Source: Allochromatium tepidum (lineage in GTDB: Bacteria > Pseudomonadota > Gammaproteobacteria > Chromatiales > Chromatiaceae). Taken from it: a stretch of 64,000 bases of DNA. The notes beneath the pieces were generated by a model. The model did no database searches. It was not told where the DNA came from and saw only the letters and a list, made by a program, of their open reading frames with translations. Both the position numbers and the translations under genes were made by a program. The stretch spans positions 2,906,001 through 2,970,000 of the forward strand of contig NZ_AP024563.1 of the NCBI RefSeq assembly GCF_018409545.1, given 5' to 3'. This document shows, one piece after another, positions 1-64,000 of this stretch (position 1 is the first letter of the stretch; the number at the start of each line of letters is the position of its first letter).

Positions 1-372
1 GTGCAGGGCGGCGAAGAAGTCGCGTCCGGCGACGTCGCCGATCAGGGCGCAGTAGTCGGCGGCGTCGCGGTAGAGGGCGACCGCGTGCCATTCCAGCCGG
101 CGGTCGGCCTCCAGCAGTTCGATGAGCGAGAATCCGGTCCGGACCGGTCTGAGCCGCGAGCCGTTGGGCATGGCACCCAGCCGCAGCATCCGCGCGGTCA
201 GACGCTCGGCGTGCTCCTGCTCCTCGGCGGCCTCGCGCCGGAAGTGCGCGCCGACCTCGGTCAGTCCCCACAGATCCGCCAGCCCGGCATGGGTCAGGTA
301 TTGCTGGACGGCGCTCAGTTCATGACTGAGCGCGCGCCCCAGATAACCCAAGACTTTCGGATTGGCCATCAT
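1..372 (-). CDS. Bacterioferritin-family protein of the carboxysome operon (3' end cut by the window)
   Basis: Translating the minus strand from the paired ATG codons at 372/369 gives about 124 residues that run off the window start. The chain has the ferritin-like four-helix pattern with candidate di-iron residues: a Glu in the first helix (ALSHELSAVQQY) and an EEQEHAE motif in the second. It is the last visible gene of the cso operon, 74 bp after a csoS1 gene. A bacterioferritin-like gene is known at this place in other alpha-carboxysome operons; its role is not settled, with iron or redox handling proposed. Family assignment is firm and function is inferred. Confidence 0.8.
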   Translation of the reverse strand, partial: MMANPKVLGYLGRALSHELSAVQQYLTHAGLADLWGLTEVGAHFRREAAEEQEHAERLTARMLRLGAMPNGSRLRPVRTGFSLIELLEADRRLEWHAVALYRDAADYCALIGDVAGRDFFAALH

Positions 373-445
373 GCGCCGTCTCCCACTCGTAGCCTATTCG
401 CCCTTACTTCGACGGCCGAGCGCCTCAGCGGCGCCCGGTTCGGTC

Positions 446-769
446 TCAGGAGCGACCATGCCCGCCGTCGGTGTCGCCCGGCTTGACCGGCAGGATCGGC
501 TCGACCTCGCGATGCGGGCGGGCGATGATGTGCGCGGCGACCAGACCGTCACCGACGCGCTCGCAGGCATCGGCCCCGGCGCGCACCGCCGCGTTCACCG
601 CGCCGGTCTCGCCGCGCACCAGCACGGTCACATAGCCGCCGCCGACGAACTCGCGTCCGATCAGACGGACTTCAGCGGCCTTGGTCATGGCGTCGGCCGC
701 CTCGATGGCGGGCACCAGTCCACGGGTCTCGATCATTCCAAGCGCGATGCCATAGTTTTCGGAAGGCAT
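446..769 (-). CDS. csoS1: Carboxysome shell hexamer protein CsoS1 (second copy)
   Basis: This 107-residue BMC-domain protein forms the flat hexameric facets of the alpha-carboxysome shell. The core reads [20 protein letters not shown] and contains the pore-lining [17 protein letters not shown] segment, then [19 protein letters not shown]. It is nearly identical to the copy just upstream and differs mainly at the first few residues and the C-terminal tail, which here is longer and hydrophilic (after EVEPILP). It lies in the operon after the other csoS1 and before the bacterioferritin-like gene. The longer tail recalls CsoS1B of other bacteria, but paralogue lettering is uncertain. Confidence 0.95.
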
Positions 770-846
770 GGTGGCTGACTCCTGGGTCTTAAAGTAGAGG
801 ATTGAGCGATTTCGATGTCGTGTCGGGTCTTATGTCGGCACCGGTC

Positions 847-1161
847 TCAGGCCGCTTTTTCAGCCAGTTGGCCGCCGGTCGGCAGGATCGGTTCGACCTC
901 GCGATGCGGGCGGGCGATGATGTGCGCGGCGACCAGACCGTCGCCGACGCGCTCGCAGGCATCGGCCCCGGCACGGACCGCCGCGTTCACCGCGCCGGTC
1001 TCGCCGCGCACCAGCACGGTCACATAGCCGCCGCCGACGAACTCGCGTCCGATCAGGCGCACCTCGGCGGCCTTGGTCATGGCGTCGGCCGCCTCGATGG
1101 CGGGCACCAGTCCGCGCGTTTCGATCATGCCCAGGGCGATCCCGTAGTATTCGTCGGCCAT
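847..1161 (-). CDS. csoS1: Carboxysome shell hexamer protein CsoS1 (first copy)
   Basis: This 104-residue BMC-domain shell protein begins [17 protein letters not shown] and ends [11 protein letters not shown]. It makes the bulk hexamers whose central pores are thought to pass bicarbonate and RuBP while slowing CO2 escape. It follows csoS4B by 77 bp and precedes the second csoS1 by 77 bp, all on the minus strand. The DNA of the two csoS1 genes is almost identical over about 280 bp (roughly 490-770 versus 880-1160), a sign of recent duplication or gene conversion. Confidence 0.95.
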
Positions 1162-1238
1162 CTCGTGTTACTCCTCTGTTGACAAGTGTGGGTCTGTGTT
1201 TCGGTGTCGTAAGCTGTGTTCGTATTCGTGCAATCGAT

Positions 1239-1502
1239 TCAGACGCCTTCGGTCGGGTCGGGCTCGTCCCAGCGGTCGATGATGCCGCCGATGCTCAGGT
1301 CGGTAAGTATCCGGGCGCCGACCGCGACCCGGGCCGCCGAGCCGCTGATGGTGAAGACCCAGTTGCCCGGATGGGCGCCGACCGTGTCGACCGCCACCGC
1401 CCGACCGCCCTTGGCGTCGCGCAACACCCGCAGCGATACGGACTGGAGTCCGGGGACGCGGCGCGTGCAGACCAGCGAGCGTTCCACCTGCATGATGTCC
1501 AT
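1239..1502 (-). CDS. csoS4B: Carboxysome vertex pentamer protein CsoS4B
   Basis: An 87-residue protein of the BMC-vertex (EutN/CcmL) family that caps the twelve vertices of the icosahedral shell as pentamers. Family features seen are the N-terminal MQVERSLVCTRRVPGL strand, the AVDTVGAHPGNWVFTISGSAAR segment and the LSIGGIIDRWDE end. The ATG at 1502 lies 2 bp after the csoS4A stop, so the two vertex proteins are probably translationally coupled. Order and orientation match classical cso operons. The protein is slightly longer than its partner because of an acidic tail. Confidence 0.93.
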   Translation of the reverse strand: MDIMQVERSLVCTRRVPGLQSVSLRVLRDAKGGRAVAVDTVGAHPGNWVFTISGSAARVAVGARILTDLSIGGIIDRWDEPDPTEGV

Positions 1503-1504
1503 GC

Positions 1505-1750
1505 TCAGTCCTCCGGCCAGTGGTCGATGATGCCGACGATGGTCAGATCGCTCGGGTAGTCCTTGTGGCCGGCGGCCTCGCGTGCCGCCGAGCTGCCGAC
1601 GCAGATCACCCAGTCGCCGGGGGTGCAGCCCACGGCATCGACTGCGACCATCCGGCTCTTGCCGTCGAGCACCACCTGGAGATGACGATGCTCCAGTCCG
1701 GGGATGCGGTTGGTCGCGACCAGCGGCTTTTCGACGCGACAGATCTTCAT
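1505..1750 (-). CDS. csoS4A: Carboxysome vertex pentamer protein CsoS4A
   Basis: An 81-residue BMC-vertex protein beginning MKICRVEKPLVATNRIPGLE and ending IVGIIDHWPED. Like CsoS4B it forms a pentamer at the shell vertices, where its loss makes carboxysomes leaky in known systems. The start at 1750 overlaps the csoSCA stop by 4 bp, which argues against the longer upstream reading frame and for coupled translation. It is paralogous to CsoS4B next door. Confidence 0.94.
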   Translation of the reverse strand: MKICRVEKPLVATNRIPGLEHRHLQVVLDGKSRMVAVDAVGCTPGDWVICVGSSAAREAAGHKDYPSDLTIVGIIDHWPED

Positions 1751-3279
1751 GCCGTCCTCCCGCCGAGCAGTGAGCCGCCGACCGGCTCCAGTCGTCCGTG
1801 GCCCTGGCTGTCGCGCACCGTCCAGTAGGTGTGGAGCAGGCCGTGGTCGGCCAGATCCGAATAGCGCTGGGCGATGGCCTCGGCGAGGCGTTCGCAACGT
1901 TCGATCGCTCGTTCGCGCGCGCCCGGCACCTGTCCCGAGTACTCGACGCGCAGGACGATCGGGATCGGCAGTCCATGCTCGACGTTGAGCTGACGGAAGA
2001 TCTTGATGCCGACGTCCAGGTTGCAGGCGCCCTCTTCCAGGGTGCGCAGAAAGCTGAAATAGGTCAGGTTGCGCAGATGGATCTCGGCGAAATCCATCCC
2101 GACCCCGATGAAACGCTCCTCGTGTCCGATGTCGGTGTAGTGGCCGTTGTGATAGTCACGCACATAGTCGAGCTGCGAGATGTTGTGCTCGATCAGACGC
2201 GCGATCAGACGCTGCATCCCGGGCGCTGGGGCCGGACCGCCGCCGCTCGGGTTGGCCACGCGCTCACGGATCAGGGCGCGCGCCGCCTCGGGGTCGAGCC
2301 GTGCGGTCTCGCGATGGAGCGCGCCGGCGTCGACGAAACGGTCCAGATCGGCATCGCCGCGTGCGTCGGGCAGATGCAGACGCAAGCGGTCGGTGTCGGT
2401 GTCGATGCCGATGAGCAGGCCCTCGATCGAGGCGCCGCAGCAGTAGCTGTTCTCGACCGCCTCGCGGAAGGCGTGCAGACGCTCGCGTCCGGCGGCGGCG
2501 GCCTGGCGGGTGTCGCTGCCGTGGGCCGCGCAGCCGTGATGCTCGGGGTCGCGGCTGCTGTAGTGATAGACGACCACCTTCAGATAGCGGGTCGGGGCGT
2601 CGGCGGTGTTGGGCACGCCTTCGCGGAAGCGTCCGAGTTCCACCGCCGACCAGCGCTCGAGCGCCTCCTCGATGTCGAAGAGCGCGCCGGCGTTGGCGCG
2701 GCGCTGGACGGCGCCCATCGGCAACCGCAACACATAGCGGATGGCGTGGGCCAGACGTCCGTCCGAGCAGGGCGTGACGTTCATGGCATGGAAGCCGCAG
2801 TCGAGCAGGAAGCGACGGAATTCATCGGACTGGCCGCGATCGTCGAGCGGGTCGGTCGTGAAGTAGTCATCGCTCATGGCCCGCACGGTCTCGAAGGTGG
2901 CGTGCGCGAAGAGCGCGCGCCGGTCGAGTCCGGCGACCCAGGCGTCGGCCAGCAGCGATTCGGGCAACTCGAAACCGAGTGTCCGACGCACCTCGGCCTG
3001 TGCCCAGTCCTCGAAACCGGCGTCCGGGACGCGGGCGGCGATGGACTTGAGCGTCGGCACGATGCGCGCGAAGGCGCCCTTGATCCGCTGCTCGTAGGCC
3101 CACAGCCGCCGGTTCTCGTCCAGGCGGGTGAGCGGATGCGTCCCCGTCCGACCGATCCCATCCGGCGATCCGGCGGACTCAGGCGCAACCTGAGTCGTGC
3201 CGACCGGAGCGGCGGGCGTGCTCGTCCAGGAGGCTGGGCGGACGCGCCGGCGTGACTGTGACTTGGGCTTGATGCGCAT
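1747..3279 (-). CDS. csoSCA: Carboxysomal beta-type carbonic anhydrase CsoSCA (CsoS3)
   Basis: A 510-residue divergent beta-carbonic anhydrase that converts bicarbonate to CO2 inside the carboxysome, next to RuBisCO. The catalytic half shows the beta-CA signatures CSDGR (C171, D173, R175) and HHGCAAHGSD (about 247-256), which supply likely zinc ligands, followed by SYCCGAS near 278-284. The first 50 residues are Arg/Pro/Thr-rich and low in complexity, like the N-terminal peptide that anchors the enzyme in other cso systems. It lies 30 bp after csoS2 and overlaps csoS4A by 4 bp. Confidence 0.95.
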   Translation of the reverse strand: MRIKPKSQSRRRVRPASWTSTPAAPVGTTQVAPESAGSPDGIGRTGTHPLTRLDENRRLWAYEQRIKGAFARIVPTLKSIAARVPDAGFEDWAQAEVRRTLGFELPESLLADAWVAGLDRRALFAHATFETVRAMSDDYFTTDPLDDRGQSDEFRRFLLDCGFHAMNVTPCSDGRLAHAIRYVLRLPMGAVQRRANAGALFDIEEALERWSAVELGRFREGVPNTADAPTRYLKVVVYHYSSRDPEHHGCAAHGSDTRQAAAAGRERLHAFREAVENSYCCGASIEGLLIGIDTDTDRLRLHLPDARGDADLDRFVDAGALHRETARLDPEAARALIRERVANPSGGGPAPAPGMQRLIARLIEHNISQLDYVRDYHNGHYTDIGHEERFIGVGMDFAEIHLRNLTYFSFLRTLEEGACNLDVGIKIFRQLNVEHGLPIPIVLRVEYSGQVPGARERAIERCERLAEAIAQRYSDLADHGLLHTYWTVRDSQGHGRLEPVGGSLLGGRTA

Positions 3280-3309
3280 GGCGATGACTCCTGATCCCGC
3301 TACCGTTCC

Positions 3310-5622
3310 TCAACCCCGAGCGCCGCCCGAGAGTGTGACCAGGGCGCCGCGCTCGGTACCGCCGCTACCGCCGGTCACGCGCGTTTCGGACTGAGGCCGT
3401 TCGCGATCCCGAGCCTGGGCATCGCGGAAGGCGCGGGCGCCGGCAAAGGCGCCTACGCGCGCGTCACCGCGTCGGGTCGGGTTGCGGCTGTGCGCCGATT
3501 TGCCCTCGGTGCCGGTGACACGCTCGTTGCGGCCCCAGTCGTCACCCGTGATGCGCAGTCCGCCGTCCAGACCTTCACCCGTGATGCGTGGGCGTGCCGG
3601 TTCGGGCTCAGCGGCGGTGTCCTCGATCGCGGCTGCTGCCGGCATCGCGGTGGCCGGTCGAGGCGGCATCACGCTGCCGGGACGGGCCGGGCCGGTCTCG
3701 CGACGTTCCTCGGCACGGCGGGCGCGGAAGCCCTCGGTGCCCGTGACCCGGTTGCCGCCCATGTTGAAGGGGCCGGTGATGCGACTCTGCTCTTCGTCGT
3801 AGTGCGTGCCGGTCACCGAGCGGCGTGCCTGCTGCGACTGGGCGGCACGCGCCGGGGTGTCGATGCTGAACTGGCCCCATTGACCGCCGCCGAGCGGCTG
3901 CGGGAAGTCGTCACTGCCCGGCAGGGCCGCGAACTCTTCGCTGCCGCAGGTGGCCAGGAGGTCGTCCCCGCCCAGATAGGGCGTGCCGGTCACGGGCTGG
4001 CAGGCACCCTTGATGTCGCCGGTCATGGCGCCGCCGATCCCCGGCTGGATGCCGGTGAGACCGAAGCCGGGTGTGGAACGGCCCAGCGGCATCCGCTCGG
4101 CGGTCCGGCGTGCCGTCTCCGGACCGCAGTCGGCGGCGATCTGCTCGGCGCCCAGATAGGTGGTGCCGGTGACGATCTCGCAGCGACCGGTCTCGTTGCC
4201 GGTGACGCGCGCCGTGCCGCTGACCAGACTGCCCGTGACCGTCTGGCCGCGCCAGGTGGTGTCGAGTCCGACCTTGAGCGTGCCGACCGGCTCGGGACGG
4301 GTCTTGCAGACGCTGTCGAAGTGCTCGAACCCGAGATATTCGTTGCCCGTCACCCGCTGACAGGCGCCCGATTCGACGCCGGTCAGGGTGTTGTTGCGTC
4401 CGATCAGCGAGCCGGTCACGGTGCGCCCACTGAGGGTCTGGGTCCGGCCGACCTTGGGCGGTGCGCCCTCGGGACCGGGCGCGGTGTAGGGCGTGCCCGT
4501 GAGTTGACGTCCGGCGCCGGTCTCGTCGCCCGTGACCTTGGGGCTGCGTCCGACCTGATCGCCGGTGAGCGTCTGACCGCCGCCGGTGGTTGTGACGGCG
4601 CTCTGACGGTTGGGCGCGGGCGTCGGTCCGATACCGCAGAATTCCTGGAACACCTCGGCGCCCATGTATTCGGTGCCCGTGACCTGACGGCAGGCGCCGG
4701 CCTCGTCGCCCGTGGTGCGCCGGCTGCGCCCGACCTGGGTGCCGGTCAGGGTCTGGCCGGAGGCCGTGGTGCTGACGCCGACCTTGGCAGGTGCGTCACC
4801 GGGCCGTGCGCCGTTGGAGCGACGGGCGCGTCCCGTGGGTCGCGGACCGGATTCGCCGCACTTGCCGTGCTCGCAACGTTCCTCGCGGATGCGCTTGGCG
4901 ATCTCACGCGAGCTGACACCGGCATTGCGTAGCAGATTGGTCGTCGCCGCCTGGCTGGAGCGTCCGCTCACCGAATCGACGCCGGTCTTGCCGCGTCCGG
5001 CCAGGGCGGCACGGCGTGCCATCGACAGCATCCGGCCGCGCGAAGGCGCCTTGGCCAGGGTCGGACCGCCGCGCGGACGACCGTTACGCTGACGCTTGTC
5101 GTTGACTGGATTGGCGGTTGCACGCCGCTCGGTCGCCGGCTTGGGTGCGCCGGTCGCTTGAGAACTGTCCGTGGTCACGGTGGCCTGGTCATCGCGTCGG
5201 CGTTCCGAACGCAGTGTCGTCGGCTCCAGACCGGCGATGGCGCGACGCCGGGCGATCGAGGCTTCGCGGCCCACGAGTCCGCTCAGATCGGCCTGATCCG
5301 CCGGCGCCGGACGCGCATAGCCCGGACGTCCGCGAGTGAGTTGATCGCGCCGCGCCATCGAGCGCTTACGGCCTTCCGCCATGGTGACGGAACGGCGGTT
5401 GCGTTCCGGTTTCGCCGGTGCGGGTTCCGAGGCGCTCAGACGCTCACGGAGCGTCATGGGCGCCGGCTCGCCGACCGGAGCACGCTTGGCGCGCCGCGTG
5501 TTCGAGTCTGTGTTCGTGACCGATTCAGGGCTCGGTCGACCCGTTTTACCACCGTTGGCGATGGCGCGGCGCTTGGCGATGGAGGCCGCGCGCCCCGTCA
5601 ACTGTCGTTCTTGATCAGCCAT
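3310..5622 (-). CDS. csoS2: Carboxysome scaffold protein CsoS2
   Basis: A 770-residue intrinsically disordered, basic repeat protein that links RuBisCO to the shell. The N-terminal third carries at least four short Arg-rich helices of the type SIAKRRAIAN, SMARRDQLTR, SIARRRAIAG and SMARRAALAG, which bind RuBisCO in known systems. The middle holds repeated units of the form GQTLTGTQVGRS...TGDE.G.C..VTGT.Y.G with paired cysteines. The C-terminal region has further VTGT-type repeats and ends GALVTLSGGARG, the conserved shell-anchoring tail. It lies between cbbS and csoSCA. I could not judge whether a programmed frameshift makes a short form, as in Halothiobacillus. Confidence 0.95.
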   Translation of the reverse strand: MADQERQLTGRAASIAKRRAIANGGKTGRPSPESVTNTDSNTRRAKRAPVGEPAPMTLRERLSASEPAPAKPERNRRSVTMAEGRKRSMARRDQLTRGRPGYARPAPADQADLSGLVGREASIARRRAIAGLEPTTLRSERRRDDQATVTTDSSQATGAPKPATERRATANPVNDKRQRNGRPRGGPTLAKAPSRGRMLSMARRAALAGRGKTGVDSVSGRSSQAATTNLLRNAGVSSREIAKRIREERCEHGKCGESGPRPTGRARRSNGARPGDAPAKVGVSTTASGQTLTGTQVGRSRRTTGDEAGACRQVTGTEYMGAEVFQEFCGIGPTPAPNRQSAVTTTGGGQTLTGDQVGRSPKVTGDETGAGRQLTGTPYTAPGPEGAPPKVGRTQTLSGRTVTGSLIGRNNTLTGVESGACQRVTGNEYLGFEHFDSVCKTRPEPVGTLKVGLDTTWRGQTVTGSLVSGTARVTGNETGRCEIVTGTTYLGAEQIAADCGPETARRTAERMPLGRSTPGFGLTGIQPGIGGAMTGDIKGACQPVTGTPYLGGDDLLATCGSEEFAALPGSDDFPQPLGGGQWGQFSIDTPARAAQSQQARRSVTGTHYDEEQSRITGPFNMGGNRVTGTEGFRARRAEERRETGPARPGSVMPPRPATAMPAAAAIEDTAAEPEPARPRITGEGLDGGLRITGDDWGRNERVTGTEGKSAHSRNPTRRGDARVGAFAGARAFRDAQARDRERPQSETRVTGGSGGTERGALVTLSGGARG

Positions 5623-5779
5623 GTCCGTGCCTGCCTCTTCGTGGATCGCTGCTGACTGCTGTCCGGGCTCCGGGCCTGGGGCCGATGTCGCTCGTCTTCC
5701 GATCGGCTTCTACGAATCAAGCACGATCCTCGATGTCATCGGCCTGCCCGGAGCGCGCCCCTCGCCCTCGCGTCCGCCC

Positions 5780-6121
5780 TCAGCGGGCGCGGTGCACCAG
5801 GAAGGAATGTCCCTTGCTCTGGGCGTAGGTGTCGTAGCCGACCAGCCGGACGTGATGGTCCGGATAGCTGCGCCGGCAGGACTCGATCTCGGTCAGGATC
5901 ACGTTCGGATCCTGTTCGCCGAAGAAGGGCATCTTCCACATCGGCCAGTAGTACTCGAAGGCGCGATCCGGATGCTCGTGCTCCAGCGAGGCGTTCCAGC
6001 CGTTGTCGAGGATGTAGAGGATCTGCTCCAGGATCTCCTCGCGGTTGAGCGGCGGCAGATAGGAAAAGGTCTCGTAGCGGCCGATGGTGGCGTGATCGCC
6101 CATGCTGCTCGCGGTGTTCAT
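5780..6121 (-). CDS. cbbS: RuBisCO small subunit (form IA, carboxysomal)
   Basis: A 113-residue small subunit completing the L8S8 enzyme. It shows [32 protein letters not shown] and the C-terminal SFLVHRAR. It follows cbbL by 47 bp on the minus strand. An AGAGG-like ribosome site lies about 9 bp before the ATG at 6121; an internal ATG at 6103 (MGDHATIG) is an alternative start. The 157-bp gap to csoS2 is GC-rich and could hold a processing hairpin that raises cbbLS over the shell genes, but I did not find a clean one. Confidence 0.96.
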
Positions 6122-6168
6122 GATGTCGGGTTCCTCTCAAAGATGGACTGGGGACAGGGGTTCGGGAC

Positions 6169-7584
6169 TCAGGCCGCGTCAAGCTTGTCGACGACGTCGA
6201 ACTCGAACTTGATCTCCTTCCAGGTCTCCATGGCGACGGCCAGCTCCGGGCTGTGACGCGCGGCATCGCTGAGCACTTCGCGGGCGTGCTTCTCGATCTC
6301 GACCCCTTCGTTGCGCGCCTTGACGCAGGCCTCGGTCGCCACGCGGTTGGCCGCCGCGCCGGCCGCGTTGCCCCAGGGATGGCCCTGAGTACCGCCGCCG
6401 AACTGGAGCACCGAGTCGTCGCCGAAGATCGTCACCAGCGCCGGGATGTGCCAGACATGGATACCGCCCGAGGCCACTGCCATCACGCCCGGCATCCCGC
6501 CCCAGTCCTGGTCGAAGAACAGCCCGCGCGAGCGGTCTTCGGGGATGAAGGATTCACGCAGCTGATCGACGAAACCGAGCGTCGACTGCCGATCGCCTTC
6601 CAGCTTGCCGACCACGGTGCCTGTGTGCAGATGGTCGCCGCCCGACAGGCGCAGACACTTGGCGAGCACGCGGAAATGGATACCGTGCTTGGGATTGCGG
6701 TCGATGACCGCGTGCATGGCGCGGTGGATGTGCAGCAGCATGCCGTTGTCGCGGCACCAGTTGGCCAGACTGGTGTTGGCCGTGAAACCGCCGGTGAGGA
6801 AGTCGTGCATGATGATGGGCGCGCCGCATTCCTTGGCGAACTCGGCCCGCTTGAACATCTCCTCGCAGGTCGGGGCGGTCACGTTCAGATAGTGACCCTT
6901 GCGCTCGCCGGTCTCTTCCTGCGCCTTGCGCACGGCCTCGGAGACGAACTCGAAGCGATTCTGCCAGCGCATGAAGGGCTGGGAGTTGACGTTCTCGTCG
7001 TCCTTGGTGAAGTCCAGACCGCCGCGCAGCATCTCATAGACGGCACGGCCATAGTTCTTGGCCGACAGACCCAGCTTGGGCTTGACGGTGGCGCCGAGGA
7101 AGGGACGGCCATACTTGTCCATGCGGTCGCGCTCGACCTGGATGCCGTTGGGCGGGCCGCCGCAGGTCTTCACATAGTGCAGCGGGAAGCGGATGTCTTC
7201 CAGGCGCAGGGCGCGCACCGCCTTGAAGCCGAACACGTTGCCCACCAGCGAGGTGAGCACGTTGACGATCGAGCCTTCCTCGAACAGATCGAGCGGATAG
7301 GCGATGAAGGCATAGAAGCTCTCCTTGTCGCCCGGCACGTCCTCGATGCGATAGGCACGGCCCTTGTAGTAGTCGAGATCGGTCAGCAGATCCGACCAGA
7401 CCGTGGTCCAGGTGCCGGTCGAGGACTCGGCGGCGACGGCGGCGGCGGCCTCCTCGCGTGACACCTTGGCTTGCGGCGTGACCTTGAAACAGGCCAGCAA
7501 GTCGGAATCCAAGGGCACATAGTCCGGGGTCCAGTAGGTCAGGGCGTAATCTTTGACGCCGGCGTCAAACGTCTTCGTGCTCAT
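6169..7584 (-). CDS. cbbL: RuBisCO large subunit (form IA, carboxysomal)
   Basis: A 471-residue catalytic subunit that carboxylates ribulose 1,5-bisphosphate in the Calvin cycle. Active-site signatures seen are TVKPKLGLS (catalytic Lys), [17 protein letters not shown] with the carbamylated Lys and Mg-binding Asp/Glu, and HIHRAMHAV. Sequence style and linkage to csoS2 place it in the form IAc carboxysomal branch. It is the first gene of the cso operon. Upstream is a 219-bp leader region with two dyads (7648-7668 and 7675-7692) and the terminator of the preceding gene, so transcription most likely starts just above it. No cbbR gene is in view. Confidence 0.98.
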
Positions 7585-7647
7585 GATTTACTCCGTTCAA
7601 TGGGTGCGGCCTGAGGTTGCGAAGACGATAAATGGGTCGAACCTCCA

Positions 7648-7668
7648 ATTCCAATCAATTAACGGAAT
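7648..7668. promoter_or_regulatory. Inverted repeat upstream of cbbL, possible LysR/CbbR-type site
   Basis: The arms ATTCC and GGAAT are separated by 11 bp in an AT-rich stretch 64-84 bp before cbbL. The geometry resembles the T-N11-A core that LysR regulators such as CbbR bind. The resemblance is short and could be chance. Confidence 0.35.
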
Positions 7669-7674
7669 GGAACG

Positions 7675-7692
7675 CATCGATGAAAATCGATG
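7675..7692. promoter_or_regulatory. Dyad CATCGA-N6-TCGATG upstream of cbbL (copy 1 of 3)
   Basis: A perfect dyad whose arms extend to CATCGAT/ATCGATG, 91-108 bp upstream of the cbbL start. The same 12 fixed positions with the same 6-bp spacing recur upstream of the SSUL-like gene (8280-8297) and of sulP (10100-10117). The spacing gives T-N12-A, one off the usual LysR core, so the regulator is unknown. Confidence 0.6.
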
Positions 7693-7716
7693 GGTGAAGA
7701 TTTGTGGACACAAACG

Positions 7717-7748
7717 AAAATCAGCGTCCTGCAGGTGCGGGACGCTGA
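7717..7748 (-). terminator. Rho-independent terminator after the SSUL-like gene
   Basis: Read on the minus strand: a perfect 9-bp stem (TCAGCGTCC/GGACGCTGA, 10-nt loop) followed by TTTTCGTTTG. It separates the SSUL-like gene from cbbL, so the two are likely separate transcripts or linked only by readthrough. Confidence 0.75.
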
Positions 7749-7803
7749 TCGGAAGGAAGGAAAATCGCCGGGGACTGTAGGCTGATCGCCGGCCGCAGCC
7801 GGC

Positions 7804-8163
7804 TCAGTGCGGACGATGAACCATGAGCGCCAGCCGACTGCGATAGCTCAGATCCTCGATGCTCAGGCGGATATGATGGTCGCAATGGGCCTGACGACAG
7901 CGCGCGATCGCACCATGCACGGCCGCCATATCGCCGTCGTAACAGCTCGGCGGCTCCCAGGGCTGCCAGGCGGTGTATCTGGACCGGATCTGCTCGGCAT
8001 GTTCGATGGCGATGATGCAGCCGCGATGCAGACAGTGTTCCAGCTGGCTGAGCATCCGTGATTCGGCCGGCCGGAGATGGGCGTCATGGAACCGGGCCGC
8101 CTGGAAGGGAGCGGCATGAATGGCGGCAGGTGCTGTCGTCTGGGCAAAGGCGGCGGTCGGCAT
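7804..8163 (-). CDS. Stand-alone RuBisCO small-subunit-like (SSUL-type) protein
   Basis: A 119-residue protein with an Ala-rich leader (about residues 1-35) and one globular domain. The domain follows the small-subunit plan: MLSQLEHCLHRGCIIAIEHA, SRYTAWQPWEPPSC, a helix AAVHGAIARCRQAH, then HHIRLSIEDL and a final LMVHRPH. Motif by motif it looks closer to the SSUL modules of CcmM (GYRIG.EHAD..R.R...WQ.C and VRL.GID...R......QRP, as I recall them) than to the CbbS two genes away. Five cysteines (44, 49, 74, 89, 94) could be redox-active, as in CcmM. It sits 220 bp upstream of cbbL and shares its dyad operator. A RuBisCO-binding or assembly role is inference. Confidence 0.6.
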   Translation of the reverse strand: MPTAAFAQTTAPAAIHAAPFQAARFHDAHLRPAESRMLSQLEHCLHRGCIIAIEHAEQIRSRYTAWQPWEPPSCYDGDMAAVHGAIARCRQAHCDHHIRLSIEDLSYRSRLALMVHRPH

Positions 8164-8279
8164 CGGAACACCTCACTCGATCGAGTTTGAAGTCGGTAGG
8201 GAAGCCGGACGGCTTCCGTCGTCGAGTTCAGAATAGTACCTGAGCGCCAAACTCGGAAATTGAGATTGTCCGCAGGCGG

Positions 8280-8297
8280 CATCGAATCCGGTCGATG
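8280..8297. promoter_or_regulatory. Dyad CATCGA-N6-TCGATG upstream of the SSUL-like gene (copy 2 of 3)
   Basis: The arms extend to 8 bp (GGCATCGA/TCGATGCC, 8278-8299). It lies 117-134 bp upstream of the SSUL-like gene and 29 bp past the sulP stop. It could in principle also act as a sulP 3' hairpin, but no T-run follows on the minus strand. Confidence 0.55.
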
Positions 8298-8325
8298 CCT
8301 CAGACACCCGCATCGCGTGTAGCCA

Positions 8326-10017
8326 TCAAGCGACGACGGCCTCCGGCTTGGTCAAGGGAACCGGACGCGGACTCGCCGCCAACAACGCCTCGGCCCGCTC
8401 CAGCGCCTCCTGACTGCTCGACACCACCTGCTCGGCCGGCAGCCGCGCCGTGATCCCGAGCCGGTCGAGCCGCTGCCGGACATCGCCTTCGGCCCCCGCG
8501 ATCAACACCTGCCGCCCCGCTTCGAGATCCTCCAGCACCATCTTCTCCAGCGCCAGCGAGGACGACACCCCGAGCGTCGGCACATCGCTGAAGTCCAGGA
8601 TCAGCACCTGATGCTCCTCCAGCACCGCATGTTGACGCGCGATCGCCTTGGCCACACCGAAGATGAGCGGCCCGCCGAGCTTGAACAGCAGAATGCGCCC
8701 ATTGGCGCGTTCCAGCACCGCCTGCTCGTCGCGCGTCAGCGACTCGGAGCCATCCGGATGCCGGATCGCTTTTACAGAACGGCTCTGGATCCGGCACAGC
8801 CGATCGATGGTCAGGACGTTGGCGATGAAGACCCCGACCGCCACCGCCGTGATCAGATCGACGAACACCGTCAGCCCGATCACGCCGTACATGATCAGGG
8901 TCGCGCGCGGCGAGACACGATGCGCCCGTTTGAGGAAGGACCAGTCGATGATGTCCAGCCCGACCTTGAAGGCGATGCCGGCCAGCACCGCGAGCGGGAT
9001 CTGCGCCGTGAGTCCGGCGGCCCAGAGCACCACCACCATCAGGATCAGGGCGCGCGCGATGCCGGAGAGCGCGCTACGTGCCCCGGTCTGGATGTTGACC
9101 ACGGTGCCCATGGTCGCCCCGGCTCCCGGAATACCGCCGAACAGGCCCGAGGCCAGATTGCCCAATCCCTGCCCGATCAGCTCCTTGTTGGAGTCGTGCT
9201 CCTTGCGCGTGAGGCTCTCGGCGATCACCGAGGTCAGTAGGGCATCGATGCTGCCGAGCACGGCCAGCACCCCGGCGTTGAGGGCCATGAGTCGCCATTG
9301 ATCGGCATCGAACACCGGGAGATGGAGGCTGGGCAGTCCGCCGGGGATCTCGCCGATGCGCCGCAGATCGACGTCACCGAGCATCAGGATCGAGATCAGG
9401 GTGCCGAGCACCAGGGCCAGCAGTTGCGGCGGCAGATAGGTCTTGAGTCGCTTGGGGAAGAAGAGGATGAGCGCCAGGGTCATGAGCGCCAGCCCGACTT
9501 CGGCCGGCACGAGATTCTTGATCAGCTCGGGCAGTGCGCCGAGTGTCCCCAGCACCCCGCCCGCCGGCGTGGCCTGCCCGAGGAAGGGGCCGATCTGGAG
9601 GATGATCAGAATGACCCCGATCCCGGTCATGAACCCCGAGATGACCGTATAGGGCATCATGGTGACGTATTTGCCGAGCTTGAGCGCGCCGAAGAGCATC
9701 TGGAGCAGGCCGGCCATCATGACCACGGTGAAGGCCATCGCCAGCCCTTGCTCGGGGTTGACGGCGATCAGGTTGGCGATGATCGCCGTCATCACCACGG
9801 TCATGGGGCCGGTCGGTTCGGAGATGAGCGTGGGCGTGCTGCCGAAGAGTGCGGCGAAGAGTCCGACCAGCACCGCGCCATAGAGTCCGGCGGCGGGTCC
9901 GGCTCCGGAGGCCACACCGAAGGCCAGGGCCATGGGCAGCGCCACCACGGCGGCCGTCACGCCGCCGAAGAGGTCGCCGCTTAGGTTGTCGAAGCGGATT
10001 TCGTTGAGTAGTCGCAT
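8326..10017 (-). CDS. SulP-family anion transporter with STAS domain, candidate bicarbonate importer
   Basis: A 563-residue inner-membrane protein with about 12-14 hydrophobic segments, beginning MRLLNEIRFDNLSGDLFGGV. SulP features are GVASGAGPAAGLYGA, TGPMTVVMTAII and SGLFGGIPGAGATMGTVVNI. Residues about 440-540 form a cytoplasmic STAS domain (VLILDFSDVPTLGVSSSLAL). The family moves sulfate, bicarbonate (BicA) and other anions. Its place beside the carboxysome operon and the shared dyad CATCGA-N6-TCGATG argue for Na+-dependent bicarbonate uptake here. Substrate is inferred and sulfate remains possible in a sulfur bacterium. Confidence 0.85.
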   Translation of the reverse strand: MRLLNEIRFDNLSGDLFGGVTAAVVALPMALAFGVASGAGPAAGLYGAVLVGLFAALFGSTPTLISEPTGPMTVVMTAIIANLIAVNPEQGLAMAFTVVMMAGLLQMLFGALKLGKYVTMMPYTVISGFMTGIGVILIILQIGPFLGQATPAGGVLGTLGALPELIKNLVPAEVGLALMTLALILFFPKRLKTYLPPQLLALVLGTLISILMLGDVDLRRIGEIPGGLPSLHLPVFDADQWRLMALNAGVLAVLGSIDALLTSVIAESLTRKEHDSNKELIGQGLGNLASGLFGGIPGAGATMGTVVNIQTGARSALSGIARALILMVVVLWAAGLTAQIPLAVLAGIAFKVGLDIIDWSFLKRAHRVSPRATLIMYGVIGLTVFVDLITAVAVGVFIANVLTIDRLCRIQSRSVKAIRHPDGSESLTRDEQAVLERANGRILLFKLGGPLIFGVAKAIARQHAVLEEHQVLILDFSDVPTLGVSSSLALEKMVLEDLEAGRQVLIAGAEGDVRQRLDRLGITARLPAEQVVSSSQEALERAEALLAASPRPVPLTKPEAVVA

Positions 10018-10099
10018 GGCTTGGCACCGAGGGCTGTTGCATTCAGCCTATCTAAAGCGCCAGTGGCCATCGATTCAAAGTGATAATATTGATTGAATA

Positions 10100-10117
10100 C
10101 ATCGAATATCATCGATG
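10100..10117. promoter_or_regulatory. Dyad CATCGA-N6-TCGATG upstream of sulP (copy 3 of 3)
   Basis: It lies 83-100 bp before the sulP start in a markedly AT-rich 120-bp intergenic stretch. The fixed arms match the copies before cbbL and the SSUL-like gene. The three central hexamers differ (TGAAAA, ATCCGG, ATATCA), as expected for operator spacers. Confidence 0.58.
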
Positions 10118-10144
10118 CAATCATAATCACACGGGACGCAACAG

Positions 10145-10390
10145 CTACGCACTTGGCCACTCATCACCGGGAAGCGGCGGGGCGTCGGGGGCGAGGTCCA
10201 AGAGTTGCAGAAAGTCTTCACGCCGGCCTTTGGCGGCTTCGGTACGCAGATAATCGAGTGTGAGTACGGCGGCCATTTTTTCGGCGGCGGCGCTGGCGAT
10301 GAATTGGTTGACGGAAATTTGATCTCGTGCAGCGAGTTCTTTGATGGTTTGGTGCACGGAGTTGGGTAGACGGATGGTGAGTGCGCTCAT
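10145..10390 (-). CDS. Antitoxin of a PIN-type toxin-antitoxin pair (HicB-like/ribbon-helix-helix)
   Basis: An 81-residue protein starting MSALTIRLPNSVHQTIKELA, the N-terminal strand-helix-helix of small ribbon-helix-helix DNA-binding antitoxins, with VNQFIASAAAEKM as the second helix. The C-terminal half (EDFLQLLDLAPDAPPLPGDE) is acidic and likely masks the toxin. Its ATG overlaps the toxin stop by 4 bp (toxin gene first). Such antitoxins usually repress their own promoter. The pair is probably accessory; the flanking genes are core metabolism. Confidence 0.8.
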   Translation of the reverse strand: MSALTIRLPNSVHQTIKELAARDQISVNQFIASAAAEKMAAVLTLDYLRTEAAKGRREDFLQLLDLAPDAPPLPGDEWPSA

Positions 10391-10812
10391 GGGGAGGTTT
10401 CCTCAAGCGAGTGAAGGAATTGCGCGGGCGTCACGGCTTGCACGCCGAATGATTCGGTACGTCGGAAGTCGTTCAGGTTGTGGGTGACGATGAAGCGACT
10501 GCCCGAGGCGACGGCGCATTCGAGCACCATGTCGTCGTTGGGATCGCGCAGGACGGGGCGCCAGAGGTAGTAGATGTCCTGTAGATGCGCGATCGAGGCG
10601 AGATAGTGCACGAAGGCGAGTGCTTGGGCGGGTGTGGCGCCGGGGGGCAGGTGTTCGGGGCGTGTCAGGACGGCTTGCCACTCCGTGTAGAGTGCGACTG
10701 AGAGGGCGGGGCGGAAGCGTGGGTGCGGCAGGCGGCGTAGCAGGGCATGGCTGGCGCCGGTTCGGGATCGCAAGGCCGCGACAAGGACGGAGGTGTCAAG
10801 GACGATGTTCAT
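10387..10812 (-). CDS. PIN-domain toxin (ribonuclease) of a toxin-antitoxin pair
   Basis: A 141-residue PIN-domain protein. The nuclease acidic residues are seen in MNIVLDTSVLVAAL (first Asp), the central PNDDMVLECAVASG and FIVTHNLNDF. Such proteins cut RNA when freed from the antitoxin. It is of the type annotated as the PIN-family component of putative toxin-antitoxin systems. It is translationally coupled to the antitoxin gene downstream. The RNA target cannot be told from the sequence. Confidence 0.85.
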   Translation of the reverse strand: MNIVLDTSVLVAALRSRTGASHALLRRLPHPRFRPALSVALYTEWQAVLTRPEHLPPGATPAQALAFVHYLASIAHLQDIYYLWRPVLRDPNDDMVLECAVASGSRFIVTHNLNDFRRTESFGVQAVTPAQFLHSLEETSP

Positions 10813-10875
10813 GATTATGTGAGCATAACCATGAGATGGATGTAAGGCAAGGCTGTGGCACAGATCGGCCCACGC

Positions 10876-10905
10876 AAAAACGCCCCCGTTTGTCCGAGGG
10901 CGTTT
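10876..10905 (-). terminator. Rho-independent terminator of zwf
   Basis: On the minus strand the AAACGCCC and GGGCGTTT arms pair around a GC-rich centre and are followed by a run of T (10880-10876). It lies 76 bp past the zwf stop. Confidence 0.75.
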
Positions 10906-10981
10906 GGGTGTGACATCCAGGTCGGCGTTGATGGTCAGCAGAAAATCGAACCTGGAACCTTATTCTTTCGATCGCCGGCAC

Positions 10982-12451
10982 TCACAGCCCATTGCGCCAA
11001 TCCTGATCCTCGCGGTCGAACAGCCGATTGGCCTCGACCGGCCCCCAGGAACCGGCCGGATAGGTGTGGATGAAGTCGCGCTCGGTCGCCCAGAGCTTGA
11101 GCACCGGATCGACCACCCGCCAGGCCCAGTCGACCTCGTCATAGCGCAGGAAATGGGTGTGGTCGCCCTCGATGACGTCCAGGATCAGCGCCTCATAGGC
11201 GTCGATGTGCTCGGGCGGCAGCACACAGCTACTGGCATCCATCCGCTCGGTCTGGGTGCGCAGTTCCAACCCCGGCTGCTTGACCTGGATCTCGATCCGC
11301 ATGCACTCATTCGGCTGGATGTTGAGCAGCAACCAATTGGGTTCGAGCCGTTCGATCGCGGTCGACTGGAACAACCGCTGCGGCGGATGCTTGAAACGAA
11401 TGGCGATCAGCGAATTGGTGTTGGCCAGCCTCTTGCCGGTGCGCAGATAGAAGGGCACGTTGCGCCAGCGCCAGTTGTCGATATAGAGCTTGAGCGCGGC
11501 ATAGGTCTCGGTGGTGCTGTTGTGACCGATGCCCGATTCGTCGAGATAGCCGGCGAGCCTGTTCTCGCCCATGCGCCCCGGCCCGTATTGGGCGCGAAAC
11601 GCCTGCGCGTGGACAGCCTCGCGCGGGATGGGCCGGATCGAGCGCAGCACCTTGACCTTCTCATCGCGCAAGGCCTCGGCGTCCAGGCTCGGCGGCGGCT
11701 CCATGGCCACCAGCGCCAGCATCTGCAACAGATGGCTCTGGATCATGTCGCGCAGGGCTCCGACCCCATCGTAGAAACCGGCCCGGTCCTCGATCCCGCG
11801 CGACTCGGCATGGGTGATCTGGACGTGGTCGATGTAATTGCGGTTCCACAGCGGTTCGAGCATCAGATTGGCGAAGCGGAACACCAGGATGTTCTGCACC
11901 GTGCTCTTGCCCAGATAGTGATCGATACGATAGATCTGCTCCTCGTCGAAGCGACGGTGCAGTTGGCGATCCAGGATCTTGGCGCTCTCCAGATCGAAGC
12001 CGAACGGCTTCTCGACCACCAGCCGCGACCAGCCCTCCTGCTCCAGATGCAGATCCTGCGCGGCCAGCGACTCGACGATGGTCGCGTAATGGCGCGGCGC
12101 CACGGCCAGATAGGTCAGCCGGTTGGCCGGAAACCCCGGCTCACCACGCAGACGCCCAGCCAGCGCCGCGAAGTCTTCGGGCCGCTCCAGATCGCCGTTG
12201 ACGAAGTGCAGCCGCTCGCACAGACGCTGTGACACCGTGCCGTCCAGCCGATTGGCCAAACGCTCGCTCAGGATCGCGGCGACCCGGTCGCGCCAGTCCC
12301 CGTCGGACCAGTCGCGCCGCCCGAAACCGACCACGCGACTCTCGGGATGCAACCGCCCGGCGGCTTCGAGATGATAGAGCGCGGGCAGCAGCTTGTAGGC
12401 CGCCAGATTGCCCGTGGCCCCAAAGATCAGCAGTGTGCAGGGATCCATCAT
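10982..12451 (-). CDS. zwf: Glucose-6-phosphate 1-dehydrogenase
   Basis: A 489-residue enzyme oxidising glucose 6-phosphate to 6-phosphogluconolactone with NADP+, the entry to the oxidative pentose phosphate pathway. The Rossmann glycine motif [11 protein letters not shown] is at the N-terminus and the substrate-binding [13 protein letters not shown] at about 170-185, with the family-typical VVEKPFG before it. I chose the [11 protein letters not shown] start (12451/12448); the upstream in-frame extension is Arg-rich and lacks homology. It is divergent from glgA across about 110 bp, so sugar oxidation and glycogen storage may share a control region. Confidence 0.97.
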
Positions 12452-12562
12452 CAGTCGGTTACCTCGATCCGGATCAAGTGTGCTAACGTGATGTCTTTCA
12501 TGGGGTCTCCTCCCTTCACCTCTGGCCGCCCGCGCCAACGCGCCTAGAACGAATCACACAGC

Positions 12563-14098
12563 ATGGAGTCGTCACTCAGCCCCTTTGCCTTTCCGGCGTT
12601 CGAGCCGGACCGTCTGCGCATCCTCGTCGCCGGCAGCGAGGCGCATCCCCTGATCAAGACCGGCGGACTGGCCGATGTCGCCGCCAGTCTGCCGGCGGCG
12701 CTGCGCCAGCTCGGTCATGACGCGCGGCTCGTCATTCCGGGCTATCCGCTGGCTATGCGCCAATTGCGCGAGCCGAAGCCACTGGGCGAGATCCGTATCC
12801 AGGGCTACCGGAGCGCCATCCGGCTGGTCGAGGGGCGCCATCCCGATCACGACCTGCCGGTCTATCTGGTCGACGCGCCCGAGTATTTCGCGCGCGAGGG
12901 CAATCCCTATTGTGACCCGACCGGGCGCGACTGGGGCGACAATCCCGACCGTTTCCTGCTGTTCTGCCGGGTGCTGGCGCTGATGGCCCAGGGTTTGCCG
13001 GCGATCGGCTGGCGTCCGGACGTCTTCCACGGCAACGACTGGCAGACCGGATTGGCTCCGACCCTGTTGCAGGACGCGCCCTGGTCGCCGGCGCGGGTCT
13101 TCACCATCCATAACCTGGCCTATCAGGGGCTGTTCGACCACGCGACCTTCGACCGGTTGGAATTGCCGCCGGCGCTCTGGAATCTGGCCGGACTGGAGTT
13201 CCACCAGCGCCTGTCCTTCATCAAGGGCGGCATCGTGTTCTCCGAACGCATCAACACCGTCAGCCCCACCTATGCGGAGGAAGTGCGCACGGCACGCTTC
13301 GGCTGCGGACTCGACGGGCTGCTGCGTCAGATCGGCCACCGCTTCAGCGGCATCCTCAACGGCATCGACTATCAGGTCTGGAATCCGGCCGGCGACCCGC
13401 TCATCCTCCAGAACTATGACGCCGAACGCTTCGGACTCAAGACCGAGAACAAACTCGACGTGCAGCGCGAACTGGGCCTGCCGCGCAGTGAAGACGCCTT
13501 CGTGCTCGGCTATGTCGGACGCCTGGTCGAACAGAAGGGCGTGGACCTGATCCAGGCGATCCTGCCCGAGTTGCTGCCGGACCCACGGGTGCAGGTGATG
13601 ATCCTGGCCTCGGGCGAGCGGCGCTGTGAGCAGGCGTTGCTGGAACTGGCCGCCGCCAATCCGCGTCAGATCGGCGTCTACATCGGCTATGACGAGACGC
13701 GCGCCCATCGCATCGAGGCCGGCTGTGACGCCTTCCTGATGCCCTCGCGCTTCGAGCCCTGCGGCCTGAATCAGATCTACAGTCTGAGATACGGAACGCC
13801 GCCGATCGTGCATCGCACGGGCGGGCTGGCGGATACGGTGGTGCCGGCCACGGCGGAGCATCTGGCGAAGGGGACGGCGACCGGTTTCGTCTTCGACGAG
13901 CCGACACCGGCGGCCCTGCTCGGCGCCGTCCGCCGGGCGATGCGACTCTACTGCGACGACCCCGACGGCTGGCGCCGTCTGGCCGTCACCGGCATGTCAC
14001 AGGACTTCAGTTGGGAGTCGAGTGCGCGCCGTTATATCGAACTCTACAACGACGCGATCGCGGATCGGATGGCGCTGGAGCACGCCCGCTCGGCGTGA
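12563..14098 (+). CDS. glgA: Glycogen synthase (ADP-glucose type)
   Basis: A 511-residue GT5 glycosyltransferase that lengthens alpha-1,4-glucan from ADP-glucose. The ADP-glucose-binding motif HPLIKTGGLADVAASLP lies near residue 25-45 and the C-terminal SRFEPCGLNQ and RTGGLADTV motifs near 395-425. The length is normal for GlgA. No other glg gene is adjacent; it stands alone between zwf (divergent) and panD (convergent, 7-bp gap). It probably serves storage of carbon fixed by the Calvin cycle. Confidence 0.97.
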   Translation: MESSLSPFAFPAFEPDRLRILVAGSEAHPLIKTGGLADVAASLPAALRQLGHDARLVIPGYPLAMRQLREPKPLGEIRIQGYRSAIRLVEGRHPDHDLPVYLVDAPEYFAREGNPYCDPTGRDWGDNPDRFLLFCRVLALMAQGLPAIGWRPDVFHGNDWQTGLAPTLLQDAPWSPARVFTIHNLAYQGLFDHATFDRLELPPALWNLAGLEFHQRLSFIKGGIVFSERINTVSPTYAEEVRTARFGCGLDGLLRQIGHRFSGILNGIDYQVWNPAGDPLILQNYDAERFGLKTENKLDVQRELGLPRSEDAFVLGYVGRLVEQKGVDLIQAILPELLPDPRVQVMILASGERRCEQALLELAAANPRQIGVYIGYDETRAHRIEAGCDAFLMPSRFEPCGLNQIYSLRYGTPPIVHRTGGLADTVVPATAEHLAKGTATGFVFDEPTPAALLGAVRRAMRLYCDDPDGWRRLAVTGMSQDFSWESSARRYIELYNDAIADRMALEHARSA

Positions 14099-14105
14099 CC
14101 GGCGC

Positions 14106-14486
14106 TCAGGCCGCTTGGGCGGGGATGGCGTCGCCGGTGCGGATGACGCGGTTGTGCTCGTTGAGATAGACGAGGCTCGGCTTGAAGACGTCGGCCTCGG
14201 CCTCGCTCATGACGGCATAGGCGCAGATGATGATGCAGTCTCCGGGCGCGGCCTTGTGGGCCGCCGCGCCGTTGACCGAGATCACGCGCGAGCCGGCCTC
14301 GGCGCGGATGGCATAGGTGGTGAAGCGCTCGCCGTTGGTGACGTTGTAGATCTGGATCTGCTCGTATTCACGAATCCCGGCCAGGTCCAGCAGTTCCTCG
14401 TCGATGGCGCAGGAACCCTCGTAATCCACTTCCGAATGCGTCACGCGCGCGCGATGGAGCTTGCACTTCAGCAAGGTCAGATGCAT
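14106..14486 (-). CDS. panD: Aspartate 1-decarboxylase (pyruvoyl enzyme)
   Basis: A 126-residue proenzyme making beta-alanine for pantothenate. The start [20 protein letters not shown] is typical, and the self-cleavage site is the Gly-Ser of DYEGSCAID, whose Ser becomes the pyruvoyl group. [12 protein letters not shown] and [10 protein letters not shown] are conserved. The start at 14486 is chosen over an upstream in-frame ATG because homologues begin there. It is the last gene of a pcnB-panB-panC-panD run on the minus strand, 117 bp after panC. Confidence 0.97.
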
Positions 14487-14603
14487 TTGACTCGATCCTC
14501 TCAATGGCCGCTCGGCCTGGGTCGTCAAAAACGTCGATGAAGACTATTGTATTTCAGTTCGCGTAAGTCTACAGCAGGCTTTGCTGCAATGCAGCAACAT
14601 CGA

Positions 14604-15482
14604 TCAATCCAGATCCACGCGCAGATTATCGATCAGCCGCGCCCGCCCCAGATAGGCCGCCGCCAGGATGACCAACGACCGATCCCCGGCACAGGCCGGC
14701 GCCAGATCCTCGGCACGGCGCACGCTCAGATAATCCGGGCGCAGTCCCGCCATTGCCAGCGCTTCCAGCCCGGCCTGCTCGGCGCGTTCGACCGGCTCGC
14801 CCGCGCGCAGAGCGTCCGCCGTCGCGTTTAGCACCCGATACAACGCCGGCGCCAGCCCCCGTTCCTCGGGCGTCAGATAGCCGTTGCGCGAACTCATCGC
14901 CAAGCCATCGGACTCGCGCGCGATCGGCACGCCGACGATCTCGACCGGTAGCGCCAGATCCTCGACCAGACGGCGGATCACCAGTAGCTGCTGGAAATCC
15001 TTCTCGCCGAAGAGCGCGACATCGGGCTGCACCATGTTGAGCAGCTTGCAGACCACGGTCGCCACGCCGACGAAGTGTCCGGGCCGGCTCGCCCCGCAGA
15101 GGATGTCCGAGATCCCCGGCACCTCGACGCGCGTCTGGGTGTCCTGACCGCGCGGATAGATTTCGCTCACGCCCGGAGTGAACAGCAGGTCGCAGCCGGT
15201 CGCGTCGAGCTGACGCCGGTCGGCGTCCAGGGTGCGCGGGTAGGCGTCCAGATCCTCACTCGGTCCGAATTGCAGCGGATTGACGAAGATGCTCGCCACC
15301 ACCCGCTCGGCGCGGGCGCGTCCCTCGCGCACCAGGCTCAGATGCCCGGCGTGCAGATTGCCCATGGTCGGCACGAAGGCGATGCGCTCACCGGCCGCGC
15401 GCCAGGCGCGAACCTGCGTGCGCAGATCGGCGACGCGCTCGACTTGGATCAAGCTCGATGGAGCGTGCGCTGTACTCGGCAT
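14604..15482 (-). CDS. panC: Pantothenate synthetase
   Basis: A 292-residue ATP-dependent ligase joining pantoate and beta-alanine. Nucleotidylyl-transferase signatures are [16 protein letters not shown] (HIGH-type) and the MSSRNGYL loop. [19 protein letters not shown] appears here as [17 protein letters not shown]. It lies 26 bp after panB. The start at 15482 ([10 protein letters not shown]) fits homologues better than the longer frame. Confidence 0.97.
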
Positions 15483-15508
15483 GGTCTCGATCTCTCTATC
15501 ATCACGGC

Positions 15509-16312
15509 TCAATAGGGTGTTTCGGCAGCGGCAGGGAAGCTCCCGTCACGCACGGCAGCGACATAAGCCGCGACCGCCTCCCCGATCGACCCGCGCCCCT
15601 GCATGAAGTCGCGGCTGAAGCTCGGCGGACGACCCGGATTCAGCCCGAGCATGTCGTGCAGCACCAGCACCTGACCATCGCAACCGGCGCCGGCGCCGAT
15701 GCCGATCACCGGGATGCTGAGGGATCGGCTGATCTCGCCGGCGAGCGCCGCCGGCACGCATTCGAGCACCAGCAGACTGGCGCCCGCCTCTTCCATCACC
15801 CGCGCCTCGCGCCGGATGCGCTCGGCCGAGGTCTCGTCGCGCCCCTGGAAGCGATAGCCCCCGAGCCGATTGACCGACTGCGGCAGCAGTCCCAGATGGG
15901 CGCAGACCGGTACGCCCTGTTCGGACAGACGGCGCACGGTCTCGGCCAGCCACTCACCGCCCTCCAGCTTGACGACCTGGGCGCCGCCCTCCTGCATCAG
16001 TCGCGCGGCACTGTCGAGCGCGCGCTCGGGTGTGGCCGCCGCCATGAACGGCAGATCGACCGCCAGCAACGCCCGCTCGCGCCCGCGCGCCACCGAGGCG
16101 CCGTGATAGACCATCTGCTCGACCGTCACCGGCACCGTGGTCGCGTGTCCCTGCAACACCATCCCCAATGAATCCCCGACCAGCAGCAGATCGACGCCCG
16201 CACGGTCGAGCAGACGCGCGAAACAGGCGTCGTAACAGGTCAGACTGACGATCCGCTCGCCGCGCGCCTTCATGGCGGCCAGCGTGGCGACGGACACAGG
16301 TGCAACGGACAT
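15509..16312 (-). CDS. panB: 3-methyl-2-oxobutanoate hydroxymethyltransferase
   Basis: A 267-residue enzyme making ketopantoate from ketoisovalerate with methylene-tetrahydrofolate. The family segments [31 protein letters not shown] and [13 protein letters not shown] are present, as is [17 protein letters not shown] start it at [18 protein letters not shown] (16312); the upstream in-frame sequence overlaps pcnB and looks unlike the family. It lies 35 bp after pcnB. The folK gene found between them in many gammaproteobacteria is absent here. Confidence 0.97.
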
Positions 16313-16347
16313 CGTCGGCTCCGGAAGGCTAGAGGGAGTGGATCGCG

Positions 16348-17685
16348 TCAGCCGGCGGACTCGCCGCTCGAACCGGACGGCTTGCGACGGCGGCGCGGAC
16401 GGCGCTTGCGACGCGCGCCCGGCTCGGTCATGCGCGCGCGTTCCTGGCTGCCGGCATACTGGAAGCGCGTCCACCAGTCGGCCAGCTCGGAATCGGCCTC
16501 GCCGGCCTCGGCGCGCAGCACCAGGAAGTCATAGGCCGCACGGAAACGCGGATGGGTGATGAGCCGATAGGGCCGCTTGCCGTCGCGCTGCTCCAGACGC
16601 GGCTGCAAGGCCCAGATCTCGCGCATCGGCAGCGAGAAGCGCTTGGGGATGGCCACCAGCGGTTGTTGATCGACACAGACCTCGGAGGACGCCCGCAGGA
16701 TCGCCTCGATGGACGTCATCCCATGCGCGACCAGTTCCTCCCAGCGCCGCCGCACCGGCTCCCACAGCAGGATGGCATAGAGAAAGGCCGGCGTGACCGG
16801 CTTGTCCTCGGCCAGACGCTTGTCGGTGTTGGCCAGACCGCGACTGACGAAGGTGATCGGGAAGTCGTGATCCTCACGCGCCAGACAGGCTTCGGTCGCC
16901 GGGAACAGATGGCCGAAGAGTCCGTAGTGACGCAGCTTTTCGAATACCTCCACCCCATAGCCGGAGTGGAACAGCTTGAGCAGCTCGTCGAACAGCCGCG
17001 CGGCCGGGATGTCGCGCAACAGCCGGCCCAGCTCGAACAGCGGCTGCTCGGTCGCCGGCTCGATCGTAAAGCCCAACTTGCAGGCGAACCGCACCGCACG
17101 CAACATCCGCACCGGATCCTCGCGATAGCGCTTGACCGGATCGCCGATCAGCCGCAGTCGACCGGCGCGCAGATCGTCCAGTCCGCCCGCATAGTCGATC
17201 AGGGCGAAATCGGCGATGTCGTAATAGAGCGCGTTGATGGTGAAGTCGCGCCGCAACGCATCTTCCTCGATGGTGCCGTAGACGTTGTCGCGCACGATCA
17301 GACCGTCGCGCACCTGGCGATCGGCGTCGTCACCGTCGTCCGAGCCGCTGCCGCGGAAGGTCGCGACCTCGATGATGTCGCGCCCGAAATGCACATGCGC
17401 CAAGCGGAAACGGCGCCCGATCAGGCGACAGTTGCGAAACACCTGCCGCACCTGTTCGGGCGTGGCGTCGGTGGCGACGTCGAAGTCCTTGGGCTCATGG
17501 CCCAGGAGCAGATCGCGCACCCCGCCGCCCACCAGGTGGGCCTGGAAGTTCTCCTGCCGGAGTCGATAGAGCACGCGCAGCGCCTGCTCGCTGATATTGG
17601 CGCGCGAGATGTTGTGCTCCGGACGCGGCACCACAAGGGGTTGGCCGGGACGGATCGGAGCGGAATGAGGGTCGGAATCCTGCAT
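16348..17685 (-). CDS. pcnB: Poly(A) polymerase I
   Basis: A 445-residue nucleotidyltransferase adding 3' poly(A) tails that promote RNA decay. The catalytic head reads [20 protein letters not shown] with the paired Asp, then [17 protein letters not shown] and [12 protein letters not shown], all hallmarks of the class II CCA/poly(A) polymerase family. The Arg/Lys-rich tail ([13 protein letters not shown]) is typical of PcnB rather than CCA-adding enzyme. It heads the pan operon, and the divergent tRNA-Glu promoter lies upstream. Confidence 0.95.
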
Positions 17686-17731
17686 GGATGTCTTCGCGGA
17701 TGGTCCTTGTCATCGATCGTTCAAAAGCCGC

Positions 17732-17759
17732 TTGTCTAACGCGGCGAGCTGCGTATAAT
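17732..17759 (+). promoter_or_regulatory. Sigma-70 promoter of tRNA-Glu
   Basis: TTGTCT (17732-17737) and a perfect TATAAT (17754-17759) with a 16-bp spacer, about 24 bp before the tRNA. Confidence 0.75.
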
Positions 17760-17782
17760 ACGCCATTCTCGAACGACGTACC

Positions 17783-17857
17783 GCTCTCTTCGTCTAGTGG
17801 TTAGGACGCTGGCCTCTCACGCCGGTAACAGGGGTTCGAATCCCCTAGAGAGCGCCA
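17783..17857 (+). tRNA. tRNA-Glu (anticodon CTC)
   Basis: A cloverleaf with acceptor GCTCTCT/AGAGAGC, an anticodon stem CTGGC/GCCGG around loop CTCTCAC, T-loop GGTTCGAATCC and an encoded CCA end. It reads GAG codons. It has its own promoter and terminator, so it is a single-gene unit. Confidence 0.96.
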
Positions 17858-17865
17858 AACAAATG

Positions 17866-17896
17866 AAGGGCTTGGACGAACATCCAAGCCCTTTTT
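17866..17896 (+). terminator. Rho-independent terminator of tRNA-Glu
   Basis: A stem AAGGGCTTGGA/TCCAAGCCCTT with a 6-nt loop CGAACA, followed by a T-run, 8 bp after the tRNA. Confidence 0.93.
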
Positions 17897-17949
17897 CCAT
17901 GCCTTTCCGAAAGAAGTCCGGACGCCCGCCCCGGCGCCCGGGTTCGAGA

Positions 17950-18252
17950 TCAAGCGGCGAGCATCTGAGGCTCGTGCGACAGACAGCCCTTGGGGCAGAC
18001 GCGTGAGCAGGACTCGCAACCGATGCATTTCTGTTGATCGAGCGCAACGACGAACGCCGGCGTCCATGACGCCCCCAGCAGGCCGGCCGTTTCGGCGTCG
18101 ATCGCATGGATGGCGAAGGACTCGGCGGCGCCGAAGTGCTGGTCGATCTCCTTGAGGTTGGAGGTCGCGAAGGCGACCCGGATCGCCGTGTCGTTCATGG
18201 ATCTGGTCTCGCTCGGGTCACTCAGGAGGCGCAGGCGTCTTTGCAGTGGCAT
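17950..18252 (-). pseudogene. nifX start fused to the end of a nif-specific ferredoxin (deletion remnant)
   Basis: A 100-residue frame. The first about 60 residues are the N-terminus of NifX (IRVAFATSN, VDQHFGAAE-type IDQHFGAAESFAIHAID). After GLLGA it jumps in frame to the start of nif ferredoxin III (SWTPAFVVALDQQ). The first CIGC cluster motif then runs directly into the second-cluster tail ESCSRVCPKGCLSHEP. Normal NifX is about 130-160 residues and ferredoxin III about 90, usually with two more small genes between. So at least two deletions are needed: nifX to fdx, and one inside fdx between its two CIGC motifs. Cofactor trafficking is surely lost; a single-cluster ferredoxin might remain. 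Confidence 0.75.
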
Positions 18253-18287
18253 GGTGGCTGGTCCTGTCCTGGCGGCTTGGGTGGTCG

Positions 18288-18670
18288 TTACGCGGCCTGT
18301 CCGATCGGGGCCGGATGCGGCTCTTCGTCCGACCTGGACTTGAGCCTGGAGCGATAGGGATGGATCTCGCCCTTCTCCAGGCTCAGGATCAGGTTGGCCA
18401 GGTCGAAGAGCGTGGCGCGCGTGCCCGCATAGCCGATCCAGGTGCGGGTGTAGCCGCCGACGCGGTCGTACTGCGGGAATCCGGCACGCAGCAACGGCAG
18501 ACCCAGCCGCTCGGCGGTGTGGACGCCGTGCGAGTTGGTGATGACGACCTCGGCACGGTTGGCGCGCGCGGCCAGTTCCAGGTCTTCAAGGCGAGCGCCG
18601 CGCCCACGGTCGAGCCGGCCTTGAGCGGGCTGACACAGAGCGCCTTGCTGCGTTTGACGATCTCAGGCAT
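18288..18670 (-). pseudogene. nifN: nifN with large internal deletion and frameshift
   Basis: NifN pairs with NifE as the scaffold on which FeMo-cofactor matures. Here the first 27 codons are normal ([20 protein letters not shown], then TVGAALA). At about 18590 the sequence switches to the C-terminal end in another frame: [53 protein letters not shown]. About 330 of roughly 450 residues are gone and the join is out of frame. The ATG overlaps the nifE stop by 8 bp, the usual nifEN coupling. No functional NifN can come from this locus. Confidence 0.88.
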
Positions 18671-19994
18671 GACGCACCTCTAGTGCGGCGGATTCTGAAC
18701 CGATGGGGGCGACCACAGCGGGCGACCGGGCCGATGGCGCTCGCACCGTCGCCGCAGACCGCGCCCAGGGCGGCGGACGCCGCACCGCCTCCCAGATCGG
18801 ACTCTCGATGGTCAGACAGAGCTGCCGCGCCAGCTCTTCCATGCCCGCATAACCGGCATAGCCGAATTCGCGTTCCTGGTTGATGTCGAGGAAGGGGATG
18901 CGCGCCTTGTCCTCTTCGGTCGACTTGCGCGTCCCGCTCGTCACCACCGTCATCCCCAGATCCTGGAGCGCCGAGATCACCGACCAGGACTTGACCCCGC
19001 CGGTATAGAGCAGCACCTTGCGCCCCTGGAGCCGTTCGCGCCAGGGGGCGAGCGCGGCCTCGGCCTTGGCCTCCTCGCGCGCGATCAGCGCCTCGGTGCG
19101 GGCGGTCAGATCCGGGTCGTCGATGATCCGGGCGAAATCGCGCAACGCCTGCGACACATCGCGCACCCCATAGAAACTGCCCTCGAACCAGGGCGTGCCA
19201 TAGGTCTCCTGGAGCCGTCGCGCCACGTTCACCATGGCGCGCGAGCAGACCATCATGTTGACCTCGGAGCGGTGCATGGTCTGCACCTCGCGGAAGCGCG
19301 CATCGCCCGAGAGGGTGCAGAGCACGCGCAGACCCAGCTCGTCGAACAGCGGCAGCACGTGCCGGAGTTCACCGGCGATGTTGTACTCGCCGATCAGACA
19401 GATGTCGTGGACCTTGAAATCGGGACGCTCGATACCCTCGGGAATGGGGTCCGGCTCGCGCCCGCCGCAGACGCGCTTGACCATGGTCTCACCCGAGATG
19501 CGGCTTCCGAGATTCTTGGCCCCATAGAAACCGGCGGCATCGATCGGGATCACGGGCGTGCCCCAGCGCTGTTCGGCGGCCCGACAGACGGCCTCGACGT
19601 CGTCGCCGGTCAGGGCCGGCACGCAGGTGTTGTAGACGAAGACGGCGGCCGGCTGATAGCTGTCGATGGCCTGCTTGATGGAATGAAACAGGCGCTTCTC
19701 GCCGCGCCCCATGATGATGTCCTGCTCGGTCAGATCCGTGGTCATGCCGATCTTGTAGAGCCTTGGACCGCCGGAGCGCGTGCCGCGGTTGTCCCAGGAG
19801 TTGCCGGCACAGGCGATGGAGCCATGCACGATATGGGCGACGTCTCCGATCGGCAGCATGGCGATCTGCGCCCCATCGAAGGCACAGCCGCCCGCCGTCG
19901 CGCCCGGCTTGGGCTTGGCGCAGCCCGACTTGGACTTGGTGTTGTGCGCGCAGGCCGGCTCGTCGAGCAGGGCGGAGAGGTCTTTTGGCTTCAT
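18663..19994 (-). CDS. nifE: Nitrogenase FeMo-cofactor scaffold protein NifE
   Basis: A 443-residue, apparently full-length member of the nitrogenase component 1 family. Seen are the N-terminal cysteine set ([29 protein letters not shown]), [28 protein letters not shown] and the C-terminal [21 protein letters not shown] start at [10 protein letters not shown] (19994), which has a GGGAG ribosome site and lies 25 bp after the predicted start of transcription; the longer in-frame start lies within the promoter. NifE works only as a heterotetramer with NifN, which is broken next door, so it is useless unless another nifN exists. Confidence 0.93.
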
Positions 19995-20028
19995 GCGAGG
20001 CTCCCAGTGAGGCGTTACGAAAGCCTTC

Positions 20029-20044
20029 AGCATGAATCGTGCCT
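20029..20044 (-). promoter_or_regulatory. Sigma-54 (-24/-12) promoter of nifE
   Basis: On the minus strand AGGCACGATTCATGCT matches the consensus TGGCACG-N4-TTGCW except at two T positions. The invariant GG and GC doublets and their spacing are kept. It lies 35 bp before the nifE ATG. Confidence 0.88.
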
Positions 20045-20134
20045 TGCATGACCAAAGCCGTTATGAGCTTGATTCGATTAGGGTGACGGCATCGAAACGG
20101 CTGCTTTCGATCGCCATGGCCGGGCGTCGCCGGC

Positions 20135-20150
20135 TGTCGGGGTCGCGACA
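20135..20150. promoter_or_regulatory. NifA upstream activator site 1 (TGT-N10-ACA)
   Basis: Exact TGT-N10-ACA, about 90 bp upstream of the -24 element of nifE. This is the standard distance for a NifA enhancer. Confidence 0.8.
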
Positions 20151-20161
20151 ATCGGCGGCCT

Positions 20162-20177
20162 TGTCGCAACCCCGACA
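20162..20177. promoter_or_regulatory. NifA upstream activator site 2 (TGT-N10-ACA)
   Basis: A second exact TGT-N10-ACA, 27 bp centre to centre from the first. Tandem sites are usual for NifA. Confidence 0.8.
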
Positions 20178-20198
20178 TCGATCGCCCTTCGATCCTGT

Positions 20199-20227
20199 TT
20201 GACGCGCGTCGCGCCGGCCGCTATCAT
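20199..20227 (+). promoter_or_regulatory. Sigma-70 promoter of tRNA-Met
   Basis: TTGACG (20199-20204) and TATCAT (20222-20227) with a 17-bp spacer, 15 bp before the tRNA. Confidence 0.75.
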
Positions 20228-20242
20228 TGCGCGTCTCATCTC

Positions 20243-20319
20243 GGCTATGTAGCTCAGTTGGTTAGAGCATCGCACTCATAATGCGAGGGTCCCCTGTTCG
20301 AGTCAGGGCATAGCCACCA
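20243..20319 (+). tRNA. tRNA-Met (elongator, anticodon CAT)
   Basis: A complete cloverleaf with acceptor GGCTATG/CATAGCC, anticodon stem TCGCA/TGCGA around CTCATAA, and an encoded CCA. The GGCTA...TAGCC acceptor is like elongator tRNA-Met rather than initiator or the CAT-type tRNA-Ile. Confidence 0.93.
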
Positions 20320-20330
20320 TCGAATTCCCC

Positions 20331-20368
20331 AAAGAGCCGATATCAGCAATCGTTGATATCGGCTCTTT
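20331..20368 (+). terminator. Terminator hairpin after tRNA-Met
   Basis: A perfect 15-bp stem (20331-20345 with 20354-20368) and an 8-nt loop. The T-run is short (TTT then CGTTTG). Confidence 0.8.
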
Positions 20369-21950
20369 CGTTTGACCATCGGACGCGCGACTGATAGAAA
20401 CGGCGCCTCCAAATCCGTCCGATGGCGATCTCCATGGTTTCTCTGCTCAAGCCGGATCTTGCGCGCCTCCCGATCCCGCCCGCACTGCTCGCGCTCGGCG
20501 CGGGCGCGCTGACGGTCCTCAGCTTTGCCCCCTTCTCGCTGTTTCCGGTCGCCGTGCTCGCCGTCGCGGCGCTCTATCAGTCACTCACGGAGGCTAGCCC
20601 AAGGGTCGCATTCCAGCGCGGCTGGCTGTTCGGCGTGGGACTGTTCGGCTTCGGCGTGTTCTGGATCCGGATCAGTCTCAACGAATTCGGCAACATGGAT
20701 GCCCGGATCGCACATCTGCTCACGGCGCTGTTCATCGCGGTCATGGCGCTCTATTACGGCGCGACCGGCTGGCTGGTGCGGCGTCTGGATCCTGGTCCCG
20801 CCTGGGTCGGCCCGCTGATCCTGCTCCCAGGAAGCCTCGTCCTGCTCGAATGGGTGCGCGGCCGGCTGTTCACCGGCTTTCCCTGGCTCAGTCTGGGCTA
20901 TGGTCAGATCGCCGGACCGCTGGCCGGCTATGCGCCGATCCTGGGTGTGCACGGGGTCAGTCTGCTGGTCGTGCTCTCGGGCGGGCTGCTGTGGTGTGCG
21001 ATCCGCCGGCACGCACAACGAGCGCGGATCGGTGCCTGGATCGTGCTGGCGGCGCTCTGGATCGGCGGGGCCGGACTGAGCGCCATCGACTGGACCCGGC
21101 CGGACGGCCCGCCGCTACGCGCCAGCGTGCTCCAGGCCAACATCCCGCAGGCGATCAAGTGGGATCCCGAGGCGAGTCTGATGATCGCCGAGACCTATGT
21201 CGACCTGACCCTGGCACATCTGGACTCGGACCTGATCGTCTGGCCCGAGACCGCCCTGCCCGACTTCCTGCACCAGATCCGTGCATCGCTGATCGATCCG
21301 CTCGCCGACCGGGCGCGCACCGAGGGCACCGAGATCGTGCTCGGGTTGCCGGTGATGGATCTGGAAAGCGGACGTTATTTCAACGGACTGCTGGCGATCG
21401 GGAGCCGGGAGGATCTCTATGCCAAGCGTCATCTGGTGCCCTTCGGCGAGTTCCTGCCCTTCAAGTCCTGGCTCGGGCCGCTGGTGAATCTGTTCGAGGT
21501 GCCGATGTCGGACTTCAGTCCAGGCGACGATCGCCGCCCGCTGCTGAACGTGGGTGCGCATCGGGTCGGTGTCTCCATCTGCTACGAGGATGCCTTCCCC
21601 ACCGGGGTGATCGAGGCGCTGCCCGAGGCGGCCTATCTGATCAACGTCAGCAACGATGCCTGGTTCGGCGACTCGCTCGCCCCGCCGCAGCATCTGGAGA
21701 TCGCACGGATGCGGGCGCTGGAGACCGGGCGCGCGCTGCTTCGCGCCACCAATACCGGGATCTCGGCCATCATCGACCATCGCGGCCGCCTGATCGGCAC
21801 CCTGCCCTCCTTCACGCGCGGCGCGGTCACGGCCGAGATCCAGCCGCGCCAGGGTGCGACACCCTTCAGCCGGTTCGGTCACGCGCCGGCGGTCGGGCCG
21901 GCGCTGGCCCTGCTGCTGCTCGGCGGCCGGAGGCAGATTCAGCGCCGGCT

Positions 21951-22499
<549 letters not shown>

Positions 22500-22750
22500 G
22501 TGTCTCAGGCCCGCTCGATTGTTCGGTTTCACGCATATTGTCGCATCATTACCGGCCGAGCAACGCGCCTCGTGCACCATGTTCGAACATCGATCACTCG
22601 CGCGAAGTGCCGAGTTGGCCCGGAAAACGCCGCCAAAGGACCGAACTCCGCGCCGGCCCCGAAGCCTCGCCGGCCTTGGCCTCAAATTTGCCGAAGCGAT
22701 CTGCATTATATTGTCAAACAGGCCTGGGACGCGGTCGACGCCGTCAACTA
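22500..22750. other. Intergenic stretch with no gene recognised
   Basis: Between the orn start and the first 20-bp repeat of the mobile-element remnant. Short open frames exist but none resembles a protein. The last 60 bp (from about 22690) may belong to the element. Confidence 0.4.
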
Positions 22751-22770
22751 CCCCGCCCTGAAGGGCGGAG
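22751..22770. repeat. 20-bp direct repeat, left copy (hairpin CCGCCCTGAAGGGCGG)
   Basis: CCCCGCCCTGAAGGGCGGAG, identical to 23104-23123. The repeat folds into a GC hairpin of the kind seen at ends of IS200/IS605-type elements. Confidence 0.85.
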
Positions 22771-23092
22771 CTTGTGAGAGCAAGCTGGGTTGACCAGCCT
22801 CAGCCCGCCTGACCGGGACGGTCGAAAGGGGCTACGTGCGCAACAGGTCGTCAAGACTCACCGGCGGATGCTTCCTCAGTCCGCCGCTCTGAAAGGCCCG
22901 GATCACGCTGACGAAAGGCAAAGCGTCGAAGGTTCGGGTCGCCGCCGTCAGGTGGGAGCCGGTTGCACACATTGGCGAGGGGAGCGTGTCGCGTCGTGAG
23001 ACGCCGCACCGTCACTAGGCCCTTACGGGCAGAGCCGCACGGCCCGGCAGGTGGAAAGCCTGCACCCGTTTCCGGCGGCTGCACGGTCGTAG

Positions 23093-23606
<514 letters not shown>

Positions 23607-23798
23607 TCACAGCAGGACGACGCTCGTCAGGCGAGGACACCAGCCCCAGGCCGACGCCGATGATTCAGTGACAAGTACTTCCCTTTGGACGAGACGAGCG
23701 ACCCGCTGCTCGACCTGACGAGCGATGATCCGCGGCAACACCTCGATTTCGACCCTGAGACCGGCAATATCGTCCCCCGCTTCGACAACGAAAGCGCA

Positions 23799-24473
23799 TC
23801 ACAACAACCCGCGCTCGGCGAATGAGGTTCCATCCCCATCGCCGACGATGATGTGATCGAGCAAGCGCACATCGATCAACGCCAGCGCCTCCTTGAGCCG
23901 TTGCGTGATACGCAGATCCGCCTGACTCGGCTCGGCCACGCCCGAGGGATGATTGTGGGCGAAGATGACGGCGGCGGCATTGGTCTGGATCACGCGGCGC
24001 ACGACCTCGCGCGGGTGCACGCTGGCCCCGTCGATGGTGCCGCGAAACAGCTCCTCGTAGACGATGACCCGATGGCGGTTGTCGAGAAAGAGACAGGCGA
24101 AGATCTCGTGCGGGGAGCCGTAGAGACGCAGCTTGAGATAGTCGCGCGTGGCCTCGGGACTGGTCAGCACGTCCTGGCCGCTGATGCGCGTGAGCAGATA
24201 GCGGCGACTGAGTTCGAGCACGGCCTGGAGCTGGGCGTATTTGGCGGTGCCCAGGCCCTTGCCCTCACAGAAGCGACGCTGGTCGGCAGCCAGCAGTCCG
24301 CTGAGTCCGCCGAAGTCGGCCAGCAGCTCGCGCGCCAGATCGACCGCGCTCTTGCCTGGAATGCCGGTGCGCAGAAAAATGGCGAGCAGCTCGGCGTCCG
24401 ACAGCGCGCCCGCGCCCCGTTCCAGCAGTTTTTCGCGTGGCCGTTCGCCTTCCGGCCAGTCCTTGATCGACAT
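23799..24473 (-). CDS. radC: RadC-family JAB/MPN-domain protein
   Basis: A 224-residue protein with an N-terminal helix-hairpin-helix-like region ([20 protein letters not shown]) and a C-terminal JAB1/MPN fold. The metal motif is [14 protein letters not shown]. The family was named for DNA repair but its true role is unclear. I start at [20 protein letters not shown] (24473), the conserved beginning. It is divergent from coaBC, the usual gammaproteobacterial arrangement. Confidence 0.95.
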
Positions 24474-24579
24474 GCGCCCTCCCGCTGTCCAGGTTGAACA
24501 TAGCGTCATCCGTCGGCGATGGATCGACGGATCGGTTAGACTTCGGACTGCATTCTAGACCAAAATACACGAAAAACTC

Positions 24580-25791
24580 ATGGTATTGAATCCGGGTTCA
24601 CGGGTGCTGCTGGGCGTCGGTGCCGGCATCGCCGCGTATAAATCAGTCGATCTGGTGCGCCGGCTCAAGGAACGCGGGGCCGATGTGCGCGTAGTCATGA
24701 CCGAGGCGGCGGCGGCCTTCGTCGCGCCGCTGACCTTTCAGGCCGTGTCCGGCCATCGGGTGCGCACCACCTTGCTCGATCCGGGTGCCGAGGCCGGCAT
24801 GGGACACATCGAACTGGCGCGCTGGGCGGACTGTCTGCTGATCGCGCCGGCTACGGCGGATGTCATGGCACGCCTGGCGGCAGGTCTGGCGAATGACCTG
24901 CTGACGACCGTGGCCCTCGCCTGTGAGGCGCCGCTCTTCATTGCGCCCGCCATGAATCAGGCCATGTGGCGTCATCCGGCGACGCAAGCGAACCTGGAGA
25001 CGCTGCGCGCGCGTGGCGTGGGTGTCCTGGGGCCGGCCGTGGGCGAGCAGGCCTGCGGCGATCAGGGGCCGGGACGGATGCTGGAGCCGCTGGAGATCGC
25101 CGAGGCGCTGTTTCCGCCGCCGGAGCGTCCGCTGACCGGCGTGCGCGTGCTGCTGACGGCGGGGCCGACGCGCGAGCCGCTCGATCCGGTGCGATTCCTG
25201 GGCAATCGGAGCTCGGGGCGGATGGGATTCGCGCTGGCCGAGGCGCTGGAGGCGCTGGGGGCGCGCGTCACGCTGGTCGCCGGCCCAACGTCCCTGCCCG
25301 CACCGCGCGTGGCCGAGCGCGTCGATGTCGAGACGGCTTTGGAAATGCACGAAGCCGTCATGGCACGCGCCGCCGACTGCGATCTGTTCGTCGCCACGGC
25401 CGCGGTCGCCGATTACCGTCCCATCGACCCCGCCGAAAACAAGATCAAGAAGAACGCGGATGAACTGACGCTACGCCTCGTTCGCAATCCGGACATACTC
25501 GCCGAGGTCGCCGCCCTGCCTGACCCGCCCTTCACCGTCGGCTTCGCCGCCGAGACCGATCGCGTCGAGGAGTACGCGCGCGACAAGCTCGCTCGTAAAG
25601 GACTGAACATGATCGCCGCCAACCAGGTCGGCGGCGCGCAGGGCGGATTCGAGCGCGCCGAGAATGCCCTGAGCGTGATCTGGCGCGACGACCGGCGCGA
25701 GCTACCGATGATGGACAAGACCCGGCTCGCGCGCGAACTGGCCCGACTGATCGCCGAACGCTACCAGGAACACCATGCTGCATCGTCTTGA
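24580..25791 (+). CDS. coaBC: Bifunctional phosphopantothenoylcysteine decarboxylase/phosphopantothenate-cysteine ligase
   Basis: A 403-residue two-domain enzyme for two steps of coenzyme A synthesis. The N-terminal flavoprotein decarboxylase (about 1-190) shows [18 protein letters not shown], the His of [20 protein letters not shown] and the flexible [10 protein letters not shown] flap. The C-terminal ligase (about 190-400) shows [20 protein letters not shown] and AVADYRP...KIKK. It overlaps dut by 17 bp. Pantothenate for it comes from the pan genes elsewhere in this window. Confidence 0.97.
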
Positions 25792-26233
25792 AATCAAGCG
25801 ACTCGACCCACGCCTTGGAAGCGATTTCCCGCTCCCGCACTATGCGACCGACGGCTCGGCCGGCCTGGATCTGCGCGCCATGCCGGATGCGCCGCTGGAT
25901 CTCGCACCCGGCGGCTGTGAGCTGATCCCGACCGGCCTCGCGGTGCACATCGCCGAGCCGGGCATCGCCGGGATGATCCTGCCCCGCTCAGGACTTGGCC
26001 ATCGGCACGGCATCGTGCTCGGCAATCTGGTGGGGCTGATCGACTCGGACTATCAGGGACCGCTCATGATCTCATGCTGGAACAGGAGTGACCAATCCTT
26101 CAGGATCGAGATCGGCGAACGTATCGCTCAATTGGTGCTGGTGCCGATCCTGCACGCTGAGCTGGAGCTGGTCGAATCGTTCGAGACCACAGTGCGCGGC
26201 GAAGGCGGGTTCGGGCATACGGGAAAACACTAG
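25775..26233 (+). CDS. dut: Deoxyuridine 5'-triphosphate nucleotidohydrolase
   Basis: A 152-residue trimeric dUTPase that keeps uracil out of DNA and supplies dUMP. The five conserved motifs are visible, among them [51 protein letters not shown] and the C-terminal [11 protein letters not shown]. It starts inside the end of coaBC, so it is coupled to it. Confidence 0.97.
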
Positions 26234-26235
26234 CC

Positions 26236-26761
26236 GTGAGTGATCAGATGATCGATGACAATGAAATGAAGCCGGCTCATTCCGAACGGGAGCGACGTCA
26301 AAAACTCCATCAGGAGCTTCCGGTCGATTTTCCAGACCCGTTTTTCCGTGTTCTGCACCGGATCATTCGCTTCGCCATTCGCATTCTTTCCGTATTGATG
26401 GTGGCGGGTTATCCTCTGGGGCGTAGCCGATATCGTCTACATCATCTACGAACGGCTGAAGGCGCCGCCTTTCTTGCTCTTGAATATCAATGACATTTTC
26501 TACACATTCGGCGCCTTCATGGCGGTGCTCATTGCGGTGGAAATCTTCATCAATATCCGGCTTTATCCGGGCACCAATGTCTTTCCCGTGCAGTTGGTCG
26601 TGGCCACGGCGCTCATGGCCATTGCCCGGAAAGTCATCGTACTGGACTTCGATACACTGATTCCCATGTATCTGCTCGGGATCGCCGCGACCACGCTGGC
26701 CCTCGGTGTGACCTACCGGCTGTTGAAACAGAGCAACCAGGATCATGGATGGCATGACTGA
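26236..26761 (+). pseudogene. PsiE-family membrane protein, frameshifted
   Basis: The upstream frame begins at GTG 26236 (two bp after dut) and gives the cytoplasmic start and first helix (FRVLHRIIRFAIRILSVLMV). At a GGG run (26406-26408) the frame breaks. One base fewer would continue as ILWGVADIVYIIYERLKAPP into the downstream frame (INDIFYTFGAFMAVLIAVEI, MALIARK-type MAIARKVIVLDFDTLIP). The joined product would be a normal four-helix phosphate-starvation-inducible E family protein of about 175 residues. Either a real frameshift or a single-base sequencing error. Confidence 0.8.
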
Positions 26762-26908
26762 TCGCCGAACGGCGCCTGACGTGCCGCCGAGCGCTCGCAC
26801 ACACCAAGCGGCACCCAGCCGACCCGAGCCTCGCACGAACGGCCACTGCACGCCGAGCAGGCGATTGGATCAGGCAACCGGGCGAGCGACCGCATATACT
26901 GTGCGACT

Positions 26909-27844
<936 letters not shown>

Positions 27845-27859
27845 GCGGGAGAGGTTCTT

Positions 27860-29941
27860 TTGGATATGTCGACGACTGATCTGCTCATCGAGATCGGGAC
27901 CGAGGAACTCCCGCCGATCGCCCTGCCCGTTCTGTCGCGCGCCTTCACCGAGGGCTTTCGCGACCAGCTCAAGACCAATGGGATCGGGTTCGAGACGATC
28001 GAATCCTTCGCCGCGCCACGGCGTCTGGCCCTACTGATCAAGGACATCCAGACGCGCCAGCCCGATCAGGAGAGCGTGCGCCGCGGGCCGGCGGTCCAGG
28101 CCGCGTTCGACACCGAAGGCCAGCCGACCAAGGCCCTGCTCGGTTTCGCGCGCTCCTGTGGGGTCGAGGTCGAGGCGCTGGGACGCGAGGAGACCGACAA
28201 GGGAAGCCGGCTGATCCATCGCAGCGTCACGCCCGGTCGGGAGACGGCACAACTGGTGCCGGACATGACCGAGGCCGCGCTCGCCGGGCTGCCGATCCCC
28301 AAGCGGATGCGCTGGGGCGACCGAAGCGAAGAGTTCGTGCGCCCGGTTCACTGGATTTGCTTGATGCTCGGCACCGAACCCGTCGCGGGCACCGTCATGG
28401 GTCTGCCCGCCGAGACCCGCACCCGAGGTCATCGCTTCCATCATCCCGCCGCCATCGCCATCGGCCAGGCAGCGGACTATGCCGCGACCCTGCGTGAACA
28501 GGGCCGGGTCGAGCCGTCCTTCGAGCTTCGGCGTGAGTGCATCCGCGAGCAGGTCATGAGCCTGGCCGCGTCCAATGGACTGCGGGCGCGCATCGATCCC
28601 GAACTGCTCGATGAGGTCACGGCCTTGGTCGAATGGCCGCAGGCCCTGCTGTGTAAGTTCGACGAGCGCTTCCTGGAGATCCCGCCCGAGGTGCTGATCG
28701 AGACCATGCAGAGCAACCAGAAGTACTTCCCGGTCGAGGACATGCACGGGGCGCTTCAGGCCCACTTCATCACTGTGGCCAACATCGAGAGCCGCGACCC
28801 GGATCAGGTGCGCGCCGGTAACGAGCGCGTCATCCGTCCGCGCTTCTCCGATGCCGCCTTCTTCTGGTCGCAGGATCTCAAGCAGCCGCTGGAAGCCTTC
28901 GCCCCCCGGCTGGAGACCGTGGTCTTCCAGGACAAGCTCGGCACCCAGGCGGCCAAGTGCGCGCGTGTCGCTCGGCTCGGCCGCGAGCTGGCCCCGGCGA
29001 TCGGTGTCGATCCGGCGCTGGTCGAGCGGGCGGCTCAGCTCTCGAAGTGCGATCTGATGACGGCGATGGTGTTCGAGTTCCCCGGACTCCAGGGCATCAT
29101 GGGGCGCTATTACGCCGAACGCTCGGGCGAGGACGCCTGTGTCAGCGCGGCGATGGAGGATCAGTACCGCCCGCGCTTCGCCGGCGACGAACTGCCGATC
29201 AGTCCCTGCGGCCGGGCGCTGGCGCTCGCGGATCGGCTCGACACCCTGGTCGGCATCTTCGGCATCGGACTGCGTCCGACCGGCACCAAGGATCCCTATG
29301 CCCTGCGCCGGGCTTCGATCGCCGTGCTGCGGCTGCTGATCGAGACCCCGCTCGACCTGGATCTGCGCGACCTGCTCCAACGCGCCTCCGCCGGCTTCCC
29401 GGCCGGCCTTTTGGCCGAGGACACGGTCGAGGCGGTCCTGAGCTACATGCTGGAGCGTCTGCGCGGCTATTACAGCGATCAGGTGGTGGCGGTCGACACG
29501 GTCGAGTCGGTCATCCACACGGGCGTGACCAATCCCTGGGATCTGGACCGGCGCATCGCGGCCGTCACCCAGTTCCGCCGTCTGCCGGCGGCCGATGCCC
29601 TGGCCGCCGCCAACAAGCGCATCCGCAACATCCTGCTCAAGGCCGACCCGTCGGATCCGGCCGAGGCCGGACCGAACCCGGCTCTGCTCGTCGAGGTGCC
29701 CGAACAGCGTCTGGCCGAACGGATCGCCGAACTCGAAACTCAGGTCGAGCCGCTGGCCCAGGCGCGCGACTATGTCGCCATCCTGGAGACCCTGGCCGAA
29801 CTGCGCGAGGACGTCGACGCCTTCTTCGACGAGGTCATGGTCATGGCGGAAGATCCGGCCACGCGGCGCAACCGGCTCCAGTTGCTGCGGGCGCTGTCGG
29901 CGCTGTTCCTGCGCGTGGCCGACATCTCGCGGCTCCAGTGA
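27860..29941 (+). CDS. glyS: Glycyl-tRNA synthetase beta subunit
   Basis: A 693-residue subunit that binds tRNA-Gly and is required for activity. It starts MSTTDLLIEIGTEELPPIAL, and contains the HD-like central motifs (KCDLMTAMVFEFPGLQGIMG, YYAERSGEDACVSAAMEDQY) and a C-terminal anticodon-binding region. Length is standard. It lies between glyQ and gmhB on one strand. Confidence 0.97.
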   Translation: MDMSTTDLLIEIGTEELPPIALPVLSRAFTEGFRDQLKTNGIGFETIESFAAPRRLALLIKDIQTRQPDQESVRRGPAVQAAFDTEGQPTKALLGFARSCGVEVEALGREETDKGSRLIHRSVTPGRETAQLVPDMTEAALAGLPIPKRMRWGDRSEEFVRPVHWICLMLGTEPVAGTVMGLPAETRTRGHRFHHPAAIAIGQAADYAATLREQGRVEPSFELRRECIREQVMSLAASNGLRARIDPELLDEVTALVEWPQALLCKFDERFLEIPPEVLIETMQSNQKYFPVEDMHGALQAHFITVANIESRDPDQVRAGNERVIRPRFSDAAFFWSQDLKQPLEAFAPRLETVVFQDKLGTQAAKCARVARLGRELAPAIGVDPALVERAAQLSKCDLMTAMVFEFPGLQGIMGRYYAERSGEDACVSAAMEDQYRPRFAGDELPISPCGRALALADRLDTLVGIFGIGLRPTGTKDPYALRRASIAVLRLLIETPLDLDLRDLLQRASAGFPAGLLAEDTVEAVLSYMLERLRGYYSDQVVAVDTVESVIHTGVTNPWDLDRRIAAVTQFRRLPAADALAAANKRIRNILLKADPSDPAEAGPNPALLVEVPEQRLAERIAELETQVEPLAQARDYVAILETLAELREDVDAFFDEVMVMAEDPATRRNRLQLLRALSALFLRVADISRLQ

Positions 29942-29975
29942 CGGCCATACCACGACTCAGCAGGCCCATGCCCGC

Positions 29976-30542
29976 ATGACAGATCGGCTCGTCATCCTCG
30001 ACCGCGACGGTGTCATCAACCAGGACTCCGACGACTACATCAAGTCGCCGGACGAATGGGTACCCATCCCCGGCAGTCTGGAAGCCATCGCGCGCCTGTC
30101 GCACGCGGGCTTTCGGGTCGCCGTCGCCTCCAACCAGTCCGGTCTGGCACGCGGACTGTTCGGGCTAGACACGCTCAATGCCATCCATCAGCGCCTGCAT
30201 GAGCGGGTGGGCGCGCTGGGCGGACATATCGAGATGATCGCCTTCTGTCCGCACGGACCGGATGACGGCTGTGCGTGCCGCAAGCCGCAGCCGGGCCTGC
30301 TGCTGGAGATCGCCGAGCGATTCGGGACGGTCCTGGATGGCGTGCCCTTCATCGGCGATTCGCTCGACGACATCCGGGCCGCGCGTGCCGCCGGCGCCCA
30401 ACCCTGGCTGGTGCGCTCCGGCAAGGGCGAGCGCACGCTGGAACAGCTGCGACTTCAGGGCGCGGAAGACACAGTGATCGACATCCCCATCTATCCCGAT
30501 CTGAACGCCGCCGCCACCGCGCTCATCGACACCCTAGTCTGA
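29976..30542 (+). CDS. gmhB: D-glycero-beta-D-manno-heptose 1,7-bisphosphate 7-phosphatase
   Basis: A 188-residue HAD-superfamily phosphatase for the ADP-heptose branch of LPS core synthesis. The nucleophile motif is VILDRDGVINQDSDDY, followed by ASNQSGLARG, a zinc-binding Cys/His set CPHGPDDGCACRKPQPG and the Mg-binding IGDSLDDIRAARAAG. I start it at MTDRLVILDRDG (29976), 35 bp after glyS. It is followed by plsC after 4 bp, so lipid and LPS genes are coupled. Confidence 0.95.
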   Translation: MTDRLVILDRDGVINQDSDDYIKSPDEWVPIPGSLEAIARLSHAGFRVAVASNQSGLARGLFGLDTLNAIHQRLHERVGALGGHIEMIAFCPHGPDDGCACRKPQPGLLLEIAERFGTVLDGVPFIGDSLDDIRAARAAGAQPWLVRSGKGERTLEQLRLQGAEDTVIDIPIYPDLNAAATALIDTLV

Positions 30543-30546
30543 ACTT

Positions 30547-31272
30547 ATGACCCTGCTGCGTTCCCTGCTGTTTCAGCTGATCCTGATCGGATCGAGCCTA
30601 TTGTATTCGCTCGCGATCCTGGCGCTCGGGTCCGGCGACTCGGGCCGGCGCGCACCACGCCTGGCGCGCTCCTGGGCCAGACTCAATCTCAAGGCGTTGA
30701 AGATCCTCTGCGGGCTGGACCATCGCGTGCACGGCCTGGAGCATCTGCCCAAGGACAACGCGATCGTGCTCTGCAAGCACCAGTCCGCCTGGGAGATCCT
30801 CGCACTCCGGGCATTGCTGCCGCCGGAGCAATCCTGGGTGCTCAAGCAGGAGCTGATCCGCATCCCGGTCTTCGGCCGGGCACTCAAGCGACTGAGGCAC
30901 ATCGCGATCGATCGTGCCGCCGGACGCCGCGAGATCACCCGCCTCATCCGCGAAGGCAGCGCGCTACTGGAAGGCGGGCACTGGGTGGTGATCTTCCCCG
31001 AAGGTACGCGGGTCGCGCCCGGAACCCAGGGCAGCTACAACATCGGCGGCGCGCTGCTCGCCGAGCGCACTGGGCGACCCGTGGTGCCCATCGCCCACAA
31101 TGCCGGTGTCTTCTGGGGACGTCAAAGTCTGATCAAACGCCCAGGCGCCATCGATCTGGTGATCGGTCCGACCATCCGAACTCAGGGACGCAAGGCCACC
31201 GAGATCAACGCCGAGGTCGAGCGCTGGATCGAGCAGACGCTTGCAGCGATTCAAACACAGCACCGAATTTGA
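30547..31272 (+). CDS. 1-acyl-sn-glycerol-3-phosphate acyltransferase (PlsC-like)
   Basis: A 241-residue membrane enzyme forming phosphatidic acid from lysophosphatidic acid. One N-terminal hydrophobic segment is followed by the acyltransferase motifs KHQSAWEILAL (block I, with Glu in place of the usual Asp, as in many proteobacterial homologues) and IFPEGTRVAPG (block III). VPIAHNAGVFWG is block IV. It forms the end of the glyQS-gmhB run. Confidence 0.9.
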   Translation: MTLLRSLLFQLILIGSSLLYSLAILALGSGDSGRRAPRLARSWARLNLKALKILCGLDHRVHGLEHLPKDNAIVLCKHQSAWEILALRALLPPEQSWVLKQELIRIPVFGRALKRLRHIAIDRAAGRREITRLIREGSALLEGGHWVVIFPEGTRVAPGTQGSYNIGGALLAERTGRPVVPIAHNAGVFWGRQSLIKRPGAIDLVIGPTIRTQGRKATEINAEVERWIEQTLAAIQTQHRI

Positions 31273-31351
31273 CGGGCTCGATCGGCGAGCGATTCGACAT
31301 CGGGATCGATCGCTTGCAACGTTTGGATCATCGTGGAGTCGTCTGCTCGTG

Positions 31352-31455
31352 CTCGAGCGAATTGAACCTGATGTCGGAGATACCATAGCATCATTCACAA
31401 CCCCAACACAGACTGTATCTCGAGCGAATTGAACCTGATGTCGGAGATACCATAG
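31352..31455. repeat. 37-bp direct repeat pair spanning the end of the PilZ gene
   Basis: Copies at 31352-31388 and 31419-31455 are identical and start with CTCGAGCGAATTGAACCTGA. The second encodes part of the PilZ protein C-terminus; the first lies beyond its stop. A 67-bp tandem duplication is the simple explanation. Confidence 0.9.
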
Positions 31456-32423
31456 GCCCGATCATGCAGGCTTTGCAGAAGCTGCAGTTCCTCCCAGGCT
31501 TCGGGCGTCCAGGTACCGACGACATTACTCTCACCGAAGATGAGCTGACGGAACACCAGATCGAAGGCTTTGATGTCGCCCCAGGCGGTGATGAGATAAT
31601 CCAGGGCTTCGGGAAAATCCTTCTCCAGCGCCGATCGCTGATCCTGAGTCGGTACCACGCGCCCCTGTCCCAGATCCGGCAGTTTCTCGGTGCGTGAACG
31701 GTCTTCCTGTACCGCCGGCAGATCGGCCTCGTTCGGCATCTGGCCCAGCAACCATTCGGCCCAGCCGCGCAGTGCATCCAGGGGATGCTCGAACTCCAAG
31801 GTGAGCAGATACAGATCATGCATGGGCACGGATTTGCTATCCATGACCCGTGAGCGCAATCTCAGACGGGCACGCGAGGGAATACCGTTGAACTGGATGG
31901 CCAGACTTTGACCCCGGGCATAGAGCTTGGTCGCATTGATCCGTAATAGCCCCTTGGCGATATCGCCCAGCGCCCAGCGCCATTCGTCGAGCGTCTGGAT
32001 CTGGATTTCAAGCGTATCGACCAGGCGCGAAGCCTCCTGCTCTTCGGTATTGGAGTCCTGGGCCTGCATCAGACTCAGCAATTTCTCCAGCCGGGTCTGA
32101 TGCAGCAAGGACAGGCGCATGAAGCGCAGGGCCAGCAGATAACGCCCATCCTCCAGCGCTTTCTGTCGCAACAGTGCGGCCTCGATCTGGATCGTCTCAC
32201 CCGAGTTCCAGGGTAATAACAACCGGACAGGCGCGTCCGTGCCGGGCAGCTGGGTCTTGGACTCGCAGAGGGCGCCGCCCCAGGAGAGATCGACCAGGGT
32301 CACCGTGTGCGCCCTGGACTCGCCGGAATACTGCAACCGGACTGGTATCTGCGCGTGTATGCGGGCCTGTGTGCGTCGCTCGGAGACGGGACTCGCGGTG
32401 GGAGACGTGTTCGGTGATGGCAT
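31395..32423 (-). CDS. PilZ-domain protein, candidate cyclic di-GMP receptor
   Basis: A 342-residue protein with an N-terminal PilZ domain (about 15-125). The binding motifs are seen as RRTQAR (RxxxR type) and LVDLSWGGALCES (D/NxSxxG type). The C-terminal two-thirds is helical and unrecognised. The protein may act in motility or surface control through cyclic di-GMP. Its last residues are encoded within a duplicated 37-bp segment, so the original C-terminus may have differed. It lies downstream of gyrB on the same strand. Confidence 0.8.
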   Translation of the reverse strand: MPSPNTSPTASPVSERRTQARIHAQIPVRLQYSGESRAHTVTLVDLSWGGALCESKTQLPGTDAPVRLLLPWNSGETIQIEAALLRQKALEDGRYLLALRFMRLSLLHQTRLEKLLSLMQAQDSNTEEQEASRLVDTLEIQIQTLDEWRWALGDIAKGLLRINATKLYARGQSLAIQFNGIPSRARLRLRSRVMDSKSVPMHDLYLLTLEFEHPLDALRGWAEWLLGQMPNEADLPAVQEDRSRTEKLPDLGQGRVVPTQDQRSALEKDFPEALDYLITAWGDIKAFDLVFRQLIFGESNVVGTWTPEAWEELQLLQSLHDRAYGISDIRFNSLEIQSVLGL

Positions 32424-32538
32424 CGATCAGTACTCCAGCTTCAAGCTGTGGATTAGACGGGTTCGCGAACGCTTGGAGCGCGATTTCAGGACACCGGCCT
32501 GGCCATCGAGCATCGATGGATGCGCCGAAGTCGAGCGT

Positions 32539-36837
<4,299 letters not shown>

Positions 36838-36846
36838 TCAATCACA

Positions 36847-37551
36847 TCAGGAATGACGGTCCCGCCAGTAGCCCCAATCCAGGCGCCGCCAGCACTCCGG
36901 CATCAAACCGCTGTAGAGCAACAGACAGCGGACGATCGAATGCCAGGTCTTGAGCAGGCGTCGGCGCTCGATGCGGCGATGATCGGTGGCGTAGACGATG
37001 AGGTCGGGACGATAACGGGTCGCAAAACCCGCACGCCGAATACGCCAGACCAGTTCGGAGTCCTCGTTGCAGTTCAGGCGCAGGTCGAATCCATCCACGG
37101 CCCGGAGTGCCTGCCTCGGTACCAGCAGATTGGAACCCGAGGCGGCGGGGATCGCACAGGACTGACACAGCGCCTGCCCCCAGGCGAACCGGCGGTAGTA
37201 CGCACGAAAACGGTCTCGGGAGAGCTTGGGACCATAGTAGACCGCCGGCTCGTCGAGAGCCGCCAGACGTTCGAAATAGTCGGGCGCGAAGACCACATCG
37301 GCGTCCGAGAAGAGCAGCCAGTCCGAGCGCGCGACCTCGAACCCGCGCTGGCGCGCCTCGGTGACGTTGCCTGGCTCGCGCAGAACCAGGGTCCGCTCGG
37401 GCCTGAGCCGTTCGATCAGCTCCGGTGTCTCGTCCCGGCTGGCGTCCACGACCACCAGCGAGAGTTCGCGCGGAATGGAGTCCAGGAAGGCTCCGATGTT
37501 GCGTGCCTCGTCGCGCGTGGCCAGTACGAGCGTGATATCCGATAGCTTCAC
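36847..37551 (-). CDS. Family 2 glycosyltransferase
   Basis: A 234-residue GT-A fold enzyme beginning ITLVLATRDEARNIGAFLDS with the nucleotide-sugar motif WLLFSDADVVFAPDY (DxD) and a later CNEDSELVWRIRRAGF (acidic general base). It starts with GTG at 37551, overlapping the stop of the truncated gene upstream by 4 bp. One weak hydrophobic segment lies near the C-terminus. The substrate cannot be told; there is no cell-surface gene cluster around it. Confidence 0.85.
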   Translation of the reverse strand: MKLSDITLVLATRDEARNIGAFLDSIPRELSLVVVDASRDETPELIERLRPERTLVLREPGNVTEARQRGFEVARSDWLLFSDADVVFAPDYFERLAALDEPAVYYGPKLSRDRFRAYYRRFAWGQALCQSCAIPAASGSNLLVPRQALRAVDGFDLRLNCNEDSELVWRIRRAGFATRYRPDLIVYATDHRRIERRRLLKTWHSIVRCLLLYSGLMPECWRRLDWGYWRDRHS

Positions 37552-37811
37552 CGGTTGTCCTCCGACCCCTTGGCGATGGCCTCGACGCAGATCCGTTTGC
37601 CCGAGGCCGTGCGCTCGTCACGCTGGTTGAAGATCTCGGTGACCTCCCGGATCCAGACCTCTTGCTCCGAACCATAGGTGAAGCGGACCAGGACAGTGTC
37701 CGCCCCTGGAGAACAGGGCGTCGGGGCGGCAACCCCAAGTCCGGGTACGGTCGAACATGCGAGAACCGAGACGAGGAGTGCGCAGGTCGAACGCAGGCGG
37801 CCTCTGCTCAT
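37548..37811 (-). pseudogene. Truncated extracellular solute-binding protein
   Basis: An 87-residue frame with a signal peptide (RSTCALLVSVLACSTVPGLG, cleavage after VAA) and then the start of a periplasmic binding domain (VLVRFTYGSEQEVWIREVTE, IFNQRDERTASGKRICVEAI). It ends shortly after AKGS, where binding proteins of this kind normally continue for 300 or more residues. The stop overlaps the glycosyltransferase start. A deletion that joined the two genes would explain this. A short secreted protein is the alternative. Confidence 0.55.
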
Positions 37812-37889
37812 GATGCCTCCGGCCCAGGTGAGCGATCCGGCTTGAGATTTGGGAGAGCAATGTGAGCGTCGAGTATTGCAGAGAAAAAA

Positions 37890-37914
37890 GACGGTTCCAT
37901 GACGGCTTCATGAC
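37890..37914 (-). promoter_or_regulatory. Pho-box-like tandem repeats (GTCAT at 11-bp period)
   Basis: On the minus strand GTCAT (37914-37910), GTCAT (37903-37899) and GTC (37892-37890) recur every 11 bp. PhoB sites are direct repeats of CTGTCAT at the same period. It lies about 80-105 bp upstream of the truncated binding-protein gene. Confidence 0.45.
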
Positions 37915-37979
37915 CTCCCTCCCGCCGCCGCAGGCGTCATCGCGCCGTCATCCATTCCTGCTCTACTCGCCCAAGACCG

Positions 37980-38174
37980 GTGCGTGACGATCGCGGCCTG
38001 GCCGGATTCCGCCCCTTGAACCAGTCACCCTGGGAGATGCCCATCCTCATCGGCAAAAACCGCTATCTGAGCCGGATGCTCTGGGACAAGGGGATCCGGC
38101 ACGCGCTGCACGAATGGGACGGGCGCGCCCATCAGGGCTATCACTGGCGACGGATGGCGCCACTCTATCTTTGA
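37980..38174 (+). pseudogene. C-terminal remnant of an esterase-family (alpha/beta hydrolase) protein
   Basis: A 64-residue frame whose second half (NRYLSRMLWDKGIRHALHEW, DGRAHQGYHWRRMAPLYL) matches the end of a proteobacterial esterase-like family, including the catalytic-His-type GRAH. The upstream nucleophile part is missing. There is a GTG start but no clear ribosome site. It faces the CHAD gene tail to tail (17-bp gap) and lies next to another truncated gene, so the 37.5-38.2 kb stretch looks decayed. Confidence 0.55.
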
Positions 38175-38191
38175 GCGAGTCGACAGTCGTG

Positions 38192-39106
38192 TCACCACGG
38201 CCGCTCGACGCGCCGAAACTCCCGCCACCGTTCCTCGAAGCCCTTCAGCAGATCATAGGCCTGATGGGTGCGCCAGCCGATCAGGGCGCCCGAATAGCGG
38301 ATGACCTCGACATCGGATTCGTCCGCGAGCAGCTCGGTGAGCAGATCGGACATGACCGCTACGTCGTTGAGCACGCCCAGCAGATCCTGGAGTCCTTTCA
38401 GGCGACTGATGAAATCATCGAGGCCCGGAACGATGGGGGCGAAGAATTCGGCGGCATACCGCAGTTTCTTGCATTCGATGCGCAACAGATGCATCTGCTC
38501 CGGATCGCTCCGATCCATTCCCAGGCCCGCCTCCAGCACATGGCGCATGAGCCGATCCAGCCGCTTACGCGCATATTGCACGATCGGCCGTTCGAGCGTT
38601 TGACGTTCTCGCCGCGACAGCTCGGTCCGATTCCAGGCGGCGTGTCCGAACCAGTCGGGAAAGTCGAGCTTGAAGGCCAGATAGCGTTCGCTGTCGAGCA
38701 TCGTGCGTACCCGCTCATAGGCCGCCGCCCGGTGCCGTTCGGCGAGCGCCGCCAGTCGCTCGCCGCCGGTCAGCGGCAACCGGTTGCGAACGGCCGCCAG
38801 CCCCTCGTCGATGAAGACATCGAGATCCCGTGCCGGACCGAGCTGGTTGGCGATCCAGCGCAGTTCCTCGCTCCAGGGCCGGCTGACGGTCTTGGGCACC
38901 GCCGTGCGGAAGGCCGACAGCGCGGCGCGCATCCGTCGCGAGCTGACCCGCATCTGATGTACGCCCTCGGTGTCGTCCCAGGTGCGGGCCTGGTCCTCCC
39001 ACGACAGCATGGCCCGGAAATCGTGACATAGGATCTCGGCCAGCGCCTCGCTCACCGTCAGACCCGCATGCACGGGGACCGGTGTTTTGCTCTTCCGTTT
39101 GTTCAT
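38192..39106 (-). CDS. CHAD-domain protein (polyphosphate-associated)
   Basis: A 304-residue all-helical protein with the conserved CHAD histidines and basic residues: GVHQMRVSSRRMRAALSAFR near 48-68, ELRWIANQLGPARDLDVFID near 80-100, and HLLRIECKKLRYAAEFF near 205-222. CHAD domains bind polyphosphate through these basic helices and often localise to granules. No CYTH domain is fused. It lies 27 bp downstream of the chemoreceptor gene. Confidence 0.88.
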   Translation of the reverse strand: MNKRKSKTPVPVHAGLTVSEALAEILCHDFRAMLSWEDQARTWDDTEGVHQMRVSSRRMRAALSAFRTAVPKTVSRPWSEELRWIANQLGPARDLDVFIDEGLAAVRNRLPLTGGERLAALAERHRAAAYERVRTMLDSERYLAFKLDFPDWFGHAAWNRTELSRRERQTLERPIVQYARKRLDRLMRHVLEAGLGMDRSDPEQMHLLRIECKKLRYAAEFFAPIVPGLDDFISRLKGLQDLLGVLNDVAVMSDLLTELLADESDVEVIRYSGALIGWRTHQAYDLLKGFEERWREFRRVERPW

Positions 39107-39132
39107 GAGGTCTCTCGCGATTCAGGCACAGA

Positions 39133-41001
39133 TCAGTTTATCCGGAAGTAGGCCACCTGCTCGTGCAACAGCTTGGAGAGGTCGTTCAACTGGGCACCCT
39201 GGCCGAATCCCGACTCGGCCGCCTCGGCATGATCCTGTGCCAGGGCCGCGATCTGATTGATGGCCACGGCGATCTCCTCGGCCATGCGGCTCTGCTCCTC
39301 GGCGGCGCCGGCGATCTGATGGGTCATGTCGGTCAGGATCGCCACGGATTCGGCGAAGGCATCCAGATTCTGAACCGCCTGACCATAGTGATCGACGCTT
39401 TGCCGGGCGCGGTCACGATTGGCATGGATGACCTCGACGGCGGCACTGGAGCTGCTCCGTAGCGCGCCGATCAGCGTTTCGATCTCCTCAATCGAGCGCT
39501 GGGTGCGCTGCGCGAGCTGACGCACCTCGTCGGCGACCACGGCGAAGCCGCGACCATGTTCGCCGGCGCGCGCCGCCTCGATCGAGGCGTTCAGAGCCAG
39601 CAGATTGGTCTGGCCGGCGATCTCGCGGATCACGCCGAGCACGTTGCCGACCGACTGGCTGCGATCGGCCAGACTCAGCACCACCTCGGCGGCCTGATCG
39701 ATTTCATGCGCCAGGGCTTCGATGATTTGCGTCGTTTGATCGAGAATCTGACGGCTGTGTTCGATGCGCCGGCGGGCGTCGCTAGTGGCGTCGACGGCGC
39801 GGCTGGTGTGGTCGGCGACCTGCTGTGCCGCATTGGCCAAATGCGTGACCGCGTTATCCACATGGCCGGTCTCGGCCTTTTGGCGGTCGAATTGAATCTT
39901 GCTGTGCTCGGCCAGACGCACCATGTTGCTCGCCGAGTCATGCAGATCGCCGCTGGCCACATGCAGGTGTCCGATGATGTGGCGCAGACGCTCGGCCATG
40001 CCCTGCAGCGCGCGCATCAATGTTCCGACTTCGTCCTGGCGTCCGGTCTCGAAGGAGACATTCAGATCGCCCTCGGCCAGCGCGGAGACGGTGACAACGG
40101 CCGTATGCAGGGGACGCAGAGCATGGCGCATGTAATAGAACAAGCCCAGGGACGCCAGGATCAGCAGCAGGGCGACCCCGGTATAGGCGATGAACTCGAA
40201 GCGACGCTGTTCGAGATGGACGGCCGTAGCGTCGGCGACGCTGACCAGATGCGCCAGCGGTTGTCCGTCGACGCCGGGCAGCGGCAGGAGCGTGGCCGTG
40301 TAGGTCGCCGTATCGATGGATCGGGTCTGGCGGTCGATCCGTCCCAGCGCCGGCCAGCTCAGCCCCAACTGCTCGAAGAGATCCGGGCGCGTGCCTGCGA
40401 ACAGCGAGCCTTCGGCACCGACCAGATAGACCTCGGCGCCCTGTATGGCCTTGAACCGTTCCAGAACCGAGCCCAGTGATCTCTGAAACACGACCGTACC
40501 AATGGGTTCATGGCGCACCAGCAGCCGAAACGCCAGCAGCGCGACGGGTTCGCCCTGCGCATCGAGTCCGAGGCCGTGCTTGGGCCGATCGTCGGCAGCC
40601 GCGGCTGTGACCAGGGCTTGCACATGGCTGGAAACAGCCGATGCCTTGTCGCCATACAGACGCTCGCCATCGATCTCGAATACGATCAGCCGATCGAAAT
40701 AGCCCTGCTCGCTGACCAGATTGATCAGCGACTCGACGGCCTGGCGCGCGGCCTGAGCATCGCCGTTCTTGAGCGCCTGCCGCAATGCGAAGTCGCGCTC
40801 GAAGTCGACCATGCCGGTGTTCATGTGCTCGAACAGACGTTCCAGACTCTGGTTCCAGACCAGGCTGCGGCCCGAGGCCGCCTCCTGGGTGAGGCGTTGT
40901 TCGAGTCGAAGGTTGCCGGCCTGGGCGACCAGGATCAGGGCGGCGGCGACCGTCAGGGTGACGAGGATCGCCGCAAGGGTGACGCTTTTTCGGATAGTCA
41001 T
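39133..41001 (-). CDS. Methyl-accepting chemotaxis protein
   Basis: A 622-residue chemoreceptor. One membrane segment near the N-terminus ([20 protein letters not shown]), a periplasmic sensor of about 240 residues, a second membrane segment near 270-290 ([20 protein letters not shown]), HAMP, and a cytoplasmic coiled coil. The signalling tip reads [20 protein letters not shown] followed by [18 protein letters not shown]. The sensed ligand is unknown. No che genes are nearby. The protein ends without the NWETF pentapeptide tether. Confidence 0.95.
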
Positions 41002-41173
41002 GAGTCACTCGGCGTCTCGGTGGCCGATGGAGAGGGGTGCGCGATGGATGCAACAGCGGGGCGGTTGGAAGGGCTGCATTACAGCAGAGCCATGTGACCG
41101 GGTGATGACGGCCGGCAAGTGTTCTCCGAAAACCCTGCCGCTCACACTGAACGCGGTTTATGATTCGATCCTT

Positions 41174-42604
41174 ATGTTCCCGACAGACACAGGCCGGCCC
41201 GTGAATCGATCCAACCACTCCCACCCCGAGATCCCGAACGTACCCATGCTGGCCTCGGAACGCCGCGCCGCCGCCGGACTGGCCGCCATCTTCTCGACCC
41301 GGATGCTCGGGCTGTTCATGGTGCTGCCGGTGCTGGCGCTCTACGCCCACGACCTGCCGGGGGCCACGCCGCTGCTGGTCGGACTGGCGATCGGCGCCTA
41401 TGGGTTGACCCAGGCGCTGTTCCAGATCCCGCTCGGGCTGCTGTCGGATCGGATCGGGCGCAAGCCGGTGATCTATGGCGGGCTGGTGCTGTTTCTGATC
41501 GGCAGTCTGGTCGCGGCCCTGGCCGACAGCATCCAGTGGTTGATCATCGGACGCGCGCTCCAGGGCAGCGGCGCGATCGCCGCCGCCATCATCGCCCTGA
41601 CCGCCGATCTCACCCGCGAAGAGGTACGCACCAAGGGTATGGCCGCGATCGGGATCAGTGTCGCGCTCTCCTTCGCCGCCGCGCTGGTGGTCGGGCCGCC
41701 GCTCACGGGGCTGATCGGGATCTCGGGGCTGTTCTGGCTCACGGCCCTGCTCGCGCTCGCCGGGATGCTGCTGCTGGCCCAGGTGGTGCCCGATCCCGAG
41801 CAGTCGAAGGTCCATCGCGACGCCCAGCCGGTGCTCGATCAGCTCGCCGGCGTGGTGCGCGATCCGACCCTGATCCGGCTGGATCTGGCGATCTTCATGC
41901 TGCATCTGACCATGGTCAGTCTGTTCGTGGTGCTGCCGCTGTCGCTGCGCGAGGCCGGACTGCCGGTGACCGAGCACTGGATGCTCTATCTGCCGGCGGT
42001 GCCGGCGGCGATCCTGGCCATGGTGCCCTTCATCGTGCTCGCCGAGCGGCGCGGTCGGGTACGCTCGGTGCTGATCGGGTCGGTGGCGGTGCTCGCGCTC
42101 TCGATGCTGGGCTTCTATCTGTTCAATCAGACGCTGTGGCTGGTCGGGGTGCTGCTGGCGGTGGTCTTCACCATCTTCAATCTGCTGGAGGCGGTGTTGC
42201 CCTCGCTGGTCTCCAAGGCGGCACCGGCCGGGACCAAGGGCACGGCCATGGGCGTCTTCTCCAGCGCACAGTTCATCGGAGCCTTTCTCGGCGGACTGCT
42301 CGGCGGGCTGGTGCACGCGCAATTCGGGTTCGCGTCCGTCTATCTGGTCGGCTTGCTGACGGCCCTGCTCTGGCTGCGGCTGGTCTGGACCCTGCCGATC
42401 CCGGAGAACCTGAGCCGTCATGTGATCGCGCTCGGCACCTCGGGCGCCACACTCGACGTCTCCAGCCTGGAACGGCGGCTGCTGGAGGTGCCGGGCGTCA
42501 AGGAGGCCGTGATCGTGCTCGACGAGGGCGTTGCCTATCTCAAAGTGGACAGTCGTCAGACCGATTGGGCAAGATTGCAGACGTTTTCGGCGGCCAGCGC
42601 CTAG
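41174..42604 (+). CDS. MFS transporter, YajR-like, with C-terminal cytoplasmic domain
   Basis: A 476-residue major facilitator with 12 membrane segments ([20 protein letters not shown] onward). The MFS motif A is in the 2-3 loop ([16 protein letters not shown]). The last about 65 residues (after [20 protein letters not shown]) form a small alpha/beta domain like that of E. coli YajR. It is probably a drug or metabolite exporter. In many gammaproteobacteria an MFS gene sits between uvrA and ssb; here ssb follows but the chemoreceptor takes the place of uvrA. An alternative start is the GTG at [16 protein letters not shown]. Confidence 0.88.
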
Positions 42605-42689
42605 CCCGACCGGCTGGAGCGATCGGCCGTCTTCGGATTCATATGAGATCGATGACCGGCGTCCGTGCACGACCGGTGGGAGTAGAGAC

Positions 42690-43211
42690 ATGGCGACACG
42701 AGGTGTCAACAAAGTGATCCTGATCGGCAATCTGGGTGCCGATCCCGAGGTGCGTTACATGCCCAGCGGCGATGCCGTGGCCAATGTGCGTATCGCCACC
42801 AGCGAGAGCTGGAAGGATCGCAACACGGGCGAGTTGCAGGAGCGGACCGAGTGGCACAGCGTAGTCTTCTTCGGCAAGCTCGCCGAGATCGTCAAGCAGT
42901 ATCTGCGCAAGGGGTCCAAGATCTACGTCGAGGGCAAGCTGCGCACGCGCAAATGGCAGACCCAGGACGGCCAGGATCGCTATACCACCGAGGTCGTCGT
43001 CGACGTGGGCGGCACCATGCAGATGCTCGACAGTCGGCCGGGCGGCGCCTCTTCGGTGCCCTTTGACGACGCGCCGGCGTCTGCTCGCGGCGGCAGTGGC
43101 GGCGGTTCGGGCGGTGGCCGTCCAACAGCACCGGACTCGGCCCGACCGAGCAATCAGGACAGCGGCAACTTCGGCGGTGGGGCCGATTTCGATGACGACA
43201 TTCCGTTCTGA
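42690..43211 (+). CDS. ssb: Single-stranded DNA-binding protein
   Basis: A 173-residue protein. The OB fold (about 1-112) starts [20 protein letters not shown] and contains [21 protein letters not shown] Gly/Pro/Ser-rich linker and the acidic tip DFDDDIPF follow, through which partner repair proteins bind. A GGAG ribosome site lies just before the ATG. It lies downstream of the MFS gene and 9 bp before the AlbA_2 gene. Confidence 0.97.
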
Positions 43212-43220
43212 AATTCCGGC

Positions 43221-44465
43221 GTGAACAGCGAGCACCTGCTGCAACGCATCCGCTTGGGCGAGGACTCGACCCTGGAACTCAAGCGTCTGGTGGTCAAAGA
43301 CGGCGGCAAAGTGTTCGAGCCGCATCCCGATGGCCTGTCCGACGAACTGGCGGCGATGGCCAACGCCAGCGGCGGCCTGCTGGTGCTGGGCGTGGACGAC
43401 CGGACGCGCGAGATCATCGGCCTGCCGCTGGAGCATCTGGACCGCGCGGAGACCTGGTTGACGGCGATCTGCACCGACCGCATCCAGCCGCCGCTGGACA
43501 TCGTCACCCGTCACCTGACCCTGCCCGATGCAACCGGAACGCCGGTGCCGGTCATCGCCGTGGACGTGCCGCGCAGCCTGTGGGTGCACAAGAGCGCCAA
43601 CGGCTATTTCCGTCGCGTCGGGCACGCCAGGCGCGAACTGACGCCCGATGCGCTGGCGCGACTGTTTCAACAGCGCAGTCAGGCCCGGCTGATCCGCTTC
43701 GAGGAACAGACGGTGCCGGGCTGCACCCTCGACGATGTCGACGCCCTGCTGGTGCGCCGCTTCCTGCACCCGGACGAGGGCGAGACACCCGAGCAACTCG
43801 AACGCCTGCACCTGCTGGCCCGGCACGACGAACAATGGGTACCGACAGTGGCCGGCGTGCTGCTGTGCACGCTCGACCCGACGCGCTGGCTACGCAACGC
43901 CGAGATCCTGGCCGTCGCCCATCACGGCGTGCGCAACGACCCCAATGAACAGATCGACGCCCTGGAGATCCGGGGACCACTGGATCGGCAGATCTTCGAC
44001 GCCCTGCACTTCGTGCGCCGCAATATGATGACGGCGGCGCGCAAACGTCTGGGGCGCATCGACTACCCGCAATATGCCCTGGACGCGGTCTTCGAGGCCA
44101 TCGTCAACGCGGTGGCGCATCGCGACTATTCGCTGCACGGCCGGCGCATCCGGCTGTTCATGTTCAGCGACCGGCTGGAGATCCGCTCGCCCGGCGCCCT
44201 GCCCAATACCCTGTCGCTGGAGTCCATGACCCGCCTGTCGGTGCCGCGCAACGAAATCCTCGCCAGCCTGTTCGCGCGCTACTGCCCGGTGGACGATCCG
44301 ACGCTGGGCCGACGTCTGCTGATGGATCGTCGCGGTTTCGGGGTCGAAATGATCCTGCGCGAAAGCGAACGTCTTTCGGGACGACGACCGCTGTATGAAG
44401 CCATCGGCGATCTGGAACTGTGTTTGACCATCTACGCCCAAGCCTTACCGGATGAGTCCCGATGA
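43221..44465 (+). CDS. AlbA_2 (Schlafen-like)/GHKL-type DNA-binding protein
   Basis: A 414-residue protein starting with GTG at 43221, 9 bp after ssb. The N-terminal AlbA_2 domain (about 10-150) shows EDSTLELKRLVV and ELAAMANASGGLLVLGVDD. The C-terminal half has a GHKL-ATPase-like segment with DAVFEAIVNAVAHRDYSLHG and RLEIRSPGALP. Proteins of this build are annotated as RecG-like helicase-related or transcription factors, and some act in phage defence. No partner is seen other than ssb, so a defence role is conjecture. Confidence 0.85.
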   Translation: MNSEHLLQRIRLGEDSTLELKRLVVKDGGKVFEPHPDGLSDELAAMANASGGLLVLGVDDRTREIIGLPLEHLDRAETWLTAICTDRIQPPLDIVTRHLTLPDATGTPVPVIAVDVPRSLWVHKSANGYFRRVGHARRELTPDALARLFQQRSQARLIRFEEQTVPGCTLDDVDALLVRRFLHPDEGETPEQLERLHLLARHDEQWVPTVAGVLLCTLDPTRWLRNAEILAVAHHGVRNDPNEQIDALEIRGPLDRQIFDALHFVRRNMMTAARKRLGRIDYPQYALDAVFEAIVNAVAHRDYSLHGRRIRLFMFSDRLEIRSPGALPNTLSLESMTRLSVPRNEILASLFARYCPVDDPTLGRRLLMDRRGFGVEMILRESERLSGRRPLYEAIGDLELCLTIYAQALPDESR

Positions 44466-44471
44466 AAGCGC

Positions 44472-46520
44472 TCAAAGATCGAAGCGCTCGAACTCCAGGC
44501 TGAACCGGCCGCGTCCCTGAGTCAGACCGCGCAGGGTGGTCGCATAACCGAGCAGCGGCTCCAGCGCGGCCTCGGCGCGGATGGTCGCCAGATCGTCCTG
44601 GATCTCGGTGGCCTGGATCAGAGCCCGCCGTGCCTGGAGATCGCCGAGCACCGCGCCCAGGTTCGGCTCGGGGACGACCACCTCCAGACGCATGACGGGG
44701 GTCATCAGCGCCGGATGCGCGTTCTCCAGCGCCTTGCGCAGCGCCTTGCCGACGGCTGCCGCCGTGGCTGCCGGCGTCGAGCCGACGCCGAAGAGTTCGA
44801 CCTCCTCGACACCGACCGCCACATCCAGCACCTGAGCGCCCTGGAGCGGCCCGCCGGCCAGGGTGGTGTCGATCGACTCGCGGATCGCCTGGATGTGCGC
44901 CTCGTCGAGCTGGGCGCCCTCGGGCCGCAGACACGGCTCCAGTTCGATCAGATTGCCGCGCCCGCGCTCACGCGGCCGGACGCTGACCGCGGCCCGCGCC
45001 ATCGGATCGGGCTGGCGCGAATCCGGCGTGGGTGGCGGGGCGAACAGCGCCTCGGCGCCGGCCGGCTGACGGATGGTCTCGCGCGTGGCCACGGCCGGCC
45101 GGCCGGCGCGCACCCCGACGCCGAATTCGCGCTCCAGTCGCTCGATGACGATCTGCAAGTGCAGCTCGCCCATGCCTCTGAGCAGCCGCTGGCCGGTCTC
45201 GGGGTCTTCCTCGACGCGCAGTGTGGGGTCTTCCTGCTGGATCTTGTGCAACACCTCGACGAGCCTGTCTTCCTCGGTTCCGGACGCCGGTTCGATGGCC
45301 AGCCCGAGCACGGGATCATGGACCTGGATGCGTTCCAGACTCAGCACCTGCCCCGGAGCGCAGAGCGTGTCGCCCGTGCCGGCGAAGCGCAATCCCGCCA
45401 GGAGCACGATGTCCCCGGCCTCGGCCAGATCGCGCTTGGTCTTCTTGCCGGCGTCGACCTCGAACAGCCGCGCGACCTGTTCGCGCTGCACGCGCCCGTC
45501 GGCGGTCAGGAACTCGACCGCGTCGCCCGGCGCGAGCCGCCCGCGATAGAGCCGGACGAAGACGTGTCGGCGCCCTTCCCAGAGCTGGACCTTGAAGGCG
45601 AGCGCGGCGAGCGGGCCGTCCGGGGTCATGACGACCTCCTCGCGCGTCCCGTCGGACCGTTCGGCGAGCGCGGCCGGACGGTCGAGCGGGGCCGGCAGGA
45701 AGTCGATCACGCCATCGAGCAGCGGCTGCACACCCAGATTGCGCAGCGCACTGCCGCCGTAGCAGGGAACGAGCGTCCCGGCCAGGGTTCCCGTGCGGAT
45801 GGCGGCGCGCAGTCGCTCGGGCGACGGCTCCCCGCCGGCGAGCACCAGATCGGCCAGCGACTCGTCGACCTGGGCGGCGGCCAGCGCCAGCGCCTCGCGC
45901 CGCTCGCGATGACGCGCCCAGAGTTCGGGCGGACAGGGCTCGACGACGATCCGCTCGCCCTGTTCGCCGATGAAACGAATCAGGATTCGATCGATCAAAT
46001 GCAGCACGCCGCCGGCCTCGGGTACGGGGATCGTGATCGGCACCGGCTCGGCGTGCAAACGCTGCTTGACGGATGCCAGACAATGGTCAAAATCCGCGCC
46101 CGGACGATCCATCTTGTTGATGAACAGGAGCGTCGGCAGTTCGAAGCGCGCACGCTGACGCCACACCGTCTCGGTCTGGGGTTCGACGCCCCGGACGCCG
46201 TCGAGGACGATGACGACGCCATCGAGAACCCGCATCGCCCGCTCGACCTCGATCGAGAAGTCGACGTGTCCGGGTGTATCGATGATCTGGATCAGATGTT
46301 CGCGCCAGGGAGCCTTGGTGACGGCGGCGGTGATGGTGATGCCGTGACGCTGTTCCTCGGCCATATAGTCCATATGAGCGGCGCCATCGTGCACCTCACC
46401 GATCTTGTGCGAGGTGCCGGTGTAGAACAGGATGCGCTCGGTGAGCGTCGTCTTGCCCGCATCCACATGAGCGGCAACCCCGATATTGCGGACGTGCGAC
46501 AATCGGGATGGTTTTTTCAT
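44472..46520 (-). CDS. Elongation factor G-like GTPase (EF-G paralogue)
   Basis: A 682-residue translational GTPase. G1 is AAHVDAGKTTLTERILFYTG, G3 is DTPGHVDFSIEVERAMRVLD, and G4 is NKMD. Domains II to V follow, with GMGELHLQIVIERLEREFGV in domain III. It is more divergent than housekeeping EF-G, and str-operon neighbours (rpsL, rpsG, tuf) are absent, so it is a paralogue of the FusA2 kind. Its function, translocation or recycling, is not clear. The start at 46520 is chosen by homology; the longer frame runs into the divergent gene. Confidence 0.9.
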   Translation of the reverse strand: MKKPSRLSHVRNIGVAAHVDAGKTTLTERILFYTGTSHKIGEVHDGAAHMDYMAEEQRHGITITAAVTKAPWREHLIQIIDTPGHVDFSIEVERAMRVLDGVVIVLDGVRGVEPQTETVWRQRARFELPTLLFINKMDRPGADFDHCLASVKQRLHAEPVPITIPVPEAGGVLHLIDRILIRFIGEQGERIVVEPCPPELWARHRERREALALAAAQVDESLADLVLAGGEPSPERLRAAIRTGTLAGTLVPCYGGSALRNLGVQPLLDGVIDFLPAPLDRPAALAERSDGTREEVVMTPDGPLAALAFKVQLWEGRRHVFVRLYRGRLAPGDAVEFLTADGRVQREQVARLFEVDAGKKTKRDLAEAGDIVLLAGLRFAGTGDTLCAPGQVLSLERIQVHDPVLGLAIEPASGTEEDRLVEVLHKIQQEDPTLRVEEDPETGQRLLRGMGELHLQIVIERLEREFGVGVRAGRPAVATRETIRQPAGAEALFAPPPTPDSRQPDPMARAAVSVRPRERGRGNLIELEPCLRPEGAQLDEAHIQAIRESIDTTLAGGPLQGAQVLDVAVGVEEVELFGVGSTPAATAAAVGKALRKALENAHPALMTPVMRLEVVVPEPNLGAVLGDLQARRALIQATEIQDDLATIRAEAALEPLLGYATTLRGLTQGRGRFSLEFERFDL

Positions 46521-46548
46521 CGCATTGAACAGGAGCTTGGAAAACGTT

Positions 46549-47514
46549 ATGAGAGGTCTTGAACTCGGCGGACGCCCCCGAGCCTGGCTCGTGCCGGCGC
46601 TCTGCGCATCGCTGCTCGGCTGGGGCGCGCACCAGGGCGCCTGGGCCGAGACCTTCCGGCTGGAGAACCCCAACGACTCGGTCGTGGGCACACCCTTCTA
46701 TTTCACGGCACGCGCCAAGGATACACTGCTGGACATCGCCCGCCAGAACAATCTGGGCTTCGACGACATGCGCCAGGCCAACCCCAAGGTCGATATCTGG
46801 GTGCCCGGCGAGGGAACCCAGGTACTGGTTCCGGCCTTCTATGTGCTGCCGAACGCACCACGTCAGGGGATCGTGATCAATCGCGCCGAGAAGCGGCTCT
46901 ATTACTACCCGCCCGACGATCCCAACGAGGTTCGCATCTATGCCATCACCGTGGGCAAGGATGCCATGGCCACGCCGCTGGGCAACTTCGAGGTCATCGA
47001 GAAGCGCAAGGATCCGACCTGGACGCCCGGGCCGCAGGTGCGAGCCAATTACGCCGCCCGCGGCAAGATCCTGCCGCCCACGGTACCGCCGGGTCCGGAC
47101 AATCCGCTCGGACGTTTTGCCATGCGCCTGAGCAACCCGGACTATCTGATCCACGGCACCAACCAGCCCTGGGGCATGGGCCTGGAGGTCAGTGGCGGCT
47201 GTATCCGGATGTACCCGGAAGCCATCGAGGAGCTCTACGGCATGACCGGCCTCAAGACGCCCGTGGCCATCATCGACCAGCCCTACAAGTACGGCTGGCT
47301 GGGGGATGATCTCTATCTGGAGGTGCAGACCGGGGAGAAGAGTGTCCGCAAGCACTATCGCTCGGTGATTCCCGAGTCGGTGGCGAACGCCGAGGGGGTG
47401 ACGATCGATTGGAAGGCGGTGGAACGGGCCGTCGAGGAGGACTCCGGTGTCCCGCAGGTCGTGGGACACCGGAGCGGATCAGGTCAAGCGAATCACTTGC
47501 CCATGATCTTCTGA
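46549..47514 (+). CDS. L,D-transpeptidase (ErfK/YbiS/YcfS/YnhG type)
   Basis: A 321-residue periplasmic enzyme with a signal peptide (LVPALCASLLGWGAHQGAWA), a LysM-like region (YFTARAKDTLLDIARQNNLG) and a YkuD domain. The catalytic motif is HGTNQPWGMGLEVSGGCIRM with the Cys nucleophile. Such enzymes attach Braun lipoprotein to meso-diaminopimelate or make 3-3 cross-links. A tail-to-tail Lpp-like gene overlaps its 3' end by 22 bp, which points to lipoprotein anchoring. The start at 46549 has an AGGAG site. Confidence 0.95.
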   Translation: MRGLELGGRPRAWLVPALCASLLGWGAHQGAWAETFRLENPNDSVVGTPFYFTARAKDTLLDIARQNNLGFDDMRQANPKVDIWVPGEGTQVLVPAFYVLPNAPRQGIVINRAEKRLYYYPPDDPNEVRIYAITVGKDAMATPLGNFEVIEKRKDPTWTPGPQVRANYAARGKILPPTVPPGPDNPLGRFAMRLSNPDYLIHGTNQPWGMGLEVSGGCIRMYPEAIEELYGMTGLKTPVAIIDQPYKYGWLGDDLYLEVQTGEKSVRKHYRSVIPESVANAEGVTIDWKAVERAVEEDSGVPQVVGHRSGSGQANHLPMIF

Positions 47515-47681
47515 TACATACGGTCCAGACGCTCGGTGTTGGAGTTGCAGCACGCCTGGGCACTGTTGGCGGTGTCCATGGCCCGCTGAGCCATGTCACG
47601 AGCGGTCTGGTCGGTGGTGCAGCCGCCGAGCAGCAGCAGAGCGGCGATAGAGATGGAAGCAGCCTTGACGATCTTGGTCAT
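47493..47681 (-). CDS. Braun-type (Lpp/OprI-like) outer-membrane lipoprotein
   Basis: A 62-residue lipoprotein with signal peptide and lipobox LLLGGC, then a short heptad-rich helix (QTARDMAQRAMDTANSAQAC, TERLDRMYQKIMGK). It ends in Lys, the residue used to link Lpp to peptidoglycan. It is shorter than E. coli Lpp in its coiled coil and has an unusual CC pair. It faces the L,D-transpeptidase that probably anchors it. The ribosome site AGGGAGAT-like lies before the ATG; the gene is probably highly expressed. Confidence 0.82.
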   Translation of the reverse strand: MTKIVKAASISIAALLLLGGCTTDQTARDMAQRAMDTANSAQACCNSNTERLDRMYQKIMGK

Positions 47682-48185
47682 GATGGATCTCCGAAAGTTG
47701 TGGGCCTTGCGGCCTGCATATTAACACATGGTGCGTAAGTCTACCGAGCCACGCCCAACCATCCGACGCATGACGTTGGGTTGGTGTGATGAGCCGGGTA
47801 GGATTTGACGTGCTCGTTCTGGTCCCGTGCCCCCCGGTTTGGACTGCAAGCCCAGCCAGGAAGTCGGTGTCCGGCGTAAAGCTTGGGGCAAATTCAGTGA
47901 GACATCAAGCCCACAATCATACCGATCGGCGGATTTTTTACAACGGCCAACCGATCCCGGCCTCCACTCATATAGGACACGACCCTGGATACGAACCGGA
48001 GACGCACGCAACACCTTGTAAAAAAAGGCTTTCAACGCCAAGCTGCCGGCCACGAGCAACCGCCGTGTCGATCGATATGCACGAGACTCCTCCGCATCCG
48101 CTTCACCCCGGCGGGCGTCCACCGTCTCAGTGTCCAGTCGATTTGATACTGCAAACCAACACTGTTGTATTTTGGATTTCATTTG
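47682..48185. other. About 500 bp without a recognised gene
   Basis: The stretch between the lpp-like start and the DUF98 gene. Short open frames on both strands resemble nothing I know. A weak promoter-like pair, TTGATA (48143-48148) and TGTATT (48166-48171), lies just before the DUF98 gene. The low-GC patches suggest a control or remnant region. Confidence 0.4.
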
Positions 48186-48767
48186 ATGCATCGTTACTAC
48201 GGGCGTGGCCCCTCCGCGCCAGGCGAACCGCCTTTTCGCTGTGATGGTTTCGCGCGCGCCGGCGAGGTCGTCGACTCGACGGGCGAGCGGATCGCCCTGA
48301 GTCAACTGCCGGCTTTTCTGCGCGCGCTCCTGGTCACGGACGGCACAGTCACCAAGATCCTGGAAGCCTATTTCTGGGAGCCGGTGGTGGTCGATACCCT
48401 GGAGCAACGCTTCGAGGACGCGCAGGAACCCGTGCCCTGGCTCGGAGTCGAGCGTGGCGACCCCTGTCTGATTCGCGACGCCCAGCTACGCGGCACCGAC
48501 AGCGGACGCCGTTTCGCCGAAGCCTTCTCACTGATCCGCACCCAGCTCATCCCGCCGGATTTCCGCCGGCGGCTCATCGATCGCGAGATCGGCATCGGCG
48601 TACTGATCCGGGACAGCGGACTGGAGAGCTATCGCGAGGTGCTGGACGTGGGGCTGGACCGGACGGCCGATGGTGAGACAGCGGTGTTTCGCACCTATCG
48701 CATCACCATCGACCATCGTCCGGTGATCCTGATCACCGAATACTTTCCAGTGGCGCTGTATCGCTGA
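48186..48767 (+). CDS. Chorismate-lyase-fold protein of the DUF98/UbiC-like family
   Basis: A 193-residue protein with the family core LPAFLRALLVTDGTVTKILE, AYFWEPVVVDTLEQ and LITEYFPVALYR. Members are related in fold to chorismate pyruvate-lyase, which makes 4-hydroxybenzoate for ubiquinone, but many lack proven activity. Several ubi genes occur about 4 kb further on, but not in one operon. The ATG at 48186 has no clear ribosome site; an in-frame TTG at 48165 is an alternative. Confidence 0.75.
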   Translation: MHRYYGRGPSAPGEPPFRCDGFARAGEVVDSTGERIALSQLPAFLRALLVTDGTVTKILEAYFWEPVVVDTLEQRFEDAQEPVPWLGVERGDPCLIRDAQLRGTDSGRRFAEAFSLIRTQLIPPDFRRRLIDREIGIGVLIRDSGLESYREVLDVGLDRTADGETAVFRTYRITIDHRPVILITEYFPVALYR

Positions 48768-48873
48768 GATCCCGGCGTCGCTCTCGTGTTCCTCAAGGCG
48801 TCTTCGTTGCGAAACCCGCGTGCTATAGTACGCGCCGCGAACGAGACCATTCGATTTTAGAGTTCGAGTATCG

Positions 48874-49725
48874 ATGTCGACCGACACCCAACATGGCGAG
48901 TCGTCCCTGCTGATCCAGCTCCAGCATGGACTCAAGCGCGAGCAGTTCGAGCGCGCCCTGCACGATATCCGCGCCGGCTGGGACCGGCGCGAACTCTGGA
49001 TGACGCTCGGACTCCAGGACGTGCGCCAGCGTTATCGGCGCTCCAAGCTTGGGCCGTTCTGGATCACGCTGTCGATGGCGATCATGGTGCTGGCGCTCGG
49101 GCTGCTCTATGGCCAGATCTTCGGCCAGGATCTGCACGACTATCTGCCCTTCCTGGCCGCCGGTTTCGTCATCTGGGGCATGATCGCGAGTCTGATCAAC
49201 GACGGCTGCCAGTCCTTCATCCTCGCCGAGGGCATGATCCGCCAGCTCAACGCGCCGCTGTCGATCTATGCCTATCGCGGTCTCTGGTCGACCCTGATCG
49301 CCTTTGCCCACAACATCTGGGTCTTCCTGGGGGTTGCGCTCTGGTTCGGGGTTGATCTCAACTGGAACCTGCTGTGGGTGCCGGTCGCGCTCCTGGTGCT
49401 GTTGCTCAATGGGCTATGGATGGCGCTATTCCTGGGGCTGCTGAGCGCGCGCTTTCGCGACGTACCACTGATCATCGGCAGCATAGTGCAGGTGTTGTTC
49501 TTCATCACGCCGGTCATCTGGAAGCCCGACATGCTGCCGGGACGCGCGCTCTGGCTCGATCTCAACCCCTTCTACCATCTGGTCGAGATCATGCGCGCCC
49601 CGTTGCTCGGTCAACCACCGGCGCTCGGCAACTGGCTGACGGTCATCGCCATCACGGTCGTCGGCTGGGCGGTGGCGCTCTTCTTCTATTCGGCCTACCG
49701 CTGGCGCGTCGCCTACTGGGTTTGA
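48874..49725 (+). CDS. ABC-2 type polysaccharide export permease (Wzm-like)
   Basis: A 283-residue inner-membrane permease with six predicted segments and the ABC-2 motif VRQRYRRSKLGPFWITLSMA near 50-70, and FITPVIWKPDMLPG near 208-222. It pairs with the ATPase encoded 11 bp downstream. Together they export an undecaprenyl-linked O-antigen, capsule or similar chain. No glycosyltransferase cluster surrounds them, so the cargo is unknown. Confidence 0.92.
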   Translation: MSTDTQHGESSLLIQLQHGLKREQFERALHDIRAGWDRRELWMTLGLQDVRQRYRRSKLGPFWITLSMAIMVLALGLLYGQIFGQDLHDYLPFLAAGFVIWGMIASLINDGCQSFILAEGMIRQLNAPLSIYAYRGLWSTLIAFAHNIWVFLGVALWFGVDLNWNLLWVPVALLVLLLNGLWMALFLGLLSARFRDVPLIIGSIVQVLFFITPVIWKPDMLPGRALWLDLNPFYHLVEIMRAPLLGQPPALGNWLTVIAITVVGWAVALFFYSAYRWRVAYWV

Positions 49726-49736
49726 GGGAGAGTATC

Positions 49737-50495
<759 letters not shown>

Positions 50496-50503
50496 TCCGG
50501 CAA

Positions 50504-50544
50504 GCCCCCGCCCCTCGCGGGAGAGGGGTTGGGGAGAGGGTGAG
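50504..50544. repeat. REP-like GC-rich intergenic repeat
   Basis: A CCCCTC-GCGGGA-GAGGGG hairpin followed by TTGGGGAGAGGG. This dispersed repeat type is common between proteobacterial genes. Confidence 0.6.
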
Positions 50545-50548
50545 AAGG

Positions 50549-50572
50549 AACCACCGTGGCTCGGTGGTTTTC
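50549..50572. terminator. Terminator between wzt and the convergent CBS gene
   Basis: Stem AACCACCG/CGGTGGTT with loop TGGCT and a short T-run on the plus strand; the minus strand also ends in a T-pair after the stem. It probably serves both genes. Confidence 0.7.
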
Positions 50573-50581
50573 GAGCCGTTG

Positions 50582-52024
50582 CTAACGGCTGACCTGATGC
50601 AGATGGAAGCGATGACGCAGGAAGCCCTGGAAGTGCTTGACCTCTTCCAGCGCCAGCTTCAGACGTCCGACCTCGATGCGGTTGAGATGGTCGAGCGGCA
50701 GATAGTTGGTCATCGGCTCGCCGCGTTCGAGCTTCAGCAACTGGGCGCGGAGGCGTAGCGCGATCAGGAAATCGAAGGCGGCCAGCAGGCTGTCGGCCTG
50801 ATGCGCCTCCAGGATGCCGGCCTGCTGGAGTCCCCGCACCCGATCATGGGTGCGTCCCTCGCCGATGCCGGCCTGGAGCGCCATCGCCTTCAAGCCCTCG
50901 GTGATGGCGAAGACCCCCGCCTTCTTGACCTCGATGCAGCCGCGATGCGGGCCGCGCCGCTCGGTCTTGACCCGCCCGAACCAGTCGAGCGGCGGAAGGA
51001 AGGCCACGGCATTCGACACGCTATGGACCAGGAACAGGTTGTTGCCGTGCAGCTTAGCGATGATGTCGGCCTTGAGTTCCTGCTCGAACGATTCGTCGCC
51101 GTAGAGGGTGCGCAGGTCGAAGAACATGCTGCCCGCGAGGATGTTGGCGGGCGTCGGGGTGCGCAGCCATTTGTCGAGTATCTGCTTCCAGCCGCTGACA
51201 CTGCGTCGCCACTCGGGATTCTTGGCCATGATGCCGCCCGAGCAGGCGGGCACGCCGATGTCGATCAGATTGTCGATCAGATCGACGCTGAAGGCGCGCA
51301 GTCGTTCCAGCTCGTCTTCGGACAGATCGTCGGCATAGACGATGGCGTTGTCCTGGTCGGTAGCCAGGGTCTGTTCGCGCCGTCCCTCGCTGCCGAGCAC
51401 CAGGAAGGCGAAGCGGTCGGTGAGATCCGGATAGCGCGCGGCGCGCACCAGCTCGATGAGCCGGATCAGCAGCCGGTCATTGAGCAGGGCCACGGTCTGG
51501 ACCAGATCGCGGGTCGCCACGCCGGTGCCGCGCAGATGGAGCACCAGATGTTCCATGCGCTCACGCAGCGTCTTGAGTTCCGCCGGGGTCTCCGCCTCCT
51601 CGATCTCCTTCATGAGTTGCTGGGGCGAGCGGCTGTGCAGACGCAGGGCATCTGTGTCGGTGACGATGCCGCGCAGTTTACCCTCGGCGTCGACCACGCA
51701 CAGCCGATGGATGCGCCGCCGACTCATCAGATAGAGCGCCTCGAACAGATAGTCGCTCTCGCGGATGGTGACGAGCGGGCTGTTCATGATGTCGCGTGCG
51801 CAGCGTTCGCGCGGGTCGATGCCGGGGGCCACGACCTTGTTGCGCAGATCGCGGTCGGTGACGATGCCGACCGGTTCCTCGCCGTCGCGCACCAGCAGGC
51901 TGGAGATATTGCGCGCACGCATCAGCTCGGCGACCTCGATCAGCGGCAGATCCGGCGCGCAGGTCACGACATCCGTCTGGCAGATCTTGCTGACTGGGGT
52001 GAAGAAGACGTTTTCAGCGGACAT
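50582..52024 (-). CDS. CBS-domain/putative nucleotidyltransferase protein (DUF294 type)
   Basis: A 480-residue protein. Two CBS domains (about 12-130: ISSLLVRDGEEPVGIVTDRD and HRLCVVDAEGKLRGIVTDTD) bind adenine nucleotides. A middle DUF294 nucleotidyltransferase-like domain follows (FLVLGSEGRREQTLATDQDN with the GS...D.D pattern), then a helical C-terminus (DUF294_C). Homologues are often fused to cyclic-nucleotide domains and linked to acetate-type uptake or signalling, but the substrate is unknown. It converges with wzt. Confidence 0.9.
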   Translation of the reverse strand: MSAENVFFTPVSKICQTDVVTCAPDLPLIEVAELMRARNISSLLVRDGEEPVGIVTDRDLRNKVVAPGIDPRERCARDIMNSPLVTIRESDYLFEALYLMSRRRIHRLCVVDAEGKLRGIVTDTDALRLHSRSPQQLMKEIEEAETPAELKTLRERMEHLVLHLRGTGVATRDLVQTVALLNDRLLIRLIELVRAARYPDLTDRFAFLVLGSEGRREQTLATDQDNAIVYADDLSEDELERLRAFSVDLIDNLIDIGVPACSGGIMAKNPEWRRSVSGWKQILDKWLRTPTPANILAGSMFFDLRTLYGDESFEQELKADIIAKLHGNNLFLVHSVSNAVAFLPPLDWFGRVKTERRGPHRGCIEVKKAGVFAITEGLKAMALQAGIGEGRTHDRVRGLQQAGILEAHQADSLLAAFDFLIALRLRAQLLKLERGEPMTNYLPLDHLNRIEVGRLKLALEEVKHFQGFLRHRFHLHQVSR

Positions 52025-52200
52025 GATGGCCTTCGTGTGTTGTGCCTTGGGTCCGAATGGTCAGGTTCGACCGACGCGAACGCAGGACGATGCACCAGCG
52101 TGAATTCTAATCCCATCAATCCCGAAAATCGTGTCGATCCTGTCTATTGTCGGGATCGATGGAGGATATAGCGTCGACGGCTACCAGCCGCCGGACGGCT

Positions 52201-53844
52201 TCACGCTGCCCGTGCCGCCGAGACGAACAGCCAAGCCCCAGCCAGATAGGCCGCCGCGATCACGCCGGCCGCCGCCTGTTCGGGCAGCCAGTGACCCGGG
52301 CCGAGCAGCAGCACCAGGGTCGCGCAGATGAGCAGGGTCGCGCCGCCGATGGACTTGAGCATGGCCCCGGAGGCCGTGGCCTGATGCTCCCGGACCTGAG
52401 CCTGATCGAACTTGGCACTGCGCACCTGCTTGTCGTAGGCCATGAGCATCCGATAGGCGATCAACGGCAGCTCAGGGGCCTGATCGGCAACCGAGTAGAG
52501 ATTGCGCTTGGTGCGGTCGAACAGCCCCTTCAGCCCGACCTGATCCTTCATCCAGCGTTCCATATAGGGCTTGGCCGTGGTCCAGAGATCGAGTTCGGGA
52601 TAGAGCTGACGTCCCAGTCCCTCGATGTTGAGCAGGGTCTTCTCCAACAACACGAGCTGCGGCTGGATCTCCATGTCGAAACGGCGCGCGGTCTGGAACA
52701 GCCGCACCAGGAAGTGACCGAACGAGATCTCGGCCAGCGGTTTTTCGAAAATCGGCTCACTGACGGTACGGATCGCCGCCTCGAATTCGTCGACCCGGGT
52801 GCCGGGCGGCACCCAGCCGGACTCGACATGCAGTTCGGCCACGCGCCTGTAGTCGCGCTCGAAGAAGGCGAGCAGGTTCTCGGCCAGATAGCGCTGATCC
52901 TCGGTCGTGAGCGTGCCGACGATGCCGAAGTCGATCGAGATATAGCGCCCCGACGGCTCGACGAAGATGTTGCCCGGATGCATGTCGGCGTGGAAGAAGT
53001 TGTCGCGGAACACCTGGGTGAAGAAGATCTCCACCCCGCGCTCGCCGAGCTGCTTCATGCTCACGCCCTGGGCCTTGAGTTTGTCGACCTCCCCGACCGG
53101 CGTGCCGTAGATGCGCTCCATCACCATGACGTTCGGCCGGGTCCAGTCCCAGTAGACCTCGGGGATGTAGAGCATCTCGCTGCCGAGCCAGTTGCGGCGC
53201 AGTTGCGAGGCATTGGCCGCCTCGCGCTGGAGATCCAGCTCGTCGTAGATGGTCTTCTCGTACTCGCGCACCACCTCGACCGGACGCAGACGGCGTCCGT
53301 CCTTCCAATAACGCTGCGCCAGATGCGCCACGGCATACATCAGGCTCAGATCCTGACGGATGGTACGCTCGATGCCGGGACGCAGCACCTTGACCACGAC
53401 CTCGGTGCCGTCCTTCAGGCGCGCGGTATGCACCTGCGCGATCGAGGCCGAGGCCAGCGGCACCGGATCGAACTGATCGAGCACCTCTTCGATCGGTCGG
53501 CCCCAAGCCTTCTCGATCAGGGCGCGCGCCGCCTCGCCGCCGAAGGGCGGGACGCGATCCTGGAGCTTGGCCAGTTCCACCGCCAGATCATCGGGCAGCA
53601 GATCGCGCCGGGTCGAGAGGATCTGTCCGAACTTGACGAAGATCGGTCCCAGATCCTCCAGCACCAGCCGCACGCGCGCCGGATAGGGCGGCAGGTCGCG
53701 TTTGACCCAGTGCCAGGGCAGCAGATATTTGATCCAGCGCAGCGGCCGGAACAGATGGGTGGCGAGAATGACTTCGTCGAGACCGTGACGGAGCAGAACC
53801 CAATTGATGCGAAACAGACGCAGCGCCTGACGTGGACCCATCAT
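52201..53844 (-). CDS. ubiB: Ubiquinone biosynthesis kinase-like protein UbiB
   Basis: A 547-residue atypical kinase (ADCK/ABC1 family) needed for ubiquinone synthesis, probably as an ATPase acting on lipid precursors. The family KxGQ motif is [16 protein letters not shown], with [10 protein letters not shown] (Lys), [15 protein letters not shown] (catalytic loop) and SIDFGIVG (DFG). Two membrane segments end the protein. Its start overlaps ubiJ by 4 bp, completing ubiE-ubiJ-ubiB. Confidence 0.96.
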
Positions 53845-54485
53845 GACTGGCGACCGGTCTCCTGAGCCTGTTTGGCGAGACGCTTGATCCGTGCGGCCAG
53901 ACGCTCGACATCGTCGCGCAGGGTGTCGACCTGATTCAGGAACGCCTCGACCTCGTAGCGGGTCGGCAGCAGACGGCGTTCCTCTTGCAGATATTCGGTG
54001 AGATTGGCCATCATCGAGGCCGAGGTGCGCCGGCTCCAGTGCTCGGCCTCGCGCACCCGGTTGCCGACCTGACGCGCGAAGGGATCGCCGATGACGCGCG
54101 CCAGTTGTTCTTCCCAATCCACGTTCAGCCGCGCCAGCGCCGCGCTGAAGTCCTGGGCGAGCGCGGTGTCGCCCGAGATCTCGACCTCGCCGGAGACGAG
54201 CGAGGTCTCCTTGCGCTCGGCCATGCCCAGACGCGCCAGACCCAGCGGCGAGCCCTGGATCAGACAGTCCGGCTCGGCGTCATAGGCGCCGAAGAGTTGC
54301 AGACCGCGCGCGCCCGGAATGACGGTGATGCGGGTGCCGAAGCCCTTGACCTCGATGGCGATGATCCGCCCTTCGAGCGGATCGAAGGCGGCCGCGCCCT
54401 CGGGATCGAGCGCGAGATAGCGGTTGAGCGCCTGCTCGACGACCGCGAGCAGCGCATCCGGGATCTGGAGGCCGTCCGCGCTCAT
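53841..54485 (-). CDS. ubiJ: Ubiquinone biosynthesis accessory factor UbiJ
   Basis: A 214-residue protein with an N-terminal SCP2 lipid-binding domain (about 10-115: [40 protein letters not shown]) and a C-terminal coiled coil ([20 protein letters not shown]). UbiJ binds polyprenyl intermediates in the soluble Ubi complex. It overlaps both ubiE and ubiB by 4 bp, so the three are tightly coupled. The start at 54485 is chosen by this overlap. Confidence 0.93.
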
Positions 54486-55231
54486 AGCTTGTACCCGCGA
54501 TGGATGGCGACGATGCCGCCGGTATAGTTGAAGTATTCGCAACGCTCAAAGCTGGAGGCTTCCATCATCGAGCGCAGCGTCTCCTGATCCGGATGCATAC
54601 GGATCGACTCGGCCAGATAGCGGTAGCTCTCGGAATCATTGGCCACCAGCTTGCCCAGCGTCGGCAGGACCGAGAAGGAGTAAGCGTCGTAGACCTTGCT
54701 CAGCGACTTGGTGGTCGGATGCGAGAACTCCAGGATCAGCGCCCGCCCGCCCGGCTTCAGCACCCGGAACATCTCGTCGAGCGCCTTCTGCTTGTGGGTG
54801 ACGTTGCGCAGACCGAAACCGATGGTGACACAGTCGAACAGATCACTTTCAAAAGGGATCTGCTCGGCGTTGACCAGACTGTACCGGATATTGCCGACCC
54901 GACCGCGATCGAGCATCCGGGTCCGACCCTCGCCGAGCATGGCGGCGTTGATGTCGGTCATCACCACCAGCCCGTCCGGACCGACCAGACCCGAAAAGCG
55001 ATAGGCCAGATCGCCGGTGCCCGAGGCCAGATCCAGCACCCGCTGCCCACGACGCACGCCCGATAGCTCGATCGCATGGCGTTTCCAGAGCCGATGGATG
55101 CCGAGCGACATCAGATCGTTCATCACATCGTAGCGGGTCGCGACCGAGTCGAAGACCTCGCGCACGCGCTTGGCCTTCTCCTGGACCGGCACCTGCTGAT
55201 AGCCGAAATCGGTGGTGTTCTGATCGGACAT
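54482..55231 (-). CDS. ubiE: Ubiquinone/menaquinone C-methyltransferase
   Basis: A 249-residue SAM-dependent methyltransferase acting in ubiquinone (and menaquinone) synthesis. It has the start [20 protein letters not shown] and [23 protein letters not shown] motif [15 protein letters not shown], and [20 protein letters not shown]. The start at 55231 follows homologues. Purple sulfur bacteria use both ubiquinone and menaquinone. Confidence 0.97.
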
Positions 55232-55342
55232 GCTGTATCCCGGTGACGAATTGGGGTTCATGGGCGCGCACGCCCACGGCGATGGGCGCCTATCTTAAAC
55301 CGTCGCAGTGGATCTTGGGTGATTGGCGCGCTCGTGGCTCGA

Positions 55343-55705
55343 TCAGGACTGGAGTACTTTACGCGGATGGCCGGTCTGCTCGAGCTCGTCGAGATAGGCG
55401 TTCCAGCGCTGCTCGTACTCGGCGCCGAGGCGGTAGAGATAGTCCCAGGAATAGATACCGGTGTTGTGCTCGTCGTCGAAGTGCAGACAGACGGCATAGT
55501 TGCCGACCGGCTCGATGCGGTCGATGCCGACGTCTTCCTTGCCGACCTGGAGCACGCGCTCGTCGGGGCTATGACCCTGGACTTCCGCAGAGGGCGAATA
55601 GACGCGCAGATATTCGCACGGCAGCTTGAAGCGGGTGCCGTCCTCGTAGGCGATTTCGAGCACGCGGGATTGACGGTGCAGATTCAACTCTGTGGGTACT
55701 GGCAT
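55343..55705 (-). CDS. DUF971 protein (GBBH-like N-terminal domain)
   Basis: A 120-residue protein made of one DUF971 domain, related to the zinc-containing N-terminal domain of gamma-butyrobetaine hydroxylase: LNLHRQSRVLEIAYEDGTRF, LPCEYLRVYSPSAEV, DDEHNTGIYSWDYLYRLG. It lies between hslU and ubiE, its usual place in gammaproteobacteria. Proposed links to Fe-S cluster handling come from homologues; the function here is unknown. Confidence 0.9.
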   Translation of the reverse strand: MPVPTELNLHRQSRVLEIAYEDGTRFKLPCEYLRVYSPSAEVQGHSPDERVLQVGKEDVGIDRIEPVGNYAVCLHFDDEHNTGIYSWDYLYRLGAEYEQRWNAYLDELEQTGHPRKVLQS

Positions 55706-55737
55706 GATGTCTCGAATCCGTGGTCGGTGGTCTGGAA

Positions 55738-57066
55738 CTAGAGGATGTAACGCGACAGATCCTCGTCGGCGGCGAGATCGGCCATGTTCTGGTCGACATA
55801 GGCGGCGTTGATGGTCACGGTCACGCGGTCGAGTTCGGTGGCGTTGTAGGAGACATCCTCCAGCAACCGCTCCAGGACCGTGTGCAGACGCCGCGCGCCG
55901 ATGTTCTCGGTCTTCTCGTTGACCTGCCAGGCGATCTCGGCGATACGGCGGATGCCGTCCTCGGTGAACTCCAGGTTCACGCCCTCGGTGGCCAGCAGCG
56001 CCTTGTACTGGTCGGTGAGCGAGGCGTCCGGCTCGGTGAGGATGCGCACGAAGTCGTCCGTGCTCAGGGCCTTGAGCTCGACCCGGATCGGCAGTCGGCC
56101 CTGGAGTTCGGGGATCAGGTCCGAGGGCTTGGACAGATGGAAGGCGCCCGAGGCGATGAACAGGATATGGTCGGTGCGCACCGCGCCATGCTTGGTCGAG
56201 ACCGTACTGCCCTCGACCAGCGGCAGCAGGTCGCGCTGCACGCCCTCGCGCGAGACGTCGACGCCGCTGGTGCCTTCGCGCTTGGCGACCTTGTCGATCT
56301 CGTCGATGAAGACGATGCCGTTCTGCTCGACGTTCTCCAGGGCGCGCAGTTTCATCTCTTCGTCGTTGACGCGCTTGGCGGCTTCCTCATCCTTCAGCAG
56401 TTTACGCGCGTCGCGGATGCGCAGCTTGCGCCGCTTGGTGCGGCTCTGACCGAGATTCTGGAACAGGCTCTGGAGCTGGTTCGACATCTCTTCCATGCCG
56501 GGCGGGGCCATGATCTCGACCCCGAGCGGCGCGGCCGAGACCTGGATCTCGATCTCGCGATCGTCCATGTCGCCGGAGCGCAGTTTGGCGCGCAGCTTTT
56601 CGCGCGTGGTCGAGCTGACCGTCGAGCGGCCGTCTTCCTCGAAGTTCGACGGCGGCGGCAGCAGCACGTCGAGAATCCGCTCCTCGGCGGCGGCTTCGGC
56701 GAGATCGGCGAGCTTGGCCATCTCCTGCTCGCGCGCCATCTTCACGCCGATGTCGGTCAGATCGCGGATGATCGAATCGACATCGCGTCCGACATAGCCG
56801 ACTTCGGTGAACTTGGTCGCCTCGACCTTGATGAAGGGCGCGTTGGCGAGCTTGGCCAGCCGGCGGGCGATCTCGGTCTTGCCCACACCGGTCGGGCCGA
56901 TCATGAGGATGTTCTTGGGCGTGATCTCGGAGCGCATCGGCTCTTCGATCTGGGCGCGGCGCCAGCGATTGCGCAGCGCGATGGCCACGGCGCGCTTGGC
57001 GTCACTCTGGCCGACGATGTGTTTGTCGAGTTCGGCGACGATGCGTTGGGGGGTGATTTCAGACAT
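55738..57066 (-). CDS. hslU: HslU ATPase/unfoldase of the HslVU protease
   Basis: A 442-residue AAA+ unfoldase. Walker A is [20 protein letters not shown], the pore loop [14 protein letters not shown], and Walker [13 protein letters not shown]. The inserted I-domain occupies about 110-240. The protein ends in ...SRYIL, the C-terminal tail that docks into HslV. It lies 90 bp after hslV in a heat-shock-type operon. Confidence 0.97.
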
Positions 57067-57156
57067 GGAAGCTGCTGGTCGATTGGGCCGGCCGGGGATT
57101 GTCGGTTGTCGTCAGTGTGAACACACGGATTTGGGCGACGGCTGGAGCGGATCCGG

Positions 57157-57705
57157 TCAATCCGTCTTGGCGTCCAACTCCTCGATGACGAGATTGTGGT
57201 TGGTGTAGACGCAGATGTCGGCGGCGATGTGGAGACTCTTTTCGACGATCTCGCGCGCCGGGAGTTCGGTGTTCGCGACCAGGGCGCGCGCGGCCGAGAG
57301 CGCGAATGAACCGCCCGAGCCGATGGCCATGATGTCCTGCTCGGGTTCGATGACGTCGCCCGTGCCGGAGAGGATGAGCGAGGTGGCGGCGTCGGCGATG
57401 CACAGCAGGGCTTCGAGCCGGCGCAGCATGCGGTCGGTGCGCCAGTCCTTCGCCATCTCGACCGCCGCGCGGGTCAGGTGGCCCTGATGTTTTTCGAGCT
57501 TGCCCTCGAAGCGCTCGAACAGGGTGAAGGCGTCGGCCGTGGCTCCGGCGAAGCCGGCCAGCACCCGCCCCTTGTAGAGCCGGCGCACCTTGCGCGCATT
57601 GCCCTTCATGACGGTCGGGCCGAGCGAGACCTGACCGTCGCCGCCGATCACGACCGTGTCGCCGCGTCGTACCGAGAGGATTGTCGTACCGCGAAGATTT
57701 TCCAT
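57157..57705 (-). CDS. hslV: HslV peptidase of the HslVU protease
   Basis: A 182-residue proteasome-like peptidase. After removal of the leader the catalytic Thr is in [37 protein letters not shown] and [17 protein letters not shown] are conserved. It is encoded first in hslVU and assembles as a double hexamer capped by HslU. A heat-shock promoter may lie in the 57.71-57.79 kb gap, but I saw no clear one. Confidence 0.97.
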
Positions 57706-57790
57706 TGAGCTTGACTGCCGAACACTGGATTGCGGATATCTTAATCGAAAAGCACCGCGATCCCGAAACGCGATCGTTGGCGATCAGTGG

Positions 57791-58210
57791 CTACGAAGCG
57801 CGCCGATAGTCGGCACGCGAGCCGGTCAGATCCCAGGCGAAGGTGCAATCCAGATGCGACAGCACCGAGATCAGCCCGCTCTCGCCGTCCTCGATCATGA
57901 CCGCCACCGGGGCGCGGCGTCCGAACTGCTTGTTGGCGCGCCGCACCCAGAGCTTACGCATCTCGGGATTGCGCGGGAAATAGGTGTGGAGCGCCTGCTC
58001 GATACGGTTCAGATAGGCGACACGCCGGTTGACCGCCGGATCGTCGGGAAAGACGTCCTGATCGTGGAAGCGCCCGATGTGGCGAGCCTTGATCGTCTGC
58101 GGCAGTTGCAGCAGAACGGCGATGTCGTGCGCCGCCAGTCCCCAGTCCTCCAGGAGTTGCATGGTGCGCCGGGTCAGCAGCAGACGTTCGTCGAGTGTGA
58201 GATCGGTCAT
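57791..58210 (-). CDS. MbcA/ParS/Xre-type antitoxin-like protein, no partner seen
   Basis: A 139-residue protein with the layout of Xre/MbcA/ParS-type antitoxins: an N-terminal HTH-like helical part (LLEDWGLAAHDIAVLLQLPQ) and a C-terminal region near a DUF2384-like toxin-binding fold (VAYLNRIEQALHTYFPRNPE, MRKLWVRRANKQFGRRAPVA). Such antitoxins normally lie next to a RES-domain toxin. None lies here: neighbours are hslV and spoT. It may be a solitary regulator. Confidence 0.65.
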   Translation of the reverse strand: MTDLTLDERLLLTRRTMQLLEDWGLAAHDIAVLLQLPQTIKARHIGRFHDQDVFPDDPAVNRRVAYLNRIEQALHTYFPRNPEMRKLWVRRANKQFGRRAPVAVMIEDGESGLISVLSHLDCTFAWDLTGSRADYRRAS

Positions 58211-58294
58211 GGGCAGCCTCTCGATCCTGATGTGTTTACGGTCGTGGACGCGATTCAGTCGTTGAAATGGCGTCGATATGACCGAGTTCCAAGC

Positions 58295-60595
58295 TCAGGA
58301 TCGCGTGATGCGCGTGATGCGATCGACCAGCGGGATGAGCCGCACCCGACGCATGATGCGCGCCAGATGATGGCGGCTCCTGACCAGGATGCGGAACTCC
58401 AGATCCGTCATCATGCCGTCCTTTTCGATGGTCTGGACGTTCTCGATGTTGGAGCCGAGTTCGGCGATCGCCCCGGCGATCACGGCCAGCACGCCGCGCC
58501 GATTGCTGACCTCGACCCGGATCTCGGTGGCGAACTCGCCCTCGGGTTCCCTGGACCACTCGACATCGAGCCGCTTGTCGCGCTTGCCCTCCAGCCCCCC
58601 GAGATTACGGCACTCGGCCCGATGGACCACGATCCCGCGCCCCGGACTGAAGACCGCCGTGATGGCATCGCCCGGAATCGGCCGGCAGCAGCGCGCGAAG
58701 TTGACCACCATGCCTTCGGTGCCGCGAATCGCCAGCCGATGCGGATGCACGTCCCGATCGTCCCGTTCCGCCGCAGACGCTTCGGACTCCTCACCCTCGA
58801 CCCCGGCCAGACGCCGTGCGATCAGCGGCGCCAGCCGGTTGCCCAGACCGATCTCGCCGAACAGATCCTCCAGGCTCTCCAGGCCCACCTCCTCCAGATA
58901 GGCCGCCAGACGCAGGGGTTCGAGCGTCTCGACCTCGGCACCCAGCGGAGCGAGTTCGGCATTCAGCAGCCGCCGCCCGAGCGCCTGGGCCTCGCGCTGC
59001 TTGATGTTCTTGAGATACCCACGGATGTTGACGCGCGCCTTGGCCGTCACCACGAAGTTCAGCCAGCCCGGATTGGGCCGCGCGCCCGGCGCGGTGATGA
59101 TCTCGACCGTCTGACCATTACGCAGCGGCGTGCTCAGCGGGGCCATGCGCCGGTCGATGCGCGCCGCCACGCAAGTGTTGCCCACGTCCGAGTGGACGGC
59201 ATAAGCGAAATCGACCACGGTCGCGCCGCGCTTGAGCGAGTGGATACGCCCCTTGGGCGTGAAGACATAGACCTCGCCTGGAAACAGATCGACCTTGACG
59301 TGCTCCAGGAACTCGACCGAATTGCCCGCATCACGCTGCATCTCCAGCAGGTTCTGCAACCAGTCGGCGGCGAGCGCGGACGGATTGGCACCGGCGGACT
59401 GGCCCCCACTCTTGTACATCCAGTGTGCAGCAATGCCCGATTCGGCCAGACGCTGCATGTCCTCGGTGCGGATCTGGATCTCGATCTGGATGCCCTGCGG
59501 CCCGATCAAGGCCGTGTGGAGCGATTGATAGCCGTTGGCCTTGGGGATGGCGATGTAGTCCTTGAAACGTCCCGGAACCGGCTTGTAGAGGTTGTGGACC
59601 AGTCCCAGCACCCGATAACAGGTGTCGACCCGGTCGACCGTCACCCGGAAGGCGAAGACGTCGGCCAGTTCGGAGAAACCGCGCGACTTGTCGCGCATCT
59701 TGCGATAGATGCCGTAGAGGTGCTTCTGACGCCCCTCGACCCGGCCCGCGATGCCTTCCTGCTGCAAGGCATGACGCAGCGCCGTCTCGACCAGGCCGAT
59801 CATCTCGACCCGCGTCCCGCCGCCGCGTACCTGGAGGGCGCGTTGGATGACCCGTCGCCGCCACGGCCAGTAGTGCGCGAAGCCCAGATCCTCCAGCTCG
59901 ATACGGATCCAGTTGATCCCGAGCCGGTTGGCGATCGGGGCGAAGATGTCGAGCGTCTCGCGCGAGATGCGCCGGCAGGCCTCCGGACTCATCGAGTCGA
60001 GCGTGCGCATGTTGTGCAGCCGGTCGGCGAGCTTGATCAGGATGACGCGGATGTCGCGCGTCATCGCCAGCAGCATCTTTTGCAGGCTCGCCGCCTGCGC
60101 CTCGGCGCGCGACTTGAAGTCCAGCTTGGTGAGCTTGCTGACCCCATCGACCAGCTCGGCGACCTCGGGGCTGAAGGTCTCGGCCAGCTGTGCCTTGTCG
60201 ACCGACGTGTCCTCGATGACGTCGTGCAGCAGGGCGGCGATCAGACACTGATAGTCCATGCGCATCTCGGCCAGGATGCGCGCGACCGCCAGCGGGTGAT
60301 AGATGTAGGGCTCGCCCGACTTGCGTTGCTGGCCCTCGTGCGCCTCGGCGCCGAACAGATAGGCGCGATAGCACTCGCTGATCTGCTCGGGCGGCAGATA
60401 GCTCTCCAGATAGGCGCAGAAATCGCTGATCAGATAGCGCGTCTCGCCGGCGGGCCGGGGCGGCTCGACGGGCGGCGTCCGGTCCAGAGGTCTGAGCGCC
60501 TGAACCTTTTGGACGGGCGCGTCCGGGCCGACCGCGCCCGACTCGGGCCGCGCGGCCGGACGTCTGTCGGCGGTGGCCTCGTCAGTCCTTGGCAT
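58295..60595 (-). CDS. spoT: Bifunctional (p)ppGpp synthase/hydrolase
   Basis: A 766-residue RelA/SpoT-family stringent-response enzyme. The HD hydrolase domain is intact ([20 protein letters not shown]). The synthetase domain has [16 protein letters not shown] and [19 protein letters not shown], and the TGS domain [20 protein letters not shown]. The C-terminal ACT domain is also present. The intact HD site and RQKH type place it as SpoT. The N-terminal about 50 residues are extra and low in complexity; the true start may be later. It overlaps rpoZ by 14 bp. Confidence 0.95.
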
Positions 60596-60896
60596 CCTTA
60601 TCGGATTCCGCGTCGTCGGCCTCGGGCGTGGCGGCGGCCGCGAACTCCTGAGCCAGTGCCTGTTCCACGGCCGCCGCCGTGTCGTCCATCTCGCGCTGGG
60701 CCTCCTGGATCATGGCTTTGGTGATCTTGCCGGCGGCGATCTCGCGCAGGGCCAGGACGGTCGGCTTGTCGTTCTCCGCCGCCAGTAGCGGTTCGACGCC
60801 ATTGGCCAGTTGACGCGCACGCTTGGTGGCGAGCAGAACCAGATCGAAACGGTTGTCGACGTGTGCGAGGCAATCCTCGACCGTGATGCGGGCCAT
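60582..60896 (-). CDS. rpoZ: RNA polymerase omega subunit
   Basis: A 104-residue small subunit that helps beta' assembly and is part of the ppGpp site 1 on RNA polymerase. It begins [20 protein letters not shown] and has [13 protein letters not shown] and [15 protein letters not shown]. The acidic tail ([14 protein letters not shown]) is long. Lying directly before spoT it couples the alarmone enzyme and its target. Confidence 0.97.
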
Positions 60897-60909
60897 GATG
60901 GTCTCCTTG

Positions 60910-61551
60910 TTAAGTAATGGATTCGATGGGGTCGAGCAACGTCGCCAGACGCGGGCGCTGATACGCGAGTCGCTGGCGCTCGGCGGTGACGATCGCCGCC
61001 AGCGCCGCGAGCGCGGTCTCGAAGCGGTCGTTGACGACCAGATAACCGTATTCGGCGAAATGGGCCAGCTCGTCGCGGGCCTGGGCCATGCGGCGGGCGA
61101 TCACGTCGTCACTGTCGGTGCCGCGCCCGCGCAGACGGCGTTCGAGCTCCTCGATGCTCGGCGGCAGCACAAAGAGTCCGATCGCCTCGGGAAAACGCTC
61201 GCGCACCTGACGCGCGCCCTGCCAGTCGATCTCCAGGAGCACGTCCCGGCCGGCGTCGAGCCGGCGGCGCACGTCGGCGACGCGGGTGCCGTACAGATTG
61301 CCGAAGACTTCGGCGTGCTCCAGGAAGGCGCCCTCGCCGATCTCGCGCTCGAAGCGCTCGCGATCGAGGAAATGGTAGTGGACGCCGTCCTGCTCACCTT
61401 CGCGCGCCGGGCGTGTGGTGCAGGACACCGAGAGCGCCAGCCCCGGATCATGTTCGACCAGCGCCTTGACCAGACTGGTCTTGCCCGCACCCGAGGGCGC
61501 AGAGACGATGAATAGAAGCCCCGTAGGCTCGGATCGGGATAGGTCGTTCAT
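60910..61551 (-). CDS. gmk: Guanylate kinase
   Basis: A 213-residue enzyme phosphorylating GMP to GDP. The P-loop is [20 protein letters not shown], followed by [20 protein letters not shown] and [15 protein letters not shown] start at [13 protein letters not shown] (61551), which overlaps the yicC stop by 4 bp. It is followed by rpoZ after 13 bp. Guanylate kinase is a known target of ppGpp, whose synthase lies two genes on. Confidence 0.97.
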
Positions 61552-62414
61552 TCGAGATTCTGTACCTGCTCGCGCATCTGTTCGATCAAGACCTTCATCT
61601 CGACCGCCTCGCGGGTGACGGCGACATCGGCCGACTTGGAGCCGAGCGTGTTGGCCTCGCGGTTGAGTTCCTGCATCAGAAAATCGAGCCGGCGACCGAC
61701 CGGTTCGTCGCGGGTCAGGACATCGAGCACTTCCTCGATATGGGCGCCGAGCCGGTCGAGTTCCTCGTCGACGTCGAGCCGAGCGGCAACCAGGGCGATC
61801 TCCTGCTCCAGCCGGGTCGGGTCGAGTTCGGCGCGCAGTTCGGTCAGGCGGTCTGCAAGGCGCTGACGCACGCCGGCCAGCACCTCGGGCAGACGCTCGC
61901 GCACCCGCGCGGCGCTCTCGCCCAGACGCTCGCAACGCTCGCGCAGCAATTGGGCTAACCTTGCACCCTCACGCTCGCGGGTCTCCAGCAGCGAATCCAG
62001 CGTCTGTTCGAGCAGCGCCAGCGCCTCGGAACCGAGCCGGTCGAGATCGGGCTCGGTCTCCTGCACCACGCCCGGCCAGCGCAGCAGATCGAACGGAGTC
62101 GGCTCCTGGGCGCGGCCGGTCAGCGCACCGAGTTCGCGCCCGGCGGCCAGCAGTTGCTCGACGAAGGGCCGGTTGATACGAATCGCGTTCGCTGCGCCCA
62201 CGGCCGGGGCATAGCGCAGGGTGCAGTCGACCTTGCCGCGCTGGAGACGCGCCGCCAGACGGTTTCGCACCTGGGTGTCGAGTCCGCGCAGCTCCTCGGG
62301 CAAGCGGATGTAAGGCTCCAGGAAGCGGTGATTGACCGTGCGCACTTCCCAGGTCAATTCACCAACATCGCCCGTCCGCGACTCGCGGGCGAAGGCCGTC
62401 ATACTCTTGATCAT
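61548..62414 (-). CDS. yicC: YicC-family endoribonuclease-like protein
   Basis: A 288-residue protein of the YicC/YloC family starting MIKSMTAFARESRTGDVGEL, with TVNHRFLEPYIRLPEELRGL and the conserved C-terminal GRRLDFLMQELNREANTLGS. Recent work on homologues indicates RNA cleavage. The start at 62414 is the family start. Placed upstream of gmk, as in most gammaproteobacteria. Confidence 0.95.
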   Translation of the reverse strand: MIKSMTAFARESRTGDVGELTWEVRTVNHRFLEPYIRLPEELRGLDTQVRNRLAARLQRGKVDCTLRYAPAVGAANAIRINRPFVEQLLAAGRELGALTGRAQEPTPFDLLRWPGVVQETEPDLDRLGSEALALLEQTLDSLLETREREGARLAQLLRERCERLGESAARVRERLPEVLAGVRQRLADRLTELRAELDPTRLEQEIALVAARLDVDEELDRLGAHIEEVLDVLTRDEPVGRRLDFLMQELNREANTLGSKSADVAVTREAVEMKVLIEQMREQVQNLE

Positions 62415-62577
62415 TGGTTCAGGGGCGTCTCTTGAGGGCGGGGAGCCTGTCTCGGATCGGCGGTCGAATAGAGGACGAATCGCTGCCGACCCGGCCAGAC
62501 AGGGTTTATCATAAATCAGAACGCAGTATACCGCTCGCACCCCGTCAACGTCCGCGTGGAGATCCATCGTCCCGATC

Positions 62578-63492
62578 ATGGCCGCCGCACGAGAGACGCT
62601 CCCACCGGGCACCCAGGTGGGCACCTACCGCATCGTCAAGCCGATCGCCAAGGGCGGCTTCAGCCTCATCTATCTGGCGACCGACGACGACACCGGCGAG
62701 GAAGTGGTCATCAAGGAGTACATGCCCAAGAAGCTCGCGCGCCGCGATCGTGACCGGCGCGTGGTGCCGGCAGGCATCGAATATGCCGAGAGCCTCCATC
62801 ACGGACGCAAGCTGTTCTTCCAGGAGGTCAAGGCGCTGGCGTCGCTGAAACATCCCAACATCGTGCGGGTGCTCGCCTTCTTCCTGGCCAACGACACCGG
62901 CTACATGGTGATGCCCAACGAGCGCGGGCGCAATCTGGGGGCCTATCTGCGCGAGCGCAAGGGGGGGCTGAGCACCTCTTTCATCCTGGAGGTCTTCATC
63001 CCGGTGCTGGATGCGCTGGCGCTGCTGCACCGGCGCTCCATGGTCCATCTCGACGTCAAGCCCGGCAACATCCATCTGCGTCACGGCAACATGCCCCTGT
63101 TGCTCGATCTGGGCGCGGTCCATCCGCTCAATCGCGGTCGCTCGCACGGCGGACAGGTCATCACCGCCGGCTATTCGCCGGTCGAGCAGTATTTCCGTGC
63201 CGGTCAGGTCGGCCCCTGGACGGATGTCTACGCCGTGGGGGCCAGCATTCGCACCTGCATGGACGGCCGCACGCCCCAGCCGGCGCCGGAGCGCCAGAAG
63301 GAGGACAAGGTCGTTCCGGCCGTCGAGGCGCTCAAGGACCGCTATCCCGACTTCCTGCTCAAGGCGGTCGACTGGTCGATGTCGATGGAACCGGAGAAGC
63401 GCCCCCAGGATGCCGAAGAGCTGCTGGTGGCGCTCCTGCCCCATCTCGACGACCCGCATCTGGCGCGGATGCGCGAGGGCGGCGCGGACTGA
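62578..63492 (+). CDS. Serine/threonine protein kinase (Hanks type, soluble)
   Basis: A 304-residue kinase with no membrane segment. The glycine loop is IAKGGFSLIYLA, the catalytic Lys VVIKEYMP, the catalytic loop MVHLDVKPGNIHLR, and the Mg motif is DLG rather than DFG (LLDLGAV). The APE-equivalent region is SPVEQYF. There is no regulatory domain, so it may be a small cytosolic kinase whose partners are elsewhere. It stands between yicC (divergent) and ppc. The DLG change is tolerated in active kinases. Confidence 0.92.
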   Translation: MAAARETLPPGTQVGTYRIVKPIAKGGFSLIYLATDDDTGEEVVIKEYMPKKLARRDRDRRVVPAGIEYAESLHHGRKLFFQEVKALASLKHPNIVRVLAFFLANDTGYMVMPNERGRNLGAYLRERKGGLSTSFILEVFIPVLDALALLHRRSMVHLDVKPGNIHLRHGNMPLLLDLGAVHPLNRGRSHGGQVITAGYSPVEQYFRAGQVGPWTDVYAVGASIRTCMDGRTPQPAPERQKEDKVVPAVEALKDRYPDFLLKAVDWSMSMEPEKRPQDAEELLVALLPHLDDPHLARMREGGAD

Positions 63493-63614
63493 GTCGCCTG
63501 TGGTCGAGCGGGACACATGAACGGCCCGGAGCGGCTCTTTTGGCGACCGGGATAGGCTCGCGGTAGTATCCACGCCATTCCGGCTCTCCTTCCGCCACCG
63601 AACCTGGATTCCCG

Positions 63615-64000
63615 ATGAACGAACATCCCCAAACCCAGACGCTGGAACGCGACATCCAGCTCTACACCGCCCTGCTGGGTGAGGTGCTGCGCGAGCACAG
63701 CCGCAAGCGCGTACTGGTGGTCGTGGAGCGTCTGCGCGACGGCTTCATGCAGTTGCGCGAGCAGGAAGACCCCGAGCTGCGCCAGAAGCTGATGAAGCGC
63801 ATCGAGAGCCTCGACCCGCAGACGCTCGCCGAGGTCATCCGTGCCTTCACCATTTACTTCGGGCTGGTGAACGTGGCCGAGGAACTGAACGCGCATCTGG
63901 CGCGCATGGACATGATCGCTGCCGGCCGGCGGCTGTGGGTCGGTTCGTTCGACGACACGGTGCGCCGATTCAAGGAGGACGGCGTCAGTCCCGAGCACTT
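63615..64000 (+). CDS. ppc: Phosphoenolpyruvate carboxylase, N-terminal part (runs off the window)
   Basis: The first about 128 residues, MNEHPQTQTLERDIQLYTAL, LLGEVLREHSRKRV and EVIRAFTIYFGLVNVAEE, match the helical N-terminus of PEP carboxylase. The enzyme makes oxaloacetate from PEP and bicarbonate. The catalytic His and Arg residues lie beyond the window. The gene starts 122 bp after the kinase. Confidence 0.85.
   Translation, partial: MNEHPQTQTLERDIQLYTALLGEVLREHSRKRVLVVVERLRDGFMQLREQEDPELRQKLMKRIESLDPQTLAEVIRAFTIYFGLVNVAEELNAHLARMDMIAAGRRLWVGSFDDTVRRFKEDGVSPEH

Follow-up and report, generated by a model that had tools for sequence, protein, structure and literature searches.

The cyanobacterial LysR regulators CcmR and CmpR govern the CO2-concentrating mechanism, matching bicarbonate transporters to carbon supply; to our knowledge, the co-ordination of alpha-carboxysomes with bicarbonate uptake is less well known in proteobacteria. 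LysR regulators usually occupy a primary site near -65 and a second site near -35, and OxyR-like members recognise sites of the form ATAG-N7-CTAT. For the cbb operons of Acidithiobacillus ferrooxidans, excerpts of the published work describe CbbR sites with the pattern T-N11-A or TNA-N7-TNA (PMC2942843). In the same organism, the SulP of the can-sulP cluster has been proposed to be a bicarbonate transporter, and the cluster transcripts drop with rising CO2, as stated in excerpts of a second report (PMC6458275). Here we analyse a 64,000-nucleotide stretch of the Allochromatium tepidum genome (the window), in which one dyad recurs upstream of carboxysome, transporter and RuBisCO small-subunit-like genes.

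An exact dyad at inorganic-carbon genes

A pattern scan of the window found CATCGA-N6-TCGATG at 7675-7692, 8280-8297 and 10100-10117, the same three intergenic copies, with 12 fixed bases and a 6-bp spacing, that a sequence-only reading had described; as that reading had also noted, no other CATCGA in the window has the right partner. The downstream genes all lie on the minus strand, and the dyads stand 91 bp before the start codon of cbbL (7584), 117 bp before that of the small-subunit-like gene (8163) and 83 bp before that of sulP (10017). The features of the locus are as follows.

G000:C1:2904331-2905308 (genome coordinates): CbbR1 gene, at the end of the cso cluster, just past the left window edge
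1747-3279, minus strand: what we take to be csoSCA, from gene order and recognition of the sequence; cso cluster; tblastn in relatives
3310-5622, minus strand: what we take to be csoS2, on the same grounds; cso cluster; tblastn in relatives
5780-6121, minus strand: cbbS1, RuBisCO small subunit (Pfam RuBisCO_small, 3.4e-38)
6169-7584, minus strand: cbbL1, carboxysomal RuBisCO large subunit (Pfam RuBisCO_large, 2.7e-137)
7625-7654, minus strand: predicted cbbL1 promoter, TTGGAA-N18-TATCGT (hexamer scan)
7651-7669, minus strand: second, degenerate dyad, CATTC...TTGATTGG (columns conserved across an alignment of 12 cbbL1 promoters); putative activation site
7675-7692, minus strand: exact dyad before cbbL1; proposed high-affinity regulator site
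7804-8163, minus strand: RuBisCO small-subunit-like (SSUL-like) protein, 119 aa (Pfam RuBisCO_small, 6.4e-11)
8230-8258, minus strand: predicted SSUL-like gene promoter, TTCCGA-N17-TATTCT (hexamer scan, not the top pair)
8280-8297, minus strand: exact dyad before the SSUL-like gene, 28 bp past the sulP stop codon
8326-10017, minus strand: sulP, probable bicarbonate transporter of BicA type, including a STAS domain (Pfam Sulfate_transp, STAS; NCBIfam BicA)
10049-10078, minus strand: predicted sulP promoter, TTGAAT-N18-TAGATA (hexamer scan, not the top pair)
10076-10094, minus strand: second, degenerate dyad, AATCAA-N5-TCACTTTG (columns conserved across an alignment of 12 sulP promoters); putative role as at cbbL1
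10100-10117, minus strand: exact dyad before sulP/bicA

Residues 1-543 of SulP score 879.0 bits against the NCBIfam BicA model, whose equivalog cut-off is 880. The SSUL-like protein matches the NCBIfam model of the CcmM small-subunit-like region at 9.5e-5, far under the cut-off, and the named-genome scan with the SSUL-like alignment returned two loci only.

The earlier view that three copies in 2.5 kb are unlikely to arise by chance agrees with dinucleotide shuffles of the window, which contained a mean of 0.05 exact dyads and in none of 100 cases three or more. Exact matches are enriched at spacing 6 alone and not at other spacings; with up to two mismatches allowed, the 8 matches in the window are ordinary (7.4 expected). 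Instead of the random spread that a genome-wide search might have revealed, the 3.38 Mb genome holds four exact dyads, all at RuBisCO, carboxysome or bicarbonate-transporter genes. The fourth lies outside the window (C1:934679-934696), between cbbL2 and cbbS2 of the second RuBisCO operon, and the pattern read backwards has no match in the whole genome. A scan allowing two mismatches gave at least 204 places, of which the exact and seven one-mismatch ones were inspected; none of these seven, among the matches listed, adjoins carbon genes, five being within called ORFs and the remaining two in gaps between genes without a known part in carbon metabolism.

The eight Allochromatium genomes contain 24 exact copies, of which 18 adjoin these carbon genes. 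Of the other six, two lie in IleRS-type genes, one in a pentapeptide-repeat gene, one in a MazE-like ORF, and two overlap each other near the start of a small ORF without a Pfam match. Widening the pattern to CATHGA-N6-TCDATG in the genus added one place in A. tepidum (G000), within a 423-aa ORF and repeated letter for letter in G002, and no new target there. Outside the genus, 29 of 41 exact copies in 112 genomes are unlinked to carbon genes, several within ORFs, so that, as a background, every four genomes of the family have roughly one exact copy away from carbon genes. This background is the only point in favour of chance recurrence in a TCGA-rich genome. The clustering in 2.5 kb, the carbon genes at four of four genome copies, the conserved positions and the enrichment at spacing 6 alone all speak against it, and we regard chance as ruled out by the shuffles, the genome scan and the conservation data described below.

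Conservation and anatomy of the site

The dyad is kept upstream of the orthologues in relatives, a comparison on which the sequence-only reading had staked its proposal. In Chromatiaceae it stands at -108 of cbbL1 in 10 of 13 distinct upstream regions, and a relaxed form, ATNGA-N6-TCNAT (mostly CATAGA-N6-TCTATG), is exact in 12 of the 13. The relaxed form is likewise exact upstream of 17/19 SSUL-like orthologues; at sulP, the best site lies at -97 to -103 in all 11 distinct upstream regions, with the relaxed form exact in nine and one mismatch away in two. For these counts, upstream regions identical over their final 60 bases were entered a single time (G033 at cbbL1, G006 at sulP), the duplicate G048 (L157) was skipped, and the cbbL1 row of L111 (34% identity, off target) and the sequence stretches L164 and L165 were left out. 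The fixed distance holds across genera and in the split loci of G005. In other genomes, the relaxed form is exact at 15 of 29 carboxysomal cbbL promoters (0.23 in shuffles), and it also precedes sbtA, dabBA and further sulP genes. As far as sequence can tell, the dyad is a real, conserved marker of an inorganic-carbon regulon. The dedicated regulon with a dimeric DNA site that had been proposed thus finds support in the carbon-gene copies and in their conservation upstream of orthologues.

In a set of 41 sites, and in the test of 29 cbbL promoters, only half-site positions 1 and 4 were free; site choice required G5 and A6 with at most one mismatch, so that the GA-N6-TC core is partly a product of construction. 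Of the 82 half-sites, 62 have C at position 4, 17 have A and 3 have T, and the two arms differ there in 6 of the 41 sites, which fits a dimer on DNA. The alignments show a degenerate second dyad common to cbbL1 and sulP, offset by 23 bp from where the first begins; at the SSUL-like gene, none was seen by eye. Relative to the promoters predicted by hexamer scan, the dyad centre lies at about -65.5 for cbbL1 and the SSUL-like gene and -66.5 for sulP. The cbbL1 promoter is absent from a stricter promoter scan, and at sulP both scans give a higher-scoring pair, ATGATA-N18-TATTAT, that overlaps the dyad; were this pair the promoter, the dyad would cover the -35 box and repression would be expected.

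The predicted promoters also bear on whether the dyad might act in the mRNA, as a stem-loop, and not as DNA bound by a protein, since they lie downstream of it and the dyad would not be transcribed from them. Between cbbL2 and cbbS2, the twelve bases cap a stem with 2 to 7 extra pairs in six of six genomes, one pair being changed on both sides (L111), and 9 of 17 SSUL-like sites gain at least one pair. While pairing is kept at the six cbbL2-cbbS2 spacers, the arms are mismatched in 8 of 13 cbbL1 and 6 of 11 sulP regions. We therefore reject an RNA hairpin as the general explanation for cbbL1 and sulP on account of these mismatches and consider this reading of the dyad very improbable, with an added hairpin role possible at cbbL2-cbbS2.

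Relation of the site to cbbR genes

The doubt raised earlier, that the regulator may not be CbbR as the spacing is off by one, was correct as to the spacing: the core is T-N12-A, with TNNA half-sites. A CbbR-type LysR protein nevertheless remains the leading candidate, because the dyad recurs at gammaproteobacterial cbbL promoters and beside or upstream of cbbR-type genes. In Allochromatium (G000, G006) the dyad heads the gene row that cbbR1 ends; in other genomes it is placed between cbbR1 and cbbL (G208, G240), in front of sbtA, a P-II-like gene and cbbR1 (G172), upstream of a sulP that precedes cbbR1 (G093), or in the gap between cbbL and a divergent CbbR1-like gene (G037, G474).

Among 89 cbbL promoters, the relaxed site is exact in 18 of 39 with a linked cbbR1 and in 6 of 50 without (Fisher p 6e-4, a value that, like those below, overstates independence because the species are related); 21 of the 39 thus have no exact relaxed site. 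The difference persists at cbbL promoters followed by csoS2 (18/34 vs 4/29; p 0.0014), but it is smaller at promoters without a divergent LysR gene (18/35 vs 4/19; p 0.043), which counts against CbbR1. The 89 promoters come from the cbbL matches listed, with the genome's own excluded and lower-ranked ones left out. CbbR1 linkage was labelled by hand on the same contig, up to about 16 kb, with E-value limits of 1e-50 in a first batch and 1e-95 in a second, so that weaker relatives could count as linked in the first only. We conclude that the dyad is probably the primary recognition site of CbbR1, a carboxysome-linked LysR regulator of CbbR type and presumed activator.

Against this identity, G005, G015, G016 and G271 keep the site and CbbR1 was not found in them. 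G005 has three exact sites and G016 (88% complete) an exact site, each with CbbR2 or a relative of it as the only such regulator found; as the cso cluster of G005 ends inside csoSCA, its loss of CbbR1 may be recent. In G269 and G348 the relaxed site occurs with an R2-type gene alone beside cbbL, and no CbbR1 was found at E <= 1e-95. Such cases would suit use of the site by CbbR2, encoded divergently from the second RuBisCO operon, or by several CbbR types jointly. In four of six aligned genomes, the cbbR2-cbbL2 gap carries a conserved sequence, (C or T)ATAGATCATAAGCTATG, that differs from the relaxed form by a single mismatch. In a quick tree, CbbR1 and CbbR2 fall in separate clades, and the main clade of CbbR1 does not include the CbbR1-like protein of G037; the regulator of G474 has that of G037 as its nearest reference. 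However, where cbbL has a divergent LysR gene (mostly R2-type), the relaxed site is exact at only 2 of 35 promoters, compared with 22 of the 54 promoters lacking such a gene (p 2e-4), and G007 has CbbR2 and no exact site, which makes this option unlikely.

We also consider it improbable that the regulon, although real, is read by a protein other than CbbR, such as a CRP/FNR-family dimer in the register xGA-N6-TCx. The GA-N6-TC core, partly constructed as it is, would suit such a dimer. The relaxed site occurs at cbbL in G015 (100% complete) and in G271, where a contig end falls within the cluster; neither genome shows a relative of CbbR above 37% identity, and G015 has a gene of the CRP/FNR family roughly 2 kb upstream of cbbL. 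FNR boxes have T at position 4 (TTGA), the full CRP/FNR site being TTGAT-N4-ATCAA, but T is rare at this freely varying position here, so the half-sites do not conform to TTGA. In the eight genomes searched, CRP/FNR genes also occur in G004 and G007, both without a carbon-linked exact site; among the matches listed, none lies near the cso or sulP loci of G000, G005 and G006, in contrast to cbbR1, which is near those loci in G000 and G006.

Discussion

Returning to CbbR1 as the favoured reader of the dyad, we propose the following hypothetical scheme, in which (i) CbbR1 would be bound to the dyads of the cbbL1, sulP (BicA) and SSUL-like promoters, whose centres lie near -65; (ii) the weaker second dyad of cbbL1 and sulP, 23 bp further downstream and adjoining the -35 box, would serve as the activation site; (iii) CbbR1 may sense carbon or redox metabolites; and (iv) it would jointly switch its own gene, presumably co-transcribed with the cluster, and those for the carboxysome, for bicarbonate uptake and for the SSUL-like protein. 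More broadly, and on balance slightly favoured, ATMGA-N6-TCKAT would mark a CO2-concentrating regulon whose reader, across Gammaproteobacteria, is a subfamily of CbbR linked to carboxysomes. Its transporters (BicA, a second SulP, SbtA, DabBA) would be interchangeable, and in Chromatiaceae a free-standing protein resembling the RuBisCO small subunit would be a member; the regulon is unnamed in the literature searched. A single operator in front of a carboxysome operon, of different types of bicarbonate pump and of the SSUL-like gene makes the regulon testable, and genomes can be searched with the motif for new parts of the CO2-concentrating mechanism. If the proposal is true, it could reveal new carboxysome and carbon-uptake genes.

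The proposed LysR co-ordination of bicarbonate transporters resembles that by CcmR/CmpR, which belong to another lineage and use other half-sites. OxyR-like sites share the inverted ATAG/CTAT half-sites and the two consecutive dyads, whereas the dyad described here is one base pair wider and has other targets. The SulP of A. ferrooxidans is likewise a proposed bicarbonate transporter, in a genome with CbbR-regulated cbb operons, but its gene pairs with a carbonic anhydrase gene, and the excerpts of that report mention no shared dyad (PMC6458275). A further parallel is with the CbbR operators of A. ferrooxidans. In both systems, judging from excerpts of that work, a LysR regulator would act on RuBisCO and carboxysome genes from a site upstream of a sigma-70-like promoter, and the recognition and activation regions there compare with the two putative sites per promoter here (PMC2942843). 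The dyad also precedes cbb genes in many species, as expected of a CbbR operator. Its form, ATMGA-N6-TCKAT, is often a perfect palindrome, and as T-N12-A replaces the T-N11-A given in those excerpts, we class it not as a canonical CbbR site but only as CbbR-like in action. The Allochromatium regulator gene ends its cluster rather than standing divergent to it, and the proposed targets extend beyond those of the CbbR system to BicA and the SSUL-like protein and, elsewhere, to SbtA and DabBA.

Exact dyads at inorganic-carbon genes

The sequence-only reading had claimed three exact copies of the dyad CATCGA-N6-TCGATG in the window, which is right and even understates the case: three are present there, and the genome (3.38 Mb, two contigs) holds a fourth, also at carbon genes.

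7675-7692, dyad before cbbL1 (carboxysomal RuBisCO large subunit), 91 bp upstream, exact match
8280-8297, dyad before the SSUL-like gene, 117 bp upstream, exact match
10100-10117, dyad before sulP, 83 bp upstream, exact match
G000:C1:934679-934696 (L001 1501-1518), fourth exact dyad, cbbL2-cbbS2 spacer of the second RuBisCO operon
7804-8163, minus strand, SSUL-like (RuBisCO small-subunit-like) gene, stand-alone, 119 aa, RuBisCO_small 6.4e-11

Dinucleotide shuffles of the window gave a mean of 0.05 exact dyads (at least three in 0 of 100), and the pattern read backwards has no copy in the 3.38-Mb genome. Because the three window dyads are joined by the one in the cbbL2-cbbS2 spacer, all four genomic copies lie at RuBisCO, carboxysome or bicarbonate-transporter loci; a cbbQ-like gene, named by eye, follows further along the second RuBisCO operon. 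Of seven one-mismatch dyads in the same genome, five fall within ORFs and none adjoins a carbon gene.

The sulP product, with transporter and STAS domains, scores 879.0 bits against the NCBI BicA model (cut-off 880). Among solved structures, the SSUL-like protein matches RuBisCO small subunits best and CcmM small-subunit-like domains weakly. The CcmM domain, to which it is faintly similar, is under redox control via a cysteine pair; Cys44, 49, 89 and 94 of the SSUL-like protein are invariant in six Allochromatium sequences. Two relatives occur in named records, of Allochromatium humboldtianum and A. palmeri. Searching with the profile of the SSUL-like protein gave matches in 21 of the 116 family genomes (E <= 1e-8), the weakest of which may be ordinary cbbS. 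A toxin-antitoxin-like gene pair (HicB/ribbon-helix-helix-like plus PIN; 10145-10812, minus strand) separates zwf from the sulP promoter; zwf is 60-65 bp from the sulP dyad in three Allochromatium genomes (G001, G005, G006).

Conservation within and beyond the Chromatiaceae

A dedicated inorganic-carbon regulon headed by the dyad, as put forward in the earlier reading, is well supported by comparative sequence evidence from the genus, the family and beyond. Eight Allochromatium genomes contain 24 exact dyads, 18 of them at the same carbon genes as in A. tepidum (G000, 4; G001, 4; G002, 1; G003, 2; G005, 3; G006, 4). The remaining six lie elsewhere: IleRS-type genes contain two, and a pentapeptide-repeat gene and a MazE-like ORF one each; the last two overlap each other close to the beginning of a small ORF. 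On the G005 contig, 2.07 Mb separate the sulP-ssul pair from the carboxysomal cbbL, and all three dyads are still exact.

At least one exact dyad is present in 35 of 116 family genomes; outside the genus, 12 of 41 exact copies in 112 genomes are carbon-linked. These precede the SSUL-like gene (G016, G029, G033, G080, G106, G108), sulP (G106) and another SulP type (84 bp and 124 bp from the first start codon in G105 and G093, respectively), or lie in the cbbL2-cbbS2 spacer (G029, G037, G106). One further exact dyad (G082; L149 6747), possibly a chance occurrence, shares its stretch with genes identified by eye as pyrG-like, cbb3-oxidase-like and FNR-like. A comparison of orthologous positions in distinct upstream regions, not confined to exact copies, found the relaxed form ATNGA-N6-TCNAT exact in 12 of 13 cbbL1 promoters (start at -108 in 10), 17 of 19 SSUL-like promoters, 6 of 6 cbbS2 upstream regions and 9 of 11 sulP promoters, the other two having one mismatch and the best site lying at -97 to -103 in all 11. 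The cbbL2-cbbS2 spacers of G002, G003, G005 and G007 lack it although the operon is present.

A cbbL1 search of 369 class genomes, restricted to the best 30 matches, provided 29 upstream regions besides A. tepidum's own, 28 of them from other families and one from the Chromatiaceae. The relaxed dyad was exact in 15 and had at most one mismatch in 21, against shuffle expectations of 0.23 (maximum 3 in 300) and 4.1 (maximum 10), respectively. Across spacings of 0-13, the 15 exact matches at spacing 6 compare with at most three at any other; with one mismatch allowed, spacings 6, 10 and 0 gave 21, 16 and 13. Five of these cbbL promoters (L199, L201, L204, L223, L225) carry a second one-mismatch dyad starting exactly 49 bp downstream of the first, and weaker second dyads occur at 48 bp in L210 and L215. 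Elsewhere the dyad lies 72 bp 5' of an Sbt_1-family gene (G172), 5' of a NuoL-like gene and dabA (G414), 5' of a second SulP type (G198) and about 180 bp 5' of a BMC-domain shell-protein gene (G271).

Site architecture

Half-sites in 41 family sites, chosen with positions 1 and 4 alone free, read (C/T/G)-A-T-(C 62, A 17, T 3)-G-A. In the 15 class-set sites, A predominates at position 4 (23 of 30 half-sites), so the CATCGA of these Chromatiaceae seems to be a local variant of a more frequent CATAGA dyad. Position 4 differs between the arms in 6 of the 41 family sites, which would break RNA pairing there and suits a protein dimer on two half-sites. In the cbbL2-cbbS2 spacer the dyad, possibly a protein site there too, probably forms an mRNA stem-loop, because its twelve bases cap a longer stem (2-7 extra pairs in six genomes; a 13-bp perfect stem in A. 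tepidum) and L111 shows one compensatory pair with both sides changed.

The primary site of a LysR regulator usually lies around -65, with another at about -35. A hexamer scan predicted promoters TTGGAA-N18-TATCGT (cbbL1; two alternatives equal in score), TTCCGA-N17-TATTCT (SSUL-like) and TTGAAT-N18-TAGATA (sulP), the latter two not top-scoring and, for sulP, with a better-scoring pair overlapping the dyad; the dyad centres would lie at about -65.5, -65.5 and -66.5. Read by eye, the promoter alignments of cbbL1 and of sulP both show a second, degenerate dyad starting 23 bp past the first's start. A sequence that differs from the relaxed dyad at one position, (C or T)ATAGATCATAAGCTATG, is conserved in the cbbR2-cbbL2 gap (L045, L048, L057, L111) and is possibly CbbR2's own site.

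CbbR1 as the candidate regulator

The LysR gene cbbR1 ends the cso cluster in A. tepidum (L166 16332-17309) and G006 (L167 15315-16292). Its A. tepidum product has LysR domains, with CbbR as the best NCBI model (score below cut-off), and falls in a separate clade from CbbR2, which is encoded divergently from cbbL2, in a quick midpoint-rooted tree shown without support values. Searches of 40 family genomes found CbbR1 relatives with at least 55% identity in 24. Gene neighbourhood appears to tie the dyad to cbbR genes: it lies between cbbR1 and cbbL (G208, G240), before an Sbt_1 gene, a P-II-like gene and cbbR1 (G172), before sulP and then cbbR1 (G093), and twice in the gap between a CbbR1-like gene and a second RuBisCO operon linked to cbbX, named by eye (G037; 59% identity, yet outside the main CbbR1 clade of the quick tree).

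Among the matches listed, 89 cbbL promoters were compared; the p values serve as a guide, since the genomes share ancestry and cbbR1 linkage was assigned manually. Of 39 promoters with cbbR1 linked, 18 had the relaxed dyad exact, versus 6 of 50 without (p 6e-4); the figures were 2 of 35 with a divergent LysR gene and 22 of 54 without (p 2e-4). The contrast by cbbR1 linkage was 18/34 versus 4/29 (p 0.0014) in csoS2-followed promoters and 18/35 versus 4/19 (p 0.043) in those lacking a divergent LysR gene.

Exceptions exist: an exact relaxed dyad is missing from 21 of the 39 cbbR1-linked promoters, and several genomes have sites and no detected CbbR1. In G005, CbbR1 was not found and the dyad is retained at the cbbL1, sulP and SSUL-like promoters despite a broken cso cluster; that cluster (L056 1-5300) is seemingly decaying, with csoS2 and csoSCA in broken frames and csoSCA cut off. 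G016 (88% complete) has an exact dyad and, as the sole CbbR found, a CbbR2 relative. In G015 (100% complete) and G271, which have the relaxed dyad at cbbL, the LysR genes listed as matches include no CbbR relative with more than 37% identity; G269 and G348, without CbbR1 at E <= 1e-95, keep the relaxed dyad with R2-type genes adjoining cbbL. Recent loss, gaps between contigs, degenerate sites and recognition by other CbbRs could together account for these cases; the alternative is that a different protein is involved. We consider the carboxysome-linked, putative CbbR1 the most likely regulator; these exceptions keep confidence in this candidate moderate. The earlier doubt that the dyad belongs to a CbbR, raised over its spacing, is therefore probably misplaced.

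Comparison with known systems

The dyad is named in none of the titles and abstract openings listed for open-licence papers on CbbR with binding sites, promoters, palindromes or the carboxysome, on LysR-SbtA, Chromatiaceae small-subunit-like proteins, Allochromatium or Hydrogenovibrio CbbR, or the A. vinosum carboxysome. Another SulP is described as a predicted bicarbonate transporter in PMC6458275. The CbbR sites described in PMC2942843 follow T-N11-A or TNA-N7-TNA, whereas the present dyad is T-N12-A. PMC1904183 distinguishes two classes of cso clusters, with and without a divergent cbbR, and the dyad described here occurs mainly in the class without.
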